This document shows, one piece after another, positions 1-64,000 of a stretch of DNA of 64,000 bases. The notes beneath the pieces are model-generated. The model had not been told where the DNA came from. It saw only the letters and a program-made list of their open reading frames with translations, and ran no database searches. Position numbers and translations under genes: made by a program. The DNA lies in assembly GCA_963669155.1 (NCBI GenBank), contig OZ022596.1, positions 14,247,163 through 14,311,162 on the forward strand, in the 5' to 3' direction. The DNA is from Arbacia lixula. Lineage: Eukaryota > Echinodermata > Echinoidea > Arbacioida > Arbaciidae. The first letter of the stretch is position 1, and the number at the start of each line of letters is the position of its first letter.

Positions 1-1659
1 GCCCATTGAAACTGAATACAATAACGCGTCAATACACAGTGATGACAGTTGTGAATACATTACGAAAACTGCGTATTATGTTGATGATTCGGGTTTCTGA
101 TGCATGATTGTTCTGCGTGATTGAAAAGTGCTCATCGACAGTCGGTAAAAGGTCATCGACTAAGTTCGAATTGGCTCCACGTTTCGACACCCGAACGCCT
201 GGCAACCATTGCGTTATCTTTTCTCTTGTTTCTCTCTTTTTTGGTTAAAATCTCTTCAAGCAATAATCTTGGATGATCCTTAATAAAAAAAGAAGAATAT
301 TATTTATCAAATGAAGTGGAATTACATTGATCGCTAGATTTCAAGTAGGTTTTGGGAGACTCGTCCTATAGCCTAGAGACCGGAGACCGCTACAGCCCAC
401 ATCACAGCTCTCCGCGCCACAGCAATGCGTTCATGCAGGGATGTGTTATGGAAGGATATGAAGCAACTTTCTTTCTTTGAACCCATGCGTGGCACCGCCG
501 AAAAATTATTCGGTCTCAACATGTGCTTTTCAGGTGTTTTATCAATAACGAACAGTATTGCGTAGCAACGCTTTATAAGAGAACAAAAGAAATGTAGAGT
601 GTTATTCTGCTTGTCCAGCTCTGTTGGATTGCATTAATACTTTTGTGAGGAAAAGAGATACCAGCTAACAAAAACAATTAGTTTTTTTCTAGCTTCGCGC
701 AAATGCACGCAAACTCTGTTAATGAAAATAAACAGCTTAAGATACAACTGATATAATGATTAAATCCCACATTTACGGAAATCTCTGGAAAGTAAAGAAA
801 TTTGTTAATTGTATAAGTAAGAATATTACCATTTACCTCCTTTTGTGCATCATTCAACAAGTATTTAGAAGAAAACCGAGTACATGATCTTTAGTGGTGT
901 TACCTTTAACTTTCTTGAAAATTGCACAAAAAAAAAAATGTGATAAGAAACACAGCTTCGAGAGACGAAACAGGGAATTAAAGACATTTCTTTCCAAGTT
1001 GAAAGCAGCTAAATGTCTGTGCCGCGCATGGGACATCAAAGCATTGTAGTGATTGTAGAATGCTTTGGAATTTCATTAGCACGCTTTAGTATCTATACAG
1101 ATGTTTGAATATATTATGCTCGAGTTGTTTCTCCTTCCTAACACCTCCCTGGTTCAGGCAAGCGAGGTCCCGCTAAGCAGCACACTGACCAATGCAAAAC
1201 GATATATCAATGTACACAATGGTTGCTAGGAAACGGTGTGTTTCAAACATAAACAATAATATTTGTTTACTTTTCCCGAAAAGGGGTTTTTAAAGCTATG
1301 TCTGTGAGGTGTAGGTGTGTTGTCGTTAAGGTTCACCGCTTAACCATGTAGGCCTAGACTTTCATGACTTATGTGAAAGAGCTACCCTGTCTACACATTA
1401 TGAAAGGGCAAATTGATAAAACTGATCTTCAAGCCCTCACTGACCCCGCATTGTCCTCGGACAGCACGGTTATCAATGACCCATATCTGACAGACGTCGG
1501 GGTGCAGTTCCGTCTTACAGTGTGGTATGGGTTTGATATTTTTTAAGAGCTAATCTCATGCTATCAGTTCCGACATTATGTGTAGATCAGAATCTTTCTG
1601 TGGCATTTACTCTTAATGCCACCCTCTCTATCTATTCATCTCTCCCTCTTTCTCTCAAT
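1..1659. other. Intergenic stretch, no gene recognised
   Basis: I see no exon with both splice signals and protein-like composition. The short open frames at 678-1039 and 1364-1546 have no recognisable motifs and AT-rich, random-looking composition. A GGTTGCTAGGAAAC motif near 1225 resembles one side of an RFX X-box but is imperfect. Confidence 0.5.
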
Positions 1660-1750
1660 CTCCCTCTCTCTCACACACACTCACACTCACATGCACAGAC
1701 GTACACACACACACTCACACACACATACACACACACACATACACACATAT
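1622..1750. repeat. CT-rich then CA-rich microsatellite
   Basis: An interrupted CT-rich run passes into an imperfect (CA)n/(ACAT)n tract. The 114-residue open frame across it is a translation of the repeat, not a gene. Confidence 0.9.
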
Positions 1751-2489
1751 TACCCATCTCTCTTGTCACTCGTTGTCAGTTAGTTTTACATTTTGCTAGA
1801 ATCTGGCTTCGTTTGAATTATCTGCACAAAATTGGGTCTTCTCTAATTGTATTGGAAATGAGAATCGTCACAATTAATACAGATTTCATAGAGTACATTT
1901 GAATTGCACTGAATTGTATTGTTCTTTTTTCCACTTGATGTAATACATATTATGAGACAGGTTAAAAAATGTGAGCAATAGGAATAACGTATGCGAGTCA
2001 CGTGATTATGCATTAATGTTTACTAATTATTTCAGCTGTGCATTTCTTGTGCAGCACTGTGCAATTTTCGTGCAGCATTTCCCTAAACTCTATATGCGAG
2101 CTAGGTTGCTCTGGGCTGATTGATCCACCGCGCGGTGTATGCGCGTGTGCGCGCAAGCTAGCTGCATGCATTTATATGTGGTTTGCATATATTATAATGA
2201 ATCCATCTTATGAATGATGTCTTCGTATACATATTTATACTTATTCATACATATTCAATACTGAGTCAACAGTCGAATTGCCTTCGTAGAAGCTTGAGCA
2301 CTATCGTATTTCATCCTGACTTCTCCTGATTTGTTTGGTTTTGTTTGTCTATTCCTCGCTCGCACACTTTTCTGTTGTATTGCTGGATTAATCGCACGCC
2401 TTTTGATTTTTGTTCTCGATTTGTTTTCATGTTGTTTCTTGAGTTGTTTATGATTTCTTTTGTTTATTTCTTTGGTCAATTTGTTTATC

Positions 2490-2748
2490 CGTACTCCGAA
2501 GTGTTTTTTTAATCCACATTATTTTGGGGTCTATACGATTTACAACAGTACAAGCTTGCTTTAAATAGGCCCCATTCATATTTCTTTACCTATATCCACT
2601 GTATGTTTGATATTGACCATTATGTAATCTTTTGCATCATTATACTAGTTTTGTTTATGTCAAAGACTGACTATGTTGATGTATTATTGCTTTTATTTTA
2701 CATGTATTGAACAGAAATATGAATAAATTGACAATTGAAATTGAATAT
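2490..2748 (+). repeat. Possible 3' end of a non-LTR retroelement
   Basis: A T-rich stretch ends with an AATAAA-type signal near 2722, followed by a short degenerate (TTGAAAT)-like tail. Animal LINE copies with simple-repeat tails often end this way. No coding remnant is legible upstream, so this is only a shape resemblance; it could be ordinary AT-rich DNA. The 1760-2490 stretch before it holds nothing I can name. Confidence 0.25.
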
Positions 2749-2785
2749 GAGCTTGATCTTTGAGCGTGTTTTTACACGGGAAAAA

Positions 2786-2866
2786 ATGGCTGCCTCCACG
2801 GACGATCCGCAATTCCATCTTCTCTTGGACCAAGATATTGAAGAATTAATCGATAGAAGGACTTAA
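2786..2866 (+). CDS. Short 26-codon ORF, possible relic of a repeat-encoded protein
   Basis: The frame opens with AAAAAATGG, a favourable start context, and encodes an acidic peptide (MAASTDDPQF...DIEELIDRRT) before a TAA stop. The run DIEELIDRR resembles the N-terminal helix of repeat-encoded KIAA1958/DUF3504-like proteins as I remember them, where a DNA-binding region would follow. Nothing continues the reading frame and no donor site sits at the end. It is either a decayed fragment or chance. I do not claim an expressed protein. Confidence 0.2.
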   Translation: MAASTDDPQFHLLLDQDIEELIDRRT

Positions 2867-2869
2867 AAT

Positions 2870-3450
2870 AGTTATAATGACATGTCGAGTCTACATAAGC
2901 TGTAAATGTGTTCACATCAAAATTAGGACTGCTAGCCCTATAAGTGTTGTACCGTTCATGTTGGAGTGTCGCATCATAAAAATACTAGTGTTAGATGTCG
3001 TGGAAGCAGCCATTTGATTTCTTCGTAGTTTAACTTTTGTAATACAGGGAGATGCACCAAAATCTTCAACGTACCAGTAGACCTAAGTGTACTGACCTTT
3101 ATATTCCGACCTGTCTTATAAAACAAATAATGCACAGTTTTAACATTCGTGACGTTGAGGCGGTGCAGCGCAGGGTAAACACCCTCCTACAGTTCGATGC
3201 ACAGCCCCAACGCACTCACAACTGCATTATTTGCACAGTAGATATTTGCACATATAATATGATGTCTGTGACCTCTCCTGAAAGCAGCGCCCTCTATAAA
3301 ACGAAATCGCGCAATAAAAGATCACTTGTATGGGCTGATCAAAGACAGAAATAACACACAAACATCGACCTTAATATCGAATCAATCCATGAAAGACCCA
3401 ATCGCTCCTTAATTAAAAACCAGGTCAGTGATTATACACACTCCTTCTAC
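2870..3450. other. Intergenic stretch, no gene recognised
   Basis: The 100-residue frame at 3052-3354 has no motif or splice context that supports it. No repeat structure is obvious. Confidence 0.45.
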
Positions 3451-3459
3451 CATTATAGT

Positions 3460-3522
3460 ATCTCTCTGTCTCTGTCTCTCTTTCCCCCTCTCTCCCTCTC
3501 CCTATCTCTCTCCCTCCCTCCT

Positions 3523-3554
<32 letters not shown>

Positions 3555-4157
3555 CGTCTCTCCCTCTCTTTCCCCCTCTCTTTTGATGCATCTTCTGGCG
3601 CCCCTCCCTATTCTATCTTTTTTTTTACTTCTTGTCCTTCTCTTTTTCACAATTCGTTTTCTCTTTTTCTGTCTTCAACGGTTCCTCTCTTTCTTTCACC
3701 CATCCTCTTCGCAAACATTATGTGTATCTGCCTCTTTCATCGTTGTTCCTTCTCTTCCTTTCCTCTCCCTGTTATCTCTTTCTGTCTCCCTGTCTATTTC
3801 TCTTTTTCTCTCTGCCTCTCTTTCTATCAGGCTCTTTTTTCCCCTCTGTTTTTCTGTGTCTGTGTCTCTTTCTTTTCTCTGTCTCTGTCTCAGTCTCTTT
3901 CTCTCTCTCTTTCTTTGTTTATTGCCTCTCTCTCTTCCTCTCTATTTCTGTTTCTCATTTTCTCTATCTGTTTTATTTTCTCTCTCTATCTGTTTTATTT
4001 TCTCTCTCTCTGTTTTTTTTTTAGATCTCTCTCTTTCTCTCTCTGTATTTTTCTCTCCCTCCCCCTCCCCCCTCCCCCCTCCATATCTCTCTCTCTTTCG
4101 CTCTTTCTCTCTCCTCTCTCTCTCTTTCTCTCTCTCTTTCTCTTTCGCTCTCTCTCA
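3460..4157. repeat. 700-bp CT-rich polypyrimidine tract
   Basis: The plus strand is almost wholly C and T, built from TCTCTC, TTTCTCTC and TCCCC runs with few purine interruptions. It is open in all plus-strand frames because pyrimidine-only codons contain no stop; the three overlapping long frames (3583-4212, 3632-4024, 3720-4175) are artefacts of this. Such asymmetry can favour triplex (H-DNA) structure. Confidence 0.9.
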
Positions 4158-4719
4158 ATCGATACTCATCCTTGACACTATCAACGTAGCCAGTCGAATC
4201 GACCGTTTATAATACGAACTTTACCGTGTGATAGGCATGATAGGAATGTGATAATGTAACTATGGTAACTCAAGGTCATTAAAATACACTGGTTGCATGT
4301 AAAATTTCATCACGCCATTTTATTCAAGGCACACTGCACACAATATTCAAAGTCGAAATACATGTAGCATATAAAATATTAGGTAATGGACGACATTTAT
4401 ATTTCAATAACGTAAACATAATGGAGACAATAGTCATAAGTAATGAATGAAAGACATATTTTTCCAGGACTTAATGCATTATTGTGTTTTCCATGACTGG
4501 CCGTGTTGAAACATAAGACAAAAGCGAATCGAAAAAAAAATCCCACCAAAATACAAAATACAATTTTTGAATGATAAAGAGAAATAAGACAATTGAATCA
4601 TTTTCTTTATTGTTCAACAATACCAAACTGTTACGCAGGTTCATTTGTATGATACATTTTCTATGCAAAATTTCTGTGTAGCATTTTTTTCCCGCGCACT
4701 GTACTGTGACCGCTATACT

Positions 4720-4963
4720 GCCCTTCTTTGGCAAAAGGAAGCAAGTCACTCTTAAAATTTGTCTGAAATTAAGGGGAAAACCCGCAAAGGAAAATAAATT
4801 GGATGAAACAGGAATGGTATATTGAGGATTTTAATAGGAACCCTAGCCGATTTTTACAGTCCTTAAGTGCACAAAATTTGTCGAAAAATATGTCTTTTAA
4901 TTTAAGTAGAAAGCTATGAAATGTGTCCAAGATGTTACTTGCTTCCTTTTGTCAAAGAAGGGT
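4720..4963. mobile_element. Palindromic MITE, CTTTGNCAAAAGGAAGCAAG family, copy 1
   Basis: The left end reads CCCTTCTTTGGCAAAAGGAA and the right end is its inverted complement (TTCCTTTTGTCAAAGAAGGG). The interior carries no coding capacity. Full or partial copies sit at 5611-5838, 29586-29829 and 62255-62496, with a single arm near 22550-22582. It is a non-autonomous fold-back element of unknown superfamily. Confidence 0.75.
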
Positions 4964-5273
4964 GGTAAAGCTGCCAACAACCCGAGCAGCACATGCAGCA
5001 GCGACGGCAACCCCCGCATCAATGGAGCGACGTATTGACAAAGCTCGAAAGTAATTTAATTGGTTCTTTATCGTGTTGAGGCAGCTACTTCCTTAGACTA
5101 ACCCTTAATATGCTACCTGTGGATTATTTTACTCATAAATGCACACTAAACCAAAAGAGCATAGTTTTGCCTTGCACACAAAGGGTTAAAGACATTAACC
5201 AAGGAGAAGAATGTATTACATCTCAGGCCTGTGTAAATATGAAGAATATCGTAATGAGTAATCACAAAATGGG

Positions 5274-5560
5274 TGAATTAAGATTTACTAACTGATGCCA
5301 TGTTCCTTATTTATTACCTTCAATATTAGTTATTTCGTGACGGAAATATATCTTGACCATTGCCCCCCCCCCCCCCCCACCTTAAGATTACGATTTATTA
5401 ACTGATGCTCTGTTCTTTATCTGTGACCTCCAATATTAATCATTTCGTAATGGAAATGTATCTTGACCACTGACCCCCCCCCCCCTTAAGATTAGGATTT
5501 ACTAACTGATGCTTCTGTATGTTCTTTATCTGTGACCTCCAATATTAATTATTTCGTAAC
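5274..5560. repeat. Three-copy tandem repeat, about 105-110 bp units with poly-C
   Basis: A unit running from GATTTA(C/T)TAACTGATGC to a poly-C run recurs at about 5282, 5392 and 5496. Each of the first two copies ends in a C homopolymer of 11-17 bases. Spacing is 110 and 104 bp. Confidence 0.8.
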
Positions 5561-5610
5561 TACGTATACGACAGTACATTTTGGTGCGTTTACCATGTTC
5601 ACATGCATTC

Positions 5611-5838
5611 TGCCATACTTTGGCAGCAAGCAAGTAACACAATTGACTTTTCTCGTAAATTAGCAAATTGTGTCAGCATTACATCAATGCAATATCACAT
5701 CATGCTACTTCTGAATGTGTCAGGAGAATATTCCTTTGTCAGATGATGCCTGTATGTAAGGAATGCTGGGAACAATAATACAAACAACATAAATGTAATT
5801 CATTTGTCACTTGCTTCCTTTTATCAGAGTAGAGCAGC
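5611..5838. mobile_element. Palindromic MITE, CTTTGNCAAAAGGAAGCAAG family, copy 2
   Basis: The left arm (CATACTTTGGCAGCAAGCAAG) and right arm (CACTTGCTTCCTTTTATCAG) are inverted relatives of the 4720 element ends. The interior differs from copy 1, so the two copies are old or belong to different subfamilies. Confidence 0.6.
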
Positions 5839-5859
5839 ATTGTCAATGAACTGTCACTG

Positions 5860-6969
5860 GTGGAGGGGGGGGGGGGGGGCAGGGGGGGGGGAGAAAAGTG
5901 GGTCTATTTGTCAGTCTGGATGAGAAAGAAAGGTTAAAATGTAGTCGAAACACGTTATGTTTTGGTAAAGTGCACGCACTTGACAATGTAAAGGTAGAAG
6001 AAGACGAATATATTATGTATTACCACCATCCAAAACACACTATCACGCAGGAAGGAGAAAAAGGCTTAGAAGGGGGTGGGGATACAGAAGCTGTTGAATG
6101 AGATAGGGTCTTCAAAATATCAAAATATCAAAAATATCAAAACCACAAAAACGTCAAATATTGCAGGTTATACATTATAATATTGAGATTCCATAGTGAC
6201 AAAGGAACACACCAAATAACCATTTAAAGGAAATATCTACATTAGTTTGTACAATAATATCTGAAGTAATTCGATGTTGCGTATGTGAAAAATATGCGGG
6301 CGTAGCGCCATGCGGATTTGTTCCTGGGCTGCACAATGTGAACCTGTTAATTACCTGACTAGAAATGTTACTGATTCTGGGATTATAAATTTGCATTTCG
6401 TTCGCATTCAAATAAATCATAGAACATAAAATGTGCATTTAAATATGAATACAATTTAAAGCACAACTTAGTCTCAATAAAGCTTCATTCAAATCTTAAA
6501 TGTTTGTCCCTAAATAATCGTGATTAAGATTGTTATTTATTCAATATACACTGTGTGAACATTTACTTGCTAATTGCAATGTAAATTTAACATGAGACGA
6601 TACTCCCTTATGGAAAACTCTGAAATCGATAATATTCATCATAATATTGAAACGCTTGAAAGAGCAAAATGATTAAAAGCAAATAAATAGATTTTTTTCA
6701 ATTGAAAGGAATACCATGTTGAATAGAGCTGAATACAATCAATAAAAACAACTATAGCATGAAATGTAAAGCGAATCTTAATCTTCAACATTTTGAAAGT
6801 AATTGTACTAAACCAGAATCATGATGGCAATAAGACGATTGATACTATTCAAAGGTGTGTCCACATTGACCCTGTTTTTACACAATCATGACAATGTGGT
6901 GCTTACCCCTGACCAGGCCTGTTCCCACAGAGTCTCCCTGCCAACGAAGCAGTGAATTACACATCGCAA
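5860..6969. other. Intergenic AT-rich stretch, no gene recognised
   Basis: It holds a poly-G run at about 5865-5892 and a small tandem of CAAAATAT(CAAA) near 6113-6145. Open frames at 5898-6101 and 6175-6438 look random. Confidence 0.45.
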
Positions 6970-7480
6970 TTAAAGGGAATGTTCACCCTAAAGTTATCTT
7001 GGTTTCAATAAAAGGAGGCCCATGAAAGAAACGTATTGTGAAGGTCTGATGAGTATCCGTTAAATTATAAGAAAGTCATGATCTGTTAAATTTGGGATTT
7101 CGTGACATCATGTGCGCGCTGCTCTCCCATAATGTTGTGTAGATTTTTTTTCGAAAATGTGCATTTTCTCAAAAAGATATGTATGTTTTGCATGCGCATT
7201 TGACACATCATTAGAAATATGTTTTTACACACATATCTGTACGAAAAAAAAAATAGTTCCGTTGTAAAAGAAAAACAGAAAAAGAAAAATTTATGGAATT
7301 ATTCGGGACACATCATATGGGAGAGCGCCTTGTACGTGACGTTACAAAATAAAAATTTGAAAATCTAATAACCTCTTTTTCCTTTGACTAATTTTCGTCA
7401 AACCTTCACTAATAAGCTTTTTTTTCATGTGTCTGCTGTTATCGAAACAAACATAATATCAGGAAATACTATCCCTTTAA
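6970..7480. mobile_element. TTAAAGGG-ended palindromic MITE, copy A
   Basis: The left end reads TTAAAGGGAATGTTCACCC and the right end ACTATCCCTTTAA, its inverted complement. The arms stay roughly complementary through about 200 bp: GTTTCAATAAAAG near the left end pairs with ATCGAAAC near the right, and GTGACATCATG pairs with TACGTGACGTTAC. There is no coding capacity. At least six more copies or parts occur in this window, an unusually high local density for one family. Confidence 0.8.
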
Positions 7481-7489
7481 CATGCAGTA

Positions 7490-7954
7490 ATATTCTCGCA
7501 TTGCCGCTGCGGGAACTACATGGTAGTATTCACCGGCAGCCCCAATCTGCCTCAATGTGAACGTTCTTTTATCACGTAATCGAAGAATGAAACCCTGGTG
7601 ATAAATTAAATTGCACTAAAGCAGAGAAAATCAGAGCAAAAAAACATAATCGACGAAAGGTTTAACTCTTATTGTGCCGTGCGAAAAACCCTTGGCGTGC
7701 AGGAGGGTTGGACGGGTTTCGTATTTTGAGCGAGCCGCAGACCACGCTTTATCTGTTAACTCTTATATTTCTCTTCAACAGCGTTGCATGGGAAAACATC
7801 GAACATAAAAACTTAAAGACATGCTCTTTCCAACCACTATTTTTTTCTTTATCGTATCGTATCGTACGCCGATAAAAATAGCGACGTCCACAATTGACGT
7901 GTAGTGTGTGAATCCCGATGCAGCGATCCTTAACACTCTTATAAATGTTGAATT

Positions 7955-7992
<38 letters not shown>

Positions 7993-8660
7993 GGAAGTGT
8001 ATACATTTTTATGCATGATTAGAAAGACAAATGTCTCTCCTTGATAACCATGGGAGTCATTTGTTTTAATTTTCGATATTGGCAGAGTTCTCAGTGTCTG
8101 CTTGAGGACATGTACTGCGGGCACACGTGACTCCGGCACTCCAGGCCTATGGGCAAATATTATGTCAGAGATATTATAAAGGAGTCATCTCATTAAAACA
8201 AATCACAATCCCGGTAATTTTGATCTTCAGGTCCAAGGTACACAAATAAGTGGTATAGTGGCCTTTGGATTTGTTTATCCATGGTGCTATTAGTGTGGCA
8301 AATAGCTATTACGCATGATACATGAGATTAATGTAAATACTGCCTATGAAGGTTTTCACGCGTACTGATCAACATTCAGTGCTAATAATAATAATGAGTT
8401 TCAAAATTGGCGACTCTTTTATATAATGTACAATATGTATGGTAATACAAAACTTTTGCCAATCTGTCAGTAAATTCAACTTATCACCAGGGTCAAAGTT
8501 CCTAGCGCCGGCCTTTAGAAAAGAAGCCGCAAACGACACGGTCTTGCCACGATTCTGCAGTCGCAAGGGTCTACGGCTAGCAACATGACGTCGCCTTTTT
8601 ACGTAAATGTAATGACTGAATCCTGCGATTCAGCCAGTCGGATCGTGTGGCCTGCCGTGA
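7490..8660. other. Intergenic stretch with poly-A tract
   Basis: An uninterrupted run of about 32 A residues lies at 7960-7991. No exon, RNA gene or palindrome is recognised around it; the open frames here read through the homopolymer. Confidence 0.5.
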
Positions 8661-8661
8661 T

Positions 8662-8902
8662 TTAAAGGGATAGTCCAATCTGAAGTTAAAGGGACAGTTC
8701 ACCCAGGAAGTATTTTGGTTTCAATAAAAGGATACATATTTAAATATATATATATTATTGAAGGTTGATGTTAGTGACTTTAAACTCGAAAAACTTTCTT
8801 TGTCTTTTACCGATTTTCGGTAAATCTTCACTTCTGTTTTTTTTCTCATGTGTCTCCTTATTTAGAAACCAAACTAATTTCAGGGTAAACTATTCCATTA
8901 AG
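8662..8902. mobile_element. TTAAAGGG-ended MITE, short copy B with duplicated left end
   Basis: TTAAAGGGATAGTCCAATC at 8662 is immediately followed by a second start, TTAAAGGGACAGTTCACCC, at 8686. The inverted end (AACTATTCCATTAA) closes the copy. It is much shorter than copy A, an internal deletion form. Confidence 0.65.
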
Positions 8903-9338
8903 TTGGTTGAAATAAAAACAGAAACGTGAAAGAAACAAATTAACTAAATATTGGAAAAACAATCCGTTAAAAGATAATGATTTTTCAAAGTCTTGATTTT
9001 GTGACGTCACCTGCGAGCTACACTGCCATTATTTGTGTACTATTTTTGGGGAATTTTTTAAAAATATTTATATACCATTCAACCTGTGCATTTTCATCTA
9101 TTCCTAGGCACATGTCTTTACACACACATCTCTATGAAAAATATGTATTCCTTTACCAGAATCCCCATAAGGGCAATTCATGGAATAACAAAACATACAA
9201 CATATGGGAGAATATACCGCAAGTGACGTCGCAAAATTTAGATAACGTGCTTAGACTTTAACGGATATTAGTCAACACCTTCAGTTACTTATTTCCTGCA
9301 ATGATTGAAACCATTTTAACATCAAGGTCGACATTTAA
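8898..9338. mobile_element. TTAAAGGG-family palindromic MITE, copy C
   Basis: It abuts copy B and begins TTAAGTTGGTTGAAATAAAA. The arms carry TGACGTCA at 9002-9009 and GTGACGTCGC near 9224 in mirror positions. Its far end lies directly beside the 3' end of the Ly6 gene. A similar MITE stands in the same place beside the duplicate Ly6 exon at 16.08 kb, so this junction was duplicated with the exon. Confidence 0.65.
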
Positions 9339-9350
9339 GAGCTTAGTGAA

Positions 9351-10583
9351 TTACTCCCATACCACACCACGGAACACTGCTAAGGCAGCAACGGTGAGTA
9401 GGAGGCTGAAGGTCATCGCGCCTGCGCCGTTGCAGTTGTCTGATTGACAGCAGGAATCGCAGTAACCCGAACCGAGAAGTGTGTTACAGGAGTCGGTACA
9501 AGTGCTTGCACAGGTGCGTGTAACGGAGAACAGGTCACCGGCAAGCTTCGTATCCGTCTTCTGCGAGGTGCGAGTAGGGGTGGGGAGGGAGGGGTGGGGG
9601 GCAGACACGAAAAGGGTTAGCAGAGGGAGGTAAGGAGTGGGAAAAAGAGGGGGGGGGTGGGTGAACGAGAAGGGTGGAGGGGGAGGGAGAGGGAAGAGTG
9701 GCAAACAGACAGGGAGAAAGAGGACGGAAGAGGAATTGAGAGAACGATAAATAAACAACGATGTTCTAATGATATTAACATATTATTGCGGATAATGATC
9801 CCGAAGATCGATGACGAAAATATATGGTATTTGGTACAGTAATCATTATTATATCATCCAAACCGACATTATCGTCATTATAATAAAAGGACTCGGTAAG
9901 ATTTAAAACCACAGTTTTAATGATAATAGAAGAGGGGGACCAGGTGAAAAGGAGGAGGAGGGGGAGGTAATGAGGGTGGAATGGGTAGGGGGGGGAGAGA
10001 AATGTAGAGGAAGGATTTGGAAAGAAGATGTTAGTAAGGAGTGGAAAAGGAGGGGGGAGCCGAGAACCGAAAAGTGATGGGTGGTAAGGGAAGGAAGGAG
10101 ATGGGGGGGGGGGGGGGGGGGTGAGGGTAGAATGAGGGCGGGGGAGGGGATGAAAGAGAGAAATGTAGAGGAATGGTTTGAAAAGGAGATGTTAGTAAGG
10201 AGTGGAAGAGGAGGGTGAGGGGAGAAGAGAATCGAGAAGAGGGGGGGGGGGGGGTGGAGGTGATGAGGGGTAAAAAGAGGAAGGGAAAGGGGGGAGTAAG
10301 GAAGGAGGGTGTGGGGTGGAGGTGGGAGCTCATGAACACGTACCTTGCAGTAGGTCTGAGAGGAGGAGCAGTTGTCGAGAGTGAGTTGCGATACATCCAA
10401 GGACGTGTCGAGGCATGCTGACGTTGCGCCAACTAACGCAGTGCAGGAATAGCACGTCAGGGCGTCACAGGTCCCTAGGAGCAGCCACGGGAATAGAGTA
10501 ATATGATTTGTGTAGGGTACGAAAACTTCTACTACCATATGTAATACAACTAATTCCACGACCATTATTACTACTACTAGTAT

Positions 10584-10642
<59 letters not shown>

Positions 10643-10828
10643 TTCTATATTACTACCACTACTATAATTACACGTACTTCTCCTGCTTCTGCTCGAAACA
10701 TAATTTCAATCTCAACTACTACAACTTCTACTACCTGTACGTCTTTGTCTACTATTACTACTACTACAACAACTACTACTACAACAACTACTACTACAAC
10801 TACTACTACTATTACTACTACTACAACA

Positions 10829-10884
<56 letters not shown>

Positions 10885-10904
10885 TACTACTACTACTACT
10901 ACTG

Positions 10905-10935
<31 letters not shown>

Positions 10936-10940
10936 AACTG

Positions 10941-10994
<54 letters not shown>

Positions 10995-11079
10995 TTACTA
11001 CTACTACTATTACTGCTACTACTACTACTATTTCTAATACTTTTGCTTATACAACTACTTTTTCTACTACTAATAATAT

Positions 11080-11126
<47 letters not shown>

Positions 11127-11543
11127 ATACTTCTGCTGCTACTACTACTTCTACTACTTCTACTTCTACAACTACTATTACTACTTCTACTGCTACTCCT
11201 ACTACTACTATTTCTACTTCTACTACTACTACTACTTCTACTACTACAACTTCTACTACTACTGCTACTATTTCTACTACTTTAATATATATTTTAATTA
11301 CCCGCCCATCTTCTGCTTCAATCCCGCACGTTATTGGTTTTATATTGAATTACCTTGAAGGGATAATTCCCCATGAAAACATGTTTGTTTCCATAAAAGC
11401 AAACATATTAGTGAAGATTTGATAAAAAAAAAATCAATCAAAGCGTAAGAAAGTTATGATCGTTCAATTTTTTGATTGTGTGACGTCACGTGCGAGGCGC
11501 TTAATCATAATTTATGTTGTGTACAAACTAATTCAATGAATTT

Positions 11544-11583
<40 letters not shown>

Positions 11584-12270
11584 CGGAATGATTTTTTCTT
11601 CGTACAGGTATGCGTGTAAGAACGTATTTCTCATGATGTATCAAATGCACGGGTAAAAGGATGCATATCTTTTTGGAAAAATGCATATTTTCGAGAAGAA
11701 GAATTGTACGCAACATATGAGAGAGCACCTCCCATGTGACATCACAGAATCAACTTGTTAAAATCAAATAACTTTCTTTTCCTTTGACTGATTTTCGTCA
11801 AACCTTCACTAATATGTTCATTTCGTTTGTCTCCTTTTATTGAAACCAAGATAAGGGTGAATTAGTCTTACTTAGTCGTAATCTTTGTTCTCAATCAAAA
11901 AATCTTCTCTTTGAAATTCGTGTAAAATCTAAGACATTTCGGGATAGAGCTTTTGCAGATACGGTACCAAAATTATGGAATAACCTCCGCAAGGCACTAG
12001 ATCATTGACAGACTTCGATCAATTCAAATCAACACGAAAGACGCATCTGTTTGATAATTATTAGTTATTTGCAAATTCTCACATTATCAATATTTACTTT
12101 CACACGCATGTAGACTATTTGAATGGTACTATGAGTCTCTAAGAATTGAATACTATTATCATTATTATTATTATCCCTCTAATGCTTTTAGGCTGCGCCT
12201 GCCAGTAATTCAATCATTGGCTCTTACCAACAAGGAGAACGAGAGCGACCGAAACGACTAGAAGCTTCAT
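9351..12270 (-). CDS. Ly6/uPAR three-finger, GPI-anchored surface protein (3 exons)
   Basis: The coding parts are 12270-12228, 10474-10344 and 9560-9351 on the minus strand, spliced with phases 1 and 0 to 127 residues. Residues 1-19 are a signal peptide (MKLLVVSVALVLLVGTCDA). LTCYSC at 20-25 opens the LU domain. Cysteines fall at 22, 25, 35, 50, 57, 75, 79, 83, 92, 95, 96 and 101, closing with the diagnostic CCQSDNCN (95-102). A hydrophobic tail from about 107 to the end follows small residues NGAGA, as in GPI-anchored proteins. Donors read TTG/GTAAGAG and AAG/GTACGTG; acceptors CTCCTAG/GG and CTCGCAG/AAG. The 12 cysteines exceed the usual 10. The start ATG sits 33 bp inside its exon after a strong acceptor (CATTTCTCAG, exon from 12303), so a 5' UTR exon should lie further upstream; a GTAAGT donor near 12697 is one candidate. 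Such proteins act outside the cell as receptors or modulators; the partner cannot be read from sequence. Orthology is unknown. Confidence 0.85.
9585..10320. repeat. Purine-rich intron 2 of the Ly6 gene with tandem duplication
   Basis: The plus strand is G/A-rich with several G homopolymers. A unit containing GAGAAATGTAGAGGAA and AAGATGTTAGTAAGGAGTGG at about 9995-10050 recurs about 165 bp later at 10159-10205. Proline-rich minus-strand frames across it are intron read-through. Confidence 0.8.
10566..11282. repeat. About 700-bp imperfect ACT trinucleotide repeat in Ly6 intron 1
   Basis: The plus strand is a nearly continuous (TAC/ACT)n array with scattered single-base changes (CAA, TCT, TGC, ATT) that almost always keep the 3-base register. 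The 304-residue threonine-rich and 80-residue leucine-rich frames are its translations. It lies wholly inside intron 1 (10475-12227) of the Ly6 gene, which is transcribed as the complementary AGT/GTA strand. Confidence 0.95.
11355..11866. mobile_element. TTGAAGGG-family palindromic MITE, copy D, with poly-T
   Basis: The ends are TTGAAGGGATAATTCCCC and an inverted AAGGGTGAATTA. TGACGTCA lies at 11481-11488 and its mirror (TGTGACATCACAG) near 11738-11750. A run of about 34 T residues fills 11546-11580. It sits in intron 1 of the Ly6 gene. Confidence 0.7.
11895..12063 (+). pseudogene. 5'-truncated LINE fragment, reverse-transcriptase C-terminus, frameshifted
   Basis: One frame reads LLFEIRVKSKTFRDRAFAD then TVPKLWNNLRKAL and a stop. 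A second frame continues with LTDFDQFKSTRKTHLFDNY and a stop. The pattern (K)TFGDRAF...APKLWNxLP...FKSxLKTHLF is the conserved C-terminal end of many animal non-LTR retrotransposon ORF2 proteins. The frame break at about 12005 and the missing upstream part make it dead. A short ATT-rich tail near 12145-12175 is consistent with a LINE 3' end. It lies antisense inside Ly6 intron 1. Confidence 0.7.
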
Positions 12271-12334
12271 CGTCTTTTCTGTCGTTGCTCAGGAGTCCGA
12301 TTGCTGAGAAATGAAAGGAAAGATTAAAGTAAAC

Positions 12335-12645
12335 ATGATAATGATGATGATTATGATTATTATCATTATCATTATTATTATTATAGATATCATTATCATT
12401 ATCAGAAGTAATTTCATTATCATTAGTATCATTATGATAATTGTTTTTTCATTAATAAGTAATTTCATTATCATTAGTATTATTATGGTACTTTTTTTAT
12501 TATTATTGTCATTATCATTATCATCATCACCTTCTTTATTGTCATTAGTTTGACTCTCATCATTATCATTATTACTATTAACAGTATTAGCATTGTTGTA
12601 ATTATCATCATCATGATTATTATTTTGATCATTATCATTATTCAT
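12335..12645. repeat. ATT/ATC-rich interrupted simple repeat
   Basis: The plus strand is mainly ATTATC and ATTATT units with a duplicated segment (AAGTAATTTCATTATCATTA at about 12405 and 12459). It lies just upstream of the coding start of the Ly6 gene, probably within a 5' UTR intron. Confidence 0.85.
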
Positions 12646-12728
12646 CCAGGGTTGCCTCATCAGTGTGGCTGCTACTACATTTTCGTGAGGGACTTACATG
12701 CACAATGATTACCTAATCACTGAATCAA

Positions 12729-12767
12729 TGATAGAGACAGAGACAGTGAGAAAGAGAGACAGAGAGG

Positions 12768-12821
<54 letters not shown>

Positions 12822-12930
12822 GAGAGACAGAGAAAGAGACAGAGAAGGAGACAGAGATGGGAGAGGGGAAAAGACAGAGAGCGGGGGGGGGGGCAGAAAC
12901 AGAGACAGAGAATGAGTGAGAGTGAGAAAC

Positions 12931-12972
<42 letters not shown>
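12729..12972. repeat. GA-dinucleotide microsatellite block
   Basis: (GA)n with GACA interruptions, a poly-G run near 12882, and a second pure (GA)n at 12936-12972. The next 700 bp (12973-13674) contain no gene I can recognise. Confidence 0.9.
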
Positions 12973-12975
<3 letters not shown>

Positions 12976-13674
12976 TAGACTAAAACCTAACATAAACTTT
13001 TGCATCGTTCGTTTCAGATGAAAGAAAACTAAACCTGCATCTATATTTTCATTGTTATTTCGCTTCAAATATGTGAGTGTTGACGGAATAGAGGGGTGAG
13101 GAGGAGTACTCTGGTAATATATAATTACACTAAAGATATTATGTCAATAAATCCCCATCATTGCTATCGACTGGTAATTTCTCTCGGCAGTGTGCACTTC
13201 AAAGACGGCAACCTTGACGTTTATGATGGCAACCGAACAACACACAAATAACACGCCTCGGGCATTGAGGGAAGAAAGGAAAGTAATGAAGGCGAATTGT
13301 CAGTGATACGATACGCACAATGGCGTACTATGGAGTTATTTCAAAATAGCCCTATGAACGCAATGAATGCGCCAGAAAAATTAACAAATGACTCTCTCAC
13401 AAGTCCTGTGTGATTAGTTCACGGTTTCATAAGTGGAATATGATGTATCCATCATGTCCATAGGCTTTACCACATTCATCTATATATTTTGCACAGAGAA
13501 CAAGAGGATATTTCATTGATCTGGTATCTAGGGTCGTTTCAAACAACTTAAAGGTAATAGAGGTAGGCATTTTATTCATGGGGACATTCCAATACACGAG
13601 ATTTGAACAAATGCATATTTGCATAATTTAGCCATACGCTAAAGTAGCTATTTTGAAGAAAGCGCATGCGACAG

Positions 13675-13846
13675 TAGTGCCATTCTCATTGGGCTTAAAA
13701 AATCTAGAAGTTAGAAAAATCGAGAAGTTAGAAAAATCGAGAAGTTAGGGTGAAAGTTGCCTAGCAACCGTACCAAAAGCCGAACGGTCCTATTGTCCAG
13801 GTCCCCTAACTTCTCGATTTTTTAAAGCCCAATGAGAATGGCACTA
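13675..13846. mobile_element. Palindromic MITE with internal X-box-like motif
   Basis: The arms TAGTGCCATTCTCATTGGGC and GCCCAATGAGAATGGCACTA are perfect inverted complements at the ends. AAATCGAGAAGTTAG is repeated in the left arm and appears inverted in the right arm (CTAACTTCTCGATTT). The loop contains GTTGCCTAGCAAC at 13756-13768, which fits the RFX X-box pattern (GTTGCC, spacer, RGCAAC). Confidence 0.85.
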
Positions 13847-13917
13847 GTGTTAAGTTTCTCATTCATAAACATCATGATTTATGTGCACAACACTAACATG
13901 CCAACGACAGACAGACA

Positions 13918-13992
13918 GCCCCCCCCCCCCCTCCCCACACACACACACACATGCACACTTACATATACACACTTACACACTATACATTATAT
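13918..13992. repeat. Poly-C plus CA microsatellite
   Basis: A run of about 12 C residues, then CTCCCC and interrupted (CA)n with TACACTTACA units. Confidence 0.85.
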
Positions 13993-14389
13993 ACAGGCAT
14001 AAAACACTCAGTTGTTTGCTCACGTATACACAAAAACACAAAATTCACCGCAATCTTAAATATATTCTTCTTATTTGATGCATACAGTCACTGTTGATCA
14101 TTCTCTCTGAATATGCCCATACTTTCCCACGGGTGTGTTGTGTGTATCATTGCCATAGCAACGTCAGCATTCCGGTCAGGTGAGCACGCAGCCGAAAGTA
14201 ATGTTCAATCAATAGCAGCGAGATCATAGTTGCATTTTCTATGAATAGAAATATACGCCAATTAGGTTCCCAAGGTTATCACCGGGCATACCAATGGAGA
14301 TTCATTTGTTCGATATGTAATAGCTCATGCAGAATGACCACACAGCCCCCTACCCCCTTCCCCCACCCCTCAACCCTCACACATGCCAC

Positions 14390-14495
14390 CCCGCAACTTC
14401 TTTTCTGCCAGAAGCATCATTCATTATTAATGACACTGTGATGGAAGTTGCTAGTGGATTAATAGGTGAGATACACAGTGGTCATTTTTGTGTTC
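14390..14495 (+). repeat. Dispersed repeat shared with 63865-63985 (inverted)
   Basis: The block from about TTCTTTTCTGCCAGAAGCATCATT through GTTGCTAGTGGATTAATAGG to CACAGTGGTCATT matches the reverse complement of 63865-63985, where GTTGCTAGTGGATTAACAGG and ACACAATGGTCATT are found. It is a dispersed middle-repetitive sequence of unknown type. Around it (13850-14390 and 14500-14840) I see no gene. Confidence 0.6.
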
Positions 14496-14839
14496 TTAAT
14501 CTCATACGCACAAATTTTGACGTCCAAATTTGTCCAAAAGTGAAAATCTCATTTAATATTCAATGGATTATTACAAGAAAAATGATAAATGAAATGTCAC
14601 AAAACCTGTCTTTAAAACAATGGCATCCCTTGACTTTATGAAGTGCCAATTTTAGCTTGATTTAAGTTGAAAATGGTAACCACGGTACACCTGTCATCTG
14701 ACGAAGCCTTTAATTGATTCACTCGATGTTTTTAAAGTGGGTTATCTTTATGACTATGATGACTTGATAGAATTGATAATGGAAGTACATGACTCATCGT
14801 CCATCTTACCATTGGTATCAATCTTGTACTCTCTTTCTC

Positions 14840-15118
14840 TTCCTGTTTCCTCATCTTTTTCTTCCTTTCCTTTTTCCTTTTTGTTCTTGTTCTTCTCCTT
14901 CTCCTCCTTCAATTTCTTCCCCTTCTTCTTCTTCTTCTTCTTCTTCTTCCTCTTCTCCTTCTTCTCCTTCTTCTTCTTCTTCTTCTCCTTCTTCTCCTTC
15001 TTCTTCTTCTTCTTCTTCTTCTCCTTCTTCTTCTTCTTCTTCTTCTTCTTCTTCTTCTTCTTCTTCTTCTTCTTCTTCTTCTTCTTCTTCTTTTTCTTCT
15101 TCTTCTTTTTCTTCTAAA
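14840..15118. repeat. TTC/TCC (GAA) trinucleotide repeat, about 280 bp
   Basis: A pure polypyrimidine plus strand made of TTC with CTC/TCC interruptions, ending in long uninterrupted (TTC)n at about 15015-15090. The serine-, phenylalanine- and glutamate-rich frames are translations of it. Long GAA/TTC tracts form triplex DNA and can impede transcription (known for the frataxin intron). Confidence 0.95.
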
Positions 15119-15119
15119 T

Positions 15120-15570
15120 ATTTATAGGCATACATAAATCTAAGAAACTAACGCTCTCCAGGAATTTCACTCAAATTGTTAATTATAATCTGATGAGAGA
15201 AAAAATATATATTCAGATACATCAGAGTGTTTGAATCAGTTATATAAGAAAACATAGAGTCATCAGAGATAGAGAAGTAGATATGTATTGGACGGAGATA
15301 TACCTGAGATACTCTTCAGATAAAGAGACATACATGTAGGTGTGGTCGGTGGTATTTAAAAGATAGATCATAGACTTCACAGAAATAAAGATATACTTCA
15401 GACAGAGGTATCATCTAGTGCAAGACCTGAGTAACAAATACAATGTACTGCAATATGTAATACACTTTGAGTCTGCGAGTCCTCGTTTTACTTAAAAAAT
15501 GTAGCAAAACTATAGAGCTTCATGATAGTTGATCCCGAAAGAAGAACCCAAAGCAACACATTAGTGCTTC
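15120..15570. other. Intergenic stretch, no gene recognised
   Basis: AT-rich with scattered AGATA-type words; no repeat arms or exon signals stood out. Confidence 0.45.
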
Positions 15571-16070
15571 AAAAGAGAAAGTCCACCCTGCAATTAAGTT
15601 GGTTATGAGGAAAGCAGAAACATGAAAGAAACATATTTGAGAAGGTTTGACAAAAATTTGGTCAAAAGTTAAAATGTTAACATTTCTAAGAAAAAAAAAT
15701 TGTGACGTCACATAATCGATGCTTTCCCATAATGCTGTGTACTATTTCCCCCTTGAGATATTTACATCATAATTGTACGTGTGCATTTTATATGTCATTG
15801 CACACATTTTTACACACGTAACTCTGTGAAAAAGAAATAGTTCTTCATCATAATCAGGAGAAGAGAGCAATCTTTGGAATTATACAGCACACAACATAGG
15901 GGAATGCGCCTCACACGTGACGTCACAAAATCAAAATATCAAAAGATCATAACTTTCTTATCATTTGACGGATATTTGTCGAACCTTCACTTATGTTTCT
16001 GCTTTTATTGAAACCAACTTATCTTCAGAGTGAACTTTTCCTTCAACTTCAGTGTCGACTGTCCCTTTAA
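15571..16070. mobile_element. TTAAAGGG-family palindromic MITE, copy E
   Basis: The arms carry TGACGTCA at 15703-15710 and again at 15918-15925 in mirror positions, with CTTTCCCATAATGCTGTGT facing ACACAACATAGGGGAATG between them. It ends near CTGTCCCTTTAA, next to the orphan Ly6 exon. Confidence 0.7.
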
Positions 16071-16078
16071 GAGTTAAT

Positions 16079-16174
16079 TACTCCAATATCACGCCCCGGA
16101 ACACCACCAGGGCCGCAACATTGAGGAGGAGGCTAAAGGTCATCGCGCCTGCGCCGCTGCAGTTGTCTGATTGA
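16079..16174 (-). pseudogene. Orphan duplicate of the last Ly6 exon (GPI-anchor end)
   Basis: Read on the minus strand it encodes QSDNCSGAGAMTFSLLLNVA, then ALVVFRGVILE and a TAA stop. That closely matches the last 30 residues of the Ly6 gene at 9351-12270 (QSDNCNGAGAMTFSLLLTVA...). Similarity stops abruptly at about 16174, before the cysteine-rich part of the exon, and no upstream exons or acceptor are seen. The adjacent 3' sequence and a neighbouring MITE are shared with 9.3 kb, so this is a truncated segmental copy. Confidence 0.8.
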
Positions 16175-16252
16175 TCATCGATCCAGGATCATCTTAAAGA
16201 CAGCCAGTCCCTTTTTCAGGTCACCACAAAACCATCGAAACATTGGCAAAAC

Positions 16253-16425
16253 ATATAGAGAACTGTTAGCAAGCTCTATATTCACAATTTGAAACTGATA
16301 CGTAGTGTAAAATTCAAATAATGCATAGTATAGAGAAATATAGCATAATATAGAGAACTGTTAGCAAGCTCTATATTCACAATTTGAAACTGATACGTAG
16401 TGTAAAATTCAAATAATGCACTAAA
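16253..16425. repeat. 95-bp tandem duplication
   Basis: The unit starting ATATAGAGAACTGTTAGCAA at 16253 restarts at 16348 with near-identical sequence for most of its length, ending in TTCAAATAATGCA. Confidence 0.9.
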
Positions 16426-16429
16426 CAAC

Positions 16430-18145
16430 GTCTGATTAATAGTCTTCACCTCAGGCTCTTAGCCGTTTTGTGTTGAAATATCTGGTTTATTGATTAATCT
16501 GTTTATTAAATTATAAAACGCATTATGAAAAAATTGTTCTATGGAAGGAATCATCTCCAAAGTTTAGTAATTACTCATAAAATTAGGATTTCACACACGC
16601 ATAATAACCACATAGATACTGTAACAAAGACTAATACTTTTTTCGTGGTACGAAAAAAGTCGGTTTGAAATTTAACGGCTGAATTTTTTTACATAAACAG
16701 AAAGCTTCAACATGCTATATTCTTAGAAATGGTCTTGAATCACACTTTCTTCAATTTACGATCGTGATAGACGATTTCAAATTTTAAGCTGGCAAAAGGG
16801 ACGGACAATCTTTAAACCCTTGTGTGCTAGTTAGACTGCTGCTCAATATGACTTACGTGTACTTATTGCGCACAAATGTAGCAGTGGTGGAGAAAGGCAT
16901 AATGATACGATAGAGGCTTATTGTTCAGTTAACATATACTCGTAGCTGTTAAAGAACATAGCAGTAAAATGAAGTTGATATCACAGTGAAAGCTAAAACG
17001 ACGACAGCGTTATCACAATTGCAACCATGGCAACACACTACTTTGATTCCTTTGCATCCGTTCTGTCCCGTGATTAAACGGTTATAATTTGTACATAGAT
17101 ATTGAATGCAGTTATAAATTAATTTATCATTTGGGTTCATAATGATCTACACATGTAATATATTTTGTAGCCCGTATTCGTTGCAATAATGTAAGTGGTA
17201 ATACATTTTTGAAACTTTGCGCGCATCACGAACACAATATCTAGGTCTAGTTTGTAAAAATAGCAAACTTGACGCTGACTTAGAATTCCAATGACAGTGT
17301 TAGTTTACATCCCCATTACAGTGGTGAAAGGTTTCTCGTTCATATACAAACACTCGATCCAACAATATAAAAGAAAAACACTCTTCATTTATGCTCTATA
17401 CTGTGTTGATTTAAACTTTGATAATTCACAAATTATATAAGCAAGCTGCAGTCAAATGACCGTAACATCTTACCGATATTCCAGTGGTCACAGGGAATCT
17501 GCACGGGATGCTGTCTTCTAAATCTCTTGCGTAGTATTAACAGTTAGCGTCCGCGGAATCTGGACTCGCTATGGTAAAGAAATCGATGCGGAGCTCGTAA
17601 CCACCTAGACTGCATGTAGCTAATACACAAGCAGATATCTCAAGGCTCATGATATAATTTATGATATATCCAACTTATTCCAGACAACGCGCATGCGCGA
17701 GATATTTCGTTACCAAGGCGATCGCCCAAACATGTTCTGGGGCGGGCGGGATGCGTTGAGGTATTGTATCGAGGAACACAAGGCGAACAATGACGGAGTC
17801 CGTGGGGTCATCTCTAAATTAAAAATAACCTTCACTGGGGATAATACACACACAATAAGTGTAATAAATTGCGCTATGATCACCCCGAGTGTTTGAAACA
17901 ATTAAGACACCGAGCTTCACGTAATGCACGTACGAAATGTTGGCCGATAATGGAACACAATGGGCCTCCTGCGTGTATCATGATTCACAACATATAATAC
18001 CGTCAGAGGTTGCCGATTTTGGGGAGGAAATTTTGTGACATTGTACATTTATAATCGAGGCACAATGGGCCTTGGGGTATTTAATCAATCTGATGCGCAC
18101 AATTTTCTGGTCCTAATTTGTAAAACGTGAATATTGATGAAATGT
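16430..18145. other. Intergenic stretch, no gene recognised
   Basis: 1.7 kb with only short random-looking frames (16949-17140, 17693-17896 and its antisense 17710-17901). There are no strong splice-flanked exons, tandem repeats or palindromes that I could find. Confidence 0.45.
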
Positions 18146-18148
18146 CAC

Positions 18149-18149
18149 G

Positions 18150-18196
<47 letters not shown>

Positions 18197-18316
18197 GAGA
18201 GAGGGAGATGGACAGAAAAGGAGAGAGGTGAGGAGAGGGAGAGATATGGAGAGAGAAAGAGGGAGAGAGAGGGGGAGAGACTGGTGTGAGAGAGAGAGAG
18301 ATAGAGAGATGGAGAG

Positions 18317-18373
<57 letters not shown>
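18149..18373. repeat. GA microsatellite block
   Basis: Two long pure (GA)n runs flank GGAGAGAT-type interruptions. It abuts the left end of the long-TIR element that starts at about 18411. Confidence 0.95.
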
Positions 18374-18375
<2 letters not shown>

Positions 18376-18410
18376 AGAGAGAAAGATATATACACATATA
18401 CATGTATAGA

Positions 18411-20424
18411 GAATATTTAATTGACTGGAGTATAGCTTAAGTGAGTTGTACAGACTCTTTCGCCAGAAGGCTCATCAGCAACTAACTCAAAAAATACAAA
18501 GCACAAGTGGTCCCCAGTTTAGAAAACACGCGGCACAAACCCCACGCGTGGGTTACAGAAAGTGATTGTGAGCTACATCATCGTCAGGCATTGTTCAACC
18601 ATTTTTGGATGAAGCCCTCCTCAATCTGTTTCCATTCACTTCTATTTGCTATTTGTGAGCTACGCACAAATCTAATAAGAAGACCCTCCTCTGTGAATAT
18701 GGTTTGACTCCCATGAAATTTAAGCCCGTAGCTCCTCAATGCCCACATTGTACTTTACTAGTGTATTATTAAGCCTCTATTGTATGTACTCTTTCCTGAC
18801 CAAGTTGGTCACCAGAAAATCTTTTACGGATGGCTCAAAATGGCAGACTGCCACTTTTTGTCAGATATCTGTGCTAGACGCGTGGTATACATGGTACACA
18901 TGGCTTAAAGAAAGCAAAAAACGGTGAGAACGAGACATACTTGTGGAAAAGTATAAGGTGGTCTGTATTGGCAAATTCCTGCAAAGGCGTAGGCTGGTAA
19001 ATACACGGTGACACCATCTATGCATCAGAAATCAGAGGCAACGCTCAAGAAAGCTCAAAGCATTTCAGAAACTTTCCTGAATGGTCACATGTATGTGCTC
19101 ACAAAATTCAAATAATAGTCATTTAAGATAAAGGGGCGACAGAAAACAAATGGGAAAGAAAATCTCAAAGAGAAAGAGAAAGTGAGGGAAAGAACAGAAG
19201 ACGGTAGCAAAAATCACATTCCAAAAGGAATGAAGTAATGACCATACACACACAAGGATTCGAGCCGGGGTCGCGCGTTGTTCAAACAGCGTCTCGTGCA
19301 ATAATCCAGTTGATTTAAAGCATAAAATGCGCGTGCTTCAATGCACTAACATACAATTACGCGCCCGTTTCATTGAAATTGATTGTCTTTTCATTAACTT
19401 TAAGCATGTCAAATTTCTGCTACAAATAATCAGATCTTGAGGAATAGATAATAGATTTTCATTCAATTGTTCGTAGATGACGTGAAGGTCATGCCATGAC
19501 CTTGAAAAATTTGCTGACCAGTTCACTTATTCTCACGTTCATGAATTAGGCCTACGTATATCCAAGTTTGATGTATCAAAATTTCAACTTTATACAATAT
19601 TCATTTTTTATGCAATATTTGCTCATAAAACGTATTGACGCAGACTTTCAAATTTGACGCACCCGCACAACCTTATGATTGCATTGACATGGGTAAAAAT
19701 TGCACGATGTGATGTATGTAGTGTCAGAAACATGAAACCAGTAAAAAAAAACCCGGAATTTTGACGCTGCGTTCGTATTACGCACGGAAAAACGCTCGAA
19801 CGCGCGCGCACGCGTGGAAATTTTTGAAATGCTTGAAATGGCCTGAAACATTTGCAAAACAATTTTTTGTTGATTTGGACCATTTCAAATTTTTGATCGC
19901 GCGTTATAGCACTAATGAAAGCGTACGCGCGCGTTTTTATACATTGAAATTAAGTATCTTATTATTAATTTTATGCATATCAATTTTCATTAGCTACAGG
20001 TGATCAGTTCGAGTGATATATCACTTATTACATTTTCATTAATTTCCTCGTAGATGACGTCACGGTCATGCCCTGACCTTGAGAAATATTACAATGACAA
20101 TACACGTGTATACCTAAAGATGGTTAAAAAAATGATGAAACATGGCACATGCATTGTTGAAATATACATGACACAAAAAGTGGGGGGCATTGAATTAAAA
20201 AGAAAGAATAAAGGAAATTATAATTAAACTAGAAGGTGATCTATCGATTACGACATTGCGCGTAGCTCACTGTGACTTTCTGTACCCCACGAGTGGTGTT
20301 TGTTCCGCGCGTTTTCTACACTGCATGGGGACCACCCTGTGCCTCATTTGTATTTTGTGAGTTAGTTGCTGATGAGCCTTCTGGCGAAACAGTCTGTACA
20401 ATTACTCAAGTCAATTAAATTTTC
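18411..20424. mobile_element. 2-kb element with terminal inverted repeats of about 170-180 bp
   Basis: The left arm (about 18411-18590) contains TTCGCCAGAAGGCTCATCAG, CAACTAACTC and GGTTACAGAAAGTG. The right arm (about 20245-20424) is its inverted counterpart, with CTGATGAGCCTTCTGGCGAA and CACTTTCTGTACC-like sequence, and AATTTAATTGAC facing GTCAATTAAATT at the tips. The interior holds a direct repeat (19370-19510 and 19945-20090, both with CGTAGATGACGT and CATGCC(A/C)TGACCTTGA) but no transposase-like frame. It is probably a non-autonomous DNA transposon; the superfamily is unknown. Confidence 0.75.
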
Positions 20425-20429
20425 TACAT

Positions 20430-20935
20430 TAGCTCCTAGACAATCGACCGCTATCAGCAATTATAGCCTTCATTGAACACTGCTTATAAAGCTATTATAC
20501 ATGTATTTTCTTTAGTCCGCCCTTTACTACATGGGTTTGTCTACATATCAATAATTCAAACATCGTTATACTTTTTTGCACTCTACGCAAAGAGCACTAC
20601 GTACTCTGAAATTAGAAGGAGTTGATGAAGCACAGAGCGTGTATCGTAAATGCATTACTAGTATTAGATGTATGCAGTTGTAGAAAAACCTAAGGCTGCT
20701 GTATATGCACTGAAGCACATTGCTAAGCAATTATATTGAACCAAATCCTGACCGAATAAGCAAATATCTAGCCATGATTTTGTGTGCGTTGTCTGTATTG
20801 TAAGCAAATAGTGACGGTCAAATACACTGGTATTTAGGCCTATATTCATTGGAAAGGCTGAGCAGAGAAGTCAGTCACGGCCTTTATTACAGGCATCAGC
20901 GGAAATCGCTCCCCGAAGGTGGAGGGGACATGTTT
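20430..20935. other. Intergenic stretch, no gene recognised
   Basis: No repeat arms or coding signals seen. The 61-residue minus-strand frame at 20664-20849 lacks any motif. Confidence 0.4.
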
Positions 20936-20950
20936 TTCCTCAAGGAGTAG

Positions 20951-21185
20951 GGGGAGGAGGGGGGGGGGGGGGGGTTATGGCGTTTTTCGAAAAAAAAATT
21001 AATCCGTCTCGTGGGGGTACACAACCGAAAATAGTGGGGGGGGGGGGGGGATTTGATATTGTGTCCCCCCCCCTTCGAAATGGTGGTGGTGGGGGGGGGG
21101 GGGGACATTTGATATTGCGTCCCCCCCCCCCCGGCTTCGAAATGGTGGGGGGGGGGGGGGCAGGACCCCCTGTCCCCCCGGGATT
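20951..21185. repeat. G/C-homopolymer-rich tandem block
   Basis: Poly-G and poly-C runs alternate. GATTTGATATTGTGTCCCCC and CATTTGATATTGCGTCCCCC, and CTTCGAAATGGTGG twice, show a tandem unit of about 70 bp. The proline- and glycine-rich frames (20896-21252) are its translations. G-quadruplex potential is high. Confidence 0.9.
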
Positions 21186-21199
21186 TCCGCCCATGATTA

Positions 21200-21565
21200 C
21201 AGGGATAGTTCACCCTGAAATTATTTTTGTTTCAATAAAAGCAGACACATGAGTCAAAGAATAAGAAAGTTATCATCTTATTTTGATTTTGTGACGTCAC
21301 GTGCGAGGTGCTCTTCTATGTGTGTACGACTTGTGCATTTAAAAAAAATTGTACCTGTGCATTGGATAAAACATACCTGTATGAAATAAAATCATACAAC
21401 ACATGTGGAGCAGCTCGCACGTGACGTCATAAAATTGACATTTCAAAATCTACTAACATTCTTTTCCTTTGACCGATTTTCGTCAGACCTTCACGAATAT
21501 GTTTCTTTGAGTTTTCTGCATCAATTGAACTCAACTTATCTTCAGGGTGAACTATCCCTTTCAAC
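21200..21565. mobile_element. TTAAAGGG-family palindromic MITE, copy F
   Basis: It opens AGGGATAGTTCACCCTGAAA and closes TTCAGGGTGAACTATCCCTT, perfect inverted complements over about 18 bp. TGACGTCA occurs at 21292-21299 and 21422-21429, flanked by CACGTG(CGAG) and its inverse. This is the best-preserved copy. Confidence 0.85.
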
Positions 21566-21569
21566 ATTT

Positions 21570-22735
21570 CTATAGGCACAGTCAGTGACAATATTGGTAC
21601 ACGTATCGAATGATGAAGGCATGCAGGTTAAATTATGCCTACACTTAGCTACCGTACCACATACTTTCATAAATGATCTAAATATGCTTATATTACACCG
21701 CATTAATATCATAAGGTTTTATTTTTGTTTGCTGATATTATGTTATGCTCAAACCAGTATCGATGCCATTAACAGAACTAGGCAAGCGAAACGCGACTCT
21801 ATATGTCTATATGTTCTCCCGAGAAGATTTTGTCACACAATCAAATGCGTAAATGTTGAAAGACCTGAAAAGCGATGTGTTCAGAAGACATTACTTTTCG
21901 GCGACGTTGAGCATAGGTTCAAAGAAAAAAAATGATTCTAATGCTTACATAGGAATGTCATCAACCGATTTCAAGATTAAAGTTATTTTTCGACAAAAAA
22001 AAAAAAATTAGGGTCAGGGTTATAGTGGAGCAATCAACATGTACAATTTGCAACATCCAGTGGAATAAAGTACATACAACTGTCTGTATCAGCTGTACTT
22101 ATTTTTAGTGGTTCTTATTTTTAGTGGTAAATTGGAAAAATCAATGAAGGAAAGGCTTTCTATACCATGCTATGAATGTGTGTGGAAGACTGTACGCGTG
22201 CGTGGGCCTATATATATATGTGTGGTTGTGTAATACATACATGTACAAGTCACGAGTGTTTGCGGGTGCTTGTTTTGAACGTCAGATACTGGTTATTGTA
22301 AAAACCAGCACACGTACTAAATCATCGTCAGCAAGGGCAGATGATCGAAAGTCATCACCATTCATATTTTGGTCATGGCCGAGGCCGCTATCGATCGATA
22401 CATTGTCAACTGAGTGTGGCGATCGATAAGAGCCGAATCAAATGCCTTTCGTAGATATGAAATACCTGAATATGATTATGACTTATACACTGTATGTTTG
22501 GAATCCTGGGTACAATTTTAGAGTATCAATAAGTCAAATTTGAGTGATTTTGTCACTTGCTCCCTTTAGTCGAAGTAGGGCACAATTTCACTTTAAATTT
22601 TCTATATGGGAAATATCAAGCAAGGCTGTGATAAAGTCATAAGACGGCTCTTTATGCTTTATTTTAGTTTGTTAATTCAGGTCAGTGACATAGTGTACAT
22701 GTATTAATGTTGCCTTAAAGAAAATTACGGTGGAC
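21570..22735. other. Intergenic stretch, no gene recognised
   Basis: The 116-residue plus-strand frame at 21585-21935 has no motif and no convincing splice sites. A single arm of the CTTTGACAAAAGG MITE family lies near 22550-22582. Confidence 0.4.
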
Positions 22736-22759
22736 TATTGAAATTCTTTTATCATGATT

Positions 22760-22908
22760 TTCTTCCCTACTCTCTCTCGATTTCTCTCTCACATTTTCTT
22801 ACCCGCCTCTCTCTTTCTCACATGTTTGTTTTTCAGCACTCTCTCTCTCTCTTCCCTTTTCTTCTCCCCCCCCCCCCCCTCTCTCTCTCGCTCTCCATTT
22901 TCTCTCAC
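22760..22908. repeat. CT-rich microsatellite with poly-C
   Basis: Interrupted (CT)n with a C run at about 22866-22878. The next 380 bp hold no recognised feature. Confidence 0.85.
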
Positions 22909-23290
22909 GTAAACCTCAAGTTACTAAACAAAATGCATAAAGGAAAAAACGACGCATACACGATATACATTTCATAGTACACTGTAAACGGAAAAGAATG
23001 TTTAATACTCTTCTTCAACCACGTTCTCTCCAAAGTTAAATACATGTAATCGACAATCACAATGTACTTAATAATGCACACTGACTTGTATACATGTATG
23101 AGGTTAGTATTTACCGGTAGCTTCAGAACTATGTGGAATTGAAGTTGTTTGGTCCTCTTCGCCAACACACCCGTACGCTAATCGATGCGTACGGCTAACA
23201 AGTTGACATGAAACATTATCTTCTCGATCATTGTCTATCAAAATTCATGTATCTGGAGTTACCATCAAAAGTGAGTTATGTACAGACATA

Positions 23291-23472
23291 TACAGTCAAA
23301 CCTGTCTTAGCGGCCACCTGTCTATAGCAACCAACCTGTCTATAGTGGCCACTAAAATAATTCCCCTGGAGAGAGATCATGTGTTAAAGAACCTGTCTAT
23401 AGTAGCCACCTGTCTATAAAGGCCACAATTTTTGTTTCCCTTGGGTGACCACTATAGACAGGCTTCATTGTA
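23291..23472. mobile_element. Short pogo/Tigger-like MITE (Tc1/mariner type)
   Basis: The ends TACAGTCAAACCTGTCT and AGACAGGCTTCATTGTA are inverted relatives with terminal TA. CAGTCAAACCTSTC-like tips are typical of pogo/Tigger elements. The interior repeats CCTGTCTATAG(T/C)(G/A)GCCAC several times in both orientations. Confidence 0.75.
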
Positions 23473-23695
23473 TTTGGGTTCCTTGCCAATCAGAAAAAGC
23501 ATACTTGAATAACCATCGTGGTTGTTCAAAGCACGAGTATAAACAGATAAAAATTAATACATGTACGTCTTTGGAAGACGTGATCCACTCCAATGAACAA
23601 AAAACCGTTTAAACGTTCGATTCGTTGTGTATGCTTGGCACAAATGTTTAAGAGTTGGTGTTCAAAATCAAATTCTTAACCAACAACTGGATATC

Positions 23696-23870
23696 AGGGG
23701 CCCGTTGCACAAAACTTACAATTAATGGTGACTCTATCATCAATGGTAACTACCATGGGAACACCACTCGAAAGCCAATCAAATTCAAGGTTTCCATAAG
23801 AGTTGCCATCGATAACAAAGTTACTACATGTATCAATGGTAAGTACATGTATTATGCAACAGGGCCCTGG
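23696..23870. mobile_element. Palindromic MITE, GGGCCC-TTGCATAAAAC family, copy 1
   Basis: The left end AGGGGCCCGTTGCACAAAAC faces the right end TTATGCAACAGGGCCCTGG. Inner arms GGTAACTACCATGG and CATCGATAACAAAGTTAC recur in relatives at 40557-40710, 41008-41154, 45524-45681 and 46688-46840. AGCCAATCAAATTCAAGGTT is a conserved central block. Confidence 0.75.
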
Positions 23871-24062
23871 TGAGGCTAAACATCACCTTAACCGTTGCAA
23901 ATAATATCAGTCGACATGCAGAAAATGAAAATCATGTAAACTGTACAGAACATTTGGTTTAAAAAATCATGAGTAAAATAGAGCACTTATAGATGAGCAC
24001 ATAAATAATACATGTACATGTATTGAGTTTCTGTATTGCAGACATGTTATACACGACACATT

Positions 24063-24316
24063 AAAAAGGAGGAGGGAGAGAAAATAGAGAAAAAGACGGG
24101 CGGGGGGGGGGGGGGGGGTGGACAGAGAGAGATAAATGAAGGGAAGGAGGGAGAGGAAGAGAGACAAAAACACATAAAAGTGGAGGGGGTAGGAGAGAGA
24201 AAGAGTAAGTAGAGAGAGGGGGACGTAATGGACAGAAAGAGAGAGTGGGGGGGGGGGTGAAGGGGAATGAGGGGCAGAGAGACAAAAATACATAAAAGTT
24301 GAGGCAGGGGGGATGG

Positions 24317-24368
<52 letters not shown>

Positions 24369-24450
24369 AAGGTGAGTTAAATGAAGGGCAGGAGGGAGGG
24401 ATAGAGGCACAAAAAGAGAAATGGGGGTGGGAGGGCAGAGAGGGAGGGAG
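24063..24450. repeat. GA-rich purine tract with poly-G
   Basis: GGAGGGAGAGA-type sequence with G runs and a pure (GA)n at about 24320-24362. It contains a tandem piece (GAGAGACAAAAACACATAAAAG at 24159 and a similar copy at 24276). Minus-strand Pro/Ser/Leu frames are artefacts. Confidence 0.9.
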
Positions 24451-24595
24451 GCTGAGAGTTTGATGCCGTTCACTGTATAATTAAGTGTAATAATAGTACG
24501 TTACACACACAAGAAACAAACAATAAAGAATGGATCAAAAGAGGAGATCCATGTTTTTTTTTAAGTACTGTTGAAAGAGTTGAAAAAAAAAAACA

Positions 24596-25383
24596 TTAAC
24601 CCTAAAACGGCCGGGGGGGGGGGGGGGGGGGGTTGAATCAACCCCCCCCCCCCCCCCTCGACGTTTCGTGCAATAATGCCGCAACGCAAGAACGACTCAT
24701 CGCGACACTTCTTGACTTTTTTCTTTCAAGTCTTGCGCATCTTTTGAGACCAAATTCGCGACATCCACGCATACCATTACGGTGCCACGCCCATTTTCGT
24801 AACGCATGTCATGCGAAAACGTGCACAATTTTGCAATTTTGTGTGCATTTCCTATGGAAAACAGTGCTTGTTCATAAAACTAATAAAAGCCTAATTATTT
24901 TTCCATTTGATCATTTCGATTGATAAATTTTATGCTAATCATGACTGAAAAGTGGTCAGTGACAATATTCATTAAAAAAACCCAAAGAAAAACAAAAGTA
25001 AAAAAACACAGAAATACATAAGAAATTCCAAAAACAATAAAATACATAAGAATTAAAATGAATTTTCAAAGTTTTTTGATCACAAATTGTGAAACATATT
25101 ATAACAGATGTACAAACCAAATATTTGACTCTAAATGTTTTTATTTAGTGTGTTATATAATTTTGGGCTAAATTTGCATAATTAATTAATTAAAATTAAC
25201 AATTAACAATTTTGAGAAATATAACAAAATAATCTTGTAGATTATGACACAGGTATCGTGCGTGCCAAATTTTGTCGCAATCGCGCGACCAATGGCCGAG
25301 ATCTCAAGGAGGGATTGAATCAACCCCCCCCCCCCCCCCCTGGCCACAGAACAGTCCAAAAAGCCCGGCCAGATTAGGGTTAA
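24596..25383. mobile_element. G/C-hairpin element with TTAACCCTAA tips
   Basis: The left tip TTAACCCTAAAACGGCCGGG pairs with the right tip CCCGGCCAGATTAGGGTTAA. Just inside the left tip, poly-G, then TTGAATCAA, then poly-C can form a hairpin. TTGAATCAACCCCC appears again next to the right tip. TTAA at both ends could be a duplicated target. Sequence near 25250-25310 (GCCAAATTTTGTCGCAATCG, CGCGACCAATGG) has an inverted relative at 26040-26095, suggesting a second, damaged copy. Confidence 0.65.
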
Positions 25384-25519
25384 GGTTTGCACAGAAAAAT
25401 TGTGGATATAAATTAAAAAAGAGAATAAGACGCATAGTACAATATACAGTCATAACGACTCATGCAAAAACGTTTTTGGCACATTTCTTCTTGGTCACAA
25501 TAATACTATAAAACAGTAT

Positions 25520-25800
25520 CAACTCTTAGCACTTGATATTATTACCCAGTTATCGGATGCTTATGTGACACCTGTCCAATTCCTAGGGATCATTCAGAAT
25601 CATGGAAGCCACTAAGGTGCACTCATTCCATTCCTTCTGGGTATCTAATTATACACCTGGGTTGAGAGCAGCAATGTGGATGAATTATTTTTGCTTAAGC
25701 ACACAACTGCCATGGATAATGCTTGAACCTGGGACCTCGAGATCTTCAGTCAGTTTTCAACCACTTCACCATGAAACCTCCACTAAATGATACTGGTCTA
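25520..25800 (-). mobile_element. tRNA-derived SINE
   Basis: On the minus strand, a TGGTGAAGTGGTTGAAAAC segment (A-box-like) precedes AGGTCCCAGGTTCAAGCATT (B-box-like) at the spacing expected of a Pol III promoter. The body continues CAGTTGTGTGCTTAAGCAAAAATAATTCATCC and CTCAACCCAGGTGTA, which I recognise from common echinoderm tRNA-derived SINEs. It is diverged and not a functional tRNA. Confidence 0.7.
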
Positions 25801-25984
25801 GAAATACTGTTTTTACTCCACGTACCAGTTACATCCATACAGTAGTGATCTGCAACTACCACTAGCCATAGCGACAACCATAGAGCTGTGGGCCTTTCTG
25901 ACGGTCCCTCCAACACGGTAAGCTGCCTCGACATCTGCACTACCCAAAATAGATTAAAGAGAAAGTCCGAAAGTACACCCTGAA

Positions 25985-26670
25985 GTTAACCGAAAAACAC
26001 TGGGGGGGGGGGGGGGGGGGGGGGCTTTTGGGCCCCTCCCCTAAGATCTTAGCCGTTGGTCGTCCGATCGCAACCAAATTTGGCACACATGTCCTTTGTC
26101 ATGTCCTCTAAAACAAAACATAGTTGAAATACTAATATTCATTGCATTCTTTAATATATTCATAATCAATTATGCAAATATGCAAATTTATATCAAAGAA
26201 TGGATTTTTCATATTTTGGTGCCTATTATGGTCCATGAATTCCTGTTTCAAGGTTTTCATCTGCAAGAAGAGACTGTTCATTATGGAATTTTGCATTTTC
26301 ATGCTTAAATTATTAGATATGCTTTTACAAATTAGTAATTACTAAATATACAAATATGTAGAGAAATACAATTTTTTAAGTAATGTTTTTCATTGTTTTC
26401 ATATCCCAGAGCTGCTACTTGAATTCCCAAGTGACATAATATAGAAAGAAACAGATAAATATGTAGTTAGAAAACAATGTGTATAACATTCAAATACCAT
26501 ACACTTTACACACCAATGAATCCAAATTTCGATTTCTTATGTGACATGCATCATGGGGGTATACAAATTTGGTATCAAAAGTTGCGCAATACTCAAGAGA
26601 AAAAAGTAAAAAAAATTGCGGCATGAACGTTTTATGCGCCGAAAAGTTATCAGTTTTATGTACAGGGGTG
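25985..26670. repeat. Possible damaged second copy of the G/C-hairpin element
   Basis: A poly-G run (26002-26023) is followed by GGGCCCCTCCCCTAAGATCTTAGCCG and GTCGTCCGATCGCAACCAAATTTGGC, an inverted relative of the right part of the 24596-25383 element. The AT-rich remainder has no coding signal. Confidence 0.4.
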
Positions 26671-26947
26671 TCTTTTCAGGATTAAGTCGGCTTTTGAAAA
26701 AGCAGAAACATTAAACAAACATTTTTGAAGGTTTGACCAAAAAAAAAATCTGTCAACGGATAAAAAAACTTATAATCATTAAAAATTATAATTTTGTGTG
26801 ATGCAGTACTAGGTAAACATAATTATCACCTCAGCAAAACTTAAACACTATACCTATACATGTATATTGTTTCAAAGGGATACTAATGTAAAATAAGTGA
26901 AAAAGAGATTATCTACAACACAAGCAAAAATGAGTACAGTTTAACAG

Positions 26948-27126
26948 TTGAAGGGAACATCCACCATGTAATTAAGTTGGTTTAAACCAAAGCAAAAACA
27001 TGAAAGAAACATACCAGTGACTTTCTTATGCTGAGAAGGAATGTCGTCAAACTATCACTAATATATGTAGTTCATTTTTTGCTTTGAATTAAAATCAAGT
27101 TCACTTCAAGGCGGACTTTCCCTATC
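26948..27126. mobile_element. TTGAAGGG-family MITE, short copy G
   Basis: It opens TTGAAGGGAACATCCACC with AATTAAGTTGGTTT and closes with AAGTTCACTTCAAGGCGGACTTTCC, an inverted relative. It is an internal deletion form without the TGACGTCA pair. Confidence 0.55.
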
Positions 27127-27410
27127 ACAGTAAGTAATAGGAAATGCTTATCTACTAATGTTTCAATCTATATCTTTTTAGAGTTGTTTTCATTAAAACA
27201 CAAAAAACATGAAGAAAATTGGCAGCAGGTATGGGCAAAATGCAAACAATTAGCTTCTAACAAGAGACACAACATTTGGATATTTCCTACTTATTTACCG
27301 GTATGTATCTGGACCAACATTTTAGATTGCGTGACCAACACAAACAAGAATTGATCATTTTGTTCTTGAGAAATTAGGGCAGTACATAAGGCACAAGAGC
27401 AGAGGCATCT

Positions 27411-27570
27411 ACACTACAGCTCAAAGGAATTGGCATAGGGAAAGGAAGAAAGGGAAGGAGCCCCTGTTTTAAACCGCGGTATATTTCGTCCAGTTCAGCA
27501 TGAAGCATGATGCTTTTTACGCTAAAGCATCGCGTTTCATGCTGAACTGGACAAAATACACCACGGTTTA
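27411..27570. mobile_element. ACACTACAGCTCAAAGG fold-back, truncated copy 1
   Basis: It matches the left arm and central palindrome (AGCATGATGCTTTTTA(C/G)GCTAAAGCATCG) of the full copies at 38882-39113 and 57243-57475. The right arm stops at CCACGGTTTA, where a different element begins. Confidence 0.75.
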
Positions 27571-28162
27571 GGCCTGGTCCCACTGCACTTACGGATGCAA
27601 AGAGGATGGAAAACGTAAAAAGATCTTGCCATCCGTTGGGAAACGCTATGCATCCGTTGTGTACTAATTGCATACGTGTTTCATACGCTCTATCCATCGA
27701 GCATCCGGTAACTGTGAATCCAGCCATCCATCCATAAAAAGATCTTGCCATCCGTTGGGAAACGCTATGCAACTGTTGTGTACTAATTGCATACGTGTTT
27801 CATACGCTGTATCCAACGAGCATCCGGTAACTGTGAATCCATCCGCGCAAAAAGTTTTGAGCTGCATAAAACTTTTAGAGCGGATCGAGAGGATGCAAAG
27901 AGGATACAGCTTACGTTTAACGGATGATAACGGATTTGTTGCTCATATTCATTGCGGATTCCCATCGTACACGGCGAGAAATTTATCCGTTCTATCCATT
28001 CTAAAGTCCAGGTCCCACTGCACTTACGGACGCAAAGAGGATGTCCAATTTTGTCCATTTCTTGAGCAGATGAAAACGGATGGAGCCGACCCCGCAATTT
28101 TGTTTGTACGCTGTGTCCTTTATGCATACATTTTGTGTCCATCAGCCAGTGTGACCGGGCCT
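27571..28162. mobile_element. GGCC(T/C)GGTC(C/A)CACTG-ended element with internal 119-bp tandem duplication
   Basis: The left tip GGCCTGGTCCCACTGCACTT faces the right tip CCAGTGTGACCGGGCC in inverted orientation. GATCTTGCCATCCGTTGGGA begins two tandem units at 27622 and 27741 (119-bp period). A second left-tip-like sequence (CCAGGTCCCACTGCACTTAC) lies at about 28009, so two elements may be nested or fused. No transposase is visible; the 119-170 residue frames are not protein-like. Confidence 0.65.
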
Positions 28163-28539
28163 TTACCTATCATAACCTAGTTGGCTGTGCACAAAAGCAA
28201 TATCTTTATGACTTTTGTCCTTTGGGGAGGACATGACATGGAGAAATTCTACCTAATGCAAAAGGAAAAGCAATAAGTACATGTAGTTTCTGATGAGCAA
28301 AGAAATGTTTGCTTACACAGTGAAAATTTAGTTAAAGATTCAAAGGATTATGAAAAGAATATCAATGGATGAAATGTCACAAAAACTTGCTTCCCCCAGG
28401 TTGATATAATGTGACCGAGTGATGTTTAAATGTTGGCTTGATATGAGTTGTTACTTATTTGTTATTATTTTTCAAAAAGAACAGACTAGACCATTGTCAT
28501 TATGTATGCAAATTTTATGCCTGTCATCCAAAAAGAAGA

Positions 28540-28745
28540 GTACTGGAGCAGTGTCGTCATATCCATTGTTCTACCAGCTTCTGAGCTCTTAACAACATCA
28601 CTCAAGTGAGAGTTTCATTGATCAGACATTGTTTAGCGGGCTTGTGTTGGGCACTCAAAATGAGAGTCTCCGCTACGATCACCAATGTTTGCTCTATCCA
28701 CATAGTTCAGAACCAGCTGTCTTGACAACATGCTCACACTGCAGA
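28540..28745 (+). repeat. Dispersed repeat related to 41168-41370
   Basis: The two regions share, in the same orientation, CATCATAT(C/A)CATTGTT-like sequence, ATCACTCAAGTGA, TAGCGGGCT(T/A)GTGTT, a GATTTGCTCTA-like segment and CTTGA(C/A)AACATGCTCA. It is an old, diverged element of unknown type. Flanking 28165-28540 and 28746-29130 show no gene. Confidence 0.55.
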
Positions 28746-29146
28746 ACATTACTAATGATACCCCAAAGCTTGTCAGTGTAGCAACAAGTAATTCATTCAG
28801 AAGGCATTTCACCTATTGAAGGTAGCCTGTCCCTTTTGCAGACCTAATTCTGAAAGTTCCCTGACTTTGTCATCATTTGAGAGAGAGTGGCGATATAACC
28901 TCTCCCTGGAATCTACAAAGCGTAGTATTCGGTCTTGAGGAAATAATCTTCGATAATTGATCAAGCTCTCTTATTTCGTCCCACGAAAGAAGTCAAATCT
29001 CAGTGAAAACTAGTTATATTTTCATTTATTCTATGGCAGTTGTAGTACCTCTGACCTTAAATTTTATTTTTATCCCAAAGATACGTGCTAAATATGTGCA
29101 AACTTTCATGAAGTTTGCTGATGTTTGTGAAAAGGGACAGGCCATC

Positions 29147-29147
29147 T

Positions 29148-29181
<34 letters not shown>
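29147..29181. repeat. (AAT)n microsatellite
   Basis: About eleven AAT units followed by AACAGCTTTTATATAGGACTTTT, a context often seen at the edge of echinoid dispersed repeats. 29200-29585 shows no gene. Confidence 0.8.
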
Positions 29182-29183
<2 letters not shown>

Positions 29184-29585
29184 GCTTTTATATAGGACTT
29201 TTCTCCTACGAAATACTACCCAGAGTACTTGATTATTACCCTAGCTCTAGCTATTGAAAGTGAATCACAAATTGCAGGTGTATGTCATAACATGTTATGA
29301 CCCAGTTTTGAATACATTACAAAAACGGCTTATTCCACTAGATCACCGACGAGGTTCGTCTGATTGGTGTGTAGCTACTACAGCTACGACGGTCTGAAGA
29401 AGCTTGCAGCCTCGCAAGCGAAAGCTTACCATAAAAGAGGTAATTCTTTATGATTGTGTAAAAAAGAATGTTTTTCTCAGGTTTATTCCACTCTAGTGCT
29501 GTTGGTTGTCATGGTTTCCTTCGCATGGGTCGTGGGCACAGAGTTCTGGATGCAGTCTGGGTCCAAATTTCAGTGTAGACATCAG

Positions 29586-29829
29586 TGCTACCCTACTTTG
29601 ACAAAAGGATGCACATGACAATCACTTAAATTTGGGTAATTGGTACTCATAATTTGTACCCAGTATTCCCTCCATACATACAAAATCTGGAGAAGAAATC
29701 TTGCTGCGAGGTATTCCAAATTTACATGAAGTGGTGTTGCACTGAAGCCAATACCAGTTACAGGCAGATTTTGCTCATTTACGAGAAAAGTCTCTTTTGT
29801 CAGTTGCTTCTTTGAGTAATAGTAGGGCA
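29586..29829. mobile_element. Palindromic MITE, CTTTGNCAAAAGG family, copy 3
   Basis: The left end GCTACCCTACTTTGACAAAAGG faces the right end (TCTTTTGTCAGTTGCTTCTTTGAG, then GTAGGGCAG). The interior is not closely conserved with copy 1. Confidence 0.6.
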
Positions 29830-31133
29830 GAGTGCTGCAGCGGTGCTATCCATCTGACCTTAGTAAAGACTGCAAGAGAGGAACAAGAGGAAAGGAAAGT
29901 AGAACAGGAGCAAACAAAGGAAAAGGTGGAGTAGATACATGGAGAGTAGCAAGATTGAAAGAGGAAACAAAGTTGAAATGGAAAGGAAAAGAACACAGGA
30001 CACTGAACAGGAGAGGTACAAGATGAAGAAGGAGGAGGAGAGAATAAGATGGAGGAGAGGGTAGAGAAGATACATACAGAATAGCAAGATTAAAAGAGGA
30101 GAAGTTGAAATTGATAGGAAAAGGTGGACAAAGAAGGAACAAAAACAAGAATGAAGAAAGTGATTAATTTCATCATCGATTTCATGCTCCCATCTTATAC
30201 AAATTATTTGTTTTAAATAATATTCTTTTTCTTTATACTGTAATATAAGAGCTAAGGAAAACTTAAGGGCCTAGCCCTCTTCAAATAAAGACACCTTTCC
30301 TATCAAGGACCATAGAAACCTACAAGTTTATAATTGAATTGCCATGCAGTGAGTCCTTGGATTACAAAATTTTTGCAGTTTTGCATAGTAGGCCCATTTA
30401 ATGACACTTTACTGGTGGATAGTAAGTTTTCTGAGCAAAAGGTTTCAAATTGTATTTTCTTTAACATTGCATATTTTATAGGACTGCAAAGGGGAACCAT
30501 CACATTTCATATAACTGATTCAGAATTCTTGTCCATCTATTCAAAAGAACTACCCTTTAGTTACAGTTTCTTTCTCAAAGATTAAGCCATTCGGGACCAT
30601 GTACCACAAATATGTGGTTTGCTGCTGCAACGTTTGATGTCAACTATTATAAGTACTTAATAAAAGATGCATCACATGAAAGAGCAAAATTTCTGCACAA
30701 GATGAATCCATTTGGGGCATTTGGTGAAATTATAACTTTGTAATGATTTCTCAAAATAAATCAATGGTCACACGACCACTAAGTCTTCAAATTTGGAACA
30801 TGCTGAAAAGCTTTGAAATTCTACTTTGGCTCTTCAAATTGTCATGATTATTGCTATAACTTGAAAAATTTGGACACTTTGATAATGGAGTATACATTTA
30901 GTGAGCTAAGAAATATATCATTTACAAAAATAGTTTGCCGCTTTTAAAGTCACACGATGAATTTTGCTTTAAAAAGGCTTTTGTCATTTAATTCTTAACG
31001 TGCCACTTGTGGATGATTTCATCGTCAATACATACAAAGGCCCATTGGCAGCATTTTGTCTTACACAAAAAAGGGAAAGAAAGTATTAAATCCATCTTAA
31101 GATTTACCTGTCTGGCAAGTATAGCTGGGGAGT
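29830..31133. other. Intergenic stretch downstream of the zinc-finger gene
   Basis: 29870-30150 is purine-rich with a loose duplication (GAGTAGATACATGGAGAGTAGC at about 29928 and AGATACATACAGAATAGC at 30068). The rest is AT-rich and should contain the 3' UTR of the minus-strand zinc-finger gene, which ends at 31134. I could not fix a poly-A signal. Confidence 0.45.
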
Positions 31134-34100
31134 CTAAGCAGAGCTGCTGGCCGTGTGGAGGCGCTCATGTCTGTGCACGAGCTCCAGGGAAGAGAACGTC
31201 TTATCACAAAACCTGCAGATGAAGAGCTCCTCCCGGAACTCCTTCTTGCGTTGCACGGTCAGGCTGCGCTGGCTGAAGACTGTCTCGTCCCACTCCTCTT
31301 GCTGCCTGCTCTCGCTGTACTCGTTGAGGGTGTGGTACTCCTGGTGGAGCTCCAGCTCCTCAGCGGTCATGAAGACCTCCTCGCAGAGCTCACACTGTAC
31401 CTGCGGCTTCTTGGCGGCAACGGGTTTGAGGGGTTTAGTGGGCGTGGCAGGGGCACGCTGGACAACCCTTGCTTTGGTGGAAGAAGAGGTGGAGGGTGTG
31501 GGGGCGGGGGTGGGGAGCTTCTTGGTGGAACACTTTGAGTGGAGCTGGTGTTTGGTGAGCGCATCTTTGGTTGGGAAGGACTTGCTGCAGCTCTTGCAGC
31601 TGTAGCGGTTGGTGACCTGGCCGGTGTGAGAGACCTTGTGCTCCTGTAGGCTGGACAGGGTGGTGAAAAACCGGCCACAGAACTTGCACATGAAGACTGG
31701 CGAGCACCTGTCCTGGTGCTTCGCAAGAGCAAAGGAGCTTGGAAACATCTTCCCGCATTTAGGACACTCCTTCGTCCCACCGGAGCCTTGCTGTGAAGAT
31801 GCATCCTTGCCAGCATCCTTCACATACCCACTCCTGGATGATGCCTTTGCCTTCTTAGATGTCCTCGAACCTTGCTCCTCTTCCCTGCTTTCAACTCTGT
31901 CATAGTACACAGGATGTCGCTTCCTCAAGTGATTTGAGTAGTCGCCCTGACCTAAGAACACTTTGGGGCACTTTGCACATCTGATCTTCTCAGACGAACT
32001 TCCCTGCAAGTCTCTCTTGCTATTCCTCTCCCCATGCTGTGCAACTATACTTGGGTCCTTCCTGTGAACCTTTTCCATGTGACTCGTCAAAGCGTCCCGT
32101 CTGTGGAAATGCTTCAGGCATTTCCTGCACTGAAACTCTGGTTTAGACCGCTTCACAGATCCCAGAGTGTCGTCCACACCGTGTGAACGCATGAGGTGCT
32201 TGGATAAGTCTCGTTTTGTGGTATAGGTCTTTGGACACTCATCGCACCGGAAATCGGGCTCTGAATCTGGTGCTTCGGACTCTGAACTGTCCGGATCTTG
32301 ACCGTGAATCTGTTGCATGTGTCTGCTGAAGTCGTACCACCTTTCGTATGACCTGGAGCATAATTTACATTTCAGCTTGCGTTTCTTTGGTCCCCTTGCT
32401 TCCGGCTCAGCTTCACTCTCCTCTTCTGCATCCACCTCGCTTCTACTCTTTGAGTCTTCATCATGCATCTGCTGCATATGTCGTGTGAGGTCGTACTGCC
32501 TTGAGTAAGATCTCGGACATCTCTTACATTTTAACTTGCGTTTCTGAGATTCACTTTCTTCAGAACCGTCTTCGCTTTCCTCTGCACCACTATCCTCCCC
32601 ATCACTCTCTGGATTTTTACCATGTTTCTGCTGCATGTGTCGTGTGAGGTCGTACTGCCTTGAGTAAGATTTCGGACATCTCTTACATTTAAAATTGCGT
32701 TTTGGAGTTTCACTTTCTTCAGAACCGTCTTCGCTTTCCTCTTCACCACTATCCTCCCCATCACTCTCTGGATTTTGACCATGTTTCTGCTGCATGTGTC
32801 GTGTGAGGTCGTACTGCCTTGAGTAAGATTTCGGACACCGTTTACATTTAAAATTGCGTTTTGGAGTTTCACTTTCTTCAGAACCGTCTTCGCTTTCCTC
32901 TGCACCACTATCCTCCCCCTCACTCTCAGAATTTTGACCATGTTTCTGCTGCATGTGTCTTGTGAGGTCGTACTGCCTTGAGTAAGATTTCGGACATCGT
33001 TTACACTTAAAATCACGTTTCGGAGTTTCACTTTCTTCAGAATCCTCCCTACTCTCGCTTTCGTAGCTATCATCCCCATCACTCTCAAGATTCTGATTAT
33101 GTTTCTCCTGCATGTGTCTGGCAAAATCGTACTGCCTAGTGTACGACTTGGAGCATAGCTTACAGTATATTCTGCGCTTCTCGGATTTAGTTGACACCTC
33201 TCTACTCTCATCACCTTTACTTTCTTCCTCCTCATCAGGGTGTCTGGATCGCATGTGCTTCGTCAAGTCAGATTGTCTATTATATGTCTTGGGACACATC
33301 TTACATTTCAGTTTGCCTTCCTCCGATACAGCTGCTTCTGATTCCAAGTCGTTTTCATCCCGGTCGCTTTCCTCTTCTTCTTCCACCTCCTTATCGTGTA
33401 TCTGTTGCATGTGTCTGGTCAAATCAAACTGCCTGGTGTAAGTCCTTGGGCATCGTTTGCATTTCAGCCTGGGTTTCTTTGTTCCAGATACAGCCGACTC
33501 CGCTTCACTCTCATCTTGAGCACTGCTAGCCTGCCAGTCACTTTCTGGATCCTGATCATGCATCTGTTGCATATGTCTTGTTAAGTCGTACTGCCTAGTG
33601 TAAGATCTCGGGCAAAGCTTACATTTAAGTCTGCGTTTTGCAGATCTGTTTATTTCCTCCTCTTCCTCCGCCTCCTTTTCACTCTCCTCGTCTTCCTGTG
33701 CATGTTTCAGCTGCATGTGCATCTTCATGTCCCGCTCCCTGGTGTAAGACCGTGAACACATCTTGCATTGGAAGTGTGATTTTTCTGCCGTTTCATCTTT
33801 GGATGAGGTACCTCCATCATGAGATTCATCCCCGTTGTGCATTCTTTTCATGTGCCTGAGGTAGTACCGTCGAGTGAGGAAGGTCTTGGAGCACTTCGTA
33901 CAATGCTTCGTCTTTACACTTTGACCACGTATGCCATGACTCTTCACCTTGTGTTTATACAAACCACTCTTTGTAAGAAAGGTCCTGTCACATTCTGTGC
34001 AAGAAATGGTTGCACTTGATGACACTGTAGCGTATGTGGCACCCTCATATTCCTTCTTGGCCCTAGATCTTGGGATGCAGCTTTCTGAAGAAGGCGGGCA

Positions 34101-37100
34101 GACCTGAGGAACGTCCGTGTGAGGATCGATGCCATGAGTTTGCCGCATATGTCTGGTAAAACCACTCTTCCTAGCAAAAGTCTTCTTGCACTCTGTGCAT
34201 GGAAATTCCAAACTAGGGTCTGGCTGTTCTGAAGCCTCAGAACTCTCTGGCATGACATCGTAGTGTGGATCTAGGCCATGCGCCTGCCGCATGTGTCTGG
34301 TTAAACCACTCTTCATAGCAAAAGTCTTGTCACACTGTGAGCAGGGTAATTCTGGCTGTTCTGAAGCCTCAGGACTCACTGGCATGACATCGGTGTGAGG
34401 ATCTATTCCATGGGACTGCCGCATATGTCTGGTAAATCCACTCTTCATAGCAAAAGTCTTGTCACATATTCTGCACGGGATCTCTGAGTTTAGCGTAGTG
34501 GTTGCTTGAACTTGCACATTGGTCTTAGTGTCACAATGGTTTTTTGTTGACTCTCTCCTTTGTTTGGTCAGAATCTCACTGTCTTCGATAGGGTTGGATG
34601 TTTTGGAGCTGATGCTTGCAAAACTTCGTTTTCTTACTACAAGATTAATCCTCTTGAGTTTCTGAGTGCCCACTTTTCCTGATACTCCCTGGTGTTTGTG
34701 GCTGCGTTGATGATGCTGCAAGGCGGCTGCCGTAGACGTGACAAACTCACAATGACTGCACCGGAGTTTGAGCCGGTTCTCCTGAGCTGCCTGAGCTGCC
34801 TGAGCGGAAGCCGAGTGGCTTGTCCTGAAATGGTGCCGCAGGTGGTGCAGCCTCACAAAACACTTGTAGCATCTGGAGCACTTGTATTTGGCAAAAGAGT
34901 CATGAAGTCTGGCATGGAACTTCAGGTTTTTCAGGTTCGCAAAAGTTTTGCCACAAGTATCGCATGAGTGCTTGTGCCTACGCAGATGGCGTTGCAGTTC
35001 TGTTTCACTCCCTGCAACAAAGTGGCAGTCTTGGCATTCAAATTGGTTGGGTAATTTTACAGGGACATAATCTCCAGCTGTTCTTGGTAAGCGGTGCACA
35101 TCCCTCATATGCTGCTCCAGGAATCCACCTCCATAGAACTCTTTACTGCACACCTTGCACACATACACTTTCCTTGCAGAATGCCAGCGACTGTGTTCTT
35201 TCAGTTTCTTGTGATTTGTAAAAGATTTGTCACACTGATTGCATTGATAGATGTGCCTGCGCAAGTGTTTATCCAGCTCTTCCATGTTTGTCCCCACAAA
35301 CTGACAGTCCCTGCACTCAGACTTCTCTGCATTGCTTCTCACAGTGTAACCTTCATCAACAGATTTCAACAGATTGTGCACACTTTTCATGTGTAGTATG
35401 AGGAATCCCTTTCTGCAGAAAGCCTTACTGCACATCTTGCAATGGAAGACCTTCTTTGCAAAATGCAAGGCACTGTGTGCTCTGAGATTTTTACTGGATG
35501 TGAAGGTCTTTTCACACCAATCACATGGATAGATATGTCGACGAAGATGCGCTTGCAAGTCTTCTTGGTTCTTACCCAGAAAGTTACAATCTCTGCATGC
35601 GAAGTTCTTCTTCAGACTTAGTTTCACCTCCTTTGTTTTCACCTTTTCCTGCTTGACATGAACCCCACTGTTCTCTACTACCAAGATATCCTTCATGTCT
35701 GATGGCTTCAAGATGTTGTGCTCTTTCTTCAAATGCTGCAGCGCGTATCCCTTGAAACAAAACTTCACATCACAGAGTTTGCATGAGAAGACCTCCTTGG
35801 CAGAGTGCAGGCTAATGTGCTTTTGGATGTTCTTTAAGCTGGTGAAGGTTTTGTTGCACATATCGCAAGGGTAGATGTGCCGACTCAGATGGCGATCCAG
35901 CTCAAGTTTAGTCGCACCAGTAAACTGGCACTCCTTGCAAGAAAACTTCTTGCCCATGTTGGTGTTTGGGGCAACTGCATTGTGCCTACGCAGCATGTGC
36001 TTGTCCACAAAGTGCTTTGAGCTGAAGTTTTTGCCACACTCCTTACACTTAAATGAGTCTCTTTTTGGTAGACAGGAGTGGATCTCAAGTTCTTTCTCCG
36101 TTGGAAAAATTTGGTCACAAGTATCGCATAGATGCTCGTTTTCAGGCTTCTGAAGTGCTCGAGTCTTGTCCAAGTTTTTAACAAGAATGTGAGAAATTCT
36201 ATGTTTTTCATAGGCAATCTTCTCAGTGAAGGCTTTGGGGCATTTGGTGCAGTTGAAATAACCGCTGTGGCTTTTTGTTGGAGAACTGGTCGTCTGGACA
36301 CACATGATATCGTGATCAGTACTGCGTGGTCTGTCATCAACCCTCACATCACTGTTTGCACTATCACCAGCCATTGTTCTCTCACTGACATCTACGGAGG
36401 CAGCTTTGGATAGAGTCTCGCTCACGATGACCTTGCAGTGTTTCTTCTTGTGCACCGCAAGGCTCCTTCTCTCCTTAAAAGTCTTACCACAAGCGTCACA
36501 CTTCACATCGTCTCTGTGCCCGTTCTCGTGAGTCAGTAGCGCAGAACTTGTTGTGAAGGTCCGACTGCAGAAGGTACAGGCGTAGATGTGCTCACTCCAA
36601 TGCCGCGCCAGCTCAAACTCAAACCGGAACTCAATGTTGCACTCCTCGCAGCGGTGCCCGCCCAGCTGACCTGCAGACCCCTTGTGTGAGTCCTCGTGCT
36701 CAAAGAGAGCCATGTCTGATGAGAACTCCTCCCCACACATCTTGCAGATGAAAGTGTGGACCTTGAGGTGGCGCACCAGGTGGGCGTGTTGGCTGAACGA
36801 CATACCGCACTTGGCACAGCTGTACACCTGCAAGTCCCACTCATCAATGAGTGCAGTCTCGTCGTCCTCACAGGTCTGGTGGGTGATGCCTTCCATGCTG
36901 TCCGATCCCTCGCCTGCTGCTGGGACTTCACCTGATGCTGGGACTTCCCCTGATGCAGGGAACTCCCCTGATGCTGGTGCCCTCCCACTGGCCTCTCCAT
37001 CCTGACCTTGATGAGATGAGCCCTCATTCTGATGCTCCTCAAGCACTACCTCTGGTGCCCCGGTTGAAGGGTTAGGCAATGCTTGGTCGTCATCTGCAAT

Positions 37101-37247
37101 CGTGAAGCTGGAGCCAGAGTCATCAGGGACGGCATAATCCTCAGTTTTGATGTTCGGTGGGGATGGGGTGGGGCTGTTGATGATGCCTAGTCTCTTCTCA
37201 ACATCCTCTTCATCCGACATAGGCTCCACCTTGATGAACCCATCCAT
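31134..37247 (-). CDS. Giant C2H2 poly-zinc-finger protein, 2037 aa, about 44 fingers
   Basis: One uninterrupted coding exon. Residues 1-140 are acidic and disordered with two sumoylation-type sites (IKVE at 5-8, IKTE at 33-36) and a PASGE pentapeptide repeat at about 91-115. By eye I count about 44 C2H2 or near-C2H2 fingers, from CAKCGMSF at 144 to CRFCDKTF near the C-terminus; a few are degenerate (for example one ending H-x-C). Fingers 8-21 follow a repeating triplet in which one finger of the C..C(N/Q)F type leads RRHIYPCD and then FHCKMC types. Fingers 27-36 (CKRCPKSYSRQYDLTRHMQQ) are separated by acidic serine-rich linkers (ESDGEDSGEEESEDGSEESE) instead of TGEKP linkers. A nuclear DNA- or RNA-binding regulator is the likely role. 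I recognise no vertebrate orthologue. The ATG is supported because the exon's acceptor lies only 13 bp upstream and the in-frame path through the upstream exons meets a stop. Confidence 0.95.
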   Translation of the reverse strand: MDGFIKVEPMSDEEDVEKRLGIINSPTPSPPNIKTEDYAVPDDSGSSFTIADDDQALPNPSTGAPEVVLEEHQNEGSSHQGQDGEASGRAPASGEFPASGEVPASGEVPAAGEGSDSMEGITHQTCEDDETALIDEWDLQVYSCAKCGMSFSQHAHLVRHLKVHTFICKMCGEEFSSDMALFEHEDSHKGSAGQLGGHRCEECNIEFRFEFELARHWSEHIYACTFCSRTFTTSSALLTHENGHRDDVKCDACGKTFKERRSLAVHKKKHCKVIVSETLSKAASVDVSERTMAGDSANSDVRVDDRPRSTDHDIMCVQTTSSPTKSHSGYFNCTKCPKAFTEKIAYEKHRISHILVKNLDKTRALQKPENEHLCDTCDQIFPTEKELEIHSCLPKRDSFKCKECGKNFSSKHFVDKHMLRRHNAVAPNTNMGKKFSCKECQFTGATKLELDRHLSRHIYPCDMCNKTFTSLKNIQKHISLHSAKEVFSCKLCDVKFCFKGYALQHLKKEHNILKPSDMKDILVVENSGVHVKQEKVKTKEVKLSLKKNFACRDCNFLGKNQEDLQAHLRRHIYPCDWCEKTFTSSKNLRAHSALHFAKKVFHCKMCSKAFCRKGFLILHMKSVHNLLKSVDEGYTVRSNAEKSECRDCQFVGTNMEELDKHLRRHIYQCNQCDKSFTNHKKLKEHSRWHSARKVYVCKVCSKEFYGGGFLEQHMRDVHRLPRTAGDYVPVKLPNQFECQDCHFVAGSETELQRHLRRHKHSCDTCGKTFANLKNLKFHARLHDSFAKYKCSRCYKCFVRLHHLRHHFRTSHSASAQAAQAAQENRLKLRCSHCEFVTSTAAALQHHQRSHKHQGVSGKVGTQKLKRINLVVRKRSFASISSKTSNPIEDSEILTKQRRESTKNHCDTKTNVQVQATTTLNSEIPCRICDKTFAMKSGFTRHMRQSHGIDPHTDVMPVSPEASEQPELPCSQCDKTFAMKSGLTRHMRQAHGLDPHYDVMPESSEASEQPDPSLEFPCTECKKTFARKSGFTRHMRQTHGIDPHTDVPQVCPPSSESCIPRSRAKKEYEGATYATVSSSATISCTECDRTFLTKSGLYKHKVKSHGIRGQSVKTKHCTKCSKTFLTRRYYLRHMKRMHNGDESHDGGTSSKDETAEKSHFQCKMCSRSYTRERDMKMHMQLKHAQEDEESEKEAEEEEEINRSAKRRLKCKLCPRSYTRQYDLTRHMQQMHDQDPESDWQASSAQDESEAESAVSGTKKPRLKCKRCPRTYTRQFDLTRHMQQIHDKEVEEEEESDRDENDLESEAAVSEEGKLKCKMCPKTYNRQSDLTKHMRSRHPDEEEESKGDESREVSTKSEKRRIYCKLCSKSYTRQYDFARHMQEKHNQNLESDGDDSYESESREDSEESETPKRDFKCKRCPKSYSRQYDLTRHMQQKHGQNSESEGEDSGAEESEDGSEESETPKRNFKCKRCPKSYSRQYDLTRHMQQKHGQNPESDGEDSGEEESEDGSEESETPKRNFKCKRCPKSYSRQYDLTRHMQQKHGKNPESDGEDSGAEESEDGSEESESQKRKLKCKRCPRSYSRQYDLTRHMQQMHDEDSKSRSEVDAEEESEAEPEARGPKKRKLKCKLCSRSYERWYDFSRHMQQIHGQDPDSSESEAPDSEPDFRCDECPKTYTTKRDLSKHLMRSHGVDDTLGSVKRSKPEFQCRKCLKHFHRRDALTSHMEKVHRKDPSIVAQHGERNSKRDLQGSSSEKIRCAKCPKVFLGQGDYSNHLRKRHPVYYDRVESREEEQGSRTSKKAKASSRSGYVKDAGKDASSQQGSGGTKECPKCGKMFPSSFALAKHQDRCSPVFMCKFCGRFFTTLSSLQEHKVSHTGQVTNRYSCKSCSKSFPTKDALTKHQLHSKCSTKKLPTPAPTPSTSSSTKARVVQRAPATPTKPLKPVAAKKPQVQCELCEEVFMTAEELELHQEYHTLNEYSESRQQEEWDETVFSQRSLTVQRKKEFREELFICRFCDKTFSSLELVHRHERLHTASSSA
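32440..33050 (-). repeat. 159-bp coding tandem repeat inside the zinc-finger gene
   Basis: The plus-strand word (T)CGTGTGAGGTCGTACTGCC, or its close variant, recurs at 32481, 32640, 32799 and 32958, exactly 159 bp apart. Each unit encodes 53 residues: one finger plus one acidic linker. The three central units are nearly identical at DNA level, whereas fingers outside this block are well diverged. Confidence 0.95.
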
Positions 37248-37260
37248 ACCTCCAGGCTTC
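37248..37260 (-). other. 5' UTR end and splice acceptor of the zinc-finger coding exon
   Basis: On the minus strand TTTGTCTCATGCAG is followed by GAAGCCTGGAGGT and then the ATG, giving a canonical acceptor at 37261. Confidence 0.7.
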
Positions 37261-37427
37261 CTGCATGAGACAAAAAGGGGATTTAAAATCGATGGAGATC
37301 ATAATCAAAGAACGCCATCCCTCATCGTTTACACCCTATGTCCTAGGACAATTTCCATGGAACAGTAGGGCCCCAGACCCATGCAGCCAGATGTAACTGT
37401 GCTAAATAGTGGGCCAGAAGGGTTGTG

Positions 37428-38093
37428 CGCCCTCTATTGGATGTACATGTAGCATCTCATGTCAGTTAATCTGGATGGATTAGCACTAGGACTTGATACC
37501 CGTACATTAAGCAATGGGGCCCCAACCCAAGCAGGATGTACTGTGCCCAATAGTGGGCCCCAGACCCAATAGGATATACCTCTATTTATAATGGGCCTCT
37601 AGGCCTTCTCGTCAATGTCCCACATCCTGGTCAGACTGCAGGCTTACAACAAGCAGGGCTTTCCCCAAAGTACTTTACCCTTTTTTACTGAGCCCTCATA
37701 TGAGCAGGCTGGCTTTTCTCCACTTACTGTACGTATTAAGCGGCACGACTCTTATATAATCGCCCTCTATTGGATGTACATGTAGCATCTCATGTCAGTT
37801 AATCTGGATGGATTAGCACTAGGACTTGATACCCGTACATTAAGCAATGGGGCCCCAACCCAAGCAGGATGTACTGTGCCCAATAGTGGGCCCCAGACCC
37901 AATAGGATATACCTCTATTTATAATGGGCCTCTAGGCCTTCTCGTCAATGTCCCACATCCTGGTCAGACTGCAGGCTTACAACAAGCAGGGCTTTCCCCA
38001 AAGTACTTTACCCTTTTTTACTGAGCCCTCATATGAGCAGGCTGGCTTTTCTCCACTTACTGTACGTATTAAGCGGCACGACTCTTATATAAT
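37428..38093. repeat. Apparently exact 333-bp tandem duplication
   Basis: 37428-37760 and 37761-38093 read the same throughout by eye, each starting CGCCCTCTATTGGATGTACA and ending CGGCACGACTCTTATATAAT. The unit contains smaller repeats of the GGGCCCCA(G/A)ACCCAA type. It lies in the 5' UTR intron of the zinc-finger gene. Confidence 0.9.
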
Positions 38094-38880
38094 CTGTTCT
38101 TCGGACAATTGACAACAGCTGTGCATAAACTTCAAATACCTTATAGGCAGGGAAAAAATTAATTAAACATTTTAGGGGGCTACTTATTTAGCACATTGGC
38201 CATTTGGCTACAATGTTACATTGTCTCTATGAGAATTTCAAGGGCTCTTAAAACATTTTCCAGGGCTTTTTTAACCATTTCAGGGGCAAAATCACGCGAG
38301 CCCCTGTGTATTTTGTTCCCTACTTATAGGACACAATTACATCACATCCCTTTGGTTACTGCAGTTCCATTGCAAATTCCGACCTCCTCATTAGAGCAGG
38401 GTTAACAGAGCTAAAAAAAGGGATTCCTCTGTAACCGGTTAAACACGTTTTGTGTTGACATGCAAGCACTCACCTGTCAGTGTAACTATGAGATTGTGAC
38501 TTGCCCACAGAGCTTGCCTGGGTCCCTGCAGTTAGATGTTTGATGTCATTCTCATGGCCCTGTAGAGTGGGGAGGAAAAATAATAATAATAATAATAACA
38601 ATCATCAATCTTTGTTAGATATAGAACAGAATTAAAAAATTCATGTAATCTGAACAAAGGTTCAATGCAAACAGTGTACTAAAGCTGGACGAACGAACTG
38701 GAACAAAACCTAGCAGAGCTTGTAGCCTTGAGACTACAGACCGCAATACATATCACTGCTCTTCGCACCGCACAGGGATAAGTTGGGGCAAGCGGCGCAA
38801 TTGTAGACCATGGTGTCCACATTCAAACATAGATAAGGATGGATTTTCATGTTTTCTAAAAAGAGGTGTGAAGCTAGATG
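38094..38880. other. Intron sequence and unassigned DNA upstream of the zinc-finger gene
   Basis: Apart from the putative UTR exon at 38474-38559 and a short AAT run at 38579-38598, no gene or repeat was recognised. Confidence 0.4.
38474..38559 (-). other. Probable 5' UTR exon of the zinc-finger gene
   Basis: On the minus strand CCCCACTCTACAG precedes an 86-bp block that ends ACACTGACAG/GTGAGTGC. Joined to the acceptor at 37260 it stays open in the zinc-finger frame but contains no in-frame ATG. The ATGs it does contain (ATGAGAATG...TAA) would form a short upstream ORF in another frame. Splice signals are strong; expression is inferred. Confidence 0.5.
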
Positions 38881-38881
38881 T

Positions 38882-39113
38882 ACACTACAGTTCAAAGGAA
38901 TTGGAAAAGGGAAAGGGAAAGGAAAGGAAAGGGAAGGAGCCGCAGTTTTAAACCGCAGTATGTTTTGTCCAGTTCAGCATGAATCATGATGCTTTTTAGG
39001 CTAAAGCATCGTGTCATGCTGAACTGGAGAAAATATCCTGTGGTTTAAAACTGCGGCTCCTTCCCTTTCTTCCCTTTCCGTTTCCCAATGCCAATTCCTT
39101 TGAGCTGTAGTGT
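38882..39113. mobile_element. ACACTACAG(C/T)TCAAAGG fold-back element, full copy 2
   Basis: A near-perfect palindrome of about 230 bp. The tips ACACTACAGTTCAAAGGAAT and ATTCCTTTGAGCTGTAGTGT are inverted, GGGAAAGG-rich stems face CCCTTTCTTCCC, GCAGTTTTAAACCGCAG faces GGTTTAAAACTGCGGC, and the centre is CATGATGCTTTTTAGGC. There is no coding capacity. It would fold into one long hairpin. Confidence 0.9.
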
Positions 39114-39423
39114 AATTTCAAGCTTAACCCTCTATGTGCAACACGTACACTTTGAACAATTAAGTCCAACACATATTTTTCCATATAATGGTAGTTTATT
39201 TGGCTTCCAAAGGGTTTTAGCATCAGGTGCCTCATGTTCTATATTCTAGGTTCTAATCTGTGGAGTTGGTGGACACGATGGCAGCATAGACTGATTTTCA
39301 TTCTGGATATTTGCTCAACACAATGTCAATCGCAACTCCCATTGAGAAATTCACCCTGCCTGTGCCTGATACAATGCTCCTTAATTGGATTTGTGTACAT
39401 TACTGGTGAGAAAATGCACACCT

Positions 39424-39654
39424 GGGGCCCATTGCATAAAGCTTTTGCCGCAGTTTTTTTTTACATAAAAAAATCAGAAAACTATGCCCCCTCAAAAAAA
39501 TTGCTGGACTTTTCCTTAGCAAAAAACTTTACCACAGATTTTTTGCCACGAACTTTGGACTGATTTTGAAACTCCGGTAAAAAAGTATGGTTTTCGCCAG
39601 AGTATTTCTATGGCAAAAATAAGTCTGGCAAAAGCTTATGCAACAGGGCCCCTG
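39424..39654. mobile_element. Palindromic element with GGGGCCC-TTGCATAAGCTTTTGCC ends
   Basis: The left tip GGGGCCCATTGCATAAAGCT faces the right tip AGCTTATGCAACAGGGCCCC, with GCTTTTGCCGCAG facing TGGCAAAAGC. It shares its outer GGGCCC-TTGCAT tips with the neighbouring family but has a different interior. Confidence 0.75.
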
Positions 39655-39655
39655 G

Positions 39656-40555
39656 CACACAATTAACTCTCTCACTACCACTGGCATGAACATGTGTAGA
39701 AAGCCAATTGCTCTTCAAAGGCCTGGTAAAAAAAAAAAGCTTTCACATGTATGGGGTAAGGGTTGCTGGCCAAGGTGGCAAGTCCAATCAACAGTTTACC
39801 AAACAAAAAGATACTTCTGTTGGCACAGATCAAAGAAAGTGTAGGGCAAGAGTACAGCATAAGCAAACAAGAGAGTGGCTTGTAAAAGAAGGATTATGGT
39901 AAGCTCACAGTGGTTGTGTGTTATGCCAGAACAAAAGAACAGAACAAAAGAAGTCACCCATGTCCTCACTACCAGTCTAGGACAATAGGTTTGGTTAAGC
40001 ATACCAGTCAAGGCAATGGATGGTCAAGATTGACCAAGACTGTGACTAAGTGCCCAGTGTTACATGTAGCAGGAAGATAAATATAAGCAGCACAAAAGAA
40101 TTCATGTTGGCTATCAATAAGCACATGTAGGCTACACATGTTGCATGAAATCTTGTAAAAATGGTTGTTAGCTTGCAACATGGCCTCGTGACTTCCTGTA
40201 GATTGAAGTTTTTTATGTCCACACTACTGTCTCACTACCGATAGATCTACATGAACATGTATCGGTTGCTTGAACCATGCACAACACCTCAAGTGGTTTT
40301 GAGCACTTATGTGCATGACTTGGAATTACACAAACTGTAGACATCCTACGCTTGAGAGCAACTTGAACAGGTAGTGTGTATCCATGCACAGTCTACAGTT
40401 TCACGAAAATGTTGTTTCAGGAGTGCCTGAAGAGAAAATGTAAACTACATGTAGGTAGATGGGGAAGCTCGCATGAAGTTTTGCTGGCATATGTTTTTAA
40501 AGGGATGTGGTCACAAGTTTAGACCCATGTAAATGCTTGCATTGAGAGTACACTT
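39656..40555. other. No gene recognised
   Basis: About 900 bp of unique-looking DNA; the open frames overlapping 39638-40011 on both strands lack motifs. Confidence 0.4.
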
Positions 40556-40556
40556 C

Positions 40557-40710
40557 TGGGCCATGTGTTTCATAAAACTTAACATTGATGGTAACTTTGC
40601 TATCAATGACAGCTACCTTGGAAGCCTTGAATTTGATTGGTTGTTGAGCAATGTTACCATGGCAGTTACCATTGATGACAATTACCATTAAAGGCAAAGT
40701 TTTATGCAAC
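40557..40710. mobile_element. Palindromic MITE, TTGCATAAAAC family, copy 2
   Basis: The arms (TTTCATAAAACTTAACATTG / ATTAAAGGCAAAGTTTTATG) and the central TTGAATTTGATTGGTTGTTG mark it as the same family as 23696-23870, in opposite orientation. Confidence 0.7.
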
Positions 40711-40735
40711 TTAGCAAAGTCTGCCAGCTAGGACC

Positions 40736-40865
40736 CGCCCTTGATTTATTTTCAAGTTGGGCACATGGCCACCTGAGCACGAGATCCAGGTGGCCCAGAC
40801 TGCCCAGACTGCCCAGACATCAGGTGGCCTGGCAAAGTTTCAGATAGCCATTGGCCTTCATGCCA
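40736..40865 (+). repeat. Dispersed repeat related to 45735-45905
   Basis: Both contain CCACYTGAGCAYGAGATCC followed by a CAGAC-rich segment, a TTTCAG(A/G)T(A/G)GC-like motif and GTTGGCC-like ends. Here a CCAGACTGC unit is tandemly repeated at about 40796-40818. Confidence 0.5.
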
Positions 40866-41007
40866 CTGTCAAGTGCAAGCCCCCAGCTACTAACTATGAC
40901 AAATTGCAATTTGTACTGAATGCTTGAAAAGGCTTTCTCAGTTGCAATAGAATAAATATATAAGATGAATATCAATAATCAATAATGCAATGCACAGAAT
41001 AGTGTTC

Positions 41008-41154
41008 TGGACCATATTTGCATAAAACTGTTAATGGTTACAACCGTGGTAGCATCGCTTGACAGCCAATCAAATTTGAAGTTTGTATAGAAGTTGCCAT
41101 TGATAGCAAAAAGTTACCAGCAATGGTAACTAGTTTTATGCAACAGGGCCCTAC
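41008..41154. mobile_element. Palindromic MITE, TTGCATAAAAC family, copy 3
   Basis: The left arm TTTGCATAAAACTGTTAATG faces the right arm GTAACTAGTTTTATGCAACAGGGCCC; the central AGCCAATCAAATTTGAAGTT is conserved. Confidence 0.75.
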
Positions 41155-41167
41155 TTCTGAAATAAAG

Positions 41168-41370
41168 CATCAAAGTGGTATCATCATATCTATTGTTACA
41201 AAGGCTCCTGATTCGAAACAGTATCACTCAAGTGATCTAGAGTTGCATTGGTCCAACAACGTCTAGCGGGCTAGTGTTTGGAACTCCGAACGAGCGCCCC
41301 TGTTATGATTACTGCGATTTGCTCTACTCACAGTTTGGAACAAGTTGTCTTGAAAACATGCTCATATGAC
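41168..41370 (+). repeat. Dispersed repeat related to 28540-28745
   Basis: Same-orientation diverged copy, with ATCACTCAAGTGATC, TCTAGCGGGCTAGTGTT and TTGTCTTGAAAACATGCTCA. Confidence 0.55.
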
Positions 41371-41436
41371 GTCACACCTCAGTATTTTATACATTTTTCA
41401 CTCCTTACAGGGAGGTAAGTACGTAGGGGTACTGAC

Positions 41437-41528
41437 CTGTTAGTATGACAAAATCGATGTATGGTGAAAACTGTCAGATGCGGTTCACTCCCCGAGGTCC
41501 AGCTGTCACAGGTCTTCACAGAAAAGAC
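41437..41528 (-). other. Candidate further-upstream 5' UTR exon of the zinc-finger gene
   Basis: On the minus strand CATTGCACCTGTAG precedes a 92-bp block that ends CATACTAACAG/GTCAGTAC. Spliced to 38559 it places TAA directly in the zinc-finger frame, which supports the ATG at 37247 as the true start. The donor is moderate and no transcript evidence exists. The transcription start is not found. Confidence 0.35.
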
Positions 41529-42087
41529 CTACAGGTGCAATGAGATGAATAAAAATAACAAAGCAGTTTGAAAAGTAAGCAAGCATTGAGGGTACAAGAG
41601 CAAAATATTACTGGTTAAACCAATTTACTACAAGCTATTTTGAATGCACCCGAATATACAAGGAGCACTCGTTATTCTGAAGGTTTGTTATTCCAAACGT
41701 TACGCGACAAATGCTCGGATTAACACACCCTTTTTCTTTCTCAGACTAATGGGCATCGATGTATAGGCGATTTACGTGTTTCGGAATTAAACAAATACAC
41801 AAGTGCATTGCCTTTTATTGGCCCCTCAACATTAAAAAAAAAAAAAAAAAACAATGGAGGAATACTGATCGGCATTTTTGTGAGCTAACCACTTGGAATT
41901 GTGTGCTAGTAGGAATTGTGATGCATCAAGCTGTGATTTTCTGCGTAGGTAAAAAATCACATCCCTGGTGCTGCAATAAAGCCAGTCGCAGGGTCGTACT
42001 AGGGATCAAATTTTGTGTCGTCTGTGGCTGTAAGCAACTAAATATTGATATGACCAAAGTAGTGCACTGTTCACATGATCTTAAGTT

Positions 42088-42165
42088 TTGGGCCCTGTTG
42101 CACAAAACTTACCATTGATGGTAAATTTGATCCTTAACGGCAACTTCCAAGGAAACCTTAAAATC
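42088..42165. mobile_element. Half copy of the GGGCCC-TTGCA(T/C)AAAAC palindrome
   Basis: It begins GGGCCCTGTTGCACAAAACT with CATTGATGGTAAATTTGATCC, then loses similarity; no right arm follows. Confidence 0.55.
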
Positions 42166-42169
42166 TCTG

Positions 42170-44360
42170 AAGTACAAATCTTATTCTGAGTATGCAATTG
42201 ACATATATAGGAATTATGACAGTGAAAGTTGTAGCCTAAGCTGCTACGGTTCTATGAACGAAGAGAGGATCTGAAGTAGACTGCTAAGGAGTGCTGACTT
42301 GGGACAGAAGCATTAGAGCAAGTTTCCTGCAAGCATGCAACATACAGCTTCAGCAAGGCCTCAACATAGATACTACTAGAACATACCAAGTGTCTTGTGC
42401 TTGTGCTGCCTTTGCAGCTGTATGTGTGCAAGTGCAGGAACTGTGCAGCAACCCATGAACTCTTGAGAGCTGTACATGTAACCACACATTCAGGTGTACA
42501 AACTCGGGTACAAGTTGGAGGTTGGGCTTGTCATTCAAGTGTGAGGTTACAATACAACTTCAACTTGTGGATGACCTGTAGTCTGGTCACAATAGCTACT
42601 GTCTGCATGACTCCACTATCTGTTAGTCTTTGCAGCCCTTCTTTGACCAAGGACTAAGGACAAAAACGAACAACCTAGTATTCCTGGCCTGACCACTCCT
42701 AAAAGTCTAAGTCGATGGGCCTTCAGGAAGTATGTGCAATCATACCACCACTTGAGTAGCATAATGGCAATATGACATTGCACCAATGTTCGTGTTTGGT
42801 AAAGGTCAAGCAAACTTCGCTGCACCAGGATTTGTTCTGGACACTGGTTTGTGACTCTCTAAGATGTGCTGAATGCTAAAAGACAAGTTTCCTAACGACC
42901 TTGACATCATTCACAAACATTTCACACAGGACTTCTTGTGCAACATCAAATACACTTGTGGCTGAACCGATGGTGTAAGAGGTTTGTACAGCTGTTATAT
43001 AAGTGGGCATCACCGATCATGATACAGACGATTCCTCGCTCTGGCAGTACCTAAAAAGGTACCAAGTGTTTCAGTCGTAACCCACCATCATTGCTCACTG
43101 GTGTTATCAGGTCTACTCCAGAACTTATTGAGGGTCATGCAGTTCCACTGTTCCAGTGCCACAGAACTTCACAAACAAATTTGTTGATTAGCTTTGACAA
43201 TGGAAGAACATGAAAGACCTCTCTTAAACCATGATTTATCCAACTCGCGAGCGATGTGTACACACCTAAGAACTACTTACTCAGGTTTGTCACAATCAAC
43301 TTCTGAACTTCTGTTCAATCGAATTCAGAGCTCTGCAATCTTCAATACGCTAAGGCGCATGTACACAAAATTAATGGCGTGTCAACGTGTGTGAGCATTG
43401 CAGCATAGCCATACGCCCTAGACTCCGTGTAGCTGCGGTCAAATCGAGGAGTCTGATCTATTAGGTCACCAGTTCAATGAGCATGCAATGCTCGCGAGCG
43501 ATGTGTACACATCAACAGGTCTTTCGCAAAGCCCATACGGACCTCTACTCTCCATCGATACTGACGCTCAAGTAACTTGAATTAATCTTAGCCTGTTCAA
43601 GTTGCTTGAAGGAGCGTACTGACATTCATCTTGCATGTCCTGTTTGGCACCTGCAAGTTGACAAGTGCTCAACCTAAGCACTGGCCTGGGTACACTGTCT
43701 TTAGGCATCCCAGAGCTGGCATTTGTTCTGACGACATTTTTCTTTGTCAAGCGATTGTTGTGATTGAGTCCAAGATGACATTCGTCAGTGGGGTAAGGTG
43801 TTATTGGGGTTGAAGTTGGGGTTAAACTAATATTACAAATGTCACTAGAGCACATGTCCTGGAATCTTCTCAGAGTATCACCTACAGTGCTAGAGCTGCT
43901 CCTCTCCCTACAGATTGCCATAAATCAGACGATAGATCAAGCATCACAACACATCGAGCACAAGTACATTGTGTCAGGCAAAACATTTACATTGAGATCT
44001 ACAGGCATACCCAGAGATTTCCATTTTACTTCAATAATTTCAACCTAATCGAACAAGGCCAACAGAGCAGGTCAGGATAACATCCCTGTTGCTTCATAGC
44101 CATATACTTCAGTGCATGACAAAGCAACTAATTGTATTAGGTGTTTGGCATCACTAAGCCTTACATGGAATGTAGTTAAATACCATTCACTTGCAAGTGT
44201 CTACAGTGCTCACATTATGGATGATCTCTTGCGACCAGCTGAATTCTGATGAATGCATTCTGTATGCTCTATTTAAAGGCTACACATGTACCACTTCAGG
44301 AAGCAGGTACTTGTTGTTGAGAGCTTGAAGGGAATGATACTTGATGTCAGGTTGAACCTT
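42170..44360. other. 2.2 kb with no recognised gene or repeat
   Basis: Short frames at 42252-42825, 43194-43394 and 43568-44048 have no shared motifs, splice context or codon bias. It may be intron of the zinc-finger gene if its first exon lies further upstream. Confidence 0.4.
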
Positions 44361-44379
44361 TTAAAGTACCCCTTGGGGT

Positions 44380-45512
44380 GGTTTATTGCCATTTCGTCCA
44401 CTGCCATTTCGTCGAATAGCCATTTGGTCTAATGTCATTTTGTCTATCATCAGTTGGTCCACTATCCACATAGTACAATTACCATTCCGTCTACCCCTAT
44501 TTGGTGTAATAGCCAACTGGTCTAAAGGCAAATGGTCGAATAGCCACTTGGTCTACTTTCATTTTGTCCATTTTCCATTTGGTCTAGCTGCATTTGGTCC
44601 ATTATCATTTGGTCTAAACCCATTTTGGCTAACAATCATTTGGTCTAATTACCAATTGGTCCAATTGCCATTTTGGCTAATCATTGGATTTCGTCTAATA
44701 AGCATAGGCCTTCTGGGGGTTGTTTCACCAAGCTGTTCGTAAGTTACGAATGACTTTACGAACAACTGGTGATTACTTCTTGTGCTAAATGCGATACTTT
44801 GTCCATTGAGAATCTGATTGAAAACAAGAAGTGATCAGCAGTCGTTCGTGAAGTTCGAGCAGCTTGGTGAAACAGGGCCCAGGTCTATGCATGCTGCAGA
44901 TCAGAGCGAGGGATTTTCTCTCCGACGAGAACGTGCCGCGTGTGGAATCTCTCCCACGTGACTGCACCTACCGGCGTGCAGCTACGTTCGGATTTGTTCA
45001 CATGATGTACGGTACAAGGTGAGGGAAATGCCTACTGTACTGTATGCAATGATTTTTCGTGCTCAAGACTTCATTACACAGGTTACTCTCCCGACACGCA
45101 GTGATTATCAACATCGATTACGAAATGACTATAGACGAAATGGTTATTAGACGATTTGGTTGTTAGACGAACTGATCATAGGACCTAATGGTTGATGGAC
45201 GAATGATTATTAGACGAAATAGCAATTGGACGAGTTGATAAGTAGACGATGTGGATATTGGACCAACTGATAGGAGCCAACATGGCTATTGGGCCAAATG
45301 AACATTGGACGAACTGGTAAATGGATGATTTGGCATTAGACGAAATGGACTTAGACGAAATGGTTGTTAGACGAATTGGTTGTAGAAGCATTGGTTATAG
45401 ACCAACTGGTGATTAGACGAAATGGCTATTGGACGAAATGATGACTGAACGAAATGGGTGGTAGACGAAATGTTGATGGACGAAATGGCATTAGACGAAA
45501 TAGCCCTTGGTG
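44380..45512. mobile_element. TU-like fold-back element with arms made of 16-bp repeat arrays
   Basis: The left arm (44380-44705) is about 20 tandem units close to CCATTTCGTCTAATAG. The right arm (45117-45508) is about 24 units close to ACGAAATGGCTATTAG, the reverse complement. Outside the arrays CCCCTTGGGGTGG and CCCTTGGTGCAAGGG sit at the two ends. The 410-bp centre contains a separate fold-back MITE (44718-44880). This matches the architecture described for sea-urchin TU elements (long terminal inverted repeats built from short tandem repeats), from memory. No transposase is present. Confidence 0.75.
44718..44880. mobile_element. TGTTTCACCAAGCTGTTCGTAAG fold-back MITE, copy 1 (nested)
   Basis: The left arm TTTCACCAAGCTGTTCGTAA faces the right arm (GAAGTTCGAGCAGCTTGGTGAAAC). 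The centre (CATTGAGAATCTGATT) is shared with copies at 46965-47142 and 61957-62137. It is inserted inside the central domain of the TU-like element. Confidence 0.85.
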
Positions 45513-45523
45513 CAAGGGACAAA

Positions 45524-45681
45524 GGCACATTATTACTGGCAATGGTCTGGCAACTCTGTCATCAATGGTAACTACCACACTAATATCGCTCGAGAGCCAA
45601 TCAAATTCAAGGTTTCCAATAAGTTGCCATATTGGTAGCAAAGTAAGAATCAAAGACAAGTTTCATGGAACAGGGTCCTGG
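45524..45681. mobile_element. Palindromic MITE, TTGCATAAAAC family, copy 4 (diverged)
   Basis: It has the conserved blocks TCAATGGTAACTACCA, GAGAGCCAATCAAATTCAAG and AAGTTTCATGGAACAGGGTCC. It abuts the right end of the TU-like element. Confidence 0.6.
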
Positions 45682-45734
45682 TCTCATCAGAAATGCTGCT
45701 CAGTCTTGGACTGAGGTTCACAGGGCTTGCCCTT

Positions 45735-45905
45735 GACTATATTTTTTAAGGGGCCAACAAGACCACTTGAGCATGAGATCCTGTTGGATGGATTTTCAGA
45801 TGGTCCATACACTGTCCAAACTGTAAGCGATGAAAAAATTTTAGTGGCTACCCGGGCCACTGACTCAAAGATTTTCAGGTGGCTGTTGGCCCTTGGGCCA
45901 CCTCT
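45735..45905 (+). repeat. Dispersed repeat related to 40736-40865
   Basis: It shares CCACTTGAGCATGAGATCC and the downstream TTTTCAG(G/A)T(G/A)GC-like and GTTGGCC-like words. It happens to be open in one frame (45727-46068), but composition and repetition argue against a gene. Confidence 0.5.
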
Positions 45906-45919
45906 CATAGCTAGTCCTG

Positions 45920-46665
45920 GGTCTGGGTCAGTCTGTTATGGTTCACAAGTACCATTACTTGAAGACATCAAGGAATGTATTTCTTGTTGGGGTCACAACT
46001 CGGAAGGAGAAATGCAGAATTGCTCCCTTCAACTCATTTTATCTGACCTTCTGGGGTCATGCTTCTGAGCAGCATGCTGAGTCAGTTTGTTCAGATTCCA
46101 AATTATCATTACTTGAAGGTACAGGATACCTGGGCACTTGACTCAAGGGAAATGTCTTTGCTGGTGGTGTCACGACTCGGCAAAATGCAGGATTGTTCCC
46201 TTCAACTCATTTTATCTGAACCTTCTGGGGTCATGCTTCTGAAGGACATACTTATGTTTGTGTCAGTTTTTTCAGATTCCAAAGTATCGTCTCTTGAAGG
46301 TATCGGATACCTGGGCCCCCGACTCAAGGAAAATGTCTTTGCTGGTGGTGTCGCTACTAGTACTTGAAGGTAAATTTCACCTGAACCTCCCGGGGTCATG
46401 CTTCTGAGCAGCATACTTTTGTTTGTGTCAGTTTGTTCCGATTCCAAAGTTTATTACTTATACCTGGGCGGCTGGGCCCCCGATTCATGGGAAATGTCTT
46501 TGCTGGAGGTGTCACTACTCGAAGGCAAAACAAAGGATTGTTCCCTTCAACTCATTTTACCTGAAGCTTCTCGGGCCATGCTTCTCATACATGTACAGGT
46601 TTAGGTTTGTGTCAGTTTGTTCTGATTCACAAGTAGGCCGACCATCACTTGAAGGTATCGGACGC
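45920..46665 (+). repeat. Diverged satellite-like array, monomer about 165-181 bp, 4-5 units
   Basis: The landmark GGGGTCATGCTTCTGA, or its variant, recurs at about 46053, 46227, 46392 and 46573. Each unit has a CAGTTTGTTC(A/C)GATTC(C/A)AA(A/G)T segment, a TTACTTGAAGG(T/A) segment, an AAATGTCTTTGCTGG(T/A)GGTGTC segment and a CCCTTCAACTCATTTTA segment. Units differ by many substitutions and indels. Confidence 0.8.
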
Positions 46666-46687
46666 ATTAATGACAAGTGCAGTATGG

Positions 46688-46840
46688 TCTTGTTGCAAAA
46701 ATATTACCATTAACATTAACTCTCTCGCTCTCATCAGTGGTTAGTGCCATGGTAACATTGCTCGACAGCCAATCAAATTCAAGATTTCCATAGAAGCTGC
46801 CACTGACAGCTAAGTTACCATGAATGGTGCAACAGGGCCC
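46688..46840. mobile_element. Palindromic MITE, TTGCATAAAAC family, copy 5 (diverged)
   Basis: TTGTTGCAAAAATATTACCA at the left and TGAATGGTGCAACAGGGCCC at the right, with GACAGCCAATCAAATTCAAG central. Confidence 0.65.
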
Positions 46841-46964
46841 ATGCAGATCCACCAGAGGTAAGCTCATCGCTAGGATTAAAAGATATTCAATAGCTGGTGG
46901 TTCAGCAATGTCAATTTAAATTTACTCAAGCACCAGTATGAATGGGATGTAGAAATCCATACGG

Positions 46965-47142
46965 GCTTTGTGTTTCACCAAGCTGTTCGTAAGTTACGAA
47001 TGACTATACGAGCGACTGGTGATCCCTTCTTCATCTAAATGCGATAACACGCTTTGTTCATTGAGAATCTGATTTAGCACAAGAAGGGATCACCAGTCGC
47101 TCGTAAAGTCGTTCGTAACTTACGAACAGCTTGGTGAAACAC
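46965..47142. mobile_element. TGTTTCACCAAGCTGTTCGTAAG fold-back MITE, copy 2
   Basis: An almost perfect hairpin. GTTTCACCAAGCTGTTCGTA faces TACGAACAGCTTGGTGAAAC, and ACTGGTGATCCCTTCTT faces AAGAAGGGATCACCAGT. Confidence 0.9.
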
Positions 47143-47149
47143 CCGCCTT

Positions 47150-48620
47150 GTTCAACTGTACACATCACTCGTGAGAGTTAAGTGCATTTTGGAATAGAAG
47201 CATAAAAAAATCGGACTTTACTAAGTTTACCGAAGCTACTCGAAAGTTCGGTCTAGCTGTATGCCGCAATGCTCACCCACATGCAGTCGTGCACACACCA
47301 CTCATGTTGAGTACTTACGGCCATAGCGTATTGCTGCTGGTATCCTAAGTGCGCAAGATCGCAACTACTGATCTTAAGGGTGTGGCTGATAAGACCGCCG
47401 CCCAATGCAGCGCCCTCTATAAACAATATCACGCCATGAGAGCGTTCGTACAGGCTTTGCGTAATGGCCCATTGACCTGCAATTTACACATCGTTCGCGT
47501 CCATTCCGTACTAATGTACACAAAGGTTTGCTTGGTTGGCTATGCTGCAATAACACAAATGCACACACTGTTCATTGCGCGCGTACTAGCGCTGTGGCAA
47601 GATTTCTGCCGATATCTGGATATGGCACATGCATGAGATCGCAACTATCTAAGTTTTACCTATCTTGATTGACTTGAGCCTGAGGGTGGCTGGGCTAACA
47701 GGACCACTGCCAAATTGTCCTCTATAAAGAACAGTGATTGTTGTCATGGTTGTACCACAACACGTGATGTACCATGACTGAGAACACACTGGTCATACGT
47801 ATCACACTGAGCTAGAATAAGATGATCTAGTCTAGACTAGTACTATAGTAGTAGAGCCGTAGTCGCGAGTCGTATAAAGCCAGAGGGTCTGTCCGACCCA
47901 TACAGCAAGTAGACTCTATTATTACAGTACACATCATGTAGCAGGTATGGTCCGACCTAAGCCAAAGGTTTTGATTTAAATAAAGTCTGTACGAGAGTTT
48001 ACCTCATGCACAGCTATTATCAGACAACACATCCTGATCATTTAGCCTCACAGACACAGTTTCAGAGAATTCATGAAAACATACGCGGCACAGCCGTGTT
48101 GAAAAACACATTTCTCGTACCCCATCATCAGTCTACGCCATGGCCATGCGCTTTCAATGTGCATGTCCCCACACATTGCATTTCCACGTTGCTCTGGGAA
48201 TGCATTGCATGCATGCGCACTGCAATAACGATCGCACGGTACTCCCATGTAAATTTAACTCGGAGAGCACGAGGTCCGAATGCTGATAATAATAGTCTGC
48301 AAGTCTGAGTTTGTTAAGAATAACATGAAACTGTCACGCAATGTGTTTACGTCTCAGCTCACCTAAAAGTACAGCTCGCACTAACGAGGAATTGACTTCG
48401 CTGTACAGTGGCCATATGTGTATCGAGAAAAGACACGATATACTCGCAGGTCGTACGTTGATATCGTACATGTACACTGCACTTGCACTGCACTGTACTA
48501 TAGACTGATTCGCTGAAGAATGTTGTTGACATGGTACGCGCTGGCGCTATCCATAATGCACGTAGTTAGCCTACACGTGCAAAATCGGGCCGGTGATATC
48601 GAAAGTTACCTCTGAAAGGG
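47150..48620. other. No gene recognised; loosely duplicated segments
   Basis: GATCGCAACTA plus GGGTG(T)GGCTG and CCTCTATAAA words appear around 47355-47425 and again 47637-47730, an old direct duplication of about 280 bp offset. A minus-strand donor-like TTTTAG/GTGAGC near 48372 could end an upstream exon of the zinc-finger gene, but I cannot define one. Confidence 0.35.
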
Positions 48621-48627
48621 TAATTTG

Positions 48628-48857
48628 CCATTTGGTCCAATCCCAATCGGTCCACTCACCATTTCGTCTACCTTCACATGCTGATATGTATGGGTTAGGG
48701 TTAGGGTAGAGGGTCTGGATTATGGTTAACGGTTGTGGTTATGGTGTAGATTAGAGTTGTTCATAAGTTAACCAAGTATTTTAATCTAAAACGGTATTTT
48801 TAAGGGTTCCTTGTAGACGAAATGGTGAGTAGACCAACTGGCATTGGACGAAATGGC
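48628..48857. mobile_element. Short relative of the TU-like element (three-unit arms)
   Basis: The left arm (48628-48672) has GCCATTTGGTCCAATCCCAA, GGTCCACTC and ACCATTTCGTCTAC. The right arm (48813-48857) has GTAGACGAAATGGTGAGTAG, CCAACTGGCATTGG and ACGAAATGGC, the inverse. The 16-bp unit is the same as in 44380-45512 but only about three units per arm. The interior includes GGGTTAGGGTTAGGGT. Confidence 0.75.
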
Positions 48858-48869
48858 CGATGGCAGCTA

Positions 48870-49535
48870 GCTAGCTAGGCAGCTCGCCTTGCGACCACAT
48901 TTCATTCCCGGGTACGCCTGCACATGATTCGAATTTATAAGGTCTTTACATCACAAATAGTTATGAAATCAGGCTTGCTTACTTGATCATCATGCTGGCG
49001 TATAACAAACGTGGCCCTTTGTTTGACTTAAACTTAATCAGGACGTCATCCACATTTTGTCCCATGGATTTTTTCAAGCTTTTAGTATTTACGATCTCAT
49101 TGTGTTATCGAAGGAACAAGTGATACGACTAGCATTTAAAATCTATCGATCGATGCAGTTATGGCTCCGTTGGTTTATTATACGTTTGAACATAATGACT
49201 GCAAAAATAAAATGCAATTGGCCTTCTAGGATCAATTTCAATTTCACTGATGAAGTTCATCACCATGCACCTGCCACCGAAAGATAGCTAGCACGAGGCG
49301 AGCTGTGCCTGTTTTTGTACATCCATATGCATGTCGAATGAATACGTTACAACAACAATGCTAAAGTTCTATGGCATCACGCGGGAGAGGGCAGCAAGCA
49401 CATTGATGGAGTAGAGTACCTACATGTAGGTACTCTATGATGGAGTAAAGAAAATCAATTACAGTACCAGCTATATTTTTATAGGCAATGCTGTGCGATT
49501 TACTTTTAGAGTATCAGCGTTATGTCATGTTTTCC
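48870..49535. other. No gene recognised
   Basis: A small inverted repeat (GGAGTAGAGTACCTACATGTAGGTACTCTA) sits at about 49408-49438. Nothing else noted. Confidence 0.4.
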
Positions 49536-49547
49536 AGACATAATATA

Positions 49548-49770
49548 GGGGAGAGAAAATCTGAGAGAGATAGAAATAGGGAGGGAGAGAGAAAGGGCAG
49601 GCGGGCGTAGAGAGGGGGAGGGGGATGATGAAATAAAGACGGAGAACGAAAGAGGAGAGCGAGGGGGCAGAGCGTTGCTGACGAAGAGCAGCTTTGGGAA
49701 GATAGATGGGGAAAATATGTGAGAGGAGTCCTGAGGGAGGAGAAAGAGAGATATCTCGAGAGCACATTGT
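49548..49770. repeat. GA-rich purine tract
   Basis: GAGAGA and GGAGGG-type sequence; overlapping frames on both strands are low-complexity. Confidence 0.85.
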
Positions 49771-50057
49771 ACGCGGAGATCGAAGGCTTTTTTTAGTTTT
49801 TATTAAAACTTGTGAGGCTGGAAACGCCACGCCACGCGACGTCGATATCACGTTGGAGCTCAACTATTATATCCGTGAATATATTGCGCTGAGCCTTTGA
49901 CAAAGGACCCCCTGAAACTGAAACAGAAGTTCCCGAATTGTTTGTCACCTACTCGTGGTATTTCCAGTAATCGCCCGACCACGGTCTAAACATCCGACCA
50001 ACCCCAGTCGGCAAATGAAATTTCCTTCACCGCAGAGCTCAGAGAAAGTTTACCACA

Positions 50058-50190
50058 ATGGACAATGCTCCCGAACAAAGAAGCCGCCCACGAACAAATT
50101 TGAGCCTCCTCGGAGAGACTTCGCTTCTTGATCTACTCTCCGTGAGTCAACTAGCGTATCTTGCACTATATTCAGTGGTGGGCATAGTCA
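50058..50190 (+). CDS. Candidate first coding exon, unknown gene
   Basis: The ATG in CACAATGGAC opens a frame of 45 or so residues (MDNAPEQRSRPRTNLSLLGE... then a hydrophobic stretch LAYLALYSVVGIVIF) that runs into the donor-like TTTTC/GTAAGACC. A stronger donor, CTCTCC/GTGAGT, lies earlier at 50141. Composition is more protein-like than the neighbouring frames and upstream DNA is not repetitive. No downstream partner exon could be matched in phase with confidence. Confidence 0.25.
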
Positions 50191-50302
50191 TTTTCGTAAG
50201 ACCAAAACTTAGTGCTGACCAAGCACATGGTCATGGGCCTAGTCTGCCCCCGCAGACCCTATTATTTCTGTAACATTATCTTGCCCTCTCGTCTCGTCTC
50301 CA

Positions 50303-50518
<216 letters not shown>

Positions 50519-50524
50519 AGATTA

Positions 50525-51910
50525 CATCTTTCCTCAATTACACATCGCACAATATTTATTTCTACGGTCGACGTATGCAGAAGAATATGAAACTCACCCG
50601 CTGCTTCAAACTCGTTCCTGAATTGGATTTCCGACCGTTGTACAGTAGGCCTACTGACTTCTCTCCTTTGGTCAAGTGATTTCTGCAAATTCTGCTCAAG
50701 CTCTCTCAAACTTGGGTACGGCCACTATGCACACACGCACCGGTTTATCTCTGTCCTGACATGATCGAAGTATGCATACCAAGGCGGTGAGACTGTATGA
50801 GGAGTTGTGGTATAGTTCAGTGGACTCCCTCGGCACCGCTATAATTGAAGGATAATCGTTCGTTTCTCCATGGACCCTAACAGAGCGCATTTATACATGT
50901 ATAGTACTGAATGGAGAAGATTGTGAAGGCTTGGGGAAGATTTATGTGGGGTGGATGTTTAACGGAGAAGTTCCCGGCGTGCAGAAATGAAAGCGCGGAT
51001 CCGTCCGTGGTTTGCCAATGGTTGTGTTAAGGCATAGGCCTGCATGTACTGTGCACAGCCCCGCTTAGTCACCAACCATGGGTCGAGCTTTGACATAAAC
51101 ATTGGATAAAGATTGGATAAACACGTAGTCTGTAATGCTCAAGAATGATAGAAAGGAACAAAGACGGTCTGTTTCTACTGCACTGCGGTGCATTGGTGCT
51201 ACCATACCCTATGTACATAATGCAAGTTGTGGTATTTTTTCGCGTGAACGTACTCATTTGATTTGTTTACCTTGATCATGCATGCCATCGAAAGGGAGGG
51301 GGGGGGGGGGGGGGGTTAACGTGCGCTGTCTTACATCCGCTTCATCCCTGCTGCCGTAATTATGCGTGTTATTTTCCGTTATTGCACGTATACCAAATCT
51401 GCCTTCACATGCATGCGGTATAGAGAAAGTATACAATGATCTAAATTTTAATTGAAGTGTTCAAAAGCAATATTTTAGCTTTAAAAATGCAGACTGGATT
51501 TAAGTGATAATGACCAGTGCATGCTAGATTTACATTGGTATTGGTATTGGTATTGGTATTTTGTGCGGAGACTAGACTCGTACTGCAGACGATGGTAGTC
51601 AAGCTCACAGAAATAGAAAGACGTCTTTCTACATGTATTTCTTTCTATTTCTGTGGTCTAGCCTCGGCCGGGACTGCTCCCGATTTTTCGTTCTCGACGA
51701 GTTGCGGACAGCAGCCAATCAGCGCCCGTACAGAATGTCATTGCAAATCGCACGTGCGCCCGGGTCGGGGAGTGTCAGGGGGTCAGATGACGTCCCACGC
51801 ACCGCCGTTCGCGTTCTCTGTCTTATTTTGCGAAAGCGCCTGTGACTCCCGCGGACGGACGGCTAGAACAGATTGCTCTTTTCCGTCCGCGGGGTTATAA
51901 CGAAAGCTCC
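50525..51910. other. No confirmed gene; GC-richer DNA from about 51650
   Basis: A poly-G run lies at 51296-51316, and a hairpin (CACAGAAATAGAAAG facing CTTTCTATTTCTGTG) at about 51606-51653. From 51650 CpG is frequent, and TTGGTA is repeated five times at 51535-51561. The 127-residue frame at 51517-51900 has no recognised motif. Confidence 0.4.
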
Positions 51911-51959
51911 CTAGTGTATTCCGCAGAGCGACTTGAAAGAGGCCATTGTTCATGCAAAC

Positions 51960-52632
51960 CATAGAGTTATTAGGGACTTTTCGATTTGGACGTGCCGCCA
52001 GGCGTCACCGTGAATGACGTCACTTTTACGCACCGCGCATGCGTCAACGTCGACACCTCGGCTCAACACCCCTCGGCTCAACGCGTTTACCCAGGTTTTC
52101 ACCGACCACCCAATTCACTCGCGCCGGGCTCATCCCGTGCTGTCTATGACGTCATACTCCTCTCGATAATTATGGACGGTGCCGGAGGAAGATTATGCCG
52201 AGTTACAGCAAATCAGTGGGAAGTTCAACTATTTTTCCTTTTATTTTTTTTAAACAATAAAAAACAACAAAAAATATAAATAGCTATATTACCAGAAAGT
52301 TCATCTTCTTCTCACTTAACATGAGCACCACTGACGTACTAACTGCAGCCTGTCAGGTACCTGTTTGCTCTGTCGTCTACCAAGTTGCAAATGCACACTA
52401 CAGTCCCACATATACATTTTAACCGCGCCCGTATACGTATTGCAACCAGTGATCAGTCATTGCCACGCGGGACACAGGGGCCATGACGTCACTACGTCGA
52501 CTAGACGTGACGCCCGAAATCGAAACGCATTTCAGGAGCGGCTCAACGTAGGGAGTAAACGCGTTGACATACGCCTGCCGCCGGGCGTCACATCACTCTC
52601 GTTCACCCAATCGAAAAGTCCCTATTAACTCT
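51960..52632. mobile_element. 673-bp DNA transposon with 8-bp target duplication
   Basis: The tips AGAGTTATTAGGGACTTTTC and GAAAAGTCCCTATTAACTCT are inverted. ATGCAAAC flanks it at 51952-51959 and 52633-52640. The other arm of the surrounding inverted repeat reads CATGCAAACGCAG without interruption, which is an empty-site control. Subterminal TGACGTCA-type and GTCAACG/CAACGCGTTTAC words occur near both ends. Eight-base duplications are typical of hAT, P and TU-type elements; no transposase is present to decide. Confidence 0.8.
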
Positions 52633-52817
52633 ATGCAAACGCAGCGCATTTCGCACTACACATCGCGTACTACATGTTTGTGTCCCCTTGTAATTCATGG
52701 GGTGTATAAACGAAAATCGGAAAGAAAACATTGTAGGCCTATATTTGTTAACTCTTTGTCTGAGATAATGATAGTTTAATTGATAAATAAAGGCAAAAGA
52801 TGTGGCAAAAGATGTGC

Positions 52818-52865
<48 letters not shown>

Positions 52866-52978
52866 TGAGCACTCGACGTGTGTGTGTTTCTGCGTATTTC
52901 TGAGTGTATGTATGTGTGCCATGTGTGTGCCATGTGTGTTTCTGTGTATTTGTGTGTAACGTACATGTGCGTGTGTGC
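52818..52978. repeat. GT microsatellite and TGTGTGCCATG repeats
   Basis: A pure (GT)n of about 20 units is followed by (TG)n interrupted by CCATGTGTGTG, ACTCGACG and TATTTCTGAG words. Confidence 0.95.
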
Positions 52979-53004
52979 CAGCTATAGAGGCGCTATTGGG
53001 GCGG

Positions 53005-53195
53005 AGGGGGGGGGGGGGGGGGCAGGGGAATCACCCAACCAATTAATATATGCCGGGGAAAACATGTCGATTTGCCCTCCCCCCCCCCCCCCCCCCCCAA
53101 TAATTTTGACAATTTGAAAAATTCATGCGCACTAAAAGGCCCTACCATTTTGACAATTTGAAAAATTCATGCGCACTAAAAGGCCCTAACATATA
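53005..53195. repeat. Poly-G, poly-C and a 44-bp tandem duplication
   Basis: Poly-G at 53006-53022 and poly-C at 53079-53098 flank 55 bp. ATTTTGACAATTTGAAAAAT starts two adjacent 44-bp units at 53103 and 53147. Confidence 0.9.
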
Positions 53196-54036
53196 GAGCA
53201 ATAACTATGGGCCCTAAAATGTTATGTTAAAAAAAAAACAAGTAATGGAAAGCACTCTACCTAAATTAATACTATCAAAATTGTCAGGCTAAAATTGTGT
53301 ACTTCAAAATTCAATTTAACACGGTTCGACGAGACCCTGTGTGTGTATTCTGAATTATGACATATTGTGATCGGAATGTTGTTGATAATAAGTTTATGGT
53401 GCCTGTAATACTTGTGGTATAACAAGACCTGGTATAGTGCCGCACGTAGTGCTAACAATATAAAAGACTGTACCTGGCTGGTAATGATAAAGTTAGCATT
53501 GCTTTCAATCGAATAAACCAGATCTTTTGCCTTTATTTATCAATTAACCTATCATTATCTCAGATAAGGAGTTAACAAATTTATACAAGGTTTTCTATCC
53601 GATTTTCGTATACACCCCCGGGTACACCCCATGTAGTACAAGGGGACGCTACCGAAATTTTTTAGCCCAGGCCACTGATCTCCCAGTGGTCAAGGCCAAG
53701 GCACGTATGCGTACTGCGTTTGCATGAACAATGGCCTCTTTCAAGTCGCTCTGCGGAATACAATTACCCGATCCGCGTTAGCGGTACGGAAAAAAAATGC
53801 CAGCGGGAGCACTGCGTGAGCTAGCCTAGGCATTGTGGGTGTGGGTTGTCCCCACTGATCTTCCCACTAGTGTAGAGATCAGTGGTTGTCCCTCACGCCT
53901 TTTAGCCTCCTACTCCTAGCAGCAGTTGTAGCCCGTGCGCCTAAAAAGAGACTAATTATAATATTGTGTTATATGACGGGCCGGGTAATGTGGAGACGGT
54001 ATGAGCGTGAAATCGGGTCAGCATTGCAGACTAAAA

Positions 54037-54105
54037 ATGTCGGAAGACGCCGCTAAAATGAATTGTGACTGTGATACACTGGATCCAAAGACAACAGTCT
54101 TAAAG
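54037..54105 (+). CDS. Candidate first coding exon (possible 5' end of the MULE-SWIM gene)
   Basis: CTAAAAATGTCG starts a 23-codon frame (MSEDAAKMNCDCDTLDPKTTV...) that ends at a donor TTAAAG/GTAATG in phase 0. It lies in CpG-richer DNA (54000-54310), as expected for a promoter-proximal exon. An acceptor in matching phase 0 exists at 57664 (TTCACATGCAG/GACCAC) inside the first recognised MULE-SWIM exon. The link is a frame-compatible guess over 3.5 kb. Confidence 0.35.
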
Positions 54106-55240
54106 GTAATGTTCTTCAACTGAATTTAGTTAGCTGGAGATGTTTTCGTTTGGGTATTAAGTCTGCACGCGACAAATGAATTCGCGTCAGCTTCGAGATT
54201 TAGCTCGAGTCGAGTGTCGGCTCCGTCACTCAGCCTGAGCCCCGGACTCTCCCCGGCCATGCCGGGCCGGTCAGGGAGCGACCGGGGCAACGCTCGGGTA
54301 AATATGACGGCCCAGTCAGACAGTAGACCGAAAAATCAGTCTCTGTAGGACGTTGGATCCGCTGAGATTGCATCTGGCTCCTCTGAACGCCCTATTCGGG
54401 TTGGGGGGGGGGGGGGGGACGTCCAAAAATGTCATTTTGATTAAAGAATGCCCCGAATGAGACGGTTATTCCTGTCTACCCAGTCAGTAGTAGCAGCTGG
54501 TAGTGCAATACAACTTACAAGATTACTTATTTCAAGTACTCTAGTCTAGCACTAGTATCATTCTGGCTCAGTGAAATCAAGTGGATAAATGACTAAGATT
54601 CGATCTTGATGTTGCTTTATCTACCAAATAAAACCTGCTAGAACACGGTGTCACCAGACAGGAATAGGCCCCAACTGTCTCATTTGGGACATAATTTTAC
54701 AGAGACCGATTTTTCAGTCTAGGCTCTATGAGTCTAGGTGTCACTGACTTGACTTTTGCTTTGCATGCGGAACTTTATATTTTTTTAAAATAGCAGAGCC
54801 AAAGTCATTGACTGCAGGTAGACTGAAAATTCAGTTTCTCTTCGTCGTTGGATCCACTGAGATTGCATCTATGATCTAGATCTAGGCTAGCTCTTCTGAA
54901 CGTCGTACTTAGAATGGTATGTCATAAAAATAATGTAATTTTGGTTACAGAATGCCCTGAATGAGACTTGTATCACTAAATTGCAAGATATACTGGAGAA
55001 ATATACTATGTGTTGACTCACGGAGAGTAGATGAAGAAGTGAATTCTCTCCGAAGAGGCTGGCATGAGTTCGTGGGCAGCTTCTTTGTTCGGGAGCACAT
55101 TGTTAACTCTTAGCCCGCTTCGTTCGACTCACGGCACATACAGCGGGCTGCCAAGTTCGACTCAAGTCACATTTCGCGCACAATGCATACGGAACGCATT
55201 TAATTGTATTGTGCGCACACACATACAAAAGCGACAAACT
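54106..55240. other. Possible intron with an internal diverged duplication
   Basis: CGTTGGATCC(G/A)CTGAGATTGCATCT with AGAATGCCC(C/T)GAATGAGAC appears at about 54350-54462 and again at 54854-54980, each preceded by an AGAC(C/T)GAAAA(A)TCAG(T) segment. GC-rich inverted words (CCCCGG/CCGGGG) cluster at 54240-54300. No exon found. Confidence 0.45.
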
Positions 55241-55242
55241 GC

Positions 55243-56478
55243 TACAGCTTACTCTCGATATAACGAGGTCGTCGGGACCAGGGCATTTTCCTCGTTATAA
55301 CGAAACCTCGTTGTATCCAAACAGGATAAAAAACAATAAAATACATTGAAATATGTGTGTTTGTGTGTTCTTTGTGTTTTACTATGTTTTGATATCCATA
55401 GCCGCCTTGAAAACATGCGTTATCAAACCGATAAGGGAGACTGGAAACGTGCGTTTTCAAATTGAAAAGGGGATTTGCTTTTGCTGAACACACCATCCGA
55501 CCTTTTGCTGTTTTAATAGCTAATTGCTTTAAATGAACAAAGACCATTCCCAATACGATGGGTATTATTTTGCAGTAAATAAACTGGTCAAACTAAGTTG
55601 ACATCGTAATCTTCTAGGCAAGAAAACATGCGGTTTCGTTGTTTGGACAAACAAGAGAACGGGCGGCGCAACAGGCCGAACACCGGGAAATGAGGGGAAG
55701 GTCGTCTCGCTCGTCTGATAGGCTTGTGACGACGTAGCAGCACCGATATGATCGGCACTTTCTTTGTGGGTCAATCCAAAATTATTACGAGGGGGTTCCA
55801 TGTAGAAGATTAACGCTGCCACTGCATACTTATATTTCATTTTATATCGTCATTATGATTTCCAGCAGCATTCTAATTTAAAGAAGAATATTTTATTATC
55901 TCTTTGATTCTCTCATTTTCATATTTTCGTGTGTGAAATATACTTCACCCGTCCGAGATCACATTTGTTTTTGTTAAGAAACCCAATCCATCGCTGCTCA
56001 TCAGACACACCTCCAATTCAGCACGCGCCGTATCATTGATTGCCGTGATGGGATCGGACTTGCAAACCATGTGCTTTCAATGTACGCCCGCACGCAGTAC
56101 TGTGCGAAGGAGCACTTTATGTACAGTGTATCAGAAAATGTGCATATGCTCGCCTTGCGTGGAGGTGTATAACGAGATGTGTCTGGCCCATTGCGGTGCC
56201 GTTCTCATGTGCTTTCAATCTTTTGAGAAGATTGCTTTCGGCTAGCTCGCCCTCGATTTTTCCTACCTCGTTGTAACGGGACGCAATTGTTATGTTTTTC
56301 TTTGTCTTGGGGTCAACAGAATAAGCTCGTTATAACGAAATCTCGTTATAACCGTGCTCGTTGTAAGCGACGTGGTGCACCATAGGTTTGCATGTAGAAA
56401 ATTTTGGGACCGAGAGATTCCTCTCGTTATAACGAAACCTCGTTATATCCGTGCTCGTTGTATCGAGAGTAAGCTGTA
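55243..56478. mobile_element. 1.24-kb Tc1/mariner-type non-autonomous element
   Basis: The left tip TACAGCTTACTCTCGATATA, followed by CGAGG...CCTCGTTATAACGAAACCTC, faces the right tip TATCGAGAGTAAGCTGTA preceded by CTCGTTATAACGAAACCTCG. The CTCGTTATAACGAAACCTCGTT motif and terminal TA are typical of pogo/mariner-like elements. Interior frames (55242-55840 minus, 56036-56245 plus) show no DDE transposase. Confidence 0.8.
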
Positions 56479-56479
56479 C

Positions 56480-57240
56480 CTCCCTATATAAGAGGATCAG
56501 AGTATCAATAGGCAGGAAGTCTCCCAGGACAGGAAGTCTATTGAGAAGTACCCAGGGTCAATTTCAATAGAGGAGTTTAGTTCATCGTTAGCTTATTCTT
56601 CTTGAATGCCCCATTTAAATCTAAATCTAAATTGCTTGGCTCGTTATTCCCATAAAGACATAGGTTTGGTATGTAACGAAAGCTAAAGAACACATCTTTT
56701 CTATGAACTAACTTAAGAGAATAACCTTCATTAGGAAATATTGAACATAAGAGGTATAAGTTAGCCTCCAAAACGATAATTTGGAGACAGAATATAAAGT
56801 TACAATTCTCAGAATCTATGATATTATACATGTACATGAAAAAAATGATACCATTGGCAAGAGTATTAATTTCTCTTAGACTTTGCTAGACATTTTTTTT
56901 TCATCACGACAAGCCAATAAAAAGTTATTGCAAGTTGAGTAAGACAGTGCATGCAAAGCCCCTCTGAATGTGGCACCCTGAAATTAATGTGGCGCAGGGG
57001 AGATAGTGTGCGTGGCGGGCAAAGAGTTAATCATTGTCCATTGTGTTTTTTTTTAGAATGTGGCTGGGCGATTACGGGATATACCACGAATAGGTGACAA
57101 ACAACAGACTTCGGGAAGAATAGAGTTTCAATTTCAGGGGGCGGGGGGGGGGGGGGGGGGGGTCCTTGGTCAAAGTCTCAGCCCAGTATATGAAGATAAT
57201 GAGAAGAGAATGAGAGGAGAAGCAAAGGAGAGAATTCAGT
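56480..57240. other. No gene recognised
   Basis: A poly-G run at 57144-57162 is the only notable element. It is probably intergenic, or intron if the gene begins at 54037. Confidence 0.4.
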
Positions 57241-57242
57241 CT

Positions 57243-57475
57243 ACACTACAGCTCAAAGGAATTGGCATAGGGAAAGGGAAAGGGAAGAAAGGGAAGGAGC
57301 CTCAGTTTTAAGCCGCAGTGTATTTTGTCCACTTCAATATGAAACATGATGCTTTTCAGGCTAAAGCATCGTGTTTTATGCTTAACTGGATAAAATATAC
57401 AATGGTTCAAAACTGTGGGTCCTTCCCTTTCTTCCCTTTCCCTTTACCTATGCCAATTCCTTTGAGCTGTTGTGT
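57243..57475. mobile_element. ACACTACAGCTCAAAGG fold-back element, full copy 3
   Basis: A palindrome of about 230 bp like 38882-39113: tips ACACTACAGCTCAAAGGAAT and ATTCCTTTGAGCTGTTGTGT, centre CATGATGCTTTTCAGGC. It ends immediately before the open frame of the first MULE-SWIM exon, so it occupies that gene's 5' flank or UTR. Confidence 0.9.
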
Positions 57476-57559
57476 AGTTTTGAGAGTTGGACTATTGTTA
57501 CGCTAGGCTATAATGCGCCATCGAAAGGATTGAGGAAATCAACTTCTGAAACCACAACT

Positions 57560-60500
57560 ATGCCTGTCATATTGTGCACGTCTACGTCTCAAATAGAAAC
57601 CCATAACACTGGTAGCAGCGGCAGTAACGATATCATCAGTATGTCTCGATTGGTTCACATGCAGGACCACCTGCCAGAAGGCTTTGCCTACAAGCTGTGT
57701 AAGTTAGAGGTGACAGAGGGCAACACAGAGAGCTTCTCTGCCGTGGTTCGTCTGACGCTGTCCACCAAGGAAGCAGTGGAGTCATGGTTCAAGCTCCTAC
57801 AGGCCAAGTCGGCTGTCACCTGGAGGGTGCGCAAGACCTACCCCCGCTACGACGGCCCACGAATCAAGAACGTCTATCGGGTAAGACTGCATTTTTAAGA
57901 CATGGCACCCTCTCCAAAAAAAAGAAATAAGAAGAAGATTTTGCATTTAGCGGCCCAAGAATCAAGAATATCTACAGGAAAAGAAAAAATATGATGGACA
58001 TCTATTGGGTAAAACAAAGGACTGCATCTATCAGACTTTTCATACCCCCCCCCCCCCCCAGAAAAAAAAAGAAGAAGAAGAAGAAGATTTTGCATTCTAT
58101 GACCCAAAAATCAGGATCGTTTGCTGGGTTAGACAAAGCCTGCATTTGTAAGATTTTGAAGGGTTAAATGTGAGTTTCAATTTGTCCTTTGAAGCTGTTC
58201 TTATGCTTCTATCGACTCTCAGAAGGGCACGTGACTTTTGTTGCAAGTTATTTACACACTTTTTATCTGGCACACCTGGTTAAAGATAAGTTTCAATTTT
58301 CCCTTTGTAGTGGTGCTATCAGCGATTTAAAGATCCAAATTTCCTAATGGAAATAGTTCAAAGAATGGAATATGAATGGAATAAAATGGAAATAGTTCAT
58401 AGATTCTCTGAATGGCATGTGACTTTTCTCGCATTGAGGAAGAGAGTATCTGGCCCAAAAAAAGTAGGGTTGAATATGAATTTCAATTTGTCCGTTGTAG
58501 CGGTGCTATCGGTGCCAGCACAACATCTGGCGCCCCCCTGGTCAGGCCAAGCGAGCGTCATCTAAACACACCGCGTGCCAAGCTTCTCTAAACCTCGTAA
58601 CCAAAAAACCACCGGCAAAGAACAGTAGAGCAAGGTAAGACTGCATTCTCTAATTCCTTGCATTGTTTTTCTGCTTGATGTACACGTATATGCCTGTAGG
58701 TGGACTATGGCTGTCACCACAACACCAGGCCTCGGACGCCGTTAAAGCGGTCATCCACCAAACACACCAGCTGCCAGGCCTCGTTGTACCTTGTGGTCAA
58801 GCGCATGGGTGACAAGAAGGGACGACTGAGGTAAGGACGGCACAGATGAGAGCCAAGGTATTTAAACTGTTGCTCGCAAATTTTATTTTCGGACTTTGCT
58901 CAGCGGTGCGCTGCTTGCCTCAACCCATCAACGAAAATCCGAGATGTGCGCTATTGCGGTCTCAGGTCTCTACACTATAGGTTTGGGGGGACTTGTTCAA
59001 AACCTACCTGTCCTCATATCTAGCAATCAACATCATTCAAAGTCAGTTTTCAGTTGTATTATTGGGAGGAAAGAACTTTTACTTTATTTTCTTCCATTTT
59101 TTTTTTTGTGGATTTTGCAGAGTTTAATTTTATTGTATTCAAAGTATCTCAATGTTATGTTTGCCTTGTCCCAGGTCCATAGACCCACACATAGCTGTCC
59201 TCGAAATCAAGCAATCAACATCATTCCAAGTTAGTTTCCAGTTGTATTATTGGGAGGAAAGATGTTATACTTTATTTTCTTCCATTTTTTTTAGTGGATT
59301 TTGCATTATTTTATTTCATTGCCTTTATTTAAAGTACGCTGGTGTTATGTTTGACTTGTCCCAGGTCCATAGACCCACACATAGCAGCGGGCTATGTGAC
59401 AGTGTGCAGCATTAAGAACCATCACAACCACGCGCTAAGGAGCGCAGAGGTCCTGCGCCGACGCGACGTCTCGGAAGAAACGAGGGCCAAACTCCTGAAG
59501 CTGTTTGAGGCGGGCCATTCCCCAGGCTCCGCCCTAGAAACACTGAAGCTCCGCCTTCAGGAGGAATGGGGCGAGGACTATCCACAGAGGGCGGCAGACA
59601 GGTTTTTCTGTCCTGATGTCTCATACTGCTACAGGTGGGTACCATGGTGTTGGTAGTGGTAGAGGTGGTGATCGCGATGATGTCGGTGATTTTGACAGTG
59701 GTCATGATGGTGATGTAGATGCAAATAATGAAATAATGAGGAATTCCATTTTAAACTCCTGTACCCCTCAGACTGTACTACTCCTAGTACAAGCCATGTG
59801 GTCATTATGGGAAGATGTGATGAACATAATGAGGAATTTAAGTTTTCTTGACCCTCCCTGGCCCTCCTCTCTTACCCCTCAGACTGTACTACTCCCATTA
59901 CAAGCCGACCGGTCGTCGTGGGAAGAAGACAACCAAGAACCTTGAGGCTATGCTGAAGGCCTACAACCAGGAGCACGGTGGGCAGCACACCAAGATGCTG
60001 ACCACACCCAACGATGAGACCGTGGTGGCGCTGTGCTCCCCGCTGATGAGGAGGGTCCATGAGCTGTGGCCGTCCAGCGGAGAGGTCTGCTACATCGACT
60101 CCTGGACGGCTCTGGAGCGACAGGACTGGTGCGTGTACGCGCTTCTCACCCCAACACCTATTGGGGAGCTTCCTCTAGGAATCATCGTCACCTCTTCCAT
60201 TTCGCAGGTGACCCTCGCAGCAGGGCTCGAGCTCCTCCACACCCTTCTCCCGCAGGGGTCCTTCTATGGGAAGGGCCACCTCGGCCCCACCATGATCTTT
60301 GCAGACAGAGAGGACGAGGACTGGTTAGCCTTGCGGGAGGTCTACCCGACTGCGCATCTGCGATTGAGGCCTTGGGAGGTCATCCGAAGAGCAGAGGACT
60401 TCCTGTCCGATCCGAGCCAGGGGATCACGAAGCACCCCCGCAGGATCCTCCTGAAACTGTTCAAGTCCATGGTGCATACGGACTGTCCTCTAGAACAGGA

Positions 60501-63500
60501 GAGGCTGTACGGGGAGCTGGGTGACAACGCTCAGCAGAGAGACTATGTTTCCTTCCAGGGCTTCCTGACGGACCTCTTCCTGCATAGGGACAGCTGGTCC
60601 GCAGCGACCCTCCCCGCAGTGCACACCCGCAGGAACAGGTTCCTGGAGAGGAGGGTGCGGATCCCCTGGGACAAGATCGTCCACCAGGCCAAAGGCTACA
60701 ACATTCCCAGACTCGTGGGGGACCTGCTGGCCCACCTCAGTGCCTTCTACACGCGCAAACTGGTGGATGCGGCCAACAATTCTATGGAGAGCCTTCCCAG
60801 CTGGGCTTTGCCCAAGGAGGAGACGGTCTCTGTACTAGCAGTGAAGCAGGTGAGAGACGTTGGCTCAACAATGGGTTGAGCAGGCGCAGGGCCCTGTTTC
60901 ACCAAGGTGTGCATATGCATGACTGGTGACCTGTTCTTGGGCTGAATGAGATACCCAAATTCATTCCTGTTTTAAAGGGCATATACTGCACTGGGAAGAC
61001 AAAAAGCCTTCTAAAAGGTGATCATGAGCAATCTTCTTGCAAATGGTCTTAAATTCATATATTGCCCATTTTAGAAACTTGCTGAAAGTTATTTGCCCTC
61101 AAATGATCCACATTTGGAGCAATTAGTGATTAAATCACAAATGCTCAAAATATTTGAGCCAAACAATTTCAGGATTTGGACTAACTACTCCAAATGTGGA
61201 TCATTTGAGGGCAAATAACTTTCAGCAAGTTTCTAAAATGGACAATACATGAATTTAAGACCAATTGCAAGAAGATTGCTCACGATCACCTTGTGAAGTT
61301 TTTTTTTTGTCTTTTCAGTAGAGTACATGCCCTTTAACAAAGTGAGAGTGAAGTTCTTACAATCCCAATCAAATTTGACAAATTAAAAACTTTGTATTCA
61401 GGCACTTGTTAGAAAGAATTTTAATCTACAAAATCATTTCAACTTTATCTGATGGGAATGAAAATCATATTGAATCAGATTTGGCACCTAATAACAGGTC
61501 ACCAGTTGTGCATGAAGCCATGCGTAACAATCTTAATCAAATATGACAAAGTATAAACTTTGTATTCAGATGCTTGTTAACAAGAAGTTTAATCTCTAAA
61601 GATCAGATTTTAACTTAAGCTGATGGAAATCAAAATCATTTAGAATCTGATTTGGCACCCAAGAATAGGTCACCAGTCATGCATATAGCTGTGCGTATCT
61701 TACAAACATTGTGGTGAAACAACTCCCAGTGCTTCATTGACTAGCACCTGATCGTGCAGTGCCTGCAGTGTACACTCTGACTTAAACTGACTCATAGATT
61801 TTATCACCGCATCAACCATTTTAACCCTTTAATTTACATCTATCTATCCTGTGACATAGTCAATTATGGAGTGCCTCAACTCTCTATCCTGAGCACTGTG
61901 CGATGCCTCCTGTTAACACTGACTTAAATTCACTCATAGATTTTATCACGGAACCAGGGGGGTGTTTCATCAAGCTGTTCGTAAGTTCTGAACGACTTTA
62001 CAAACGACTGGTGATCCCTTCTTCTGCTCAAAGCGATACCACACATTGTTCATTGAGAATCTGATTGAGCACAAGAAGGGATCACCAGTTGTTCGTAAAG
62101 TCGTTCGTAACTTATGAGCAGCTTAGTGAAACACCCCACAGTCATATTTAATTGTAAATCTTTGTCTAAAGTGCCACATCCTGTGACATCGTCAATCATG
62201 GAGTGCCACAACTCTCTGTCTTAAACTCTATGTATCAGTTCCCTGTCATTTGTATACTGCCATTCATTGACAAAGGTAAGCAAGTGACATTTGAAATGTC
62301 TCAAATTACAGGGAAACCCCTCATAACAGAATAAATTTGGAAAATACAGGTATTTTTTTTTTCAATAGAAACTCCTACCCATATTTTAGTCCTTAAGTGC
62401 CAAAAGAGTGTAGAAAGTATCTCCTGTTTTTCAATGTGAAAACTATGAGATGTGTTCCATTTGTCACTTGCTTTCTTTTGTTGAAATAGAGCAGTAGAAT
62501 GTGTTGGTGATTGTTCTCTTTCCTTGTTGCAACTAGATCAGTGAGAGTGAGTATGAGGTTGCGGAGCTTTGCGCCAAGACTGGAAAGTACAGCATCCATA
62601 ACATCGACATGGCTCTGGGCGTCTGCTCCTGTCATGTGACCTTCACCGACGGGCCTTGCCACCACCAGGGGGCGGTATATAAGAGCGTGGGCAAGAAGAA
62701 GGGACTACACTACCTCCCAGCTGAGATGCGCATGCTGTTCAACAAGATAGCTACTGGTGAGCTACGTCAGGGCTCTCACCGTTAAGCTTCTTGAGGCTTA
62801 GTTATATGCTTTTCACACTGGCAAAAATTTCTTTAGCCCCGTACTATAGGTGGGGCTAAGGGGGGGGGGGGGGGGGGGGCCTTAGCCCCACCTATAGTAC
62901 GGGGCTAAGCTGAGACCACTTTCTGTTCACATTGGTTTTTACCAAAGTAGGCTAGCCCCACCAATAATCCGGGATTATTTGGCCCTGCAAAAAAAGCAGG
63001 GCTAACACCGCAATTGCAGGGCCAAGCCGAATAGTCCGGGGCTAAGAGCGCCAGTGTGAACAGAAACGAAAAATAGTACGGGGCTAAGGAAATGCGATGT
63101 CAGCTCTCAAGGCCAAAACGCCGAGACCAATCAGATAAGGCCCGACGGGCAAGTGACCTTGATTCGGAGTGGTAAAGAGCCGATGTGCAAGACGTACACT
63201 CATAAATATTCATAAGCTGTCGAGAAAGTCCGGGGCTAATGATTTCGAGTGAGAACAGTGTGAAAAGCTAGTCGGGTTTAAGAAATAGTATGGGGCTAAG
63301 AAATGCCAGTGTGAAAAGCTTCAAAAAATAGTACGGGGCTAGGGATGGTACGGGGCTAAGGATAGTACGGGGCTAATTTTTGCCAGTTTGAAAAGCATAT
63401 TACAGGACGTTATTTTTACACTTTTTCTGAAACGTTTCATCATCAATGTTAACTAGGTTGATGTTATTCCTTTGAAGTGAATATTTATATTCATGTTGTA

Positions 63501-63573
63501 GATGGAAAATTACTGTGCTGCCCTCTATGTTCTCTCTCCACCAGGCTCAGAGATGACTGAGGTTTGGCACTAG
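57560..63573 (+). CDS. MULE-derived SWIM zinc-finger protein, multi-exon
   Basis: Exons: 57560-57880, then 58501-58634 (2a) or 58700-58830 (2b), then 59365-59634, 59883-60849, 62537-62756 and 63545-63573. All have GT-AG borders and compatible phases, giving 646 or 645 residues. Residues 60-107 (KSAVTWRVRKTYP and neighbours) plus exon 2 and exon 3 supply C112, C132 and the HxH at 171-173 (2b numbering), a WRKY-GCM1-like zinc module as in Mutator-like transposases. Exon 4 holds the DDE-like core: D313 (CYIDSW), D382 (IFADRED) and probably E496 (NRFLERR). The C..H pair normal after the second D is replaced by LRLRPWEV. Exon 5 is a SWIM finger, C593-x-C595...C604-x-H606. The family occurs widely in invertebrate genomes. 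Uniform GC-rich coding and an intact frame suggest a kept host gene, probably nuclear and DNA-binding. The start is uncertain: ATGs at 57560 and 57641, or a spliced exon at 54037. Confidence 0.8.
57949..58145 (+). pseudogene. Two decayed copies of the exon-1 end in intron 1
   Basis: The true exon ends CGGCCCACGAATCAAGAACG, then TCTATCGG/GTAAGACTGCATTTTT. At 57950 the intron reads GCGGCCCAAGAATCAAGAAT, then ATCTACAGG. At 58100 it reads GACCCAAAAATCAGGATCG, then GCTGGGTTAGACAAAGCCTGCATTTGTAAGA. Both have lost the reading frame and the GTAAG donor. Confidence 0.7.
58160..58350 (+). pseudogene. Decayed exon-2 acceptor copies in intron 1
   Basis: GTGAGTTTCAATTTGTCCTTTGAAG (58169) and AAGTTTCAATTTTCCCTTTGTAG then TGGTGCTATCAGCGATTT (58286-58325) match the acceptor and start of exon 2a (ATTTCAATTTGTCCGTTGTAG/CGGTGCTATCGGTGCC). 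They show that the exon-2 unit was tandemly duplicated several times and that the outer copies decayed. Confidence 0.65.
58501..58634 (+). CDS. Alternative exon 2a of the MULE-SWIM gene (zinc module)
   Basis: The acceptor TCCGTTGTAG and donor GCAAG/GTAAGACT bound 134 bp. Phase 0 in and phase 2 out, encoding RCYRCQHNIWRPPGQAKRAS then SKHTACQASLNLVTKKPPAK. It keeps the paired cysteines (YRCQHN, HTACQASL) expected of the family and aligns residue by residue with exon 2b after small length differences. No stop or frameshift. The coding sequence has diverged strongly from 2b. Confidence 0.7.
58700..58830 (+). CDS. Alternative exon 2b of the MULE-SWIM gene (zinc module)
   Basis: The acceptor ATGCCTGTAG and donor CTGAG/GTAAGGAC bound 131 bp. 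Phase 0 in, phase 2 out, encoding VDYGCHHNTRPRTPLKRSST then KHTSCQASLYLVVKRMGDKK. C112 and C132 correspond to the cysteines of 2a. It lies 65 bp after 2a. Including both exons would put TAA in frame within 2b, so each transcript should contain one. Confidence 0.75.
58831..59364 (+). repeat. Intron 2 with a 190-bp tandem duplication carrying a decoy exon-3 acceptor
   Basis: TTGTCCCAG/GTCCATAGACCCACACATAGC occurs at 59166-59195 and again at the true exon start (59365). GCAATCAACATCATTC and GTTGTATTATTGGGAGGAAA repeat 188 bp apart (59023 and 59211). The first copy stays open after the acceptor but soon encodes low-complexity residues, so it is a decoy or cryptic exon. Confidence 0.85.
59635..59882 (+). 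repeat. Intron 3 with a decayed duplicate of the exon-4 start
   Basis: ACCCCTCAG/ACTGTACTACTCCTAGTACAAGCCATG at 59763-59800 duplicates the true exon-4 start ACCCCTCAG/ACTGTACTACTCCCATTACAAGCCGACC at 59874-59910. The copy has TAG where the gene has CAT (TCC-TAG-TAC against TCC-CAT-TAC), so it cannot be used productively. A GATGATG/GGTGATGTAG-type simple repeat precedes it. Confidence 0.85.
60890..61735. mobile_element. Composite MITE in intron 4 of the MULE-SWIM gene
   Basis: The left tip CTGTTTCACCAAGGTGTGCA, with GCATGACTGGTGACCTGTTC, faces the right tip ATAGGTCACCAGTCATGCAT and TTGTGGTGAAACAA. The right half contains a tandem duplication (AAACTTTGTATTCAG(G/A)(C/T)(A/G)CTTGTTA at 61387 and 61556, about 170 bp). 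Another hairpin is inserted at 60972-61337. Confidence 0.75.
60972..61337. mobile_element. 366-bp near-perfect hairpin MITE, nested
   Basis: The tips TTAAAGGGCATATACTGCAC and GTAGAGTACATGCCCTTTAA are inverted. The inner arms (GAGCAATCTTCTTGCAA facing TTGCAAGAAGATTGCTC; CTTGCTGAAAGTTATTTGCC facing GGCAAATAACTTTCAGCAAG) are nearly identical over 150 bp. TTAA at both ends may be its target duplication. It interrupts the composite MITE. Confidence 0.9.
61957..62137. mobile_element. TGTTTCACCAAGCTGTTCGTAAG fold-back MITE, copy 3
   Basis: The left arm TTTCATCAAGCTGTTCGTAA faces the right arm CTTATGAGCAGCTTAGTGAA; ACTGGTGATCCCTTCTT faces AAGAAGGGATCACCAGT. It lies in intron 4 of the MULE-SWIM gene. 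Confidence 0.85.
62255..62496. mobile_element. Palindromic MITE, CTTTGACAAAAGG family, copy 4
   Basis: TACTGCCATTCATTGACAAAGG at the left and GTCACTTGCTTTCTTTTGTTG with AGAGCAGTA at the right. AGTCCTTAAGTGC(C/A)CAAAA is shared with copy 1. It ends about 40 bp before the acceptor of exon 5. Confidence 0.7.
62804..63400. mobile_element. AGTACGGGGCTAAG-rich element in the last intron
   Basis: The left tip ATATGCTTTTCACACTGGCA faces the right tip TGCCAGTTTGAAAAGCATAT. AGTACGGGGCTAAG and variants occur about ten times in both orientations. Near the left tip TTAGCCCCGTACTATAGGTG, a poly-G run and CACCTATAGTACGGGGCTAA form a long hairpin. CACTGGCAAAAATT-like tips resemble hAT-type MITEs; the class is unproven. 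Confidence 0.8.
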
Positions 63574-64000
63574 CCCCTGAAAAATAGCGCACAAGTTTTT
63601 GTTCTAGTCATTGAGTTAAATTTTCTAAGCCATGTCCTGTATTTCGTAGTGCTTTAAAGGTGATATTCATAGGAAATCAAATCAAATAAATATAGTTAAT
63701 TTTTAATTGAATGAGTTATTAAAGCAATTTATGCAGCTAACATGCCATGAAAGTGTTCAGTTATGTGTCTAATGAAAGTCAAATTTCACTAAATTGACTC
63801 TCTTCCTGACCTACGAAATCGTGTAAGGGAAAGTGGCGTTGTGTGTACGTCACAGCCGGGATATGCTTCACAATGACCATTGTGTATCACACCTGTTAAT
63901 CCACTAGCAACTGCCATCAGAGTTTCATTAACAATGCCTGATGCTTTTGGCGGAAAAGAAGCTGCGGATTGGCATGTGTGATGCACAATAACGCCTCCCG
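63574..64000. other. 3' flank of the MULE-SWIM gene and dispersed repeat
   Basis: 63574-63860 should contain the 3' UTR; AATAAA occurs at about 63685-63690 (CAAATAAATA). 63865-63985 is the inverted relative of the dispersed repeat at 14390-14495. Confidence 0.45.

Follow-up and report, generated by a model that had tools for sequence, protein, structure and literature searches.

In this work, we ask whether a transposase-derived gene of the sea urchin Arbacia lixula encodes two proteins that differ in part of a predicted zinc module. The window, a stretch of 64,000 nucleotides of contig OZ022596.1, contains two adjacent exons, here designated 2a and 2b, between constant coding exons. Domesticated transposases are usually viewed as providing the host with one fixed DNA-binding protein; if the binding module is switched by splicing, a transposase-derived gene would have acquired regulated diversity after domestication. 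From the sequence, we consider it rather probable that this is a single-copy MULE-derived gene from which two proteins are made by means of mutually exclusive, selected exons 2a and 2b.

Gene structure and relatives

The gene extends from 54.0 to 65.2 kb, beyond the window end and into the adjoining 10 kb stretch (L001), for which extended coordinates continue the window numbering. Its coding features are:

54037 to 54105, + strand: coding exon 1, with in-frame ATGs at 54001, 54037 and 54058 and donor AAG/gtaatg
57665 to 57880, + strand: coding exon 2, constant, placed by tblastn to urchin proteins P0001-P0003, with donor CGG/gtaaga and end phase 0
58501 to 58634, + strand: alternative exon 2a, divergent form, RCYRCQHNIWRPPGQAKRASSKHTACQASLNLVTKKPPAKNSRA
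58635 to 58699, + strand: intron of 65 nt separating 2a and 2b
58700 to 58830, + strand: alternative exon 2b, conserved form, common to S. purpuratus and L. pictus, VDYGCHHNTRPRTPLKRSSTKHTSCQASLYLVVKRMGDKKGRL
59365 to 59634, + strand: coding exon 3, with the HNH that completes the Cys-Cys-His-His set (tblastn)
59883 to 60849, + strand: coding exon 4, homologous to an RNase H-like core of MULE type
62537 to 62756, + strand: coding exon 5, SWIM-like CSCHVTFTDGPCHH
L001 388 to 704 (extended 64388 to 64704), + strand: exon 6, beyond the window end
L001 1049 to 1216 (extended 65049 onward), + strand: exon 7 with the stop codon at 65214-65216, beyond the window end

Exon 1 matches residues 2-19 of the S. 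purpuratus homologue P0001 over 54052-54105 (tblastn, E 0.031), and the reading frame is maintained across its join to the exon start at 57665. The exon 2 segment immediately 5' of the alternative exons is TWRVRKTYPRYDGPRIKNVYR. Both isoforms are open from ATG to stop over eight exons, with 798 and 797 aa when counted from the ATG at 54001. The first-pass annotation had misplaced the start of the exon preceding the pair, which is at 57665 with the upstream coding exon ending at 54105, and it had wrongly ended the gene within the window, as exons 6 and 7 lie in L001. A truncation of the gene by the TAG at 63571-63573 was also considered, and it was dropped with the finding of these two exons in the adjoining stretch. 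A search of the window for tRNA genes returned none.

Some of the searches were made with an early model of 645 or 646 aa, which starts at the upstream ATG of the first-pass annotation and ends at a false exon 6. Of the 8000 candidates scored in a protein search with isoform B of this early model, 5 had E up to 0.001; a profile search, with an alignment that includes the corrected 797-aa model, gave 6 at E up to 1e-5 out of 7998. The distinct relatives number eight, namely two S. purpuratus loci, one of L. pictus, P0004 (ENA) and four decapod proteins. The urchin homologues LOC115922342 and LOC763223 (S. purpuratus) and LOC129263695 (L. pictus) are full-length, with 44-48% identity and with zinc module, core, SWIM and C-terminal tail in the same arrangement, and differ in that the listed protein of each has a 2b-like exon only. 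This gene is probably the orthologue of these named urchin genes. In the A. lixula genome, the L. pictus protein P0003 matched this gene at E 3e-71 and the next locus, on C22, at E 1.3e-18. The exon 4 protein matched itself and four places at 24-40% identity, and multiple near-identical copies, as in an active MULE transposon, were not seen in this genome search. Thus, at the sensitivity of these searches, the gene is single-copy and not a multicopy element. The C22 locus (5131668-5134160) is a distant paralogue in which a core-like stretch (30% identity) lies downstream of one that resembles exon 3 (36%); a SWIM-like match at 5136566, farther on, was non-significant (E 0.59), and no exon 2-like match was found in the approximately 1.5 kb upstream of its exon 3.

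The MULE identity of the gene comes by way of P0004, to which the encoded protein is homologous (phmmer E 2.3e-51, early isoform B model) and which itself passes PF10551 MULE with 34.1 bits at a cut-off of 27.6. P0004 also aligns with P0001 over nearly the full length, at 24% identity (E 2e-57). Pfam scans of the single exons and of both spliced isoforms of the early model gave nothing above cut-off, and phmmer of the early model against solved structures gave chance matches (best E 0.41). The SWIM-like CxCxnCxH candidate in exon 5 was seen by eye and aligned with P0001-P0004; the Pfam SWIM model did not match it, and for P0001 and P0004 it stayed below cut-off. The earlier description of a MULE-like, transposase-derived gene of SWIM type is supported by homology. 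When aligned with P0004, this gene and P0001-P0003 are seen to be devoid of the core Cys-x2-His, and the aspartate in FADRED is kept by this gene and lost in P0001-P0003; we take these residues to be catalytic-core marks of MULE transposases. Weak likenesses were also seen between 2b and ZSWIM3_N (PF21599/PF21056 entries, ZSWIM1/ZSWIM3; E 0.068), and between the MULE relative P0004 and ZSWIM1-3 RNaseH-like (E 2.1e-4), both below the curated cut-offs.

The four decapod proteins (P0005-P0008, 520-600 aa), e.g., Procambarus LOC123773718, have the same N-terminal zinc module as this gene, and their exon 2 region is 40-47% identical to 2b and 32-40% to 2a. Their detectable similarity stops before most of the transposase core and their C-termini are different, so they perhaps represent a separate domestication or a domain loss.

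Boundaries and frame logic of the exon pair

Exon 2a has 134 nt (44 codons plus 2 nt) between the acceptor ...gttgtag/CGG and the donor AAG/gtaaga, and exon 2b has 131 nt (43 codons plus 2 nt) between ...cctgtag/GTG and GAG/gtaagg. Both have GT-AG sites, phase 0 in and phase 2 out. The first-pass annotation had described two intact exons at these coordinates and in these phases, 65 nt apart, and all of this is borne out. Its further description of both as flanked by strong splice sites was overstated for the 2b acceptor, which has 9/17 pyrimidines at -20 to -4 compared with 12/17 for 2a and is, by pyrimidine count, the weaker of the pair. When 2a and 2b are joined, 2b is read out of frame for 14 codons past the shared junction codon and then reaches TAA, as had been claimed; when both are omitted, the frame is shifted in exon 3. 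Only single inclusion is productive, and two complete isoforms are encodable.

The exon 2 donor would pair with either the 2a or the 2b acceptor. The 65-nt intron contains two possible branch points, CTAAT with its A at +19 and TTGAT with its A at +44. In a survey of human exons, a distance from donor to branch point of <50 bp denotes potential steric interference, which was reported for 57 clusters (9%) (PMC5740500). Both candidates lie below this human criterion, so the joint splicing of 2a and 2b is potentially hindered, with a limit that may differ in urchins. It would mean that the 65-nt intron is probably too short for efficient splicing, which would disfavour the joining of the two exons. 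In the same survey, 377 clusters (60%) include exons whose length is not divisible by three, and joined reads occur in 18 of 20 frame-incompatible clusters of the cross-species set (PMC5740500). The latter proportion indicates that frame and decay may outweigh space: joint inclusion or double skipping would break the frame and leave the one-exon transcripts as the productive ones. A docking/selector RNA architecture was considered and found unsupported, as the inverted repeats that link the two flanking introns consist of A/T-rich matches of 71-76% (I8, I10, I12). The intron after 2a starts with gtaagactgcatt (58635-58647), and the same 13 nt open the intron downstream of exon 2 (57881-57893); the donor of 2a may derive from a duplicated exon 2 donor.

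Homology of 2a and 2b and residues of the zinc module

Exons 2a and 2b are identical at 22 of 43 residues. By searching the genome (607 Mb, E up to 10), 2a returned 2b at E 8.3e-5 and 2b returned 2a at E 6.6e-5, each with nothing else and with two candidates past the first look, so the likeness of the two exons exceeds chance. That 2a is no exon, and owes its open frame and splice sites to chance in an intron rich in tandem copies, is extremely improbable: the region is indeed full of short tandem duplications, but the protein similarity of 2a to 2b is significant genome-wide and the substitutions between them are biased toward synonymous ones.

The two cysteines are in register (residues 5 and 26 in 2a, residues 5 and 25 in 2b), upstream of the HNH encoded by exon 3; either exon can thus supply the cysteine pair, as the first-pass annotation had proposed. 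Both exons retain the zinc cysteines, KHT-x-C-x-A and a basic character. Moreover, C98, C119, H159 and H161 (P0001 numbering) are invariant in 8 of the 8 relatives aligned and are kept in both isoforms. We take this zinc module to be of the WRKY-GCM1/FAR1 type; no model reached its cut-off. Position 2 of 2a is Cys, where 2b, the three urchin proteins and three of the four crustacean proteins have Asp, the fourth crustacean protein starting downstream of this position. Y30 of 2b, also Tyr in the urchin proteins, is Asn in 2a and likewise Asn in the MULE-type P0004.

Exon 2b is identical to S. purpuratus at 25 of 43 residues and to L. pictus at 27 of 43, about as much as the 153 flanking residues (63% and 58%, respectively), and exon 2a is identical to each of the two species at 17 of 44. 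By this comparison, 2b is the conserved form, common to three urchin proteins of two species. A 2a-like exon is absent from the proteins of all eight relatives found, in a set clustered at 90%, which may conceal isoforms that differ by one exon. When the 58 residues around 2a in the early model were used as the query, no candidate shared three words with them.

Evidence for selection on exon 2a

Over 43 codons, 2a and 2b differ with pS 0.777 and pN 0.355. Bootstrapping places pN/pS at 0.29-0.71, and none of the 2000 replicates reaches 1, in a comparison that sets 2a against 2b and, like the simulations below, is blind to a recent loss of 2a use. The synonymous sites are saturated. Nucleotide similarity is limited to the exon and the 5 nt before it (58496-58598 vs 58695-58794), and the introns around the pair have lost detectable similarity. 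When 2a was simulated as neutral (4000 simulations per setting), 0 to 0.98% of the outcomes were open with at least 22/43 identical residues and pS of at least 0.6. A neutrally drifting 2a thus matches these features in no more than 1% of the runs, which makes selection on 2a as coding sequence probable. By a different rule, a band around the observed identity together with pS of at least 0.6, up to 64% of 1500 simulations came near the data when 2a was constrained at w 0.2, up to 35% at w 0.5, up to 25% at w 0.7, and up to 5.7% at w 1.0 with stops alone forbidden on the 2a branch. The simulations support constraint on 2a and leave its strength loose. The GC content of 2a is 0.56, and that of the three introns around the pair 0.37-0.38; GC3 is 0.57 in 2a, 0.77 in 2b, 0.66-0.79 in exons 2-6 and 0.43 in the short exon 1. 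The earlier claim that both exons are kept as protein-coding gains sequence evidence from pN/pS and from the simulations, and 2a was probably translated and selected for most of its history.

On the other hand, 2a may have been used after the duplication and then retired, so that it is now skipped or rare and the protein comes from 2b alone. A 2b-like sequence in all three urchin proteins found would agree with this, as would the conserved urchin residues lost in 2a, its GC3 below that of 2b and the plain decay of the remaining exon-edge copies in the gene. However, 2a still has an uninterrupted frame, a splice site at either end and the zinc cysteine pair. In 20,000 simulations, a neutral exon kept the whole set in 8% of runs at 0.2 substitutions per site and in 1% at 0.4, so a retirement would have to be recent. 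The pyrimidine tract of the 2a acceptor is, moreover, better than that of 2b, and we regard retirement as rather unlikely. Less probable again is that the pair acts mainly as an on/off switch, in which transcripts with both exons or with neither are frameshifted and degraded, and which would control the amount of protein instead of providing two useful proteins. The TAA reached by the joined exons and the frameshift after double skipping are what such a switch would use, and joining does happen in the cross-species set of the human survey, in 18/20 frame-incompatible clusters (PMC5740500). But a poison exon requires no amino-acid conservation, and 2a is constrained at the protein level; its inclusion alone also preserves the frame.

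Two predicted proteins and comparison with known systems

We hypothesize that both exons are used in RNA, that they exclude each other in practice, and that the 2a protein differs in its DNA or partner binding. The two-protein reading of the first-pass annotation is strengthened by the homologous, frame-compatible exons and by the coding constraint, and the use of both exons in splicing is the part that we infer. The two proteins would differ only in the exon that supplies both cysteines of the Cys-Cys-His-His module. The constant flanking exons give the preceding strand and the His-x-His, and the swapped exon gives both cysteines. In WRKY proteins, the DNA-reading motif lies before the zinc finger (PMC4350883). 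Its counterpart here would be in the constant exon 57665-57880, so that the exchange of 2a and 2b would alter the zinc-binding half and, less clearly, the reading edge. It is expected that the two exons would tune the shape of the module, its affinity or its partners, and perhaps its specificity. More tentatively, and with clearly lower confidence than in the two-protein reading itself, we suggest a splice-switched binding module in which two selected half-finger exons of ancient divergence provide two DNA- or partner-binding behaviours, possibly from before this lineage parted from that of S. purpuratus and L. pictus. With two such isoforms, it could be tested cleanly which part of the WRKY-GCM1-like module determines binding.

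Tandem mutually exclusive exons are a known kind of arrangement; the host gene is the unusual part, and the use of the pair is likely. Like the human mutually exclusive exons described in the survey, 2a and 2b are adjacent homologues of near-equal length and the same phases, with a short intron between them and a frame-breaking joint inclusion (PMC5740500). Unlike the human pairs, 2a and 2b belong to a transposase-derived gene, exchange only the cysteine half of the module and are predicted from the sequence. By titles and the beginnings of abstracts, the open-licence papers listed gave no mutually exclusive exons in a transposase-derived gene. The plant genes FAR1/FHY3 and MUG are likewise MULE-derived host genes with zinc module, core and SWIM (PMC3435246), and this gene differs from them in being of an animal and in having alternative zinc-module exons. 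Among animal transcription factors derived from transposable elements, 23 of the FHY3 type (MULE) are reported in a survey, some of them from Amphimedon, Aplysia, Lingula and Octopus, and the words "Echinoderm" and "purpuratus" are absent from its main text (PMC10027918).

Tandem duplications and the origin of the pair

Of the 16 4-kb bins into which the window was divided, 12 contain short tandem duplications. Within the gene, there are partial tandem copies of the edges of exons 2, 2a, 3, 4 and 6:

57951 to 57984 and 58100 to 58133, + strand: the 3' end of exon 2 with its donor, copied twice and decayed
58160 to 58201, + strand: further copy of the 2a acceptor region
58276 to 58320, + strand: incomplete, decayed tandem duplicate of the acceptor and initial nucleotides of 2a, tttgtag/TGGTGCTATC
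59002 to 59195, + strand: tandem duplicate of the acceptor and initial 21 nt of exon 3 (84% identity with 59189-59385)
59698 to 59815, + strand: tandem duplicate of the acceptor and start of exon 4 (68% identity with 59798-59926)
63514 to 63624, + strand: decayed copy of the exon 6 start, with the in-frame TAG 63571-63573

The partial copy of the 2a acceptor belongs to a duplication of 188-190 bp (58211-58320 vs 58399-58510, 67% identical). Exon 2a is the sole complete exon copy among the copies found, a list from which copies too old for recognition would be missing. Since partial exon-edge copies are common in this gene, duplication is a background process here, one that produces pieces of exons with no function, and retention is the unusual part. 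The intron-containing tandem copies elsewhere in the gene are still 64-84% identical (78-84% for the exon 6 copies), and the event that gave 2a and 2b appears to predate them. The pair is most simply explained by tandem duplication of an exon: 2a would be an old tandem copy retained under selection for coding, and 2b the conserved form. The locus would then display exon duplication under way, with decaying partial copies and one old, complete, selected copy.

Alternatively, 2a may have come by recombination or gene conversion from a diverged copy of the gene, where its constraint would have been earned. This would fit the saturated synonymous divergence and an exon phylogeny without a firm order, but no donor was found, the genome searches with 2a and 2b return each other only, and the nearest other core locus, on C22, is about 30% identical; we regard such an origin as very improbable. 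An exon tree at first rejected the sisterhood of 2a and 2b (p-AU 0.023), which favoured a duplication before the urchin split, but this result rested on the very long branch of P0004 and was discarded. With P0004 left out, none of the three tested orders was rejected in any of the 6 runs (p-AU 0.15-0.85), and the duplication may be older or younger than that split.

Partly decayed extra 3' splice sites, each together with the opening nucleotides of the exon, are located at 58195, 58311, 59175, 59772, 63545 and L001:265, and these copies upstream of the real exons 2a, 3, 4 and 6 are possible decoy acceptors. The intron between exons 4 and 5 contains an inverted repeat (61015-61292) of 113 nt with 95% complementarity and 52 nt between its arms. 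A tandem array with units of about 100 bp (L001:1119-2503, extended 65119-66503) starts in the last coding exon and passes the stop codon; it repeats the C-terminal coding sequence with decay, with 62-79% identity between shifted stretches.
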